Under the pieces are notes generated by a model, which ran no database searches, was not told the DNA's origin, and was given only the letters and a program-made list of their open reading frames with translations. Made by a program: the position numbers and the translations under genes. DNA of 64,000 bases. Origin: Brachycybe producta (lineage: Eukaryota > Arthropoda > Diplopoda > Playtdesmida > Andrognathidae). The stretch is taken from NCBI GenBank assembly GCA_036925085.1, contig JAUPFP010000014.1, positions 4,749,182-4,813,181 on the forward strand, given 5' to 3'. Below, in pieces: positions 1 through 64,000 of the stretch. How positions within the stretch are numbered: the stretch's first letter is position 1; the number at the start of each line of letters is the position of its first letter.

Positions 1-20
1 TTCTCCTCCTCCTCCTCCTC
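1..20. repeat. TCC triplet microsatellite
   Basis: A short run of TCC repeats opens the window. A second triplet run (CAT) lies at about 105-123. No coding context is visible around either. Confidence 0.8.
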
Positions 21-430
21 CTTGGTTTTTATTTGCAGGAATAAATATTTTGCTCAAGTATGATCTGAAATTTTATTTCATTTCATTCACCTGTTTGGTT
101 CTATCATCATCATCATCATCATCTACCAGATTCTTACCTGATTTTTTACCTGATGAGTTCTCTGTCTGTAAAATCATTTAAATAGTGGGGTGCAAGTTGT
201 TATGTTACGGACTAAGGAATACAATTCATGAACCAAAACAAGAAGAAGAAAAAAGAACAATAGTTTGTTTACCTTCATACTTCATTTTTTTTCTTTATTG
301 TTTTCTGTTTCATCTGAAATTCTTATGTATGTTTTGATGTTGCTGTTGTTGTTAGTTGCAATAGTTGATTTTGGTCTGGATTATTGTTTCTTATTTCACT
401 TTTTGTATCTTCTTCAGGAAAGGAAGAAAC

Positions 431-3400
431 ATGACAAGATTACTATTAATATTGGCTAGTCTTTTAGGTAAGCTCTTTGAACACATAAATTATAAATTGC
501 TAATAATGACATTTTTAATATCCTTTGTTACAGAATTTATTAACATGTATTATTAGTAAATGTTCTCACACAGTTCAGTGCATTTTTAGAAGCAACACAA
601 TAAAATAGAAAGTTTGTTAGAAACTAGAATATAGTTAGTGAATGTTCTATGATATTTATTACCATTACCGGTAGTAAATTTTGCTGACATAGTTCAGGTT
701 TACAATTAATTTATATAAGATTTTTTAGAAGCAACTTTAAAATACAGAAGAAAATAGAAAGTTTTGTTAAAAACTAGAATAAGTGAGTGGTTGTGCTGTA
801 AGTATTTTCGTGACATCGTATCTTTTAAAATAAACGTTTTATTTTTAAGTTTTGCCGGGTTTTTTTTTGGCATTAATGATTGTAAAACGTGATATTAAAA
901 ATTAATTTTTAAAGTTATCATTTTGAAAATTGTTTAGTATAACCGGCGATTATTCTACTTTTTAAGGAATTTATGTCTATTTTACACACCTTAAAATTAC
1001 TGTTCATCCAACTTTACACGGTTGTGGTAACACAAGCGGTTTGTGGTTTACTAACAAATCTCATAAAAACTAATTGAAAATGACCGGTAAAATGCTTTTA
1101 AAATGTGTGTTAAGCTTTAATTTTTAAGTTTAGTTTTTCGAAATTATGAATAAAAATTGAAAGTATTAAGAAACTAGAAGGGTATACTAGAATTTTCATG
1201 CTGATATCTTTTAAAATAACCTTTTTATGTCAGTTTTAAAATGAGCCAACTTTAATTTTTGTATCTAAAACGTTTATTTTAAAAGATTAATAATTTATGT
1301 GATTCAGCTGCCCGTTCTAGTTTCTAGTACACTTTTCAATGTCTTCTTAAGCACATTGGCAATATTTAAAGCAAGATTCACTTCAGTGTGTCCTAGGAAA
1401 ACCTTGAAACGCTAATCTTCCGGAGGGTGTTTTTTTTTGCAAGAGACTGTGCGAGATTCCCAGCAATATTTGACTTATTTCTTGCATGGAATTTTGCGAG
1501 AAAAATGACCTGTGTGATCGGGGCTTTTAAGTGTTGCCTCTTCAGAAATTACAGAATAATCAGTTCTCTTCATAAATCATTTTTAGTTGAAAAGATTCTT
1601 TTTGTTGAAAGAAAATAATCTTACTGAATGAAGTCCAATAGACAGTTTGAGGCCATCTGATCATTCAGTTATTGAATTCAATAATTAAAATATCATTGAA
1701 TCGATCTTTATTGTCATTTGTATTGTAGTAAAAGACGACAAGAGTTTTTTGATTAATATTTTAGATGAAAAATGAGGTTAAGTCACTCAGGGTAGGTCTA
1801 TTTTCTATTTAACGAGATTATTTATTTTTCCTCCTCAGCTTTTTCATCTTTTCTTTGCTTATTTAGGTTAAACTTAATTAGAAAGTGAGAATAAAATTTA
1901 CAGTTTTTTCTTTTGTAATTAAACTAACTTGAGGAAAAACACGACAACAAAACGAAATTGAACGTCATATCGTGACAAAATTTAATTTTCATAATTGAAA
2001 TGATTAATTAATGTGGTTTGAAAATTAAAGTGGTTTGAAAACCTCTTACGAAAGCTAGTTATTATATATATATTCTGTCTTTCAGAAAGTGTTTTTTAGA
2101 AACTAGCAGGATATCTCAGTCACTTAAAGAAATCTTCCTGTTGATTATCTTTTAAAATAAGCTTTTTGTGTCACTTTCAAAATCACCAAACTTTAAGTAA
2201 ACGAAATGTTTGCCCATTTAAAAAGTTTATTTTGAAAGATATTAACATGAAGATCCTATTTAAGTGATTCAGCTACCCATCTAGTTTCTAACACACCTTC
2301 ATATTTCTGTTTAATGTTGCTTATCTCGAATTGCAGAAGAACAGAATTCGAAAATGAGCTATTCATAAAACATTTCAATTTTTGTTTGTCATTGTTTTAG
2401 CCATTCTCCATTGTACTCTTGGTCAGTTTGAATACGAAGATGAATACTTGTTTAGTAGAAGGGTCGGATTAGGACCTATTGATTTAGACGAGTCTGCTGT
2501 ACCCACACCAGAAGATCCAGATGGAGATGGAATAATTGGTGCAGCTGGAAAGCATTATCCTATTCTCAAGAAAGTTCCGGAAACATCTTTTCTATGTAAT
2601 GGACGAATTCCTGGCATGTATGCCGATGTCGAGACCAGATGTCAAGCAAGTGGATTTTTCACTTTTTGTTTACATTGAGCTTTTCTTAATAATTTAATCA
2701 TTTTTCTTTACAAATTTCGTTCAGGTTTACCATGTTTGCCAGGCAGACCTTAGAAAAGAGAGTAGCCTTTGTGCAAATGGTACCATTTTCAATCAGGAAA
2801 CTTTTTCCTGCGATTGGTGGTACAACGTGGACTGTTCGATCGCTCCCAGTTTTTACGAACTGAATGCCAACATTGGAAAACCGTCACAAGGTTTTCAATT
2901 ACAGGATGTTCATCCACAGATTTTGCGTCGCAAACTTCCCTTGTTAGAAAAGGGACCTCCTCCTCCACCACCACCTACGTTCCAACTGGACATTCCTGGT
3001 CCAGATTCCATTTTGAAACAAATTCATCCTCCTCCTTCTCTTCCACAATTTGCTCCACCTCCTCCTCCTCCACCTCCACCACCACCTCAGCAACAGATCC
3101 GCCGTAAGAAATTGCGTCGGCCCGTTACGAGTCGTGTTCCGCAGGTCCACGAACATTCCGCTCCCCCTCCACCTCCTTCCATTCCTCGTCCCATTTTGAA
3201 ATCGAGCCACTCGAAACCTCAGGAAGGTCAGTATTTAAGAGATGTATTTGATCCGGCTTTACATTTACCTAGACCGAAACCGTTATCGGCAAAGAAGTTG
3301 GCGGCTAAACAACAACATTCTCTTGGATTGTCAAAACAACCGGACAAATCACCGATGATGCTTCCGGTTAAGAGTCGTGATACTTTGTCTGGTTACAGTG

Positions 3401-3435
3401 AGTTCTATTTGAACAAACCTGTGGACGAAGACTAG
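431..3435 (+). CDS. CPAP1-type cuticle protein with one chitin-binding domain (copy 1)
   Basis: Secreted cuticle protein expected to bind chitin in the exoskeleton. The model has three exons: 431-467, 2401-2645 and 2725-3435 (330 aa). Exon 1 is a short signal-peptide exon (MTRLLLILASLL) joined in phase 1 to exon 2 (AILHCTLGQ), giving a good hydrophobic leader. A DPDGDG/YPIL stretch follows. The CBM14 (peritrophin-A) domain then spans the second splice, with its six cysteines in order and the family motif CDWWYNVDC. The C-terminal half is rich in proline (runs of 9-12 Pro) and basic residues. Intron 1 is about 1.9 kb and holds repeat copies. Intron 2 begins with GC rather than GT (CAA then GCAAGT), while both paralogues have GT there. 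Its two splice positions match the neighbours at 3.8-5.7 kb and 9.3-10.7 kb, so the three are tandem duplicates. An AATAAA lies about 40 bases past the stop. Confidence 0.86.
580..860. repeat. Partial family A elements (left arms)
   Basis: Two diverged copies of the family A left arm (GTTAGAAACTAGAAT and GTTAAAAACTAGAAT, then ATCTTTTAAAATAAACG) lie in tandem inside intron 1 of the first CPAP1 gene. No matching right arm is clear. Confidence 0.6.
1150..1350. repeat. Family A palindromic element
   Basis: Left arm at about 1160 (GAAACTAGAAGGGTA, then CATGCTGATATC) and inverted right arm at 1270-1340 (TTTTAAAAGAT ... TTCTAGTTTCTAG). It lies in intron 1 of the first CPAP1 gene. Confidence 0.75.
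2085..2375. repeat. Family A palindromic element
   Basis: Both arms are visible: AGAAACTAGCAGG ... ATCTTTTAAAATAAGC on the left and TTTGAAAGATATTAACATG ... CATCTAGTTTCTAACAC on the right. The element ends about 25-30 bases before the splice acceptor of CPAP1 exon 2 at 2400. Confidence 0.8.
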
Positions 3436-3808
3436 AAATCAAAATTCTTGAGAGTTAAGTTAATTTTACTTCATAATAAATCATTTTTTTCAGTTTATTT
3501 ACATAAAAAATACATCGAAATTATTTATATCTTCGTGATGAAACAATTAAATATTCTTTCTGAACTTAATTAATTTACATTGCCAAATTAATGATTTATA
3601 ATATTTAAATTCCACTTTTGACTTCCTCTTTTATTTTGTATTATTTTATAATAAAAGAGGCAAAATAAATTTTTAGTTTTGATTTGATCAATAAATGTTA
3701 TTTAAAGAGTGACAAAATGGTCGTTTTTTAATCTGTTTTTAAAGGGTGAACTGTACAATAAATTGGTGGTGGTCAATCGTTGATTTTAAACTGGACATCA
3801 AGGTTCAG

Positions 3809-5681
3809 TTAGTAACCTGTAGGTTCAGAAGGCAACGTTCCTTCTGATGGTGGTGACTCTTGTTCTGGAATTGGTTGTAACACGGGAGGAACGACGGCTG
3901 GCGAAACGGGTACTGGATGAAGTGGACTCGGTTGCTGAACGATGGCTACTGAAGGAGGAGACGGTAGACCAGAAGTACCCGTAGGAGACACTGGCGCCGG
4001 AGCTACCGGATAAACAGGACGAATCGGACTCGGCTGCTGGACGATGGGCACTGATGGAGGAGCCACTGGAAGGACGGGGCGAATCGGACTCGGCTGTTGG
4101 ACAATGGACACCGAAGGAGGCGACGGTAAACCGGGCACAGGAGCCACTGGAAGGACGGGACGAATCGGACTCGGCTGTTGGACAATGGACACCGAAGGAG
4201 GAGACGGTGAACCGGGCACAGGAGCCACTGGAAGGACGGGACGAATCGGACTCGGCTGTTGGACGATGGACACTGAAGGAGGAGCCGTCGGAAGGACTGG
4301 ACGAAGTGGACTCGGCTGCTGGACGATGGTTATCGATGTTGGAGACGGTGGACCCGTGACAGATGGTGAAGGAGCCACCGGAAGTGCAGGAGGAAGGGAT
4401 TCCGGGCGTTGTACGAATGAAACTGACGGCTCTTGATAGAGGTACGCATTGAGAACGTAGTGATGTTGAGCTTCGCCGCAGTTGACGTTGTACCACCATT
4501 CACAGGTAAAGTATTTCTGATGGAAGACTGTTCCATTAGGACACAGGAAACTGTCTTGACGTCCATCGAATTGACAAATGTGAAACACCTGGACATAATT
4601 TGCATAACGAAAACGTTAGTTTAATTTCACATGTTTAAAGACAGTGAAAGTGTTTTAAGGTGGTTATAAAGTGTAAACATCCCTCCTCGAAATCAGGTTA
4701 TTTTAATTTTCAGGAGAGCAATTTGAAAGTGTTTTAGAAACTAGAAGGGTAGCTCAATTACTTTTAAGGGTAATTTCATGTTTAACACCTTTTGAAATTT
4801 TAATATTTTGTTGAAAATGACTCATTGAAGATCTTAACACAATGTAGGCTGGAATGTTTGAAAAACATTGAATCTTGAAGCAACTTTTTAAAAGTAATTC
4901 AACTTTCAATCGAAACTAGAAGAGTCGAGGAACCGATTGTGAACGTTATTTCGTCACGATGTTTTTGAAAATATTTTTTTGTGGCAGTTTGATAAAAAGA
5001 ACGATTTTCAATTTTTTATATTATTAAAACTGTTATAAAAAAAGTTTATTTTAAGAGATTTTTACTCTTCTAGTTTTAATTGAACTTGAGACTTTTTTTA
5101 AAAAAGTTACTTCAAAAATCGATCGAAGTTACATCTTAGAAAGACACAGTAGGAAACAGTCTAACACGAAATGAAAGGAAATAGAAATATTTCTTTCGTG
5201 TTAAAAAGAATTGTTAAGGGATTGTACAGAAAACTATTTCGTGTTAAACTAGTTTTCAGTTTGAAATATGGTTTTTACCTGGCATTGAGCTTCCGTGTCC
5301 GCATAATATCCAGGGTACTGTTGGCTGGTGCACTGAAAGTGTGTTAGTGGCACTTGCCAGTGTAGAGGATAATCTGCTCCTCCACGACCTGGAATACAAT
5401 CTGCATCTGGATCTTCGGTTGTCAGGTGACATCCAGAAACTCCACCTTTGACATTACTACCGGGAACGGGGACTGTCACATCCAATTCCCCTAGAATTAC
5501 TGCTTCTTCTCCAACATAACCCATTACGAAACCACTCGGCGGAAAACAGCATAGGCCTAAATGAACAAAAGGAGATACAAGTCCAGATTTCTCCAAAACA
5601 AAAACAAAACAACAACAAAAACAACGTTAACGGGAGGTTCTACTTACACTGTAGAACTAAGATTACAATTCCGTTAAACAT
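3809..5681 (-). CDS. CPAP1-type cuticle protein with proline-rich repeats (copy 2)
   Basis: Secreted chitin-binding cuticle protein. The exons on the minus strand are 5681-5648, 5556-5279 and 4588-3809 (363 aa), with frame kept across both splices. Exon 1 encodes MFNGIVILVLQ, which joins in phase 1 to CLCCFPPSG to complete the leader. Next come GC-x8-DADC and GRGGADYPL, then the CBM14 domain with six cysteines (TEAQC, VFHIC, DSFLC, YFTC, CEWWYNVNC) split by the phase-0 intron after the CQ residues, as in the other two copies. The tail of about 200 residues is a low-complexity array of repeats such as SIVQQPSPIRPVLPVAP (units of 20 and 27 aa). It converges on copy 1, with 373 bases between the two stop codons. 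Confidence 0.87.
4015..4330 (-). repeat. In-frame coding repeats of 60 and 81 bp
   Basis: The motif CGAATCGGACTCGGCTG recurs (last copy diverged) at about 4020, 4080, 4161, 4242 and 4302, giving spacings of 60, 81, 81 and 60 bases, all multiples of three. The array encodes the SIVQQPSPIRPVLPVAP repeats of the CPAP1 copy 2 tail. The spacing suggests unequal exchange or replication slippage under frame selection. Confidence 0.85.
4652..5110. repeat. Two adjoining family A elements
   Basis: The first copy starts with the element tip TTAAGGTGGTTATAAAGTG at 4654, followed by the left arm GAAACTAGAAGGGTAGCTCAA. The second, more diverged copy runs from about 4875 to 5110, with CTAGAAGAGTCGAGG on the left and TACTCTTCTAGTTTTAA on the right. 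Both lie in the intron between CPAP1 copy 2 exons 2 and 3. Confidence 0.7.
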
Positions 5682-8509
5682 GACCGAGAATCTGTTGTTG
5701 TTTTTGCAATTCATTTTTTTAAAAAATACGAGAAGAAAGAAAACTTGTCAGTTGTTCGAGGAAGATTTTTCGTAACAATTATATTGACAGTTGCTGTTTT
5801 TTTGCTTTATATAGTGTGCACTGAGAGTGCCCTTTTCACTTAATCGGCATTTAATGTACTTTTTTTTAACCAATCACAAATAGGTTTTGCTTACTTTTTT
5901 AATTCCCATATTTCACGCCAAAGAGAGAGAGAGAGAGAGAGAGAGATTTTTCTTCATAAAAACGGCTATTCGAGAGTGAAAATCCTTTACAGAATACCAA
6001 ATTTTTTATGTTTTTCGACAAGTTTTTCTTCTTGTTGCTTCTGCGATTTTTTTTTTTCGGCACATTCTTTTGAGTGAATGATCTTAAGATGGGTGCTTTA
6101 CTCTTTTATTTCTCTTTACCTCAAATTTATAAAACAAAAAACTTCCAAAATAACTAAAACTGGAGATTTTTTTTATATCATTTGTATAAATCTGAACCTA
6201 AAGTTTTTAATTCTCTTCCTGTTAGTTTTATTGCAAACACCCACATTTAATTTAAATAAATTAGGTTTTTGCTTTGATTTTTGCATATTCTAAAACGTCA
6301 TTTAAGCCAAAGTGGACTCCTTAGACACTTACTGTATAGAGGGTTTTGTATTATGTCATTGTTTGAGCTTAACTTTGTTCTAAGCAATGTTTATGAATAC
6401 ACGGTGTTATTAAGTTTAGCTTTCTTTTAAGTCAACGTTTTAGAATACGGGAGGCTAAATTCTGTCCCCTCTCAAAGCATTTGAATTACTTTCCAATTAC
6501 AAATGAAGATGATAGAAAAAGATCATCAAATGCAAAAAAAAAAACATTACAAAACTGAAAATGACGTTTGATAAGAATCAAAAATAGTTAAATGCTAGTT
6601 GTGAATAATTTCAGAACAAAAATAGTTTAAAATACAAAATGAAAAAGAAAGTAATTTGAAAAGGACAGTAATTAAAAAGTAACTGCATTTTGTATTAGAA
6701 AGAATTTTAATTAGAAAGTTTCAAAAGAAATGTCGTGAATTACCAAGAGAGTAAGTAATTTAATTACAGTAAAATATACAATGAAACTTTTCACGAAAAG
6801 TAATAAATTAACTGGACTTTTTCTTTTTGTGTAAATCAGTTGTAAATTTGTTTTTTTACATTAGAAAAGGTAATTATTTTTTTTAATTACAAATTACAAA
6901 GTTTTAAAAGTAATGTGGTGAATTAGTAACTTATTACTTTTCTATGAATAGTGGGGGGAAAAGACTGATTTTAGAAGATTTTTGTTAAGTTTGATTTTTA
7001 CGATGAAACTTTTTTGTTGAAAAGTAATAAATTAAGTGGACTTTTTTTCTTTCCATGTAAATCAGTTTTAAATTTGCTTTAAATTAGTACTTAAAATAAA
7101 ATAGACATGTCAAATAAGCAGCATGTGATTTTGTACATAGTAAATGTTAACAACATATTGTTTAATATTCGTAAAATGTGTTGGAGAATTTGACTTGTTC
7201 TTTATGGAATTTTAACCACAACATAAAAATTGTTTAGTTTCATGTTTTATTATCGAGAAAATGGAGTTTTTCATTGTGATGAGATGACGATGATGATGGG
7301 GTTATGTTCGCAACTATAGAATTATTATTGAGTTAATCCATAACACCTTTTTTGTGTTTGCTTATTTTAAGAAATAGTTTATCGTGTTCGAGTCCGACAA
7401 CCTGAGAAAATATTTTGTTCATTTTAATGTCTTCATTAGAAATTCAGGTCGTGTTTGAAAACGATCTTTTTGTTGCCATCAATGAATATACAGAGTGTGT
7501 GTGTGTGTTTCTCTCGGTCAAAAAAATGTATACACACTTTGCGATGATTTTCTGAAATATTACAATAAAGATATAACAACACCATTTTTATGTTTGATTT
7601 CTTACAATTTACAAAAATTATAGCAAAGATATCGAAGATAATTGTTTCACAATTACAGATCACTTTTCTTAACTTGATGAGCAATTTAGGACATTTCGAA
7701 TGCATAATTGCATCATTTAAATATAAAACACATCGAATCTTTAATTGTAATTATTTACTCTTAAATTATTAAATTAAATTTCATTAAAATTCAGTGGGCA
7801 TACATTTTTTAGGAACACCCCTGTATACGCCCCCCCCCCCCCAACTATTAAAATATAAAACATAGATTTTTGAAGTCTTTTTAGATTGTGTCAATTTTGG
7901 TTGTTGTTTGGTTGAATTTCCTCTCAAAAAGTTGATTATTGTTGATGTTTTTTTGTCTTTTTATGTGTGTTTGTGGTTAAAATGGGTCAGTTTTTAAGGA
8001 CAGGATGGATTGACGTCCATACGGAAGTGTCATCATTCTTATGATTGTTTTAAAGGTTTTGTCATTTTGGATTAGGATGGAATTTTTCGTGGTTTCTTTT
8101 TTTTTCTCTCTCTCTCTCTTTTCTCTCTTGATTCTGAGAGAGAGTTCAGTAACTCTTTACCGAATGAAAAATAAATGGGTAGCGAGCTTATAAGTAAGAA
8201 TGGCGGTGGCGGCGGCGGACGTATTGACGTGTAGATTAGGCTTTAACTCTTCCTTGTTAGGTTTCCTTTTTTTATATTTTAGGAAACATTTTCAAATCAT
8301 TTCTAACCGCTCTTGACCTGTAATTCTACTTAAACCCATTTAGAGAGAGAACATTTCAGGTTTTTTTTTAAATATAATTTTGAAATGTGTTAAGAAGACA
8401 CCATTAAATTACAAAAAAAATACAATCTCTAGATTTAAATTATAAATAATGTTGTATAAAATGAACATAAATTTTAAGATGTTTTAAGAACAGTTGATTT
8501 TGAAACTCA

Positions 8510-8765
8510 TAATTGTAGGAGAAATTGAAAGTTTGTGTTAAAAACTAGAATGGTAGCTTTCATATTTCAAAAAGAAACGTTTTATGGATAAAGATTTACA
8601 TAACTGACATCAAAAGCTTATTAGATAACAACATGGAAATTGCCCTTAGGTGATTGAACAATCTTTCTAATTTTTAAGACACTTTTCAAGATTCTCTTCA
8701 TTTTGCTCAAAGACTCCTTAGCAACCAAAATTCAAGGGGCGTTTTCGCTTTAAAACCAGCTTAAG
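8510..8765. repeat. Family A palindromic element
   Basis: Left arm GTTAAAAACTAGAATGGTAGC at about 8537. The right terminal part (TTCAAGGGGCGTTTTCGC, TTTAAAACCAGCTTAAG) ends at about 8763. Confidence 0.75.
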
Positions 8766-9044
8766 TACATTATTATAACATTTCAGGTTTTATTTATTAC
8801 TGAAATAACGTAAAATACTATTAAATACAAGAATACGAACTATAAATTAAATATATAACAGTATAATAAATTAGAAATAAATGTGTGGGTTGGTTGTATT
8901 AAATGAAATTTAATCAGAACCAAACATAAATAATAATTCACTTTGTAAAATTAACTTTTTAAAAAAATGGAGTTCTATGAAAAAGCTGATTTTGTAACTC
9001 TGGTGATTCTACGTTTCAGAAAAGCAACTCTTAAGAGAAAAAAA

Positions 9045-9290
9045 ATTGAAATTGTGCTAGAAACTAGAATGGTAACTGATTCACGTAATTATATTTCCAC
9101 GTTGATTTTTTTTTTTTTTCAAAAGAAACTTTTATGCAAAAATTAAAAAATATCTTCTTAACTAGTTTAGTTGGGATAATTTTTAAACTTGACACATAAA
9201 TAGCTTATGGTTTTTAAAAGGCATCATCAACATGAAAACATCCTTAAGTGCGTGAGTTACCCTTCTAGTTTTTTAATTTTGCTTCCTGAA
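9045..9290. repeat. Family A palindromic element
   Basis: Left arm GCTAGAAACTAGAATGGTAAC at about 9055 and right arm GAGTTACCCTTCTAGTTTTT at about 9250. It sits just downstream of CPAP1 copy 3. Confidence 0.75.
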
Positions 9291-9318
9291 AGATGCAATA
9301 AACAGAATTTGAGGAGAT

Positions 9319-10713
9319 TTAATTAGATTTCTTTTGATGTTTATCTTTGGTGATTTTTTTCAACCGTTGTTGTCGATGCCTCGTAACCGTATCCGTGGCC
9401 GTATCTTTGTCAATCTTAGGAATAGTTGTAGGCCTAGAAGAAACGTTTATTGCGGTAGTCGATTTAGGCGTTTTTATCGCAGGCCTAACATGTTTCGAAG
9501 TTGTGGTGGTTGTTGGTTTTAAAGTTATGGTGGTTGCGGTTGTGGTGGAATTGTCTGCGGTGGTTTCATCGGTGGTTTCCAAATAATCATTTCGTCTATT
9601 GTAAGTATTTGCCGCATACGGTGGTTCTACCACATCGTAATAATCCATTTCCTCTTCGTAGGGTTCGTACTGTCTTGGAACACGGTCTTCGATACGAGAT
9701 CCGTATTCTGATTGTGTACGATACGCCGGGTCTTCTTCGTAGATGTATCCGTTCTTTTCGTAATGGCGAATACTAGAAGAGCAATCCACATTGTACCACC
9801 AATCACAGACAAGAACCTCCTGGTTGAAGACGGTTCCTTTTGGACATAGAACACTGTGTTGTCTACCATTTACTTCACAGATGTGAAAAACCTGTCAAAA
9901 TGAGATTCGAACAAAAAGGTCTAATTTAACTATAATGTTTCAGGGCTGAGAATGAAGAGATAATTGAACGTGTTTTAGAAACTAGAAGAGTTAATTGTTC
10001 AATCATTGAAGAGCAGTTTCTTATCGGAATCTTTCAAAATAATGCTTTTTATGTCAGGTTGAAAATGATCCAAATTTTAAGCAGACGATATTTTTAAATA
10101 TATTCTTCTAGTTAATTTTGCTCTTCTGAAAGACAGATTAATCAAGAGTTGGGAAATCAGCTGTTTCTAAACCATCTTAATGTTGAGTGCAATTAACTTA
10201 ATTATGTATGCTAATATTTTAATTCTCGCCATTCTTAAACTTTTGTTGTTTTTAGTAAATTCTCTTAATTTCTTCAATGAAAAATTGAACCTACCTGACA
10301 GTAAGCATCAATGTCGGCATAATAACCTGGATGTCGTACTTGTTTGCAATTAAAGTCGGTTATTGGAATGTTGTTAAAGACCGGATAATCGATACCTCCT
10401 CGACCGGTGATACAATCTCCATCGGGATCGTCGTAACTTTTTTCGCATCCGTAACCTTCTACGTTCGAGTTGTAGTACAAGTTCGTTTTCGGATAATAAA
10501 TTGGAGTCGTTGTCACCTCTTGCAAGTAATTACTGTAAGTTGTAGCAGCTACTTTAGCATTTTGCAAAATGCCTGCAAATATAACTGACACTACAACAAT
10601 TCAGAATGAAATACGAAATGATTATTTCTAATAGAAAGAAGTACGACAATTGTCATATTTGCATTGTTATTACCAGTGGTGAGTAGTGTGGCCGTCATCA
10701 CCATTTTGAACAT
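9319..10713 (-). CDS. CPAP1-type cuticle protein with Thr-rich tail (copy 3)
   Basis: Secreted chitin-binding cuticle protein. The exons are 10713-10674, 10590-10295 and 9891-9319 (302 aa), in frame throughout. Exon 1 (MFKMVMTATLLTT) joins in phase 1 to VSVIFAGILQNA to form the signal peptide. A second ATG four codons in is also possible, and an alternative acceptor at CAGGC inside exon 2 keeps phase. The mature N-terminus has GC-x8-GDC and GRGGIDYPV, then a complete six-cysteine CBM14 domain ending CDWWYNVDC. The tail is rich in acidic and aromatic residues, then Thr (ITLKPTTTTTSKH), and ends in a basic stretch. The intron before VFHIC carries a family A element. Intron positions and phases are identical to the two copies at 0.4-5.7 kb. 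Confidence 0.86.
9945..10180. repeat. Family A element in CPAP1 copy 3 intron
   Basis: Left arm TTTTAGAAACTAGAAGAG at about 9972, with degenerate right-end sequence (CAGCTGTTTCTAAACCATCTTAA) near 10158-10180. The tip is of the CTTAAGATGGTTTA type, a variant of the usual CTTAAGGTGGTTTT. Confidence 0.7.
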
Positions 10714-11948
10714 TCCTTGGTAGGCTGAAGTTGCTAGAAGGTGATGGTCAGTTGTGGTCAAGTTTGTTTGTTTGTTTGTGTCGAGTGTCCACTTGTATTT
10801 ATACTATGATTAATCTTAAATGAATTAGAGAAGAAAAGATATTTTTGGAGGTCTTGATTAAGTGAACAATGTCAATTGAAATAGAAATTTAAAGAGGGTC
10901 AAAAATAAAAGAGGACTACATTTTAACTGATGACTTTTTTGTGATAACACACACGAAACACTTGACCATTTAACTAGAAAACTAGAAGGGACCGTTTTTT
11001 AATTATACGAGTGAAAGTGGAACGTCATCATCATCATCCATCAAGTTAAAAGTATTGCAATGAATACATAATTTCTTTTCTCGTTTGAAAGTGTAATTAA
11101 TTCCTTTACGAGTAGAATATCTCTCAAATTGAACGATTGTTATGAATTGGAATTCATAAAGAAGTTGATTCAGTATTTATTTAAATGTTTGATGTTTGCA
11201 TTTTGTGTGTGTGCATTCAATTCATTCATGTGGAAAGATGGTCAAATATGCAAATCGCAAAATATTTCAATTGTTTCAATTGAAAAATATCACTTTAAAA
11301 TCTTTTAAGTATGGAATAGAATTTATATTCATCGGACGTGAACGACATCTTTCATTCTTTTTTTTTTTCAGTCACGACTCACACAATTATTAATTATTTG
11401 GCTTTCAATTTTTTTTAAATGTTCCTACAGTTTGTTTTTAATAATAATAATAATATTTTATTAAAGTTAAAGATGGCTGCTGTTCACTTGCATTTACAAT
11501 ATATGTGGATCGTTGTTTTAAAATAATATCAAAAATGAATTAGAAATATAAACATACAACAAAATTTACATTTAAGGTAGAAATGATTCAAACTATTCTG
11601 TCTTTTGGTAGGACAAAAATTAGTGTTTTAGAAACTAGATGAGTATTTTCATTTTCATGTTTGATATCTTTCAAAATAACCTTTTTGTAACAGTTTGGAA
11701 CTTTTAATTTTTGTCTATAAAAAAAAAGTTTATATTGAAAGATATTAACATTAAAATACTCTTTAAGTGATTGAGTTACTCTTCTAGTTTTTAAAACACG
11801 TTCTAGTTTGTCGTCATTTTTGCTGTTCTGCATAAAAGACAGAATAATCCGAATTTGAAAATCACCTTTTGGTGATTCAGTTATACCGTTCTAGTTTTTA
11901 ACGGAATTTCAATTTCTCTCCTTAGTGAATTGCAACTTGTGTGAGGCC
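10714..11948. other. Intergenic region with a family A element
   Basis: The first 150 bases should hold the promoter of CPAP1 copy 3. A family A copy with both arms lies at 11612-11840 (TTTTAGAAACTAGATGAG, and ACTCTTCTAGTTTTTAAAAC). A second right-end fragment sits near 11880-11905. No exon is seen. Confidence 0.6.
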
Positions 11949-12537
11949 TCAGTCTTCTTCTCGCTTAATTACTACGACTTTCATTTTAACGAACAAAGTG
12001 TTTTTGACGATGTAAAGCTCTTTATTGTTAAGTAGATCGGAATGAAGAGCAAATTTCTCGAGATTTGCCACCACGATTCCATCGGTACCGTTCCCGGCAC
12101 TCGGTCTTTCGATAAAAATCTGGCGATGGTCCGCTGTCGAATTGACGTACCGAGTGAAGTGATATTTGTCTCTGGTCTCTCTTTGATCCATGATGGAAAA
12201 AGTGAAGTTCACTGTGATGGGCCACGTAAGGATGTCGTCCCACTCGCCACACTCGACGGCCACCGTCAATGAAATGTGGGTACCATTTGCTCGACCTTTT
12301 CCGTTTAGGTACACCTTCGACTTGAACTTGTAACCGTGCTGACTCGTATAATAACTGGCACTCATGACGTCACCTTTTTGTTTTTTCTCGTTAAACCCTT
12401 GGATCTTAAAGATGTGGACGTGAACCTCGGCTTCGGCTTCGGCCACCGATCTTTCGTTTAACGACACGAGTTTTTCCATTTTTTCCTTTAGATCTCGCAA
12501 ATTGTTTCTCATTGAAACTTCGCTTGATAACCAAAAA
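11949..12537 (-). CDS. TRAF-type MATH domain protein, possibly the last exon only
   Basis: The frame from ATG 12512 encodes 187 aa. A short charged helix (LKEKMEKLVSLNERS), likely coiled coil, comes first, then a TRAF/MATH domain. The domain features are HVHIFKIQGF, then SASYYTSQHGYKFKSKVYLN, CGEWDDILTWPITVNF, a FIERPSAG stretch and a final LYIVKNTLFVKMKVVV strand. TRAF domains trimerise and bind cytoplasmic tails of receptors. The frame stays open upstream to a possible acceptor (AATACAG, exon from about 12537), so this may be the final exon of a TRAF gene with RING and zinc-finger exons further 5'. I found no such exons up to 14.4 kb. It may instead be a stand-alone MATH gene or a fragment. 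The stop is TGA at 11949. Confidence 0.6.
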
Positions 12538-12599
12538 TCTGTATTTTAAAATTTACATTATTAAGTTAAGATGGTTTAATAATGAAAACGACACTCGAA

Positions 12600-12850
12600 T
12601 TCTCGTTATTCTATTTTTCAGGAGCAAAATTAAGGGAAATTTGAATGTATTTTAGAAACTAGAAAGGTAGCTCAGTCACTTGAGGCTATTTTCATGTTGA
12701 TATCTTTCAAAATAAGCTTTTTTTATGTCAGTTTGAAAATGACCTAATGTTTAATTTGAAAGATATCAACATGAGAACACTATCTAGTTTTTAACACACT
12801 TTCAATTTCCTTCTAGTTGTTGCTCTTTTAAAATGTAGAATAACCAGAGT
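12600..12850. repeat. Family A palindromic element
   Basis: The left arm starts near 12617 and the inverted arm near 12755 (TTTGAAAGATATCAACATG). It lies about 65 bases upstream of the TRAF-domain frame. Confidence 0.8.
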
Positions 12851-13299
12851 TCATAAAATAATTTAATTTTGAATCTTATTTGAATCAATTATTACTTTTT
12901 GTTCTGGTCAGATCTCTAATAATATTATCAACATTCTGACTGCATAAAACATGCTTGGAAGACTCTTCTAGTCCACTATGTGTACTGGCCACATTCTTGT
13001 TGGCTCTTTTGTGTCGAAATCGCCACTTTTTTTCGGAAATTACCTATTCAAAAGGAATCCATAAATAAATCATTTTATATTTTTGTCCTGAAAGAAAAAC
13101 ACATTAATTCACTTTTTGCGATGAGAAAAACGGTTTGACAGTCGTTGTCATCACAGTTGGACATTTACATTGAGAAATGGATCCACTTTCCAATGTGTCC
13201 TCCTTTTTTTCTCCTTTCGAGAAAGTCACTAAAACTAAATTACAGTATATATATATAACATTCAAATTACATGAGGACGCTTTCCGAACTTCAGAGCAG

Positions 13300-13580
13300 C
13301 AATTCCACTAAGGAAAAATCGAAAGTGTGTTAGAAACTAGAAAGTTTAGCTCAATCACTTAACAGTATTTTTTATGTTGATATTTTTCAAAATAAACTTT
13401 TTCTATAGACAAAAATAAAAAAAACATTGTTTGTTTAAAGTTGGGTTATTTTCAAACTGACAAAAAAAGCTTATTTTGAAAGATGTCAACATGCAAATAT
13501 TCTTGGAAGTGATTGAGCTACCCTTCTAGTTTCTAAAAAAAAACACTTTGAAGTTTCTCTTAATTTTGCTTCTAAAACCA
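13300..13580. repeat. Family A palindromic element
   Basis: Both arms are well preserved. The right arm reads GAAAGATGTCAACATGCAAA, then GAGCTACCCTTCTAGTTTC, and a TTTTGCTTCTAAAACCACCTTAA end reaches 13585. Confidence 0.82.
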
Positions 13581-14465
13581 CCTTAAAAATATATCATCAG
13601 ATAATATTTACCTATAAATAGAAGACTTACAAATTGACGATACATCTTAACTTCATTAAGTCTATGAAATCAGTTGTTAATTTTAGCTTTTTCTACTTTC
13701 TTAACATTTAATAAAAAAAGTCAACAATGAAGAGGATATAAATTGAAATATGTTTATAGTTTGATAAAATTAGATTTTGTTTATTAATTTCCTGGAAATA
13801 AAAGTAGAAAATTATTAATATGTCGAACACACAATTATTATTTGACATCCTGGGGGGAAATAATATTTTCCAATCTTTGACTGATTGGCTCAGCGTTAAT
13901 TTTCAGATATTAATCTCCGATCACTACGAGAAGTCTCTTTATTGTCTATAATAATTACAAAATTGTTAAATCAATATATCATTTTATTGATATTTTGATA
14001 CTGTTAATTTTATTTATAGATTATTCCTGTGGTTTTTTTGTGTTTGAAAAGTGCCGCAGTAGTTCGTCTTCGGAATGAATCTTCGTCAAAAAAGTAGGAT
14101 ATATTTTTTTGTATTATGCAAGTCAAATTTTGCACAAACAGTTACTAAATGTTGTTATTTTATTCAATTTCACTTTATTTTTTTAAAAACATTTCTAAAA
14201 AAAAGAATAATTTATGAAAGAGTTTTTAAATTAAATAGTAAATTAATGGAAAAATGGGCAAAATTCACCATTTTCTTTTTTTTGTTTTTTTTTTTTGCTT
14301 TTAAATCGAAATTTTAATTGCTTTGTTTTGAAGAGCGCACTGCATAAAATTTATAATTTCTAAAAAACAAACTATTTTCACATTTGTAAATTTATATTTC
14401 TATAATATTAATAAGCACTTCTCTTCCAAGTCTGTGATAAGAAATTAATACGAGAAATATTTCTG

Positions 14466-15219
14466 TCGAGACATATTTGGTTGACGTTGGTTCATCTCGA
14501 GAATCCGGACGACGTTCTCGGTTTCGTAGATGTCATTAAGGACCACATCAGTTTTGTTGTCTGGGGTCAGAATGAGGCAGTTGCCCATTTGATGCAAGTG
14601 GTAATTGTACATTTTTATATATTGTTTGCAGGGCCCTATAACTCCTAGTCTATTTTATTGATACTCTAGAGTAGCTAGACCAGGGCTTTTCCTCAAAGGG
14701 GACCAAAACGATTAGAGAAAATTACAACTTCCTTAAAACAATTTAAAATTTACAAATTTTTAAACATTTAAGATAAATTTTCTAAACCATTTTTGTAAAA
14801 AGTTACATAAAAAACAATTGTCATTTTTTCATCTTTTATGATGTTATGCGTCCAAATATTTTGTATCAGGGCTTTGGGTAACCTTGTTACCGACCTCATT
14901 GTTTGCTACCTCAAATTACATTTCTACAACATTTGTGGAATTCAGGTTTCGAACCGTTAATTGGTTCGTTTGTAGGTTTTATCGTATGAAAAAATACGGA
15001 ATAATTTCACGTATTTTAGGAAAATATCATAAAAGTGACTTTTTCAATTGAGCTGATTCGGAAGGTGCCGAACACGTTGCGTTGAAATTGAGACATTTTA
15101 CCATTCCGTTTTATATTTTAAGTGGTGGAATTTTGTGTTCATTATTTGTGTTTCTATTTGAGATTGTTATTGTCAAAATAGGAAACGAATTTGACAAGTT
15201 TTTATCCAATTTGTGTCTT
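14466..15219 (+). pseudogene. Broken ionotropic receptor copy
   Basis: Two blocks match separate exons of the intact IR gene just downstream. Block 1 (14466-14601) reads HLENPDDVLGFVDVIKDH, then ISFVVWGQNEAVAHLMQ, matching ISHIETLLRDQNTFAVFGWT/VAKFMHL of intact exon 3. Block 2 (exon from 14976, after TTTGTAG) matches the last exon in the same phase: RMKKYGIISRILGKYHKSDF, then LRHFTIPFYILSGGILCSLF of the fourth membrane segment. An in-frame TGA at 15049-15051 interrupts block 2. The exons for the ligand-binding lobes and membrane segments 1-3 are missing, as the blocks are 0.37 kb apart against 2.3 kb in the intact gene. It cannot encode a channel and is best read as a tandem duplicate decayed by internal deletion. 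Confidence 0.78.
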
Positions 15220-15417
15220 TCAGGTTTTTGTTCTCGACAGAAAAACTGATCGAACGGTTTATTGCATGTCGATCATTAATTTGTTAGTACTTTAATTAGA
15301 CGTCGTTTTAGGTTTGTGGGAACTTGAAGGGGAATATAGTTATGAATTTAAACATCTTCTTCGTGGATCGAATAAACTGTCGTTGTTTTTACGAAGAAGA
15401 AGAGTAGAATATTAGAA

Positions 15418-18400
15418 ATGACGAACTTGTGTTGCATTTTGATTGTATTTGTTTGTATTTTACAATCAAATGTCTTTGGTAAATTTTGATTCTTTTTATG
15501 TATTTTTGTTTCAAATAATTGTCTTAAGATGTTTTATTAACAGGTATTTTACAAACTCTGGGTTTTTCTGTGTTTAGGTAGCAGAATGTTGCTTAATTGT
15601 ATTTTCATGTTGATATCTTTTCAAAATAAGCTTTTCATTATTTTTTAGACAAAATATCTAAAACAAAATATCGTCTGTTTATAATTTGGTTAATTTTTAA
15701 ACTGACATAAAAAGCTTATTTTAAAAGATATCAATAGCCTTAAGTGATTGAGCTACCCTTCTAGTTTTTAAAACACTTTCTATTTTCTAGTCATTTTGCT
15801 TTAAAAAAACAGAATGACCTGAGTTCAAGGGGCATTTACACTTTAAAACCAGCTTAAGAAAAAATGTGAAAGTGTTTTATAAACTTAGAGAGGAGTGTGT
15901 AAGTAACTGAATTATTTAAACGTATTTTCATTTTAAAAAATATTTAAAAATAAACTTTTTATGTTAGTTTGAAAATGAACAACAATTCTGGTTACAACTT
16001 TGAAGTTAAATAACGTAAATGAAAAATTTGAATTTGTCGTGAAAAGTTTATTTTTAAAGATAACGACTACAATAGTTAAAAATCTTCATCTTGATGTTAT
16101 TCAAAATGAACTTTTTATAGATACACCTCGTAAATAATTCGATCTAATGTTGAAAGTTGATTCATTTTCGAATTACTGACATGAAAATTTTATTTTAAAA
16201 GATCGCATCAACCTTTATAAGTGATTGAACTACCCTTCTAGTTTCTAAAACACATTCAAGTTTCTTTTGATTCTGAACCTGAAAGACACTTTTAAAACCA
16301 CCTCATAATATAAAATTTGTCACAAATGTGAATGAAGGTGGCCGAAATAATATTTTCCAATCCATTTCGAGCAAACACAAATGTCTGAGGGAATTAAATG
16401 AAGGTTTTGAAATTCGATTGGATGGAATGTTTCAATCTGTTATTGACTTGATCAGAAATTGGAAATTACACAAAGTCTCTTTAATATTCATCAAAAGTGA
16501 AGATTTAACATTCAGTAAGTTTATTAAATTACAATTTTTAAAGGAGGTAGTCATTAGTAGGGCTCGGATTTTTAGGCAATATCAAGCAATTGTTTCTCAA
16601 TTTGTGGCCCAAGTGCCATCATCATAATTAGAGCAATTGCAATTATGCTTTTTCTAATCGAAAAGGCTGGTTAGAGGCTAGGTTTACTATCAGTTGTCAT
16701 TTAGAGTGTTACTTCACATTTGGCTTTTGGGCCACAAATTGAGAAATATTTGCTTTATATTGCATACAAATTCGAACCCCAGTAATTATGGCTCAGTTTT
16801 GTTATACTCGTAGGTTGGGATTTGTCCGTCATCGCAAGAATGTTTACGAGCTTGCACGTCTTTGGATGGACAACGGAAACAGAATTTTACCAAATGGACA
16901 TTGCGAACATCAGCCACATTGAGACTTTACTTCGAGATCAAAATACTTTTGCCGTTTTCGGTTGGACTCGTGCGGATGTTGCTAAATTTATGCACTTGGT
17001 TAGTCAATTGTTCGGATTTTTCTTCACTGAAGTATGTTATTGTTTAAATTACAAATTTTTGCAGATCTCTCTTAATTTTGAAGGGGAAAGAAATCATATT
17101 TGGATCGTTGGTTCGCAAGAGTCACTGATGGCCACCGATGTTCTCCAGGTTCCTCTCGCGAGAAACGGTTTTCAAAGTGCTCAGTATGTGGTTCTTTCAC
17201 CGGAAAACGACACGGTGCTGGTAAAATGCTTTTAGTTATCTAGAAGGAATAGGTCTCTGTCTTTTTGTGTTCTAAGTGGGCATTTTTAACTTTTTCTTGA
17301 GGAACGTAAGTCGAATTGCCGTAATTATATTCGGTTGTTGGACGTGTTCTACGTGGAAGAAAAAAACACCGTTGTTTCGATCGCATTTGGCGAATGGACA
17401 CATGTTTTTGGATTGATTCTCTGGGAAGAATTACGCGGTGACGAGAAAGTTTTAGGTCTTCGGCAAAAATCGGTTGTTGGCATCGGCTTCGAGGTGTCTG
17501 GTTTACGACTTGTAGTTGACAAAGTTCGTAAATTTCATGAATTTTGTGCCTCTTTTTAGTTTCCGCTTATTTTTATGGTGAAAAATGACAGCAACGGACT
17601 TTCTTACGAAGGTTATGTCGTGAATATTGTCCAGCTGTTGTCCGAACACTTCGATTTTAGGTGACCGCGAGATGTTACGCTTGATCATTTCATATCAATT
17701 GATATTGCTAACATTTTGAAATATTGTTTGTTTTGTAGACTCGAATTTACTTTGAATTCAGCTTTTTCTCCTGGAAATAAAGTGAATAATACATACACAG
17801 GAAACATTGGGGCACTTTACGAAAGGGTCCGTAACTCTTTTAAGGATGTTTTACGTGATTGAGCTACCCTTTCTAGTTTATAAACACTTTGAAGTTTCTC
17901 TTAACACATTTCATTTTTAATAAGAAGTATGTTTGGAATGAATTTTGACAGAAGGCGGACATTTCGGTGAACTTTCTGTCGATGACGGCGAATCGTCACG
18001 AAGCGATGTCTTTTTTATATTACGTCAAAAGTGGCCGACTCGGCCTTTGGCACCAATCTCCGGTCAAAGTGTTTTCTCCGGTGGCTCACGTCTTAACCTT
18101 CAGTCCAGCTGTTTGGTTTCTCTCATTTGTGTCCACTTTTTTTCTTCTCACTTTGTTCATTTTGTCTGTTTTTCATCGTTGGTCTCTGATGCCCACCAAA
18201 GACAGAAATTTCTACTCTTTCGAAACGAGTAAATTTCCAAATATTATGATCATTTAAAATTCGTTATAGGAAATTCGCCTTGCGTGATTATTTTTCAGCG
18301 TTCGCCGAAACGAGAGGAATTTCGTCAAAAGTTTTTTTCGGCGTTTTTCTAGTCTTTTCTCTGGTCGTCTCTACTTATTATAATTCTGTGCTGATGGCTT

Positions 18401-19604
18401 TCCTAACTTATTCCATGTCATCGATTCCTTTCACCAACTTGGAGGAACTTTTGTCCGAGGACACATTTCATTTGACTTTAATGGAACACACGAGCCAATA
18501 TGAAATACTTTCCGTAAGTGCGATGTTTTTGGCTCTTACGGGTGCGTAACGAGGGCACACCGAGTGAGGCACCTGCCTTGGGCGCTAATATTGGGGCGCA
18601 AAATAACTAGAATGATTATTCTAAGGGGGAGGCTAGTTTTTGCTTTGAGTGCTTAGCTCATGGGCGCAGAATAGATTCGCTAAATAACTAGAATGGCAAC
18701 ACTAAGAGGGCGCCAGTTTTATCTCTTGCCTCAGGAGCAAAATTCGCTAGTTATGGCAGATTTCTGACCGCTCTTGGCACGCAGTCCACTTTTTGACTGC
18801 AAAATGAAGTCGAGGTTGTTGCCAAAAGTGGCCACCGTGAGTGTTTCCATAGAAAATACATTGCAACCACAGCTCAACCACTTTCGACTCCATTTTGCAC
18901 TGGAAAAGTGGTCTGTGTGTTGGAACCCTTAAAAACGCTTAGAACTTTCGTGTTCGCGTTCCGTGATTGTTTTTTTTTTCTCTTAATAGAATTCTGAATC
19001 TGGTATTTTTCACGACGTCTGGAAGAAAATCGTCTCCAGTGGTCAACCACTGATAAAAGACTGGGATGACGTCGTTTCGGCGATCTGCCGATCTTCTAAT
19101 CTGGTCGTTCTGTTCGATTACGACTCAACCACTTACGAGCTCGAACCGTACGAGTGTCGTATCAGTGTCACGACCACTAACTTGATGACGAATTACGAAT
19201 ACATCGGTACCAGGAAAGAGTTTCCTTACACTCGATTGTTTTCTAGAACGTACGTCGTATTTTTTTAATGAAATCGAAGGTTCTCGAAGTTAAAAATGGA
19301 TTCTTACATTTTTTTTGTTTAAATTAATTCAAGAGTTTTGCGATTGAACGAATACGGTATTTTGGATCACATGATTCGACGTAACTTTAGTGTTGGCACC
19401 GATACCAAAGTGTTCGATTTAAGTGATAACGGTGAATCTTCTACTCTGCAATTGCAACATTTTACAATTCCGTTTTATGTACTCGTTGGAGGAGTGTTTT
19501 CGTCTCTTTTTGCATTTGCGTTCGAGGTGACCGTAAGTAGAATCTTTCAGACTAGAAAGAAATCGTTACGACGATCGATCGAACGCATTTTCTCGAAACC
19601 ATAA
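15418..19604 (+). CDS. Divergent ionotropic receptor (iGluR-related chemoreceptor)
   Basis: Predicted ligand-gated cation channel of the arthropod IR family. Eleven exons keep frame (670 aa): 15418-15478, 16338-16514, 16814-16998, 17065-17220, 17302-17523, 17560-17660, 17739-17826, 17952-18228, 18299-18513, 18990-19249, 19334-19604. Exon 1 is a signal peptide (MTNLCCILIVFVCILQS). A short N-terminal domain leads to the S1 lobe (GLRLVVDK, GYVVNIVQLLSEHF, ADISVNFLSMTANRHEAM), which keeps the arginine that binds glutamate in iGluRs (about R345). M1 is about 380-404, M3 about 432-458 and M4 about 622-648. M3 reads STYYNSVLMAFLTYS instead of the iGluR SYTANLAAF gate, so ligand and gating are likely changed. 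The S2 lobe spans exons 9-11. One intron is only 36 nt. Intron 1 holds two family A elements, and intron 9 a family B element. Confidence 0.88.
15590..16306. repeat. Two family A elements in IR intron 1
   Basis: The first copy ends at about 15858 (TTCAAGGGGCATTTACAC, TTTAAAACCAGCTTAAG). A second copy begins directly afterwards (GTGAAAGTGTTTTATAAACTTAG) and ends near 16306 (CTACCCTTCTAGTTTC, then TTTTAAAACCACCTCATAA). Together they make up most of the 859-base intron. Confidence 0.78.
17827..17951. repeat. Half of a family A element forming IR intron 7
   Basis: The 125-base intron contains only the right arm (GATTGAGCTACCCTTTCTAG, AAACACTTTGAAGTTTCTC). The left arm is missing. Confidence 0.65.
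18750..18940. repeat. Family B palindromic element
   Basis: Inverted ends carry GACTGCAAAATGAAGTCGA on the left and CGACTCCATTTTGCACTGG on the right, with AAAGTGGTCTGTGTGTTGGA at the outer end. It lies in IR intron 9. Confidence 0.75.
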
Positions 19605-19959
19605 ACATGTTTAAAAAGTAGAAAGGTACACGAGAATTTGTTTTGAAATTGTTTGTAGATATACTTTCTAGTTTCTTATAAAATGTTATTCATTTCTATA
19701 GAACTGTTTAGTTTGCAAAATATTTTGTGTTTCATTGAGCATCTTCCCATATGTTCCCATTGAGTTCCCATGTCCCAAGTCGAAGGGGAGTTTAGTTGCT
19801 CGGTTTTAAATTTTCTACTTAAAAACTAGAAGGTACACCGAACTTTTAGAAATGAAAATTTCACAAAAACATTCAAATTATTTTATTTAAATCAAATGCG
19901 AGAACAAAAATACAACAAACAATCAAATGAAATAAATGAATTAGTTTCCGTGTCCGTAA
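19605..19959. other. Convergent intergenic spacer
   Basis: This 355-base spacer lies between the stops of the IR gene (+) and the polycystin gene (-). It holds short family A fragments (AAAAAGTAGAAAGGTACACG at 19613 and AAAAACTAGAAGGTACACCG at 19820). Poly(A) signals for both genes must lie here or within the ends. TTTATT at 19881 reads AATAAA on the minus strand, but it lies inside the 3' flank of the polycystin gene only if that transcript extends about 80 bases past its stop. Confidence 0.5.
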
Positions 19960-22900
19960 TCAGTGTTGTTCACTACAGAGATGTCGTAATCGGTCAATCA
20001 ATGTGTCCAGTTGGTCATCTATCTTATTCCAAGTGGTCATTCGTCGTCTTTCTCTTCTGAGATGACCAAACACAAAAGGAACCAAATTCTGAAGTAGGTA
20101 TCTGAACATATTATAAACATCTCTTTTTGCAAATATTTGTCTTCGAGCTTTTTCGAATCCAATGGTGACGATGGCCACAAACACATTGGTCAAGCAGTAA
20201 TAAGTGACCATCACAAAGATGCCGAAGACGACCAGTCCCAAGTAAGGATGATGACGTTGATAGAGAGAAGTGTCGTGTCCACCACCGCAAGCGATGACCA
20301 AGTAATGAAAGAAAGTTCTCGTGACGGTGCTCATCGATGGGTCGTCATCGGTGCCGAAAATAAGATGAGCTCCGAGGACAAAAGCAACGAACAACACCAA
20401 ATACATCAAGGTGTAATTAAGCAAAGGTGGTAACGAGTTTCTCAAAGTTACGAGAAATGATTTCAGGTGCCGATTAAACGATAAAATGTTCCAGAACTGA
20501 AGCGTAACGAGCGTAACGACGAGTCCCAATGTGTGGACGCAAATCTCATCCCACTTGGCGGCCGAACGAAAGTCAACGAAAACGTTTTGTTTTTCGGCAT
20601 GAAGTTTCTTTACGAGAGAACGGACAGTGGCTAAATATTTGACCTGAATGACCGCTACAGCCAAACATGTGGTCAAAATAAGGAACGAAAGAAAGTTCCA
20701 AGGATTTTTGAAATAGTTTAATTTAAATTTGATTATTTTTAAGATCTGACGGACGAAATAGATCATAATGCAAATAACGATCATAACGACAAGAATAACG
20801 AAGGTGGAGTTGAAATCGGTGACGTAACCCAAAGGTCGGAATGTGGTAAAATGAAAACGGTGGCTGACCAATCCGGTAGCGGACAGTTCGAATTGAATAT
20901 TGATCACACCGAAGAAATTAGAGTTGACGTTGTAAGTTGCGAATTCGAAGAATACAACTCTCGTGGATTTGTCGATCCAACGGGTTTTTCGTAGGTAGTT
21001 CAGCACGGATCGTGAATTTGTCAGAAGTCTTCCTAATTCTGCGACGTATCCCGAATCGGAATAGGACACCATCATGTCTCCGTCGTAATGAACATCACCG
21101 AGTCCTTCTCGGTAGATCCAAGGATTCCATTTGTCGGTTACATCATCCGTGGAATTGGTCATCGCGGTCCAGCCTCTCGAGTAAGAACCTTTATCTTCCG
21201 TGCTCGTCTCGTAAGGAGAATTGCATTGATCGATGCCTCTTTTGAGTAACTCTGGCACCGCACAGGAGTATCCTTTACCAAAGAAATAACTCAATTTAGG
21301 ATCGTACATCAGGGAAGTGTTTTAAAAACTAGAAGGTTAGCTCAATCACTTAATAGTATTTTGAAAGATTGTCAACATGAAAATACTATTTTGAATGATT
21401 CAGCTTCTAGTTTCCAGTTCACTTTCAATTTCTTCAATTTTTTCACGTTGCTCTTCTGAAACGCGGAAATGATCAGCTGTTTTTTAAAACATCTTAAATT
21501 GCGTTGAAAGAGACCTTTTTTGACTCTTTGTTGCCTTAGTCTGGGAACACCGAGTAAAATGTGCTGATTGTCGGCTAGAGTGACGGTCCTATCGGCATTG
21601 TCTGGGTCGTACCATCCTGGACCGTGCAAATTTGGAAGTGCGGAGTACGAAAGGTAATCGTACACGTCTTCGGCTCTCATCACCTGGAATCGACGTGGAA
21701 TCGTTACCTTTATTATATCTAAGCTCGAAATGCCATAAAAATATACAGTAAAAATTGTTTAACAACAAAAATCGGATAACACAAAATATTACTTTCGCAA
21801 GAATGAATTTTTAGACTTTCTTTTAACACGAAATTTGTTTAACAAGAAAAAAAAAACAGTCTGGTTTCTTTCATTCCGTGTTAAACGGTTTTCATTGGTT
21901 TTACAATGGTGAATATTCTAGTTTCTAACTAACTTTGAAGTGGTTTCTAAATACACTGGAAACCGTTTAACACGAAACAGAAGAAACATTTGTGTTAAAA
22001 CGAATTTCGGATTAAAATAAGGAATTTTTATGCTATTCTCAGAGATCGGACCAAAAATACATTTCGTGTCATCTGATTTTTCGTGTTATCCATTTTCGCG
22101 TTCATAGCTGTTTTTAATTTTTTTTAAATATCAACCTGCATGACCATTCTAGTTTCTAACTGACTAAATTTTGAAGTGGTTTCTATAAGTGTAGTAGAAA
22201 TGTGATTGAACCTGGTGCAAGTTGGTCGTCCAACTCCATCCTTTGTAAGCATTTCTAACGAACATCATCCGAGCTGATCTGGTTTCATTGTAGGTCACTT
22301 CACTTTTCAGATGACCAATGACTGACCACAAACATCCGAACAAAACACAGTAAAACACAAAGTTACGCAAACGTTTTCGCGTTTCCATTTCGGTCTGAAT
22401 TCGAGTTAAAATTTTCTCAAGTTTCAATTTAGACAATTGATGATAATATATTTTCGTTAGAGTCGTTCGAAACCGAATTTGTCTGTTTTCGAACATCTTT
22501 TGGCCCCGATCATCATCATCATCATCATCATCATCATTATCGGACAAAAGTGATGACACTTTGTTATCGATTCGAAGATTTTCTTGTTCTTCCTCATCCT
22601 TAGAAATTCGGTGATTCTTTTTTTTATTTTTTAAAGAAAAAAATGTTTTAATTTGAGCTATTTGGATTTTTTTATTTTGCACGTTTTGTTACCGTAGCTA
22701 AACAAGTTTCTCTTACACTAAGAAGCAAAACTTTGAGTGTTTCGAGTACGATGATGCCGATAACGATTGTCGAGAAGAAAGATACGAGCCACTTTTTGCT
22801 TTTCACCGTGCCGTACCTCAGACCGTACAGCACTGTGAGATAGATCGAGACGAAACAGCCGACGACCACAAAGATCCATGCAAAATACGAACACCAATTT

Positions 22901-25900
22901 GGTAATTCTAGTTTGTAACTGCTACAAAACCAAGATGACCAAGTGGCTTCATTTTTTGTGTTGATGGCGATTTCAGAATCACTTTGTCCATCTTCGAAGG
23001 TCTGGTTTCGAAAGCGAATTCGACGGCTCTGTATCGAAACTGGAGATCTCGGCACGGAATTTCTACTTAAAAATAAAGCCAAAAAGTAATGTTTTATTTA
23101 TTTAAGGTGGCTGGATAGATATTTATTTTGTTTTTGTCAACCCGAACGGCGCCACTACCGTGGTTAATGCTATGCTTCATAGACGTTTTTGTAAAATTTG
23201 GACGCAAAAACGTCAAGCGAAAAAATTCAAATTGTTTTCAAAACTAGAATGGTAAAAAATTATGTTAAACGTTTTTTTTTTGGCAATATCTTAAAAAATA
23301 AACGTTTTATAGTTCAGTTTGGAATTTGGGTTTTTCTATTGACATTTCATACAAAAAACTATTTCTAGTTTCTAAAACACTTTGAATTTTTGTTTAATTT
23401 CTCTCCTGAAAAATATAGATTTTCTGAAAACAGCGGTTGAAAGGGGGAAAAGACCTCCTATAGAGAACATAATAGCCACTGTAGTGGAGAGAAAAGCAAA
23501 ATAAATATCTATTCAACCACCTTAAAGGTCCGCCGTAATGTGATCCGTAAGGATGTGACCTCACTTGAAAAGTTTAATAATAAGAATTGTCGGTAGGAGA
23601 ACGACAATTGTTGACTGGACACCAATGACTATCTCTGTTATTGAAAAAGAATAGTGACCGATGTCCACCTGGACAGTCGAGTCCGGTGTACCATAGAACA
23701 CAATGTTGACCAACATCCATACGAAGAACACGAATAATGCAGTGGACAAACGCTGGACACAAGTGAAGTGACTTGATGCCGGTCTGTTAAACAATTTCAA
23801 GAGGTCAAATGCATTGGCTCCTTGATTTTTTGGTGTTTTTCACAAAAAAAAGGAGACCTTCTAAAAATGCCGAAAAATAAATGGTCATCGGATAGCTTTT
23901 TAGAAATGGTTTCGGTGAACGTCGTGTTTTTGGACTGTTGCAACGTCTCGTAATTGGATATTGTGATATTGGGACCTTCTTCTTTTTGAAGTACGACTGA
24001 CAGCCATTGATTGGCAGTGAAGTTCCGCCGTGTTCGCTGTTGAAGGTCGTGGACGAGAATTCTTCGCAAAAACCTTTTGAAAAAAAAAGATTTTTCTCTT
24101 CTTAAATGGACTTTAGGAGTTTTACTTGGACATATGGTGCAGAGATCCTTAAGGTCTTTGCACCTTAAATGTCCAAATATATTTTTTTTGGATGACATTC
24201 TTAAAGTGTGACAAGTGGATTACCACGATGGACTTAAACCGGACGAATCATGGAAGAGATGAATCTTCCGGATTTTTCCTAATGATTCTGCGGTGGCCAC
24301 GAGAAAAGTATCGTCTTCGCCCCTTTGAAGAACAGCCCGTTTGGTATTATTGGCCAGAATGTGGACGTCACTTCGACTCTCCGGCCCGTCTCCAATGAGT
24401 TGGATTGCGACGTGGGCCGTCGTGCCGGCTCCTCGCTGCCAACCGGTGAACACCGTTACGGCATACAGATAACGAGAAAGTGGATCGTTATCCTCTAACG
24501 GGATCACTTCAGTCAAACGCTGTAAGAAACGTTCCTGTTTTAAGAGCGGGTTATTTTTGAACTCTGCATGGTTATTCTGCAGTTTCAGAATCAGAAGCAA
24601 CACTCTGAAGAAATTGAAAGTGTGTTAAAAACTAGAAGGGTAGCAGGCTGAATCACATAAAAAAGGTTATTCACCCCTAAGTGATTGAGCTACCCTTCTA
24701 GTTTTTAAAACTCATTCAAGTGTCACTTTTCAAGACAAAAATAACCTAAGTTTGAGTGGTCCCGTTTACACTTATAAAAAAAACACCTTAAGACATTGTT
24801 GGTCTTTTCTTTTAGCGACTGGAATGAGCAACAAATAGACAGCTACAATTATGGCCAGAACAATTATAATCAGTTGATTGTTGCGGAGCTCCAGGAACAA
24901 GTAGATGTCATCGATGGGATCGACGACATTCGGAGCAACCAAGAAACTTGCTCCGAACAACGAAGTGTGAAGACATCGGCAATTGACGTATTGGTCATCG
25001 ATGGACATTTCTCCAACCTAAAAGTCGAGTACTGGTCAAATGAGCCACATCGAGACACAGAAAAGTTGTCTCGTAATTACGACTCTTAGCAAACAGGCCA
25101 CTTTCCAACTATAAATACATTGCAATAAAATACATTGCAACGACAGCCCAACCACCGTCGACTTCATTTTGCAGTCGAAAAGTGGTCTTGTGTATTCCAA
25201 TCCTTACTTGACATGCTTCAGTTGACCATTTCGACAAATTCGTGTCCCAGTGGAGACATCGAACCCAAAATGCGGTCATATTGTAACGAATTTCATAATC
25301 GTTCTCCACCGAAGCCGTAAAATTGTTGCTGCCACCGATGGCCACAATTCCAACATAAACTGTGTCCACTTTTTCAGTTATTTCTCTTTTTAAGACGACC
25401 TCATTTTGATGGATTAAAGATTCATCTACAAAATCTTCCAGAGATGGACGATGGTCAGTCACGATGACCACCTTAAAAACACCATGGTATTACATGAACA
25501 CAATTAGGGAGCAATTGAAAGTGTGTTAGAAACTAGAAGGGTAGCCCTGATTTACTTAAGGGTATTTTTATGTTTTATATCTTTCAAAATAAAGTTGGAT
25601 TATTTACAAACTGAACATAAAAAGTAAAAGATATCAACATGAAAATACTCTTAAGTGATCAAGCAACCCTTCTAATTTCTAAAACTTCTAGTCTCTAAAA
25701 CTCTTCTAATCTTTAAAACCAGTTAATCAGCTTTAATGAAGTTAATATTTTGCCTTCAATAAACTGTTGTTCCGATTCAGAGGTGTCACCTGTAGTAAAA
25801 TAAATCCCGGTGTGGAAACGGTCACTTTGTGGACACTTACGTCTTCATCGGTCAAGTTTGACCACTGTTTCAGAGTGATCACGCCGGTTGTTGTTTGTGG

Positions 25901-28900
25901 TTGCAAAACTATACGATAGATGAGGTTAGATTCGTAATTGTTTATGGGTTAAACTAAGGGTCTTGGCACACAGGCCACTTTTGCTGTTTAATTTCGACTG
26001 CAAAATGAAGTCGCAAGTGGTTATTAGATTCGAAGTGGTCGGTTTTGATGACAACCCGACTTCATTTTGCAGTCGAAATCGACCACCAAAAGTGGTCTTG
26101 TGTGTTCCAACCCTAACAGGTCAAGTGGGGGTCATGAATAACTTGGTCTTTGAAGATGGACTTCAATTGGTTTCGAAAAACTTCTTTTACTGTTGGAGTG
26201 AACCGGTAACTGTGTGATGGACACACTGACCACTGGTGTGTTTATATCTTTCGAAGTGATTTGAGTCACATACGGATTGTAACGACTCTGAAGAATCTAT
26301 TGAAGACAATCAAGAGTTAGGATCGTAGTGGTCGAGATGCATTGCAAAAAGTGGCGTTCGTGTGGCTGAACAAGACTATTTATACAACCACTTTTCACAA
26401 TTCATTCATTTGCACTAGAACCACTTCAAAACCGCTGTCAGTGTCGACTCGGAGTGGTCGATTTTGGCCACACACCGAACACTTTTGACAGTCCATTTCG
26501 AACACTAAAAACTCACCACTTTTTAGTGGTCAAGTTCGACTGCTAAATGAAGTCGGCGTGTGGTTCGTGCGCAAAAGTTCGGCGTCTTTCCATAGCAATA
26601 CATTACAAGTTTACAACCACAGCGTAGCCACCTACGACAACATTTTGCAGTGGAATTCGACCACTAAAAAGTGGTGTGTCGAGAGGCACTAAGTGTTTTC
26701 CACCTCGCAATCGATTTCGTTTTCATCCGACCTTCTCGTTTCGAACAGATCGGATGGAATGTTCACGATGGCCAATTTCGACTCATCGTTCATGGAACGA
26801 GACATTCCAAGATGATGATGACGACGACTGGGCGAACTGCCAATCGAACTCTTTTGGCTCCACAGAGACATAGACTTCGTGTCGATGACCGTAATGTCTT
26901 CGTAAAGTAACGAATCGTTAAGTACGTTTTTCGAAAGCAACTCGATTGCTTTTAATGCTTTTTCCATAATCTCTAATTCCTGTAATTTATATTTATTGAC
27001 CACTTAAAATGTTTTATTATAATTATAATATAAATATTGAAAATGTTTTAAAAAGTAGAAGGGTAGCTGAATCACTTAATTATATTTGTATGTTTGTATC
27101 TTTCAAAATAAACTTTATTTTCAACCTGACATAGAAAGTTTATTTTAAAAGATATCAACATGAAATTATATTGAAGTGATTGAGTTACCCTTCTAGTTTC
27201 TAGAACATATTCAAGTTTCGCCTCTTGATTTTGCTCCAAAAAGATGAGAATAATCCTAGTTTAAGTGACGTTTACTCGTAAAAACCACCTTAAAGTGGTT
27301 TAATAATTAATGTAATATCTGCTGACCAATAGTCTGTCTGCATTTTCAATGGACAATCGAGACTCAGGATCGTAACTTTCAAAATAATCTTTTTCTTCGT
27401 AATCGGACACTTGAGCGTCGACACTGACCACCACCGTGGACAGAGGAAAATCTTTCGATCTCGCCTCCACGAGATTGTTAAATGTTCCCAAAATGTGTCT
27501 GAAATTAATTTCAGTGTTAATTTGTTTTTTTCTAATTTCAGTGTGGTTTGAGATTTGTGAAATGACCGAAATACGTCCATCTTTTGTAGGAGGAGAAGGA
27601 GGCGGCGTGTTTGATCCGAATGACTTTGTTGAATGATAGTGTCTGTGAGTTTGAACAACAAATGAGACACTTCCCTCTGTGTCTGTGGTAACAGTTGGTC
27701 TTTGGAGGTCTTTAGTACGTTTTGAAGAACAGTGGCTGTTTGTGAAACTATGGACACATCGTAGAGTGGAATTTGTTTCAGGGCCTCCACCACGGTATGT
27801 CTTATCTAAAGGGATTTTTTAAACGACTTTTCATTTGGCTTTTTGTAAGCTTCATTAATTGTGGGCTACTTTGGAACTCTTTTCTATGTTTTCGGCTCGT
27901 CTCGATGATATTTTCTCCATTTGGCTGTTGACCGTATCTGTGATGATATTTGCCAGTTCGAGAGCGCCTTCAATGAACCCGTAATTACAAAATGCGCCAC
28001 AAATTTAAGAAATTAAAGAAATTGAAAGTATGTTAAAAACTAGAACGGGTGTTTTCCCCACTCCCGAAGTAAGTACCCTTCTAGTTTCTAAAACACTTTC
28101 AAAATTTTGCTCTTCCGTACCAGAAATGTCTCCCGAAAACTCTTGAATTGTGATGTAATTATGTCCTTCTTCAAGTTTTGTCGTTAACAAATCCATTAAT
28201 TTCATGACATTCTCGTCATCTTTATTTTGCAGTTTATCGGACAATGGATACACCTGAAATATAAAGTGACCGCCACAAAAACAGTTCAGTGTTGACCCCT
28301 TCTTCCCAATCACAATCGTTTGAATTGTCGGAACTAACTGTGACATCAACGGTCACTTGCGTGAACGCCAAGTACGAGTCAAAGACAACGACCGTCACGT
28401 GTCCCAAGAACCCGTTGTTTTCGTCTCCTTGGCTAAGTGACACGTACTTCAATAAACCTTCACGTTGTTTGCCCAAAAGAACACCTTAATTGATCCGGAA
28501 ACCCACCCCCCCAAAAAGTACCATGCGATCAGTATGTGTGGAGTTCGTTTTTAGAGAGAGAGAGAGTCGAGTCGTTTACTTTCGTTCGTTTCACCGACAA
28601 TTTGATAAAACTCGTACTGAAGTGGGAAATCTTCGTCTTGAAATTCATCGCAACGAATGGAGAAGACGTCAAAGAGGCTAATACCCGAAGACGGCGACAC
28701 GAAACAAGTCCCTTTGATCGGAGGTTTGTTCGTCGTTAACTCGTAAGTGGCAAATCCGAACTCTATCGTTACGAATAAGATAAAAACCTTAACTCTTAAT
28801 TTTTCATTTGTAGTCGTTTAGATTCTAACCTGAAGAGGCTTTAAAAGTGTAATTATGTCCTGCCAGAAGAACTCCGGGTTTCAAACAGAGATATTCTGAC

Positions 28901-30750
28901 GGTTGACCCACACAAACATCGGCATTTAAATCGAAAGTGGATGAAGGTGACAACTGAGGATGAACCGACTCGAGAGTCCATTCGATCGTGACTTTATCGG
29001 AGTCGGAATAAGCACGAAGGACAGTTTTCTCAAAGGAATTCGCTTTAAAAGCGCAGTTCCTTTCGCACCTACATACAGAAAATAAGTCTCGGGAAATTAA
29101 AATGAAAACTGTTTCGTGTATTTATCGACTGACTGAATGTTAATCTGCTCGGTGTATCGTGGTCCTACTACGAGCGTCTGTTGGCTCCATCCCGGTTTCG
29201 ACATTTGATCGGAAACCTGAACTCGAAACACGTAACTCGTTTCGTTACGAAGAGCAGTGGCTGGAACCGAGAGCCTGCTACTGTTTTCTCTTTGAGACAG
29301 TGGCACGAATGGACCCTTGCAGAATCCTCGTCGATCCGATCGTGATGTGTCCGACTCAAGCGTCTCCTCCGAACAGAACCATTTGAACCTTTGATTTATC
29401 CAAGAAGGAAATTTTTAGTTTATTGGATTGATCTCAAAGGCGGTAAAATTAAGTTTATTTTAATCATACGTAAGATTCTGTTTTTCTTTACTCTGATCTG
29501 GGTTTACTGATTGAGACGCATCTAGTATTTGTTCGAAATCTCCTTTTATGGTTCGCTTTTTCCCTCCGGATAATATAGCCGCAATGTCGGAAGTCAAAAC
29601 GTCCACTAGCCCCTATTAGCATAGCATTGGTGTAATTAGGAGAAACAAACATTTTAGCCCCTGTTAGCATAGCATTGGTGTAATTAGGAGAAACAAACAT
29701 TTTAGCCCCTGTTAGCATGCAGAATAATATTTGCATGACATTAGTGTGTGTAGGAGTTGCCAACAGTTATAGATGTGTATGTGACGACATGTAAATGAGG
29801 TCAATGTTAGCTACGATAGGGTTGCATTTAATATACAGAGGTAATTCAACTATGAGCCACTGCTGGGTGTGGCCAATAGAGGGCGCAAACTGTACTCAAG
29901 AGCATCAGTTATAATACGGTTCAATGGACATATAAGGAAAAATGGACGACATTTTAAGCAAGTTGTCTTCCTTCTAGCTTTAAATTGCAGACAATTCTTC
30001 GCTCACTTTTTGGCTGTTTTTTTTTTCTAACATAGTTACTTTACCTTGGGTTGTACCAATATGGTGTTTTTTATTACGATTTATATTCATATAACCGCCA
30101 TATTAGGTTACCGTGTGCTTCAAAACACAACATTAGGTAGATAGCTGATGCCCATTCACCCTTATTTTATAAATTTTATTAATTTTACCTGTGCACTACC
30201 GCTAATATTTTTAGCATTCTGAGTAGAAATTAACACTTTTAGCGTGAATTTAACGCGTCCTAGCGGCAGAATTGTTCCCGGTATGGTCAAATAAGACAAA
30301 TTCCTTGCTACGAACGCTCCATCGAGATCAATGACGTTGTTGAGGCCATCATACGCGGTCCAAACGTGCGCGATCGACGTCATGACCGCGTTGTCGTCGC
30401 ATCCACGCGCCGAATGAACCACTGAGTTTATTGTGACCCCTTCTCTTCTTCGTATCTTTAACGGAACAGATCCGTTTCCGATATTAATATTTTGCAGTTG
30501 AACCACCGGAGAACAATTATCTTTTAAGCGTGTATTCAAATGGTTAATTCTTTTAAATTCATCTGAAAAGTTCCCGGTTAACTTGTTTGCGATGAAATCC
30601 ATGTTAATATAAAGGGTTAGTCCACTTCGAGCTTCGAAAACTGAAACAGAAACCACATTTTCATTAGAAAAATAGTAAATTCTCTTCGTAATGAACACTA
30701 TTTATACTCAGAATAACTAAAAGGATACACGTTGTTTCAATATGACTCAT
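19960..30750 (-). CDS. Polycystin-1/REJ-type receptor with GPS, PLAT and PKD channel domains
   Basis: Large membrane receptor-channel of the polycystin-1 family, about 2,090 aa. Exons (-): 30750-30708, 30640-30189, 29612-29470, 29388-29134, 29068-28830, 28762-28580, 28484-28297, 28253-28121, 27967-27870, 27805-27567, 27498-27327, 26979-26704, 26296-26143, 25908-25790, 25471-25208, 25017-24787, 24576-24224, 24073-23858, 23783-23565, about 23062-22693, 22616-22212, 21683-21515, and about 21309-19960. Phase agrees at every junction except the last. Domains: signal peptide; REJ module (about 30-560; LDASQSVNPDQ, FKWFC, TTNKPPIKGTCFV); GAIN with a GPS (VNCRCLHTSLFGAS, about 1000); TM1; PLAT (RGAGTTAHVAIQLIGDG, then PSWFLRRILVHDLQ); ten more membrane segments with the polycystin extracellular loop and pore region. 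It lacks the LRR and PKD repeats of mammalian PKD1, as PKDREJ does. No splice acceptor is visible before the last exon, whose first conserved residues (YDPKLSYFFGKGYSC) directly follow a repeat element. Confidence 0.87.
21310..21500. repeat. Family A element abutting the last polycystin exon
   Basis: Both arms lie within the last intron (AAAAACTAGAAGGTTAGCTC and TCAGCTTCTAGTTTCCAG). On the gene strand the element ends TTCTAGTTTTTAAAACACTT and is followed within a few bases by coding sequence. The usual terminal part of the element is absent at this end. Confidence 0.8.
21890..22190. repeat. Diverged repeat with family A-like arms
   Basis: Short arms such as ATTCTAGTTTCTAACTAACTTT (21913-21934) and CCATTCTAGTTTCTAACTGAC (22143) face repeats of the type AACACGAAA/TTTCGTGTT. 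It is in the intron before exon 22 of the polycystin gene and may be a distinct subfamily. Confidence 0.45.
22506..22539. repeat. CAT triplet run encoding poly-Asp
   Basis: A (CAT)n run on the plus strand encodes about nine consecutive Asp residues in the cytoplasmic loop of the polycystin gene (exon 22616-22212). It keeps frame and is probably variable in length. Confidence 0.85.
23098..23527. repeat. Family A variant with long outer inverted repeats
   Basis: The ends are near-perfect inverted repeats: TTAAGGTGGCTGGATAGATA followed by TTTATTTTG on the left, and CAAAATAAATATCTATTCAA followed by CCACCTTAA on the right. Inside sits a diverged family A core (TTCAAAACTAGAATGG ... CTAGTTTCTAAAACAC). 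It forms most of one intron of the polycystin gene and shows the terminal sequence of the family most clearly. Confidence 0.85.
24577..24792. repeat. Family A element forming an intron, with splice sites at its ends
   Basis: On the gene strand the intron starts inside the element tip (CTTAAG, then GTGTTTTTTTTATAAGTGTA). It runs through the left arm (AAAAACTAGAAGGGTAGCTC) and right arm (CTACCCTTCTAGTTTTTAAC), and ends at CTGCAG just before AATAACC. In intact copies of the element the same AATAACC motif follows GACAG near the right end. See the finding on introner-like behaviour. Confidence 0.8.
25086..25207. repeat. Family B element starting at a splice donor
   Basis: It ends CGACTTCATTTTGCAGTCGA, AAAGTGGTCTTGTGTATTCC, AATCCTTA on the plus strand. 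On the gene strand the element tip TAAGGATTGGAATACACAAG supplies the donor GTAAGG used after ...EACQ of the polycystin gene. Confidence 0.75.
25505..25730. repeat. Family A element in a polycystin intron
   Basis: Left arm GTTAGAAACTAGAAGGGTAG at 25527. The right arm AGATATCAACATGAAAATAC leads to AACCCTTCTAATTTCTAAAAC, with a short duplication of the last motif. Confidence 0.8.
25955..26125. repeat. Family B palindromic element
   Basis: Both ends are present: CTTGGCACACAGGCCACTTTT with GACTGCAAAATGAAGTCG on the left, and CGACTTCATTTTGCAGTCGA with AAGTGGTCTTGTGTGTTCCA on the right. It lies in a polycystin intron and creates a spurious open frame on the plus strand. Confidence 0.8.
26335..26703. 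repeat. Family B element, possibly two nested copies
   Basis: Several inverted AAAGTGGTC / GACCACTTT and GACTGCTAAATGAAGTCGG / CATTTTGCAGTGGAATTCGA motifs fill this 407-base polycystin intron. The order of motifs suggests one copy inserted into another. The intron donor (GTGGAA) lies at its outer edge. Confidence 0.65.
27036..27296. repeat. Family A element in a polycystin intron
   Basis: Left arm TTTTAAAAAGTAGAAGGGTAG and right arm GAGTTACCCTTCTAGTTTCT. The right end reads AAAAACCACCTTAA at 27283-27296, an intact element tip. Confidence 0.8.
28012..28112. repeat. Short family A element making up most of an intron
   Basis: It is a compact copy of about 100 bases: ATTGAAAGTATGTTAAAAAC and CTAGAACGGG on the left, then ACCCTTCTAGTTTCTAAAAC and ACTTTCAAAATTTTGCTC on the right. 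The whole polycystin intron here is 153 bases. Confidence 0.8.
29612..29715. repeat. Tandem repeat of about 48 bp carrying a splice acceptor motif
   Basis: About two full copies and a part copy of a unit containing TTAGCATAGCATTGGTGTAA and AAACAAACATTTTAGCCCC. On the gene strand each unit ends GCTATGCTAACAGGGGCTA, the same sequence as the acceptor used for the polycystin exon at 29612 (CTAATAG then GGGCTA). The unit closest to the exon is the one that keeps frame. Confidence 0.8.
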
Positions 30751-31207
30751 TTTAAAGGTTTTTCTTGTTATTTTCTGTCTCTTAAAAGCGGACTCAAAGG
30801 TTGAAACTTTTTTTTTCAAATAAACGCGCCAAAACATTAAGCTACAGTGTAACCCAAATACAACTACCCGTTTTCTTTAACCTAATAGGGATTTATCCCT
30901 ATTGTCGACTTTTTATTTATTTTAAATTTTTTAATCAGAATGTAAAAAATTCTAATTAATATTTTTATTATTATCCGTAGTTTATTGCTTGTTTATTTCA
31001 CAGATATTAACATAAATGGTTCAAATATTACTAAATGTTTAAGTAATAAAAGCGAATCAATTGCAATATCCCATTTATCCCTATCTATGGCACGTTTATC
31101 CCTATATAATATTTTCATCATAAAAACAACACTCAATTTTTTATTAGATACATATTTTTATTTGTTCATAAAGGTGCAAAAATTACATTAGTGTATTAAA
31201 ATAATAT
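30751..31207. other. Spacer between polycystin and CoA synthase genes
   Basis: It should hold the polycystin promoter (minus strand) near 30,780-30,900 and the 3' end of the CoA synthase gene near 31,150-31,207. TATTTTTATTTG near 31155 contains TTTATT on the plus strand, which reads AATAAA on the minus strand and would suit that gene. No exon or repeat copy is seen. Confidence 0.5.
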
Positions 31208-33861
31208 TTATGATTGTGAGGCCGATCGAAGATAAATTTGCAAGTCGGACCAGGCTCGTTCGACCTACAAAAAACACCGAAACAAAAGTTAATTTTCTTT
31301 AAAAAAAATCACTCGTGACAAGTTGCTAGTGATCAATCAACTCTCTTTTGATAGTAACCTGGGTCTGAGTGTACTGCTGGTCCCAAAGTGTGCAAAACAC
31401 GACATTCGCATGCTCCAATCTAACTTTGTTCGTTGTCTGACGATCGATTCTCTGCTCGGCGGCACTTTCGTCGACACGATCCCTCTCGACGATCCTTTTC
31501 ACCGCCTTCAAACGACAGATCAAAAGACCAATTAAGTTTCACTCAATTACATCTACTCCGTTTTAGATATACGTACTTCATTTCGTGGAATGATGGAGAC
31601 CCAAAGTTCGTGTACGTCTCGAAACCAACCGGATTCGACCATAAGTGCAGCTTCGACGACGATCACTTCGAATCCTTTTTTCCAAAGTTGGTTCACTCGT
31701 TCGTCCTTGAGCCTCCGTATTTCAGGCCAGACCAAAGCGTTTAACCAATCAAGTTCATCCTATAAGAAAGAAATAAAATGGATGAAAATCTGTATTGATT
31801 CTTCGCTTTTTATTAATTATAATCACTCTGTTTTCGAACACTTTAGCTGCGAGTATTTTACGGTCGATCTGACCGTCGGAGGACACCAGTTCCGAGCCGA
31901 AACGATCGACGATCCGGTCGTAGACGTTTGTTCCGATGGAATAAGCTTCGTGTCCTAGTCGATCGCTGTCGATCACACCCGCTCCGAGATCTCGTAGTCT
32001 CTTTGCGATGGACGATTTACCACTTGCGATGCCTCCGGTAAGACCGATGATGTACGGACGCTTTGGTAAGTCTGGCTTATCCTTCAAATAAGAGAGAATT
32101 AAGTGAGAGTTTCCGTCCGTTTCGTGTCTTTTGCTGGACGTACAATAGAAAAGTGTTTTCTTTTTCCGAGTGTCTTCATTCTGAGAGCGGTCGAACTCAA
32201 TTTGTCCTGTTCTTTCAGTTCGTTTTCGTCCTCTGCCAGTAAATTGATCGTGTGAATGACCAGTTCGTTCATACCCTAACAGACAAACGATCGAAATATT
32301 TCGTTAATTAGATTGATAATTCTTAAAACGATGCTTCATGTTTGATTATCTTTTAAAATAAGCTTTTTACGTCAGTTTAATAATCACCCAACTTTAACCT
32401 GACAATGTATTTTAATTTGTGTCTATAGAAAAAGTTTATTTTGAAAGATATCAATATGAGTGATTAAATAAGCCGTTCTAGTTTCTAACCCACTTTTAAT
32501 TTCTCTTTAGAGTTACTCTTCCGAATATTTATTATAATTTTTATACTGTTATTTCAACTTTTATTATAAATTTTTAAAGTTTTATAAATTATTTTTTCAG
32601 TAATTTTAATTTTTTTTTGTAAAACTTTTAAAATTCTAATAATAGTTGAGAAATAACAGTATAAAAATAATAATTAAGTTTTATTGTAAAAATGATTACG
32701 AGATAATTATGAAAATGAAATAGATACAATTTATTTAGAATTTTGAGAGAAAAAAAAAAGACAAATTTGATTTTGAACTTTCATCTGTTTTAAAATTGAT
32801 TACTAAAAGTTTATAAAAACGCAGAAAGAATTCTTTCTAAACTTTTAAAATAGATATTAATTATAATTAACAATAAAACAATATTTAGTAAAAATAAATT
32901 CAAATATTATTTTTTAAAAAATTCTGTGATAAAAGCAACGCATAATAGAAATTATTTTCGCACTTTCTTTCGACGTTCCACGTTGACCAAACGACCTCCA
33001 TTAAGCGTCTCCTTGCTTACGACGATGCACTGAATGGTTTCGTCCGTCGTTGTCGGTCCGAACGGATCGTGAATGGGCACTATGTCGTAATCGAGCGTTA
33101 AATCGATTTCTTGAAGGAAATCTCGGAGAGCTTTGATCCTGTCTTCGATCGGCTCGATCAGTTCGTAAAGAACTTTATCTACAAGATAAGAAAACGACAC
33201 ATTTTAGCAGCGATTCCGTAACGAAGTCGATGTTTATACTCTTGTTCAGTCCGTCGACGGTCACACCGACGACTAGCCTTTTCCGACACAACAAGACCGC
33301 TTCCGAGAGCAAGATTTTGTGTCCGATATGAAGCCGATCGAAGGTCCCACCGAGGCAGACATTATCGTGAAGCGTCCAAGTGTTTGTCAAGCCATCGTTG
33401 TCCACTCTGTCCACCTCATCATCTTCTGACTGTCCGTCAATGTCCACCACATTTGCATCGTCGGTGATCCCTTTCGCAAACCTCTTCTTCAGGTGCTCGG
33501 TCAGATTGAGGTGGTCAGCTGTGGTGTTGGTCAGCAAGACGTCAACCTTCTTGTTTGGCAATTGACCACCAGCCTCAGTGTCCTTGAAGTTGGTCATCAG
33601 AAGTCGAACGTCCAGCAATGGACACACTTTATACGCGTTCGTGTAGAGTGACCACATGTGGTCACTATGTCTTTTAATAATGTCTCTGCTGGACACTGGA
33701 GATCGTTTGTGGTCATCGTGATGAACATAAAGGGTTTGAGTAACGTGTTTCGATGCAGTGGTCAGTGCGGCACTGAGTCGTTTGCGTCCGAAGAGGAGGA
33801 GAAGGCCAGTGGAACACCGATGACCACTACTCGTCATTGGAACGCTTTCAATACTCACCAT
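31208..33861 (-). CDS. Coasy: Bifunctional coenzyme A synthase (PPAT and dephospho-CoA kinase)
   Basis: Catalyses the last two steps of CoA synthesis: 4'-phosphopantetheine adenylyltransferase, then dephospho-CoA kinase. Seven exons keep frame (536 aa): 33861-33240, 33178-32964, 32275-32144, 32081-31827, 31759-31577, 31505-31359, 31264-31208. The N-terminal part (GLLLLFGRKRLSAALTTA, TLYVHH) matches the start of animal COASY. The PPAT domain has the nucleotidyl-transferase motif LGGTFDRLHIGHK (about 170-182), then IVPIHDPFGPT and CIVVSKETLNGG. The kinase domain has the P-loop GLTGGIASGKSS (about 336-347), VIDSDRLGHEAY, and VEAALMVESGW. The C-terminus VERAWSDLQIYL is a short last exon. Length is close to the human enzyme (564 aa). 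The start at 33861 sits in ATGGTGAGT, which resembles a donor site; an in-frame ATG at 33837 (MTSSGH) is an alternative. Confidence 0.95.
32318..32522. repeat. Family A element in a CoA synthase intron
   Basis: It is diverged. The left arm survives from CATGTTTGATTATCTTTTAA, and the right arm TTGAAAGATATCAATATG leads to GCCGTTCTAGTTTCTAAC. It occupies the 3' part of the element-poor, AT-rich 688-base intron. Confidence 0.7.
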
Positions 33862-34539
33862 TGCATTTCCATATTATGAAATATGGTAACCTCAAAGAGC
33901 CGACGACGTCAACAGTCCATAAGTACAGCTGGATGAAGGTTGATAGAGTTATTACTCTCTATGAACCTTGAAGCTGGATGGCACATGACATTAGGCCAAA
34001 GGGGGCAGACATTAGGAATGAATCTCGTATGCTATCACGAGCCATTTTACTTTTTACCTAACTGAATTTTCAAATTTTAATTCTATTATAAATATCCAGT
34101 AAAATAAGGTTAAAAAGTAAAATGACATACCATAATGCACAATCTGCTGTGAACTTTGGTGAATCTTAGTGAATCTCGTACATGATTTTCTTAAATGTCG
34201 TCCCCTTTGCATTATGGCGTCGTCTGCTTCGATTACGATTAGAGCGATATAGAGCTTAGAAGCCAAGAGGAATAATTGAACATTTTGACATATAAAGCAC
34301 CAATGAGCAGCTTTTTTTTGTTTATTTCTCGTGTCTACCAAATTCTTTATCATTTCAAAGACAAAATGTGGAACAATTTTATTAAAAATGTCACTTATAG
34401 ACCATTCTTATATACTAAATAGCTATGGCGCTTCAGTAAATGGAGACAATCCTAATATATAGCCATAGCCTCCTTTTTATAAGGGAGGATGCGTGCGTTT
34501 CATAATGACGCGCTCATAGAGATAAGGATGCGCTTCATT
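33862..34539. other. Upstream region of the CoA synthase gene
   Basis: This is the intergenic part between the divergent CoA synthase (-) and Dr1 (+) genes. The two starts are 1.1 kb apart and may share regulatory DNA. A short inverted repeat involves ATAGCTATGGCG (34420-34431) and ATAGCCATAGC (34459-34469). No exon is seen. Confidence 0.5.
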
Positions 34540-34663
34540 GAAGTTTATTTTCGTCGCCATTTTTTATTTTGAAGTTGAATTTTGCCGACTGTCGCCACTA
34601 GAGGGTGCTAGCTGTTTTATTGCAGTCGCTTTTTTTTTTTGTCGTCCGGCGACGTTTGTGTTG
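34540..34663 (+). promoter_or_regulatory. Likely 5' untranslated exon of Dr1
   Basis: A GC-richer stretch (TCGTCGCCATTTT, GTCGTCCGGCGACG) ends in a strong donor, TTG then GTAAGTT, at 34664. It is followed by an intron ending TTGTTTTCAG at 34941, ten bases before the Dr1 start codon. The true transcription start is not visible. Confidence 0.55.
34593..34610 (+). promoter_or_regulatory. CTCF-like motif
   Basis: CGCCACTAGAGGGTGCTA resembles the animal CTCF core (CCAC-AG-GGC type). It lies in the divergent promoter region of Dr1 and the CoA synthase gene. A similar core, GGCCAATAGAGGGCGCAA, is at 29871-29888 in a polycystin intron. Confidence 0.35.
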
Positions 34664-34950
34664 GTAAGTTGTTTTTTTATTCTCTGTTTTATTGTCTTTT
34701 TTGAATGTTTTGTGCTGATTTTCTTAAAATTAAAGGCTTATTGCATAATTATGCGTGTTATTAATTCAATGGTTGGCGTTAATTAGCTGTTAATTGTTGC
34801 TAAAAAAACAAGGACGCGTCTTTTCTGTAAGACAGTACAGAATTTACGCGCCATTATTGAGAATTAGCGCGCGAATTCATAGTTTTTACGTTTATAAACG
34901 ACAATTTTAACCCCGTAGTGTCTTTGTTTTGTTGTTTTCAGTGTGTAAAT

Positions 34951-35809
34951 ATGGCAGACGCTGATGATGATCTGACAATTCCGAGAGCAGCAATGAATAA
35001 AATGATAAAAGAACTTTTGCCGCACATAAGAGTTGCAAATGACGCTCGAGAACTCATCCTCAACTGCTGTACAGAATTCATTCACTTGATATCATCGGAA
35101 GCGAATGAAATATGCAACAAACAACAGAAGAAAACGATAAATGCTGAGCACGTTTTACTTGGTATAATGTCATCGGTTCGTTTCGTCACTTGCCTCTTGT
35201 TTTAACGCTGTTTTTCTTTTCCGTTTTCAGCTTTCGATACTCTCGGGTTCGGAGATTATAAGGTGGAAGCTGAAGCTGTGCTTACAGATTGCAAGGCCGT
35301 GGCCGCCAAGAAACGAAGACAGAGTACGAGGCTTGAGAACCTTGGAATACCGGAGGAGGAACTTTTAAAACAGCAACAGGCTCTGTTTGCGCAGGTAAAA
35401 CTACTGAATACGGAAGGTACATTATTTGGGAGTTGATATTTCGTTAATTTGTTTGATTTTATTGAAAACAAACGAAAACAGTGTATTTTTGGGCGAGTTT
35501 CTAAGGTATTTTTCTGGCATATTTGCGGCTTAGCTAGATTTCTGCATTATTAAATTGAGTTTTTTGGCTAAAAATAAAAGAGACACGGAGTTTTTTTTAA
35601 GCTCTTGAGTTTCTGGTTGTGAAGTGGTTCAGGTTAATCTCAAATCTAATGGTAATTATGATTTGGGGACTAAAAAGGCTCGTCAGCAACAAGCCGAAGT
35701 GGAGCAACAGGAATTGTTGCGGCTTCAACAGGAGGCTCAATTGGCAGCACAATTACAACATCAACATTCCGCAAACAGCCAGAATGGAGACGAAGACGAG
35801 GACTATTGA
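34951..35809 (+). CDS. Dr1: Dr1 (NC2-beta), TBP-binding transcription repressor subunit
   Basis: Nuclear histone-fold protein. With DRAP1 (NC2-alpha) it binds TBP on DNA and blocks TFIIA/TFIIB entry. Three coding exons: 34951-35161, 35231-35394, 35633-35809 (183 aa), frame kept. The histone fold is almost identical to animal Dr1: DDDLTIPRAAMNKMIKELLP, ANDARELILNCCTEFIHLIS, SEANEICNKQQKKTI, then FDTLGFGDY across the splice and RLENLGIPEEELLKQQQ. The C-terminal Gln-rich part (ARQQQAEVEQQELLRLQQ) ends in an acidic tail, DEDEDY. The last exon could instead start at the AAG before GCTCGTCAG (35681), giving the closer match FAQARQQQ. The acceptor at 35632 is stronger and adds 16 residues. AATAAA occurs at 36048. 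Confidence 0.95.
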
Positions 35810-37540
35810 AAATGAAAACCAAAAGGTGACTCAATGAACTTGTTTTTATAAACTTTTCGTGTTTTCCTTAATTGTGGTAAACAGTTTAATGTCTGAGTGT
35901 GTTCATATTTGATTGTCGAAGAGTGAATTCATAATTTAATAACCTCGTTCTTGTCTTTTGTGAGCCTTGAGTGAAGTTATGAGATTGAATTTTTTTATTT
36001 ATTTCCATGTTCTTGGAGTTAAAAATCCATTTCGTGTAGAATTAATGAATAAATGAAATAGTAACGAAGATGCCGATATATTTATATATATATTATTTAT
36101 TAGTTAATGGGTGGAATCCAATCGATCATAAAAGATTTGATTGTTTTAAGACGCTAGAACGAAGAATGAAAAAGGAACATAATTACAAAGATATATACGA
36201 AACAAAATACAAAGTGAACGTACTGAAATTTACATTCAGATAACATAACATCATCTTTCTCTCTTCAAACAATTCATTTTTAAAAATGGTGGCTTTATTT
36301 TGACCGCAGACCTCATTAACATTAAGCTTATTGGCTTATCTTGAGGTGGAAAAAGGTAATGAAGCGTACAGAGTGTCTCAAAAGCTCGAACAATGTTGAA
36401 CTATGTCACATTAAGAGTAACGTAAAAAGTATTTTATGCTTTAGTCAAGTACACACTGCAAACATTACGGAAAGGCCTCTTATGACGTCATTTTGTCCTA
36501 ACTAATCAGTCAACTGTAATCCATAGGGAATTGACCAAAGCATTATTATTGTTAAGTCACTGATTTCCCCTATGATGAAATACGGTCTAAATTCAAGATG
36601 AAAGCTTGACATTTGAACCCTCTAAACAGGGTTCCATTTTGAACAAGCTTTTTCATATCTTGAAACCGTGTTCGGAGAGTTTGAAGTTGCCTTTCATTAG
36701 GTCCAAATTCAAGATGGAATTCCATTAAAGCATGGTTCGAACATAGAAAACTTGTGTGAAGTAAGTTCAAGTTGTAATTCAAGGGGTGCATTTCTATACT
36801 TCAGTGTGCTCCTTCAGAAACACGTTTATTTCGTGTTTCAAAAGCTCTAGTTCATATCACATAAGAAAAAAATGAAAACTTTTTGGAACACTCTGTATAA
36901 TTCATTGATCTTCAATTATAAATGAAACAAGAACAAAAACAACTTCCATTAAAAACAATTCAATTTACAACAATAAATTAATTACAATAACTATTATAAT
37001 GAGGTCAACTTAATAGCAAAAGAAGAAGAAGCAACATGAATAAAGATTAAAGTAACAATAAATTTAATGACATTTATATATAAAAACATTTTTTTTTGAG
37101 GGCAGATCGTTTAATATTTAACTTCATTTTAAATCTTGAATCTTCCAAACTTATTTTTCTTTCTTTCAAAACAACAATTCTTAACATTCCTTTCATTCAA
37201 TCTTTTTTCAACTCCCCGCCTTGAAATGACCTCAGGAAAATTACATTTTTTTTTTGCATTATGAAATGGGTTTCTTGTTATTGAAATGTATTCAGGTTGA
37301 TTCACACTAGCAATAGAAAGAACTGTTCACACTACATGTAGTTCCAATTGACATTCCGATGATTTTTTTTTTCATGGCTTAATGTCAAGCAAAATTTTTT
37401 TTTTAATTCAATAGAAAGAAGGCTTAAAAAGTACATTTAACAAATGAAACAAAAAATATTGACAGTGATTGAAATTGATCGGGTTTAGCCAGCAGCCTAA
37501 CATTAACAACTCTTTTTTGCGCTATTAGCAGTCATATTTA
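35810..37540. other. 3' flanks of Dr1 and of the MYND scaffold gene
   Basis: The two genes converge here. An AATAAA at 36048-36053 (plus strand) is the likely Dr1 poly(A) signal. TTTATT at about 36293 and 36825 could serve the minus-strand gene. A local repeat of CTAAATTCAAGATGAAAGC-like and CCAAATTCAAGATGGAATTC segments lies at 36585-36725. No exon is seen. Confidence 0.5.
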
Positions 37541-40500
37541 TTATTTCTTGGCCGTAGAGGGAGACATCCACCAGTCTTGAAGCTGCGGTCCAGAATTGGG
37601 CATAATAACACACATAAATGTTTGTCCAGTGAGTCCATCTTTCGGATAGATGGTGAGCGGTGGGAATGGATCGTCCTTGTCCACGTAAAGACACAGGCGT
37701 TGATAAGCGTCTGGAAACTGGTGGCGAAGACTAACTCCTCGTTCTTTGAGCCTCTCTTCGATGTGTGCCAAACAGACTTCGCGAGACATTCGCATCGTTG
37801 CCAGATCGCCTCCTTTTGGAGGGTGTGGACCAGTGAGAATCATTGTGTTGGGATCGTCGTGCATGAAACCGTGTCCATCCTTGCTGATGATCGACTTTGC
37901 AAGTGGAACCTTGGCACATTTTGCTATGATTTCTCGTTCCCAATGAGGAACCGATTGCATGGGAACTTCTCTCGTAATGAACACTGCGACCAAGAGAACG
38001 AACTTTAAATCCGGGTCGTAGTGTTTGCTAAGATCCAGAACGGCTCGATACACTTCTGCGCCCATCTCCTGTGGTAGGAGGTCCTTCCAGGAGATGTAGA
38101 TGGGGCCGTCTTCGAGTTGTGACCATCCGTGCCGCAAAAAATGCATTGCCAAGTCGGTGTTTCTAAAGAGAATTTTGACAAAACCTCGTCCCTGAGTGAG
38201 ATAACCTGTCCGAGCCAATCTCGATAAGTGGTTGAGAATGTTCGGAGTATCTCTTGCATACTGAATCGCTTGTTTACACATGCTACGGATGCGACCGTAC
38301 ATACAGATGTGTCTGTGTTTGTCCCAATGAGACTTGCGGCATTCTCGGCTACAGTAGTACGTGTAGCAGTTGTGGCAAGTCTTGTACGATTTGCGGGCGT
38401 CTTTTAACTCTGCCGTGTTGTTGCAACGGTGGTGACTACAGCGAACGATGACGTTGTCGTCGAGCTGGTCCTGCCTGCCACACGACAATTTCCTGCCTTC
38501 GTGTTCGTCGTAGTCGGGTTCTGCCAGAGTTAAAGTGGGCTCGTCTTCGGTCATCGTCTCATCGGCCGAGGTCTCCTGAAGAATATTACTTAATGAGAGA
38601 TCGGTGGAAATGGAGTGTCTTGTCGAATCGCACACTTTATTGTGCTCTTCAAAGACCATCTGAAAATGCGATTCGACGGCGGGCTCTTGCAGCTGTTCTG
38701 AAAGTTGCATTAGTTCGTATTGCGTGGGAAGAGGTGGAAAAGTGTCGTCGACAACGATCTCCGTTTCTGGAGCATACGACGATTCTGACAAGTTCTCGTC
38801 TTCTATTTCATGCAAAGGTCCAATAGTTGGGTGCTTGAAACAGCTTGCGATAGTTGTGCGTGCGTGTGGTGAGGCCGAAGAGGTAATGACCTCTTCGGAA
38901 GCGGAGGAAGAGGAAAGGGAAGAGGCATGATCTAAGAAATCCGGTGGCGGTGGGATCACTTCCTTACCTGACGAGCCAGATGTAGAGGACGACTGCGAGG
39001 TTCCCGAACTTGATGTGAGGTCGGCCGGCGACGACGAATCCGTCCCACGTATCGAACTGGCACTACTACTTTCTACTGTTGTAGTAGCCGTCGTCAAGTC
39101 TGTGCTACTGCTGCCGTCGCTCATTTCGGTCTTTACAACGCGGTCAGACGATATTTCGGAACTTCGACTGCTTACACTACCGCTACTACTGCTACTACAT
39201 CCTCCCGTTCCTCTAGAACTTCCACCCGAACTGGACCTATGAACCGAATCCTCTTCGGGACACGGAGGTGCCGATGGTTGAAATGGGGAAACAGAATCAT
39301 TGTTTGGTGGTTGTTGAAGTGTTTGTTCATTCCTGGGTAGTCCTTGAGATTTTCGACCAGTCGAGGTGTCGTCCGTGTCCCAGCGGCCAGTACGGTAACC
39401 ACTTGGACTCGGCGATTGAGAGCTCGATGGAAGTGCCAGCAGAGAATCCAGAACTTCTTCCAGTGTTGTTGATGTTAGGCTAAGGCGTCTTTCATTCGGT
39501 GATATTTCTTCAACAACTGTCAAATTAGAAAAGAAAATATGGATAGTTTGAATAGTTTTATCACTACAAGTTAGACATTCCACTAAATTGATCTCAATTT
39601 GATTCATCCTTTGTTAAGATGTTTTATGAACAGGTAATTTTCGAAATATGATTTATTCTGCAATTTCAAAGGAACAACACTAAGGAGAAACTGAAAGTGA
39701 GTTAGAAACTAGAACGGAGTAGTTGAATCACTTAGTTGTATTTTCATGTTTGATATCTTTCAAATTAAACATTAAATGTTGGTCATTTTGAAACTGACAG
39801 AAAAAGCGTATCAACATGAAAATACCCTTAAATGATTGGAGCTACCTTTCTAGTTTATAAAACACTTACAGGTTTCTCTTAAAGGGGTTCGTTTACACTT
39901 TAAAACCCACCTTATTTTGCGTTTAATTTAAAAAAAAACACTTGACAATAATTAGAGAATATATCCCACACTTAAATTAGTGATTTGTTTTAGAGATAGG
40001 GGGAAGTGAATGGGAATTATTACTTTTGAGTACTTAACGACGCTGAGAGAGAAAAAACTTGACACGAGTTACTGAACTTTCTCGTTGCTGGCACGACAAA
40101 AATACACCAGAAATTTCATTTTTTATGATGGAAATTTGAGCGTGAATCCTCATTTCCGTCTTGCACTTTTTTATATTTGTCTTAACTGATAAAATACCTA
40201 AAATTATGGGGTTTTGCTTTTCGAGTAAATCACCTGTTGAGATGGGAAATGGGAGGTTTCATTTTTTTTTAGCTCCATTTTGTGTTTCTGAAAACTATGA
40301 CTAAGTGTCGGAACAAATCGAGCTGTAGATAGAAATAATAATAATTATTAAACCTACAGTTGATTCGTTCACTGCTTACATTGTTGAAAATTCTTTTCAA
40401 AGGAATTAATTGCAAATATTAATTACATCAATGAAAAACTAATTGTGATTAAAAAATTACTAAATCCTAATTTTTCAGAAAAAAGTCAAGCCACGTTCCG

Positions 40501-42500
40501 AGTAGTTACTGTAACAATAAAACAGAAGTAATTAAAAGTAATTGTATTTTTCAGTAGAAAAAGGTGATTAGTTAGAGATTTCCAAAAAGTAATGTTTTCA
40601 TTTGCACAAATTACTTTTAAGACAAATTAACTTCTTAAGGTAGTTTTCAAGTGTAAACGCTTTTTTTCTAACTGTTGATTATTGTCTTTCTGGTGAAAAA
40701 TGAAAAGAAACTTGAAGGTGTTTTAAAAACTAGAAGGTTAGCTCAATCTGCTTAAGTGGTATTTTCATGTAGATATCTTTCAAAATAAGTTTTTTCGTGT
40801 CAGTTTGAAATTGACCCAACTTTTAGTTTTCTAAAACATTTCTTAATTTTTCTCCAAAAAGACAGAATAATTAATCCGCGATCGGAATTGAGTTATGCAA
40901 ATTGCAAATCTTCAAAATACATCCTCCAATCGTAGTTAAGAATCTTTTCTTGATTCCTATAATATGCTCGTTATTATTATACACATTCTTGGTTATATTC
41001 TTTTCCTTGCGGCAACCAAATGGAAAAATGAGATGGAAAAAGAAATTGCAAATTCAGCCAGGAATGACGAGCATTGACTCCAGATATAAACATAATATAT
41101 AACGAGAGAGTGTGTGTGTGTGTACTGTGTGTGTACCCCATAATAGATATTGTTGTTAATGGTCGGAAAAGGGGGGGGGGATGTGAAGACATTTTTACTG
41201 ATTCAGTAACCTTGCAAAAGAGATAGAATATTCAATCCCAATTATTATGCATGATGAGGATAATGATGATGATGATGATATTAACTATTGTTTCCAACTT
41301 TTTTTTTCCACTCATCTCATTTTACTAATTACTATGTATTATTCAGTAACACACAACATACACACGCAATCTTGTACCAAAAATGTGGGAGAAAATCAAG
41401 GGATGTGTCATTAGAAACATTAAATACTGGTCTTCTTCTTGTCCGAATTTAATGATGGTCAAGAAATATGGAAAACGTCCAATCGTTTACAAAATTCGTA
41501 AATGATTAGAAAGTCCCAATTTAAATTGACTTCAGTAGAGAATTTCAACATTCAATGGAAATTCTATAGAAGAGTAAAATGAAATCAATTTTTGAGCCAC
41601 TTTGAAAATAATTAAATTGTACAACAACAAAATATCATTAAAAGTTAATTTTTAAAGATATCATAAAAGTACTCATTGCATTTAGATATGGACCAGAACT
41701 AATTAATGGAAGTGGTTTTTTTGAAATTTTAAAATTTGGTATTAATGAGTTCAGACTAATTTAATTGTTAGACATTTTTGTTTATGTAAATTAACATGAA
41801 AAGAACGGTCGCGTTTTCGTTATTAAAAAAATAATTGAAAGTGATTTAAAATAATTCTGAAAAAAAAAATTCTGCATCTTCGTTTATCTTTTTCCTGGTG
41901 AGAATAAAGTTTCTTTAGAAAAAAAAGACGAAACACAGGTTTAGTTCAGACTAATTTAATTGACCGAGATTTTTTTTTCAAGTGATTGTAATTACTAATT
42001 AGCAACATTTTTTTTAATTAGCTAAAAGCGTTTTTGTACCTTTTATTTCATTAAACTTTATAGGTTCTTGTTGAACTTTCAAAATAAATGTGGAAACTGG
42101 GACGATATTTTTGGGAATTTCCAAAAAGGACATTGAATAAATGTTTTGCGGCGTTAGTTTGTTTATTGAGACGCAATTTAAGAATAAATTGAAAGTTTTT
42201 TTTTAAAACTAGAATAGTAAAAAGAATGAGCTAAAAGTATATTTTATTATCTTTCAAAATAAACTTTTTAACCGCATTATCAAAATACCTGTTCAAGTTT
42301 CTAACACACTTTCAGTTTCTTAAAGTTAACTATATACACAAAATAGTTGAAACAACAACTAGGAAATTGTAAACTTTTCAAAATGATTGCCTAAAAAAAA
42401 ACCACTGATGAAAACAGTAATTAGCCAAAGTGCTTAGTAAGCATTAAGCATAACTTATGAATGGATGAACTACAGAGTAGAAAAATTTGACCTGTGAGGG

Positions 42501-42533
<33 letters not shown>

Positions 42534-45500
42534 CATAATGGGCACGTACATTTCAGAACTGGTTCGTGTGGCCATTTCTAAAAAGAAAATATTTGCAACG
42601 ACCCAGTTTGAAAAAAACAGAAATTGTGAAACAGGAATTTCCCGGAAACGCCCATCTCAAAGCCAAACAAAAATGGCTGCCTAACATATTGTTATATATA
42701 TTTAAAAAGAAGGCTTATAATAATTAGTACAATGTTATCTTTATAATATATATATGTAATTGGGGGAACTACACATGAATGAAATGGTCAATGAAACTAA
42801 TTTCGATCACAACTTCCGGTTCCGGGAAATTGTCAACTGAAAAAAAAAATCAAAATTGATACTTGGAATAATACAATGGGAAATGTCATTCATCATCAAA
42901 AACGAATTATGCTTTCTGCAATCAAAGAGACTGGTTAGAGGCTGGGGGTTGACCTACAACACTAGGTCAGTTCCAAAGTAATTACAGGAAAACACAAGCC
43001 TCTAACCAGTCTTTTTTTAATTGTAAAAAGCATTATTTTTACCTTACTCATCATTTGATGGTAAGATTAAATTTTGTTATGAAATGTAGGGGTGAGTGGG
43101 CGCTGGTCAACACCAGTGGCAGTGAGTGTCCTGGGACAGTGGAGGTCACAAGTGAGGCCTATCTATCAACATGTGGCCTGAAAGAAAGTTTGCAAGTTGA
43201 ATTTGATAGTAGCAAAATAACAATTAACCTTTACTTTTATAAGTTTTTAAAACAAAAATCAAGTTTTATTTAAGAGAAATGGAAAGAAAAAATCAACACA
43301 AAAACAAAATAAACTGATTTCACCTTTTAAAAGAACAGGAAATGGAAATGAATGAAAGGGGGTTTAGGGTTATGGGTTTAACACCTTGTTGTTTGCAAAT
43401 TGGGCGAAATGGTCAATAGATCTTTTTTAATTGAAGAAACAAAAAGTGACCCTTAAACTTGATTCCGCTTCTAATTAATTGAATATGAAAGTTGAGTTTG
43501 CGAACTTATTTCTGTAAAAAAAATAATTGAGTTCTACTTGAATGATTTCGTTTCTTTTATAATTAATAACCGAGGGGTTTTTTTTTAATTATTTCCTTTG
43601 TAATGTAAAAAAAAAACTTTGGTAAAAATGGTGTTTATTGTGGGAATTTGTGTAATATCAAAGGAGAAAATGCACGAAAAATGTTCAATTTTTGTGTGCA
43701 AATATCGTCCACCAAAGTTCGCAAACAAAAAAACAATGAAACATTTTAAGGTGGTTTTAAAGTGTAAACGCCCCCCATTCAAACTCTGGTTATTATTCTA
43801 TTTTTAGGTGCAAAATTCAGAGAAATTTGAAAGTGTTTAAAGCCTAATAAAGACAGGGAGACTAGAAACGTCTTTGCGGATACAGAGCAACATCGCCCTA
43901 GTAATCCTGACAGTTTGCCATCAAAGAGTGTTGCTTGTTTCTTTGTTTCCCACTTCAAATGGAAAACATTACGGAGCCAGTCAATCTGGTTCCAGAACCG
44001 TATTCGGTTTGGATGCGCAACATTACTGGCCATACCTAGGTATCCAGCTACAAGTCGTTGTGTCTGACAAACATGTTGTCAAGTCGCTGGATACGTGTGT
44101 CCGGCGATTATCGCCCGATCTGTACCAGGCATAAGTAACTAGGAAATATTCGTTTTTCTATGTAAATAGTCCCCACCACGAGACCCGCCAACAAAAACAA
44201 CAATGAGAAACACCTGAAGTTCCGTTTTATTTTCTGCCAGAATGAAATTGAAATTAACAAGAAGTTCTTTTCTATATTTGCATTATGTCAAAATGAAACA
44301 AAGAAATGTTCATTTATTTTAGTATAAAAGCACAAAAAAACATTACTGAATATGGAATTCTGTTTGCTTAGTAAGTTTGTTATGAGGGAGGGGGACGGAC
44401 GGAGGGACGAAATAAAAAGTCAATTATTTCAGATTTTGTGGAAAATCCCCAAAAAAAAATATCCGGTTACTTAAATTAGTCTGAATTCGACTTTAGGAAA
44501 GATAAACGAAGTATAGCACCTTCTTCGTTTATCTTTTCTAAAGTCGAATTTAGACTATTTAATTTTTTTTTTCATAATTATTTAAAATCACTTTCAGATT
44601 TTAATTCAAATAACGAAAACGCGACCATTTTTTTTTTCCAGGTTAATTTTTTCATAATATTTCTAACAATTAAAATAGTGTGTGAACTCATTAATGCTAA
44701 ATTATAAAATTACTGCTTCACTTCCATTAATTAGCTATGGTCTATATCTAGTTGTATTGGGTATTTTTATTTAAAAAAAAATAAACCTTTTATTTGTATT
44801 TGTTAAAAAGGTAGTCACCATTTTTCGACGGTTTTTTTTTAAATCAAAACAAAATGTAAATAAAACTGCCGTTAAAAGATTATATGAAAAAATGTTCATG
44901 ATGGCAGTTTATACATGAAATGTTAAAATTTTCAAAATTATTACTTTGTTTATAACCTTTAAGAAACTTTTGACACCGTTGGTACTTTGTATAGGTTTTT
45001 CAGAATACGTCATTGTATTTTGGAAAATTTTATCTTTGATGGGGTCAAGGCTTCCAACAACAACAAAAAACAGCTAAGAAAACAACTAAGAAAGAGAGAG
45101 AGAAAAATCTGTAGCCAAATATAATCGCATCTTGTAAATATATTTTTTTTTCATAAACTCTGTATGAGAAAAAAAGAAACATTTCATTTACTAAAAAAAA
45201 AACTGACTTAAATGTGAGCAGTAATTCAATTGTTTGACCATTTTAAATGACCACCACCACCACCCCAACCCACATCTTAGGTTCATCATTTCAAAATAAA
45301 CCATTCTTAAACATAAAAATCTGGCCATATTATTCACCTTTCCCTCTTTAAAAACCAAAAAAAAACCTTTAAATTATAAAGTAAAAGTAGTTTTAATGAA
45401 TAGTTAAGTTTCATTTACAAAAAAAAAAACGGAATTTCGTGTTTAGTTGAAAGAAAGATGATACATTATTTTTTGCGGTTTTATGATGCAATTTACAATT

Positions 45501-48500
45501 TTAATGAAGTTTGAAAAATGTGTGTCGAGATGGACAGAGTGAGTGAGTGGTCAGGAGAGCTAAAAATCATGTGTCCAGTTTTTAATAGTCCTTTAAAAAC
45601 ACATCTGGAGTCTTGTCTCTCTGTCCTACCTAAATAAATAAAACCTGGAAGAAATAATAATTGGATATGTGTGTGTGGTGAATATCGTGTTAGATCATCC
45701 TGTATCTTGTCATGCTCAATCGATTGGCCTCAAAAAAACAGTCAGCCATTGTCACAGCAACGCCAGGCGTAAACAATCGATTTGCTTTATCCCCCTCCCC
45801 CTCTATATAACGGGGAAAATGTGGGTGGGAACATGGGAAGAAGAAGGTAAAACCCTACAAAATTACCTGTGCAACATTTTTCACAAGCGACCATTTTTAA
45901 TTTTTAATTAAGGTTTTTTTTTTTGTTCTATAATAAAAACAAAATGGCGCATGCTTTAATAAGTAAACTCGTTGTGCAATTTGCACAAAACGAAAATGAT
46001 TATAACTTCAGTAGAATTGAATATTTTCGCGATTTTTCCGGGATATTTCGATAATTTTTTTATGTGGCAACCTTTAATATGCTTATGAATATTGTGTTCA
46101 TGTTTAGTTTTGTATAGAATCCTCTGAATCCCCCTTTATCTATTAATATACTAAATTACATTTGGAATGAAATATAAATTGAGAAATCACGGTGTGTTTT
46201 TTTAATTCGACTTATAATGTGAGGATCTAAATTCAAACATGGCTGCCATTTGCTTTAGTTTTATTGTTGGCGTACTTATGGGCGCAATCGGACACTAATT
46301 TGACTGTGCTGTAAAGCATCTAGAAGGATGGTTGATCCCCCGCCTGGTAGACAATTCTTAAAAGAAAAGCATTTCCCGATGTACTTGATTTTTTGCCATT
46401 TTCTTCTCAAATGTGAGGCCAAAGAAAGCCTCACTGGAGGAGGCCATTGATGCAAACATGACACATTTACATTGGAGATCGCCGTATTTTTAATTTTCTC
46501 GAGAAAGCCACGTAGGTTCAGCTAGCATTGCATTCTCAGACATGTTTTAGGATGTTTTCCGGATGTTACTTTTCTATTTTCTTTACAGATTTTTTGTCCC
46601 AATATTTTTTCTTTCTGTATTTGACTGTGTCTTACCTTTTTTAAGTTGATGTATTCTTCAAAAAAAAAATGGATTTAAAAAATGGTTGAAATTTGTTCTT
46701 TTCATCTGTAGTGAGTTTCTGTACAAAAAAATCAAATCACATTTATGGGTATTTTTAAAAAAAAACAAACGAAATGAACAAAAAAACGGAAATGGAAAAC
46801 AAATTCCTACTTTGTTGCACTTGTTAGTTAATTAGTAGAGTTCACAGTTAGTAAGTTAATTCAGGTAGAAAATAGGTTTGATAGTAGCTTAGTTAAGACA
46901 ATACAACTGATTAAACGTTAAATTAAACAAACGCCAAACATTTGGAGCTTATTTAGCTTTGTCATTTGTTCAGTTTGGCGCTTATTCAGTTTTCTAGATT
47001 GAGAAGTCTAGTCACTGTTTGAAAATATCTCGGGGTCATTGATAGGAAGTTTTAAGTGAGTTTAGCACTTGCTTTCACTTAGTTTAGAGGCTTAGGGTGG
47101 TTTGGCCGTTATTCAGTTTGCTGTTTGTGCAATTTGGCGTTTGCTCACTTTAGTGTTTGGTCCAAGTGGACCTTATTCCAGTTTGTGTTTATTCAGTTTG
47201 GCAAATTTTGTTCAGCGCCACTGTTAAGACTTGGGACCATTCAGCGACACTTGAGTGTGTATTCTACGGAAAGGCCTCACTGAGAGGTTTCAGGTATCTA
47301 GATATAAGGAGAGGCTATCAGTCTAAACCAAATGAAAGTGTTGTTCTTGCAAGTTGGCCAACACTTTTAGAAGGTTTTTATTAGTTTTCGATATGAGACA
47401 AGATAAGAAACCTCCCCCCAAAAAAAGCTATTAAGTAAGGAGCGCTTATCAGGTACCAAATGTCCTTCTTTAGAACCCAATTACACGAGAAAACAATTAC
47501 TTTTTGACCCAACTGGGAGACTTCCAAGTATAAAAGACACTCTCACTCGCGGTATACACATAAAAACGGAATATAACAATGAATAAATTTTACAAATTGA
47601 AAGACTCCACCAGGGTATTATTTTGTCCTTTCTTTTTTGTTGTTGGAGGATTCATTTATTTTATCCTGAATTATAATTTATATATTTTTTTGAATGGAAA
47701 AACCTTCATCAGAAACAATTCCTGAAGGTTTTTTTTTTCTTCCTATAATTTCAAATACATTGATAATGTATTTACATACTAATTTTGATAAACAATCGAT
47801 ACGTATTTTTCTATTGAAGAATATATCGATTGTGTGTTTGTCCTAAATCTAAATTGACCTCAATTATTATCATTATTATTGAATGATTTACTTTGAAAGA
47901 AAGAAAGGTGAGATGTTTCAGGGGTTTTGCTTTTTGGTGAGGATGATTATGAGGACGATGGGGGCCGCACCGTGAATATTACAACTACTTCTTTGTTGTT
48001 TCAATGGCCTCCAGCAAATATTTAACCTTATGTTGTATATATCTACCACATTGTGAGTTGTTTGAGAAAAAATACTTTAGAAGAAGAAGAAGAACAGGTT
48101 TTGCAGTTCCTGTAATTTCTTAAGTGCACTGGGCAGTCTATGTGTGTTTGGAGGGTCCGTAGAGAGGTTATTTTCAGAGGAGATGGAATAACTTTGTGAG
48201 AGAAGTTGACTTGATTGAAACGCCAAACGTGTGGCATGTTATGCAGTTCGGCGTTTAAACCATTTTCCAACCACTGCAGTCGACTCTAGTCGCCGGTTTT
48301 GGCGACAAGCCGACCACATTTTGCAGTCGAACTCGACCACTCAAAGTGTATCTTGTGTTTTAAAAGAATACTATTTTTGGTAGTTTTTAGATGGGAGTTT
48401 TGGTCGTTATTTAGTGTGGTGCTTGTTCCAATTGGCGCTTATTCGGTTTGGCACTAGATAAGCTCCAGTCTGTGAGAGTTAAATGTGTGCTTGAAATTTA

Positions 48501-51500
48501 AAAAAAAAAAATACTTCTATCATAAATGTTTACTATTCTAGTTTTTTAAACTTGTTTAAACGCCCCTTGAAATCTGGTTATTTACGTAAAGCAAAATTGA
48601 AGAGAAACTTGAATGTGTTTTAGAAACTAGAAGGGTAGCTCAATCATTTAATGTTGATATATTTGAAAATAAGCTTTTTATGGTCAATTTGAATTTGAAA
48701 AAGTAGACGATTGAAGTTAAAAGAATGAAGGTGGCTGAATAGATATTTATTTTGTTTTCGTTCTTCCAGATGGCGCGGCTGCGTCGCTAAAATATGTCAG
48801 TTTGGCCTAACTTTAATTCAAGTAGACGACATATTTTAAATTTTTGTCTATAAAAAAAGTTTATTTTGAAAGATATCATCAACATGAAAATACCCTCTTA
48901 AGTGATTGGAGCCCACCACCCTTCTAGTTTTTATAACCATTTCTGGTTTTATTTTTGCTCTTCTGAAAATGAGCTGTTCATAAACCATCTTAATGAGTTG
49001 AAATTACGAAATGACACCTATTTTTGGTCCTTTTTAAAAGGAAAAAAATTCTCACTGATGCTAAATAGAGAGAAAGTGAAAAGTGAGGTTTTTTAGGGAT
49101 TAGTTGTGTTTAAAATTAGCAAAAGGAAAAAGATAAAGTGAAACTGGAAGGGGAATAATAATAAAAAAAGAAGATTAGGGGGTGCAACTGATGTAAGATT
49201 CATTTTTTGGATGGGGTAGAAATGTAATTGAGAGAGAGAGAGAGAGGGGCCACTGACCTTCATTGAGCAATGGAGAAGAAGAAGTGGGAGCAACATCTTG
49301 GTAGACTAGTGATGGACACGGTGGAGCCATTTGAGCCCTGGTGGGACCAGTGAATGTGGACATTGTGGCAGGAGGAGGAGGAGCATCAGCAGCTTTGGGA
49401 ACACTTTCTTCGGTCGGTGTGTCGTCCACTCTGACGGGTCGAACACCCACGAAAGAAGATTCCACCCAAATCACCTTCTGTTGTTTGCCCGACCCTGTCG
49501 ATTTCGGCGACGAATTAGCCGAACTGCGATCCGCTTCCACAGCACGAACTTCGATTGGAGAAGGATGACGAATCTGATCCAGAGGTGTGATTTCCATCTC
49601 GGGGTCAAGAAATTTCCCTTGACCATTCTGGAGAACGCGTTCGTTGTTGCTGTTACTGCTACTACTACTACTGCTGCCGTTATCGTTACGACTAATCATT
49701 TTGTCGATCTCGCGAACTAATTCAGCCGCAACACGAACGTGTTCTGGTGGAGAACCCTCTCGACTTCTTGTGTCCTCGCCGTAACCGTTCGGTTCGAACA
49801 CATTGACTTTGATTTCCGGATGATTTGACTGGTAGGTCGGGATGCGATCTGCGGTCGGTGACGACCTTGTCGTCATCTCATTCGGTGGTGCAGTGATAGA
49901 ACTGGAATTGGAGCCTCTTCGGCCACCACCGTAGACCGAGCTACCGTCACCACCCGGACTTCGATATTGTCCGAACCTCAGTGCATAATATCCGGGACCT
50001 TGAGACAGTCTCTCGGCGGCAGATCGGTAGAAGCCGTGTGAAGGTGTACTGTCGTTGCTGTCGTCCGTCCCGGAGTTGGTTCGCTCTCGAGTCAAACGCT
50101 CCGAAGACCTCCATCCGAGATACGGTTGTCGTTGAAACGGTGATCGACAATGAGCCGAACCGGTTGGCGACGTGCTTCGAGACGAAGCCGTCGTGCTGGA
50201 CAGTCGGCTGCTACTCCATCGTGAGAGGGCCGTCGAGTTGTAATAGTATTGGAAGGATCTGTCGGTCAATGATGGAGACGGTGATGGAGACATTGGACTT
50301 TGAAGGAGACTTTCGCGAGATGATTTAACGTAACGCCAGTCGGGAGTGGTCACTCGTTTGTGGATGACCACGTTCTTTCCCGTGTTTGGAGCAGAATGGC
50401 GTTGAAGTGAGGGCCCAAGTCCAGTTGCGCCTAAACTTGTGGCGGAAGTGCTTTTGGAGCGGAGGTCTTCCCAACGAGTGGTCGTTGGTTGTCCGGAAGC
50501 ATGACGTTGTTGCCTCCTTAGAAGAAGTCCCTCGGTACTGCCCATTTTTCCCAGAGGCGAATTCTTGTACCATTCTGGAAGATTCAGTTTCTGTAGCGAA
50601 CGTCTGATCCTCAGCTCGTGTTCAGACATTGTTCGTGTTCCGTCTTCTTCCGTACTTCCAGTATCTCCGGCCATGTAGGCGCCTTGCATCTGTTGCAGCT
50701 GGTTTTCAGGCGGAAGTACGGATAATTTATTTTCGTCCTTCAACAGAAACTCCATGCTTTTAGCTCGAGAAGATACGTCGTCTCCTAGGTCATCGCTATC
50801 TGCAGTTGGATTTGAGAGCTGAGTCTTGTATCCGGGAGTGGTTTTGATGTGGCCGCCATTACTCTCGGTTCCTTCCATCAGATTGAACATACTTCTCGTT
50901 ATCAGATGATTTGATGGTGGTCTGGGAGGTTTTCCAGATGGTGAATTATGACGAGACGGTCTCGATGGTTGACCACCAACTCTGATAATGCTGCTGTTGT
51001 TCTGATGATGATCTTCCGATGCGGTGACTTCGAAGTCGCATATTCGAATCACCTCACGGCTTTGCAGAGTATCAATATCGGTTTCCAGGTAACCGATGCT
51101 CGGTGATCGTTCTCTGCTATTCCATCTGCCAGATTGATGCAACGGAGAAGATGTCGGCTTTGATGCTTTTGATCCCTGTTGAGGTGTTGCTGAGAAATTG
51201 ACGTCCGCTCGACGAGGTGGACGTTTAGGTGGTGAATTTCCAATATCTTCATGATTTTTTCCGTTCAGATAGCCATTGCTATGATCGATTAAATCTCCAT
51301 TTTCGTTACTTTTTCTTTTTGCATTGCGTTCTAATTGAATGCAGAAAAATTCATCATCGTAATCTCTTGCAGCTTTTTCTGCATCTCTTGTCGCAGTCGA
51401 TTTTTCAGCATTTGTGATGCTTTTGCAGCAGTTACTATATGTTGCATCCCATTGGTTAGAAGAATCTTGAACGCGATCAATAATTTTTTGTTGATGTGAC

Positions 51501-54500
51501 GTTATGGGGGTGGACGACAGTAAAGGAGGTGGCGGCGACGGCGGTGGCACAGAACTCTCTCTAAATGCACGTTCAATTTCATTTAGATCCGAAACGCTTT
51601 TTGCAACGCGTTCTCTGCCCTCTTTTGCTCTCTGTCGGAACTTTTCGAGCGTTTCGTCTATTTGTTCACGACCGGTCTCTACAACCGAGTCGGTTGTATC
51701 CAACGACACCTGAGCGACGTCTGCTTCTCTATTGAAGAATTGTTGTCGAGCGTTGATGATTTTGGTGCGGCACATTGCCAAGTGTCGTGGTTGCGTTTGG
51801 TGCGAAGACGTCGTTGCCGCTACCGCTGAAGGTGGCAACGGTGGTTTCGCATCCATTGTCACCACGTTCACTTTGAGAGGCTGCTGCACGTGTCGAGGTG
51901 GACGAATCGGTGTTTCTTTGAGTGTACAAAAAACAGCTTTGAAAGGTCCCGCCTCCGGCTGCTCGTAGTCGTCGTCGTCGTCTTCTGTTGTCACTTTCAC
52001 TTTGTTATTGTTATTGATGGTATTGTCTTTGTTGTGGTGACCGTTGCGTGGATACGAGGATGTTGTCCACTCACGGTGACCAGATACGGCGTTGTTGTTG
52101 ATGTTTTCCATTTGTTCTTCTCTGGTGGTCGTTTTGTTTGTTTCTGTTCTTTCAAATTCTTCGAAAGTTTGTTTTATCGTAGGGTTGAACTTGAAAGGCA
52201 CCTTGTGATCCACATCCTCAGCACATTTCGAATACGTGGTTTCCAAGAAGAGATCGTTCGTTGAATTAAACACTTTCTCGTCGAAGGAGGATGATATTGC
52301 CTCACAGTGATTCAAAATTAATTCTGGACCATTGTTTGTAATGTTTGTAGTAACAAACGCCTTCTGTTGTTGTTTTTGAATTTCATGCAATTTGGGTGGG
52401 TCGTTTTGTTCAAGGTTGTAATTTGTAGTTTGGTAAACGACGCCGACGCTTTTTACTAATGTCTGCTTTTCGTCGTTGTTCTTAACTAACTTCAACTCGG
52501 TTTGAATCCGTGTTTCTTTTTCTTCTTCTTCTTCTTCTACTACTACTACTTCTCCTTCGGATGGTTTCAAGTGAACAACACCACCATGATTATGATGATC
52601 ACCGTATTCACTTTCAGATGTACTCTGATGAACCTCAAGAAGAGTTCTATTTAAGGCAACAGAAGTCGTCGTGTCATTGATTCTTCTCGTTCTTCCTTTT
52701 GAGTCATTCAAATCACAGATGTATCCAAATGGTTCCACAAATTCTGAACGGTTGTTTTGTTCTTTTTTAGGTAACGGATCGATTCGTTTTAAAATGACAC
52801 GAACGGTGACACTACCGTGTTGTTTCGAAGACGTTTCGACGATTTGTTTCTTGTCTTTCTCCTCCTCCTCCTCTTCACGTTTCTCTTTTTGGCTTTCTTT
52901 TCTCGAAAGTGTAGGTGGACTACAAGGTTGTTGGCTCACTGGTTCACCTTGGCACGGTGCACCTACAACTGTCTCAACACTCTTCTTGATTGGCAAGTGC
53001 AATTCGAGTGTCGTGGTGGTTGTGGTGGTCGTAGGTTTTGGTTTGTTTCGTGTTGTCTTATCCGACGACGCTTGTTTTTCTACTTCTTCGTCTTTTTCTG
53101 ATACATTGCAGGTTGTGGTGGAGACTAATAAAAGTTGTGCTGTTGTTTGCACATCATCATCATCATCATTATTATCGTCATGTCGTTGTTCCTCCTCCTC
53201 CTCCTCCTCTCCAATTTTTGAAAGTGAGCCAACTATGAGCCAATCAGATTGAGAACAAACAGAGTCTGGAGTGTGTTTGTTATCATTTGTATTGAGTTCA
53301 ACACCTGATCGGTTTCCACTTTCAGAACAATAACTAACTGATGAAATATTGGATACGAAATCGGTTTGTTTCGTAGAATTACATTGTTGATGATGTTGTT
53401 CTTTTGTAGAAATGTGTGGAATGGTTTGATGATGGACTTCTTCCGGTGTTTCTTCTTTTTCTTCTTCTTTGTCTTTTAGGTGGTACCGAGGTTGAAACGG
53501 AACTACAGTTTGAACTGATGTTGTTATTGCGGCTGTTGGTTGTTGAGTTTCACGTGGAAACAACGCCCTTTCATCGATTACGATGTTGTTTTTGTTGTTG
53601 GAAATGCCAGTTGAAACTGAAATGATGGAACTTTCTGTTTCATTTTCAATTTTGTCCAGTGTTGTTTCTCTTTCGTCTTCTTTTTCAGTGGATGATGTTT
53701 GTAGCTGAGGGATGGTGTCTCCTCCCTCTTCAAGTTCCTGTTGCACCCTCTTTTTGAGAGGGATCCAGTTACTTGTTATCCCTTTTTCAATGGTGACCTC
53801 CACATTCCATTCTATTTCACTTAGAATGGTGGTGGTGGTGGTGGTTTTTAAATTCTCTTTCGATGCCTCATCATCATCATCATCATCATCATCATCTCCG
53901 TCTGTCAATTTTAGCTCTTCTTCACACTTGTATTTGTCTTTTTCTTCTTCACAAATGAAAGTTTGTTTCACTTTCGATGATGGATGTCGAGGTTTGAGAC
54001 TGACAAATGCCTCATTTTGATCTTTATTGACCTGATGGTGATGTTCACTTTCCAGCATGTGTTCATACACTTGAACATGTGTGTGGTCCTTTTCTTCCGC
54101 TTTCTGCATCTTTGATTCCGATAATTGCTTGAGTTTTTGTATAATTGGCTTGGTTATGGACACAACTTGATCACCATCCTTCTTCTTGTTGTCTTCTTCT
54201 TCCTCCTCGGAATTTTCGGGGTCGTGGACACTTAGAGCAATTTCATTCAGTGCCGAACAATTGGTGCTGCTGATTTCATCGTTTTGACCAAGGTTCTGTC
54301 CACTTCCAGTGCTCAAACACAAAGTCCGATCTCTTCTTTCCGTGTCGTTGAAGAGAAGTTTCTTCAAACGTTGTCGTGATGTTCCGTCAACCTCGTCGTC
54401 GTCTTCTTCTGCGACGGGATGTGGAACGCTCAGAGCGTTGCTACTACCACGAATGCAGTCACTGTATCCGGAATCTTCACTTAGATCTTCAGACGATGGT

Positions 54501-57448
54501 CGGATCATCTTTTCAACAACTTCCAGTTCAGAGCTTTCTTCTTCGATACCGTCCATCCACAAATGACCATTGGTCACTAGGTGATTGGAATTTAATGGCT
54601 TAGATTCCTCTTCGTTATTGATGCGTGACCTACATCCGGATACTTCAACGTCTTGTTCTTCTTCTGGTTCTTGTTCTTCACTCTTCCCAGCCAGATTTAA
54701 AGCATCGAAACTACGGAACGATCTTAGAGTTCCAGGTGGCGTAAATCTCGGAAACAGAACTCGAGGACGATTCGGACTGCCACCGCCAACGTGGTTCTGA
54801 TCGTCGTCGATGTCTGAACTGCCGTTGCTGCTTTCGTCTTCACTGCTCGTAAACTGCGAATCAAAGGACTTAGATGAAAAACTGAAAGTGGATCGTTCTT
54901 TGAATATCAGCCGATTAATCGATGACGATAGATCGTCGTTGCTGTCGAGATCGAATCCGAATAATTTCCGTCCATGTTTTAGCGACGAGGACGTGGTCAG
55001 ATCGCCACCGTAAACAAAATCGAAGTCTCCGAAAATCTTCGATTTTTTGGGCGATATTGGCGATGTATTAAGTCCGTCGATATCTTGACAATCGCCCAGA
55101 GAATTGACACACGGTTCGGATTGACTGCGCGACGCAAAATCGTCGTCGTTCGGTGAACCGAATATAAACTGATCGTAGCTAAAGTCATCTTCTCGTTGTG
55201 TGTTGTCACCAACGTGGTCCTGTTCCTCACGCATAATTTGCACGTCGAATAGGTCTGGTGCCGATTTGGTTCCCATCAAGCGTTTGTTGGAAACGTCTTT
55301 GCGAATTTTCGTGGTTTTGATTTGCTCGAAGAAGTGGACTTCCTCGTCTCTGGTGTCGATTGATGAGGCCATCGTCTTGAGACAGATGGATTCCTGTTGT
55401 TCTTCGGCACCGTCGCCAGCCGTACGTACCAGACCGAGATGATCGAAATCAACCCTGACATCGTCTCTACACGTGAGAGACGATGGTGATTCGAGCGTGC
55501 AAATGTATGCATGAGGAACGGAAGTTCTGACCACTCTGTTCGTGGTGGTAGATTCTTCCGATTCGTTCTCGGTGTTTATCGTTGTCATGTCCTTTGAAAG
55601 GTCCATGTTCAGAATGGAACTTCTGTTACAGGACTCCCATCGGACGTTTGTTTTCTCTTCTACTACTGTGGCGGCGTTTGAGTTAGTTGATGATGATGAT
55701 GTCGCTACGTTTTTCATTTCAGATTTGTCGAGTCCAACTCCAGAACTACGAGGGTGTTTCACATTAGCCGAAGAAGATGATGGTTCGATGGCCAGTGACA
55801 TTAAATAAGCATCGATTGCGTCACTCCAAGACAGACATTCTGGAACTTCAACTTCGGGATAGTCCTCCTTGTCTTGTTGTGACACCATGACCGTCTGAAG
55901 TGGTTCGTCGTTCTCGTCCGCATCGAAGACGATCAAGAGATCTCGGTCTCCTTCATCGTCATCATTATCATCATCATCGTCGTCGTCTTCCGTAAGATCC
56001 GGATTGGACTTTGAATTAGGACATACAATGGAACGTATTCCACCGTTTGCTATGTTTCCACAAAGGCTTTCTTGAAGGACTGTTTTTATATAGGATACTT
56101 CCATCATGGTGGCAGTGGTGGTGGTGGTGTTGTTTGGAGGCATTTTGAAATGAACGCGGTCTTTTGCGTGAAACTCGGTTGTTGAACCAAGTTTGGTCGC
56201 CATGTTAAGTTGGAGGAGGTCATTGTCAGAAAAAACATCATCAATATCATTATTTGATGGTGTTTTGCAAATAGTTTTTGTTGAATTTGCAGCTGCTGCG
56301 TTTTCCTCGATTTCATTGTTTATATGCAGAATTGTATCATCGGAGGAAGAGGAGGAGGAGGAGGAGGAGGTGGTGGTTTCGAACTTGTTACTCATTAAAT
56401 CCTTTCTAGTTTTTTCCTGTGTTATTGGTTCATTGTTAAGAGAAGAATTGTAATTATCCCGTGTTCTTTGTATAGAAACTAAATCCTTTTTTTTCAATGG
56501 TTCTTTCCAAGATTGAATATCCGAAAGTTCTTCGAAATCCAACCAACTTCCCTCTCGATCACTGGGATCTGACCATGAGCTAAAAGGACTGACGTCATCG
56601 GAGAGCACATCATTTTCGACTTCTCTTACTTTAATGGATTGACATTTAGCGTTGTTAGTGTTATAATTAAAGACAATTGGCTCGCAATCAAGCCGGATGT
56701 CGGTGGAGGCCGCTACTGCTGTTACCAAATCTGGCGTTTCTCGGTCAAACCCTTTCAATTGCTTCCATTCCATTTCGCTATCGAAAGCCTTCGTTTCATC
56801 CCAATCCACGTCTTCTTCGCTAACTTCGCGATCTTCTTCTTCGTCGTCGTCGTCCGCGTCCTTGGAATTATCGACGTAGATGACACTTTCGGCACCGTCC
56901 GTAAAATCGTCTCCCCAACACCAAACTCCGGAGTAATCGGAAACTTCCGATCGAGACTCGAGCAATTCTTCGAACGTCTCTTCTCGAATCGTTTCCAAAA
57001 GACTATACCGTCTCGCAGAACAAGCATATTCCAATAAAGATTGTTGTTGCTGCTGTAGCATGAACTCGTGAAGTTCTTCCACGGAAAAATCGCTGTAAGC
57101 CGCATATTCTTCGGTGTCGTATTCGTTCTCTTCTTCGTCCTCCTCTTCGTCTCCTTCCTCCTCCTCCTCCTCCTCATCGTCGTCGTCGTCGTCGTTGTAT
57201 CCAAATTGTTCATCCAATTCAACTGTGTCGCAGTCGTTTTCTTTGTAATCTCCTTTGACCGTGGAGGTGGTGGTCGTGGACCGTCTTATTATCGTTTTTT
57301 CTGTTTCTTCTTCGTCGTCATCGTCGAATTCGTGTCCGAAGTTGGTGTAGCCCTGTAGATAAGCTGAGGATGATGGGAAAGGGAGTATAGATGGCCTTGG
57401 GCCTGGAGCAGTTGTTGTTGCTCTGCTCGGTTCTTCGTAGGTGTCCAT
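37541..57448 (-). CDS. Giant scaffold-like protein with C-terminal MYND-type zinc finger
   Basis: One gene made of a single 8.2 kb coding exon (57448-49258) and a last exon (39516-37541). The donor AATGAAG/GTCAGT and acceptor TTTGACAG agree in phase 1, giving 3,388 aa. The N-terminal 2,700 residues are low complexity and probably disordered: Asp/Glu runs, Ser/Thr runs, PPSPPPPLL, and many candidate binding stretches such as KSAPDLFD, CSWSDAID-like and KLNLPEWYKNSPLGKMG. The last exon adds a Ser-rich linker and a zinc-finger of MYND type (CSHHRCNN ... CHNCYTYYCSRECRKSHWDK ... C, about 3085-3135). A folded C-terminal domain follows (GRGFVKILFRNTDLAMHFL, PLTIYPKDGLTG). There are no membrane segments. 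The combination suggests a cytoplasmic scaffold. Resemblance to the nematode/vertebrate AJM-1 apical junction protein is a tentative guess from memory, not shown. Extra exons in the 9.7 kb intron cannot be excluded. Confidence 0.8.
39612..39915. repeat. Family A element next to the last exon of the scaffold gene
   Basis: The left tip is TTAAGATGTTTTATGAACAG (39616), the left arm GTTAGAAACTAGAACGG and the right arm GGAGCTACCTTTCTAGTTTA. The end TTTACACTTTAAAACCCACC lies near 39890-39910. It sits in the 9.7 kb intron. Confidence 0.8.
40636..40875. repeat. Family A element, left arm and core
   Basis: It starts with the tip CTTAAGGTAGTTTTCAAGTG, then AAAAACTAGAAGGTTAGCTC and CTTTCAAAATAAG. The right arm is reduced to a TCTAAAACATTTCTTAATTTT segment. 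Confidence 0.75.
42178..42325. repeat. Degenerate family A element
   Basis: AAAACTAGAATAGTAAAAAG, then CTTTCAAAATAAACTTTTTA and CAAGTTTCTAACACACTTTC mark a shortened copy within the long inverted repeat. Confidence 0.6.
42505..42532. repeat. GA dinucleotide microsatellite
   Basis: About 14 GA repeats within the intron of the scaffold gene. Confidence 0.85.
42905..43036. repeat. Short inverted-repeat element
   Basis: Outer arms are GACTGGTTAGAGGCT (about 42929) and AGCCTCTAACCAGTC (about 42997), flanked by ATTATGCTTTCTGCAAT and ATTGTAAAAAGCATTAT. A related half (AAGGCTGGTTAGAGGCTAGG, with ATTATGCTTTTT upstream) is at 16643-16683 in the IR gene, so this is a third small mobile family. Confidence 0.7.
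43746..43850. repeat. Family A element, left arm only
   Basis: TTAAGGTGGTTTTAAAGTGT, AAACGCCCCC, AAACTCTGGTTATTATTCTA and GAGAAATTTGAAAGTGTTT follow in order. This gives the cleanest view of the outer 100 bases of the element, which breaks off before the ACTAGAAGG motif. Confidence 0.8.
44770..46920. other. Intronic AT-rich DNA, no feature recognised
   Basis: Part of the 9.7 kb intron of the scaffold gene. It contains homopolymers and a short TG run (45666-45676), but no repeat arm, RNA gene or exon that I can support. Confidence 0.5.
46930..47215. repeat. Degenerate array of TTTGGCGCTTATTCAG-like units
   Basis: Loose repeats such as CAGTTTGGCGCTTATTCAGT, GGTTTGGCCGTTATTCAGTT, CAATTTGGCGTTTGCTCACT and CAGTTTGGCAAATT recur every 20-60 bases. 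An outlying pair (CAATTGGCGCTTATTCGGTT) is at 48428-48447. The pattern is irregular and not a simple microsatellite. Confidence 0.5.
48270..48365. repeat. Family B element
   Basis: GCAGTCGACTCTAGTCGCCG and CGACCACATTTTGCAGTCGA, with ACTCAAAGTGTATCTTGTGT at the outer edge, mark a short diverged copy. Confidence 0.65.
48548..48995. repeat. Family A element with an internal insertion
   Basis: Outer parts (AAACGCCCCTTGAAATCTGG at 48558, CTAGAAGGGTAGCTCAATCA, and the right arm GAAAGATATCATCAACATG to CACCCTTCTAGTTTTTATAA) flank a segment. That segment begins AAGGTGGCTGAATAGATATT followed by TATTTTGTTTT, which is the tip of the variant at 23098. A related element has therefore inserted into this one. 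Confidence 0.75.
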
Positions 57449-57549
57449 GGTTTTTCTTTTTCACTGTTTGAAGCCGAAATTCTTTCAAAGGCCTCATCTG
57501 CTAATATTTCCAATGAGACTGTGAGGATTCTCTCTCGTATTTTTTTTCT

Positions 57550-57759
57550 TCATGGAATCACTTTTATGGTCGAATAATAATCCATTTGTTGTTGCAATTT
57601 ATGGAGTTTCGAGATTCTTTCACTAAGACCACTGATGTCAGTTGTAAATTTAGTAAGAATACGGAACACATATTGTATTAAATTCAGACACAACACACAA
57701 TTGAGGAGGAGTGCCAGCCACACCAGACTCTCTCTGTCCGTTCGTTTGTTGTTGCTCAC
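57550..57759 (-). CDS. Possible small membrane protein or upstream open frame
   Basis: A 69-residue frame with an ATG start and a hydrophobic segment (WLALLLNCVLCLNLIQYVF) follows a charged N-terminus, then a heptad-like helix (ISGLSERISKLHKLQQQM). It lies about 100 bases upstream of the start of the giant scaffold gene on the same strand, in another frame. It cannot be joined to that gene without meeting a stop, since the only nearby acceptor (TTCAAACAG) is followed by TGA in the needed frame. It may be an upstream frame in the leader, an independent small gene, or chance. I do not recognise a family. Confidence 0.3.
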   Translation of the reverse strand: MSNNKRTDRESLVWLALLLNCVLCLNLIQYVFRILTKFTTDISGLSERISKLHKLQQQMDYYSTIKVIP

Positions 57760-58667
57760 TTACAACAACACTTCAGAGTTTGTTACTGTGTTCAGGTTAG
57801 AACTTCAGGGAAGACAGAAAAGAAGAAGGTGAACTGGACTTTTTCTCTGTCTTCATAGAGGCCACTAACTTTTTTTTTTGTTGTTGTTCATGTGGCATTC
57901 ATTTGTTAGTGTTTTCAGCTCAACCAATGAGAAATGGTGAGAAACTGGTCTGGCAGTTGGTGATTCATCAACCCAAAATCCCCGCCACTTGTGGATGGAT
58001 GGTATCGGACATTAGGTTCCACCCATCCGGCTCTTTTTTTTTTTTTTTTGTATTATTCTCTCTCTCTCTCTCTCTCTCTTACCTGTGTTCACCTGCATCA
58101 TATTAAACAATAGGCCTTGCCTACCTATTTTGTCTCTCCCCTCTTCCAATCCCGTCTTTTTTTTTTCAACTTTTAATTCATTCTTCACTGGCGCACCTCT
58201 TATTTTATTTTGAAACATTTTTTTTTAGAGAGAGAGAGAATGAATAGAAAAATGGGGAAGGGAGTGATTTTTGCATCACTACTCAAGCAGAGCCGATAAT
58301 TTTCTCCCTTCTTATGTTTATTTCTGGTTTTTCTACTCATTCAGATTTTATTTTATGCATCTTATTAAGTTATTAGTTATTTAACTTTCATTACTGTGTC
58401 GAAAGCCTTTCTTTTCTTCAGAATTTGTTTTTTTTTTTTCGAAATAAAAAAAAATCTGCAAAATACAAAATAAGTTTATTAATGAAATGAATTAATTTTT
58501 TGAAACATTATGTAATTTTCTGTTTTTTATTTTATTTTACAGTGATTTTTTTAGTTGTTTTATATTTAATTTTGTTGAATGTTTTCAAAGTAAGTTTGGC
58601 GCGGTTTTCATGTTTACGAAAACTTACAATAGATGGTGTTACGGTCTCCGAGAATGACATTAAAATG

Positions 58668-60025
58668 TGACGTCAGAGTCACTGCTATCTATCCGATTGC
58701 GCATTCCTTATAAAGAAAAACTGGTTTGCGCCGGATGTTTGTGTTGCATTTCTTGACGTCTCTTCCAATGATGTAAATGAGACGCCGTTTATGATTGGTT
58801 GCACTCTTATTGTTACGAGACGCTTATATTAATCGTCTTTGTCTATTGTTTTACTAATTATCAGTTAATTATGATCATGTTTCTAATCATGTTAAGGCTG
58901 ACATTTGAATTGCGTTCAATAACATCGTTTCTAAATACAATTATAATATTTAAAACCGAGTTTTAATGCTTCTAATATGGCTGACAAACGAACCAATGAG
59001 AATGGTTGTACTATGCGTTCGTTGGGCAATGATTTCTTGTAATACGTCTCAATGGTCATAGACTTCTCTTCTCGTAGAAATTTGTGTGTGATTGATTTTG
59101 CGGTCGTTTGTATGTTATGTATGAGACTAGAATATCAACGTTTGTAGCTTATTTTGACAAATCGCGGTCGAGATGACGAAGATATCACGTTATGTTCGAG
59201 CGTAATACGCCTTTTTTATGCTTGTTCCTTAGAAAATTATTTTAATCGTGATTTTTTAACTATTAATCTGTACGTTCGTAACCTCCTTTTTGTGCGCGCG
59301 CGTGGTCAGTAGGAATCAGTTTTATTGACGACAGAAGAGGGGGTTGAACTGGTGAGTATTTTTATTATTATTTACTATTAAATAGCGATTTTAAGGATTC
59401 TTTTTTTTACACCGAAATTTCATTAATGAAGAATTGGGATGTATTTTTAGGGGGAGGGAGAGGGTGGACGATCGTTGGTTTCAATACGTTGGGTGTGGTT
59501 TGAATGACGTCATATCCAAGTGACGTTCGAAGACCAATCGGAGGATTTGTTTGTGGGCGTTGTGGTTAAGTGCATGATGGCGTCGTGACATGACATTTTT
59601 TTTGGATGTAGTATTGTAATGCAATGCAAGTGTACAAATATGGCGTCTTGTATGCTATATGGCTGATAAAACGCCATATCTGTACACTTATAAGATTCAT
59701 TTCAATATCGTTTAAAGGTCATACCCTGCGATTCCGAAATCAGCTCTTTTGGTAAACGACTCATGCCCTCTATATTTTGGGAGGGTGGGTTAAGTCACTG
59801 CGTACGTTTCCACTTTTTTTTTTGATCTTATTAATTACAACTGTGGCGTAATTTCAAGTCCATGCAGTACTTTTCCAATCGTGTCGCTTGCGGTTACGTA
59901 AGGGGCTCGTCAAGGTTGATTGGATAAGAGCAGAACCAGATGCTTGCAGACTTTACACGCGCATGATGTAGAGGTGGAAGGTCCGTATGACGTCACTTTT
60001 ATGGTTATCAATAGAAGTGACGTCA
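58668..60025. promoter_or_regulatory. Four TGACGTCA (CRE/ATF) sites upstream of roquin
   Basis: Perfect TGACGTCA octamers lie at 58668-58675, 59505-59512, 59988-59995 and 60018-60025. The last two face each other across about 20 bases. The octamer is expected once in about 65 kb by chance for equal base use, so four in 1.4 kb is a real cluster. It is the binding site of CREB/ATF bZIP factors. Confidence 0.6.
59628..59689. repeat. 62-bp perfect-looking hairpin
   Basis: AAGTGTACAAATATGGCGT and ACGCCATATCTGTACACTT are inverted (one mismatch) around a loop of 24 bases that itself contains TATATGGCTGATAAA. It resembles a miniature palindromic element or a cruciform-forming site in the first intron or promoter of roquin. 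Confidence 0.7.
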
Positions 60026-60129
60026 TGCGGATGCTTACTGGAGTTGCCATTGCTCTTTATGGTGAAATATATAATGTGTAGTATCTCAGGTGAAATGTAT
60101 AAATTGAAGATGCTTTTGCTATAATACTA

Positions 60130-60440
60130 AGCAGCGTAAATGCGGATGATTGTTAGAAACTAGAATAGTAAGTAGGTGAATAATATGCCAAGATATGTTG
60201 GAAAACGTTCATCCTAAGTTGGTTTAGAAATAGCTGAAACTTGGATGTGTTAAGAAACTAGAAGGGTAGTTTCGTGTTGATATATTTTTCAAAATAAACT
60301 TTTCATGGGTAAAAATTAATAAAATATTGGCTGTATTTAAATTGGGTCATTTTCGTAGATATTAATACGAAATTATCTTTTGAAGTGATCTTGCTACCTT
60401 TCTACTTTCTAAAACTCCTTGATGTTTTTCTTAATTATGC
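60130..60440. repeat. Family A element in the roquin leader intron
   Basis: Two left arms (GTTAGAAACTAGAATAGTAA at 60150 and AAGAAACTAGAAGGGTAG at 60250) and a right arm (TTGCTACCTTTCTACTTTCT, then AAAACTCCTTGATG) show one full copy next to a fragment. Confidence 0.75.
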
Positions 60441-60587
60441 TCATTATATTTATGTATGGTTTTTTAGGTTTATTTCGTGTATTTGCATCTTTCGTTTCAA
60501 GAGAAACGAATTCGGAAAAGAAAAAAGGCGGAGGAGAAAGAGAGAGAGAGAGAGATAGAGAGTGCAGAGGAGTGATCGTGAGTTACG

Positions 60588-62920
60588 ATGCCAATACAAG
60601 CTCCTCAGTGGACGGAATTTCTCAATTGTCCGATCTGCTACAATGAATTTAACGAGCACTTGCGACGACCCATCAGTCTGGGTTGCGGACACACAGTTTG
60701 CAAGATGTGTCTATCGAAACTTCAACGAAAGCAATGTCCTTTCGATCAGACGGCGATCAACATCGACATCGAGAACCTTCCAGTCAACTGCGCTCTACTA
60801 CAACTGGTGGGAGCCACGATCCCAGAGAACGAATCGATCGCCATATTCAAAGATCTCGCTAACGAGGAGCTGGAAAAGTACTTGGATGCGAAGAAGAACA
60901 TCGAGGAACTGGCTCTTTATTTGAAGCCGTTCTCTCATGGTTTCGTATTTTTACGATTTCGATTTTCGAGAACTGCTTTTTCATGTGGTTCTACTCGTTT
61001 CAGGGAACTCAACGAACGGTTCTGGTGTTCTGAGCCGGCCGATGCAACGTAAACTGGTGACTTTGATCCATTGTCAGCTCGTGGAAGACGAAGGAAGGTC
61101 GAGGGCGATGAGAGCAGCGCGATCTCTCGGAGAAAGGACAGTCACAGAACTGATCTTGCAACATCAGAATCCTCAGCAGTTGTCGACTAACCTGTGGGCT
61201 GCCGTACGAGCGAGAGGATGTCAGTTTCTGGGTCCTGCAATGCAGGAAGAGGTTCTGAAACTCGTTCTCTTGGCTCTCGAAGACGGATCTGCTCTTTCTC
61301 GAAAGGTTCTCGTCATGTTTGTTGTTCAGAGACTAGAGCCTCACTTTCCGCAGGCCTCAAAGACGAGTATTGGACACGTGGTACAACTCCTCTATCGAGC
61401 CTCGTGCTTCAAAGTAAGAAATCGTACAGGGTTTAATGCGGGTAGGTAGTTCGCACGTGGTGGGTTTGTGTTTGATCTTGTTGAAAAAAGAAATTCATAA
61501 TTACTAGCAAGAATCGGGAATAGTTAAACTCGAGTTCTACTTTTGGATTTTTGTCGGTTTTTCGGTTCATTTTGTGTATCGTGAAAATACCGATATTCTT
61601 TTAATTGGATTGATCTCGATTTTTACAAAATGTTGTAAAAAAAAATAGTTAATACAAAAAACAATTACAAAGCAACTTCAATTAATTGTATTTTAATTTT
61701 TAAAAGGTGATTAATTGCAATTAAGAAAGTAATTTAATTGACAGTAATTCGTTAAATTTGTAGATTTCTTCCAATTTACTTTTCTAGTTTAGAGTAAATT
61801 TTGAAATTGTTTAAGCTTTTTTGAATCGTGTTCGAAGAATGAAACCGTTTTCTTATTATTAATTTATAATTAGGTTTCTAAACGCGAAGGCGATTCGTCA
61901 TTGATGCAGTTAAAGGAAGAGTTTCGAAACGTATGAGGCTTTACGTCGCGAACACGACGCTCAGATTGTTCAGATTGCAACCGAAGCCGGTCTCAGAATA
62001 GCTCCCGATCAGTGGTCTTCTCTACTTTATGGTGATACGGCTCACAAGTCTCACATGCAGTCCATTATTGATAAAGTAAGGGCTTTTTTCTCCTGAAGAT
62101 GGAAACGAACAAAACACCAGTCTGTGTTTAAAGATCCGTCTCTTTTTTTTTTAATAGCTTCAGGACGCCACAGTCATTTGCTCAAAGCGTTCAGGAACTA
62201 GTGATTGCGCTTCAACGTACGAGCGATCCGGGGAATCTGTCTTGCTTGCGTCATCACTTGGAAACTGTTAGCCTCGATCGATCCTAGTCCCGATGCTACG
62301 GCTCCTACTTGGGAGGAGTGTAAGAATGCGATGCAGGGTGTGACGGTCGTCGTTCGTGGTCTCGTTGATTTCATACAGAATCACGGCAGTCGCAAGTTAC
62401 ACGAAGGATCGCATACGTTCAATAGTAAATACAAGACGAGTATGTGTCGAGATCTCACTCAAAGGGGAGGGTGTCCGAGGGGAGCGAACTGTACGTTCGC
62501 ACATGCCGAAGATGAGATGGAAAGGTGATTAAAATATAACTCTTGTGACGTGTAACGGGGGCTGGGGGAGTTGGCTAAAACTCTGGTTATGCTGTCTTTT
62601 GTGAGCAAAATGAAGAGAAATTTGAAACTGTTTTAGAAACTAAATATTTAAAGGTTTATATAAATTATATATTTATTTAAATATTTAAGGTTATTTTCAT
62701 GTTATTTGTCGAAACATTAATATTATAAAGTAGTGTTGTAAATTTAAAAAAACGTGTTTTAAAAAAGAAACGGCGGGAAAAGAAAAACGCAAGAGGAAAG
62801 AGAAACTGATCCGTTTTAAGTACGTGTCCCCGAGATTACTGAATGATTTAGTTAGAAATGTAAATTAAAAAGTGTTTGTTTTTTGAAAAAAATCAATTTT
62901 ATTAAAAAAAAAAAGTGGGT

Positions 62921-63009
<89 letters not shown>

Positions 63010-64000
63010 ATGCAAAAAAAAAAAAAGCCTTTCTTTTAGGTATGTTGGTGGTGAATCCTGATTCCTGATTGTTTCAGTTTTAGGATAGGGAAAAATACAA
63101 AGTTTACATTAGCTGTAAAATGCAAATTAATGAATTAATATAATTAATGTCAGATTCGTTAAATTAAGTCATTTTAATTACCTCACTATATGATAGGAAA
63201 TCTTAAAAATAAAAAAAAAACTTTAAAAAAACATAATATTAAAAAAAAAACTTTATTTTCAACAATAGTAGGGTTAGGAAATGGAAAATAAAAAACAAAC
63301 AAAAAAAACACGTTTTTTTACAACACTAGTATAAAGTCTGAAAACGACCTAAAGGTGTCTATGAAAAAGTTTATTTTGAAAGATATTAACATGAAAATAC
63401 TCGTGATTGAGCTACCTGTCTAGTTTCTAAAACACATTATATTCTATTACACATTGTTAATTGAATTAGATTTCGAGCAAAGAATCGAAAGAGTGGCTCC
63501 AAGTGTGGTTTTGGTATTACGAAGGGACCGACGGTATCCTCGGTTGTATCGACGATATCGGTCACATTTTGATGAAAGACGGGTCGGAATCGATGTCTTC
63601 TCAAACTCAGGCCACTAAGAATGGATCTGTTTATCCTGGAGGAGTTCAGGCGGATGATCTTCTGTACTCTTCTTCAACACCGACTCTGACGAGAGCACCG
63701 TTCAACAGACAGGTTTACAGAGAAGGTTTCGACACGGCGGAAGAGCCTCTTTTTTGTGTCTTCTTTTGATGCCCACCTAACTCTTACATTTTGTTATTTA
63801 GGTTATCCGAGCCAATACTCTCTTCACTCTGGCTCTCAGACGTCTGTTGCGGCCACCAGTCGTCCAATCACAGTTGCTCGTGTCGGAGTTCCATACACAC
63901 TGAATCCCGAGAGTCCTGTTTATCAGCCGTATAATTCGGTACAAATCCGTTTGCAGCTGCACGTCAGCGGCTTTATTCTCCTGGTGTTCAACCGCTGTTT
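60588..64000 (+). CDS. roq: Roquin (RING/ROQ/CCCH mRNA-decay factor), incomplete at window end
   Basis: Cytoplasmic RNA-binding protein that recognises stem-loops in 3' UTRs and recruits the CCR4-NOT deadenylase. The start [17 protein letters not shown] is the canonical roquin N-terminus. The RING finger runs from C14 to CPFD (the last ligand is Asp, as in roquins). Then come HEPN/ROQ sequence ([40 protein letters not shown]) and the CCCH finger ([20 protein letters not shown]). Exons: 60588-60939, 61004-61413, 61874-62075, 62158-62524, 63470-63725, and 63802 onward. From exon 3 on the frame breaks: one extra base near 61929 (before [10 protein letters not shown]), one near 62169 (before [14 protein letters not shown]), one near 62264 (before [10 protein letters not shown]), and further shifts near 63560 and 63940. 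Removing the extra bases restores both homology and exon phase. Either the assembly is faulty here or this copy is decaying. Confidence 0.9.
62570..63440. repeat. Family A element split by other repeats
   Basis: The left arm (AAACTCTGGTTATGCTGTCT, GAAATTTGAAACTGTTTTAG) and the right arm (GAAAGATATTAACATGAAAA, GAGCTACCTGTCTAGTTTCT) lie 700 bases apart in one roquin intron. A/T-rich DNA and a long G run lie between them. Confidence 0.7.
62921..63008 (+). repeat. 88-base poly-G run
   Basis: An unbroken run of 88 G bases flanked by A-runs (A11-GTGGGT on the left, AATGC-A13 on the right). It could form G-quadruplexes, but runs of this length are also typical sequencing or assembly artefacts. Its true length is uncertain. 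Confidence 0.75.

Follow-up and report, generated by a model that had tools for sequence, protein, structure and literature searches.

On balance, we favour the reading that a short inverted-repeat element, family A, took over the donor of a pre-existing intron in a polycystin gene, between the first transmembrane helix (TM1) and the PLAT domain, and left no codons downstream of that donor. The left tip of the element lies at the donor, and the acceptor that best fits the gene and its homologues lies beyond the element's right end.

The gene lies on the minus strand of the window (the whole 64,000-nucleotide stretch of DNA that was analysed), in a genome of 295 Mb and 442 contigs. A domain search gave E values of 9e-32 and 4e-29 for its channel and polycystin domains, and the PLAT domain was matched in Pfam with an E value of 3.5e-10 for the enclosing frame. 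TM1 could be aligned with human PKD1 and with three paralogues; the GPS motif in the same exon was recognised by eye. As the original prediction had it, the exon 25017-24787 ends in CTTAAG at 24787, reading ...VAKRKDQQCLK, and the intron starts GTGTTTT, both of which are borne out by the sequence and its translation. A crude codon-plus-splice gene finder run on the polycystin gene was set aside, its output being full of micro-exons; the acceptor that it placed at 24602, by way of a 4-nt micro-exon, is unreliable. Elsewhere in the window (2698-3435, 3809-4615 and 9319-9894) are cysteine-bearing frames that resemble, by eye, chitin-binding domains; they are the chief sign in the sequence of an arthropod origin.

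Family A has a 376-nt consensus, mostly with TTAA at its tips, which begins cTTAAGGTGGTTTTAAAGTGTAAACG and ends GACAGAATAATCAGAGTTCGAAAATC...ATAAACCATCTTAA. Of 30 loci fetched, 27 supplied the 36 copies behind the consensus; since these were the best matches to a rough query, it is biased to well-preserved copies. Its ends are not simple mirror images by eye, the left reading CTTAAG-GTGGTTTTAAAGTGTAAACG and the right, read inwards, CTTAAG-ATGGTTTATGAACAGCTGATTTT, and the two arms agree in reverse complement from about position 32 inwards (also by eye). The right tip read inwards has AT where the left tip has GT. The core motif occurs at 37 sites in the window at ≤3 mismatches, against 5.7 expected, and a genome-wide scan allowing ≤2 mismatches in 25 nt gives 2,753 left tips, compared with 0 for the reversed control. 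Of 62 left tips, 45 carry TTAA, as do 19 of 40 right tips; among 19 paired copies, 7 have it on both sides by our own count from the listing. No stop-free run in the six frames of the consensus is longer than 73 codons, and family A therefore has no transposase of its own. Short, with inverted terminal repeats, at very high copy number and without a transposase, it agrees in these respects with a miniature inverted-repeat transposable element (MITE). Among the types of TTAA element are piggyBac and Kolobok. At three loci (L025, L032 and L034) family A copies stand tip to tail, by eye, the right tip of one merging into the next left tip. Another element in the window, at 23526-23101 (minus strand) and 48728 (plus strand), is distinguished by matching tips of greater length, TTTAAGGTGGTTGAATAGATATTTATTTTG ... 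CAAAATAAATATCTATCCAGCCACCTTAAA; it has the TTAAGGTGG start in common with family A and carries family A sequence between its tips.

The copy at the TM1–PLAT intron is recognised by both of its arms (Table 1). The left arm aligns to the consensus with an E value of 2e-18, starting 6 nt inside the exon, and the right arm with an E value of 3e-10, reaching consensus position 369 of 376; AATAACC...TTAAAAC is thus the right end of the element. The alignment of the right arm stops at 24536, 16 nt short of the acceptor TTACAG/CGT, so the element, spanning −6 to 251 of the 267-nt intron, fills it almost wholly. The original prediction had put the donor inside the family A tip and had noted the motif order of intact copies at the right end, and both observations hold, the latter against the consensus with small letter differences. 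At the right end AACG stands in the alignment where TTAA is expected, and a target-site duplication is therefore not demonstrated at this copy. The intron and its edges fold at −81.4 kcal/mol (z −4.83, with 0 of 200 shuffles as good), a strong fold that is expected of an inverted repeat.

Table 1. Features at the TM1–PLAT intron, in positions of the window; a slash marks a splice junction.
Feature	Position	Strand	Remarks
Exon with GPS-like stretch and TM1	24787..25017	-	Open frame, translation
Left tip CTTAAG/GT with 5′ splice site	24785..24792	-	Last exon base 24787, first intron base 24786
Family A copy	24529..24792	-	Two arms aligned to consensus; alignment end 24536, ~24529 by extrapolation
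Intron, preferred form, 267 nt	24520..24786	-	Donor CTTAAG/GTG, acceptor TTACAG/CGT
Inner hairpin of element (AAAAACTAGAAGGGTAGC / GCTACCCTTCTAGTTTTT)	24627..24706	-	
Originally predicted acceptor CTGCAG/AATAACC, first exon base 24576	24577..24582	-	In frame; score −0.42, above 1 of 68
Disputed 57-nt stretch NNHAEFKNNPLLKQERFLQ	24520..24576	-	Right end of element (match to 24536) plus 16 nt
Preferred acceptor TTTCTTACAG/CGT, first exon base 24519	24520..24525	-	Score 2.46, above 4 of 68
Exon with start of PLAT domain	24224..24519	-	Pfam PLAT; 3′ end from crude gene finder

Splice signals were derived from 68 introns (39 myosin and 29 kinesin, with two polycystin paralogue introns left out), whose sites were picked by reading frame and domain continuity in an unsupervised fit, with a floor of 40 nt in the site search. 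The donor CTTAAG/GTG scores 8.79, above 62 of the 68 reference donors, and the left tip of the consensus is likewise a strong donor (8.4 bits). Among the three in-frame partners of this donor TTACAG/CGT, 57 nt downstream of CTGCAG, scores best, 2.9 bits above CTGCAG, yet is low itself. The third, AAAACAG/GAA (first exon base 24534), scores −1.40, above one of the 68 reference acceptors. Summed over both sites, CTTAAG/GTG with TTACAG/CGT reaches 11.25 bits, compared with 8.37 for the pair originally predicted. A further acceptor, TTCAG/AGT at 24604, scores 3.87, but by frame reading it needs the poor donor GT/GTTT (2.48). The consensus has a very strong acceptor of its own 51 nt inward of the tip donor (12.2 bits), and its positions 1-57, with a strong donor and a strong acceptor 51 nt apart, resemble a minimal intron.

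The length of the linker between TM1 and PLAT differs with the acceptor. When TTACAG is used, human PKD1, found among solved structures, can be aligned from TM1 across the linker into PLAT (61 bits, query 2-131), with linker gaps of one and two residues; with CTGCAG, the match is reduced to the PLAT part (54 bits, query 66-150). The paralogues compared were L044, L041 and L043, L042 being in the same gene as L043. With TTACAG, the window's gene and the three paralogues align with linker gaps of one residue, the acceptor falling two codons upstream of the paralogues' equivalent, whereas with CTGCAG the window's gene alone among the four needs an insert of 18-19 residues. The disputed 57-nt stretch has no counterpart in the three aligned paralogues. 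One more locus, L045, a weak match (E 0.7), has a PLAT-bearing frame without the preceding TM1 stretch and was not counted as a paralogue. Of the three in-frame acceptors, TTACAG is the one in best agreement with both splice signals and homologues.

Two of the three paralogues appear to have a phase-0 intron at the corresponding place: L044 (contig C49), with KDRRDVQK/LGATPLPDN and a length of 626 nt, and L041 (C80), with DRRRRDF(V)/PIVTVLKDV. Both introns were deduced from frames and splice signals, their acceptors scoring 9.6 and 11.5 bits; a donor three bases on in L041 scores 5.39 versus −0.42, and the better one was used in the alignment. The two junctions lie within one to two alignment columns, or codons, of the junction in the window's gene. 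In L043 a single exon reads through, with no intron here, which tells against an old intron position. Family A was not found in the 626-nt intron of L044, and in the intron of L041 it stays at least 245 nt away from the donor and 146 nt away from the acceptor. L044 and L041 thus come near to being homologues with an intron at the same position and an exon free of element sequence, although they are paralogues and not orthologues. The paralogue introns, together with a TTACAG acceptor compatible with the linker, suggest that the intron position is probably old, that its donor was taken over and that no codons were left behind.

A point against this reading is that only about 16 nt of non-element intron remain in the window's gene, whereas no reference intron is shorter than 56 nt; the old intron must therefore be assumed to have been lost. 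The takeover that we envisage would have begun when a non-autonomous, TTAA-favouring family A element entered a TTAA that coincided with the 3′ end of the TM1 exon or lay very close to it, the insertion point being the donor of an intron already present in the polycystin family. Because the tip begins G/GTGG and joins TTAA, the strong donor TTAAG/GTGG would have been rebuilt, and the coding sequence would have changed little if at all. The remainder of the old intron would have been lost later, leaving the element and the ~16 nt with the old acceptor region. Splicing would now run from 24786, in the tip, to 24520 (TTACAG), giving an mRNA without element sequence downstream of the donor. We infer the order of these events, the loss of the old intron and the actual use of the two sites; the element, its tip at the donor, the strength of that donor, the alternative acceptors in frame, the nearly matching intron positions of paralogues and the lengths of the linkers are what the analysis shows.

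The near identity of intron and element could also reflect a parallel gain, in which the old intron was lost or never present and the element made a new intron nearby, with the host acceptor TTACAG and no codons left. L043, without an intron here, would suit such a gain, and introners carrying the 5′ splice site alone are among those already published (PMC9860276). When the empty site was reconstructed, one of three joinings of the flanks was in frame (QQCLNFLQRLTEV) and two were out of frame, the outcome varying with the alignment of the right tip, so that the reconstruction favours none of the readings; the in-frame joining arises with the AACG right-end alignment, as insertion into coding DNA would require. 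We nevertheless consider a parallel gain unlikely, as it needs an independent gain, in the same phase, no more than one to two codons from the place where two paralogues have their intron, and the right copy of the target site is not clear.

Also unlikely in our judgement is the origin first proposed for this intron, namely that an uninterrupted coding sequence received a family A element, which provided both splice sites in the manner of an introner and left some of itself (by our count ~14-19 codons) in the exon. Some of the evidence at the element is consistent with such a birth: the donor is inside the tip, little non-element intron is left, one flank joining is in frame, and CTGCAG is in frame and within the element, the consensus having an AG at the same place that scores 3.1. 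The disputed 57 nt contain no stop and average 0.21 bits per codon, in the range of 35 real exons (0.03-0.49). CTGCAG, with its last intron base at 24577, is however a weak acceptor that beats just one of the 68 reference sites, and TTACAG/CGT is better by score and by homologues. The 10-15 element-derived codons of the original prediction rest on this weaker acceptor. The extra residues are missing from the compared sequences of human PKD1 and the paralogues, and the better in-frame acceptor beyond the element removes them, and with them the part of the element supposedly kept as exon. Moreover, two of the flank joinings are out of frame, the pattern occurs in none of 70 reference introns, and the phase-0 introns that L044 and L041, out of three paralogues, have at most one to two codons away speak against the birth of a new intron in coding DNA.

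About as improbable is that the element lay in the old intron and that the match of its tip to CTTAAG/GTG is a coincidence, or that a deletion brought the tip to the donor: many donors have AAG/GTG as their context, between CTTAAGGTG and the remainder of the tip in this copy the length has changed by ~4 nt, and the family A edges nearest to a donor in the reference introns are 13 nt (L070) and 20 nt (L059) away, but 9 of 9 bases match at the expected place and the rest of the tip follows, for which a rough hand estimate puts a chance match in the 10^-3 range.

The behaviour of family A at other introns was followed in 70 reference introns (39 myosin, 29 kinesin and the 2 of the polycystin paralogues). 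It lies inside 12 of these and across a splice junction in none of the 70; L059 looks like a 70-nt intron with a 340-nt element inserted. Because these 12 carry the element away from their junctions, insertion into existing introns is common in this genome, and the distribution is what one would see for a repeat that lands in introns. The proposed correspondence between consensus ends and intron edges therefore stands for the left tip at the donor here, but does not extend to the reference introns. Rare introner-like cases may occur elsewhere, a sample of 70 introns being small against at least 2,753 tips. A codon-bias test was passed by 5 of the 64 rows for left tips and by 4 of the 24 for right tips; the test is too weak to be relied on, with the present intron included five times among the 64 because overlapping loci were retained, and it was set on 35 real exon ends (10th percentile 1.3 bits), the TM1–PLAT target exon itself reaching 0.8. 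Counting open runs only, the upstream run spans all 41 codons examined in 3 of 20 exact-tip loci, a result of little weight. We regard as improbable the wider proposition that family A, with its thousands of copies, is a donor-carrying element that would build TTAAG/GTGG wherever it enters an exonic TTAA, and that replaces or creates splice sites in many genes and sometimes adds codons, with the TM1–PLAT intron and a second one, at 25753-25472, as examples.

This second, possible intron lies in the same gene (minus strand) and would run from TTGAAG/GCAAAA, a GC donor, to TTTTTAAG/GTGGTC. By eye, the right end of a family A copy appears to be at its acceptor. L044 reads through the position in one exon (ITPEDNSVPLLIFARYKQKPTISNY). 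As an example of intron gain, this one may be stronger than the TM1–PLAT intron. Among the myosin genes, L051 (C13:229500-239400) has four similar consecutive exons, all corresponding to one part of the myosin head (profile 377-447), a row comparable to the mutually exclusive exons of arthropod muscle myosin.

MITEs can supply splice sites inside existing introns. Family A is like them in being short, without a transposase, present in very many copies, located in an intron and, as predicted here, lending it a splice signal; it is unlike them in that the donor here falls precisely where TTAA meets the tip, which means that the coding sequence need not change. Published introners include families whose own splice site is the 5′ one, the 3′ site being taken from the host, and one family by which the transcript gains codons (Gozashti et al. 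2022, PMC9860276). Introners as described there share with family A a non-autonomous nature, inverted repeats and, given the donor predicted in its left tip, a splice site at the end, but they form new introns in exons and families of similar introns, whereas the present intron is at a position shared with paralogues and family A crosses none of the 70 reference junctions. Hairpin introners are likewise published: the introner elements of Amoebophrya have inverted repeats, fold into a hairpin as family A does, and have been likened to miniature inverted-repeat elements (PMC7789003). In that account they form non-canonical introns with direct repeats over the exon borders, in contrast to the GT-AG boundaries of the single intron considered here.

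If the tip is indeed the donor, the takeover favoured here would show cleanly how a mobile element can assume a splice site at an intron position already in use, and doing so at little or no cost to the protein. Element sequence at the edge of an intron is not in itself proof that the intron was born from the element; homologous positions and alternative in-frame acceptors need to be checked first. Were the wider donor-carrying proposition true, this genome would hold thousands of natural tests of how the end of an element becomes a splice site.
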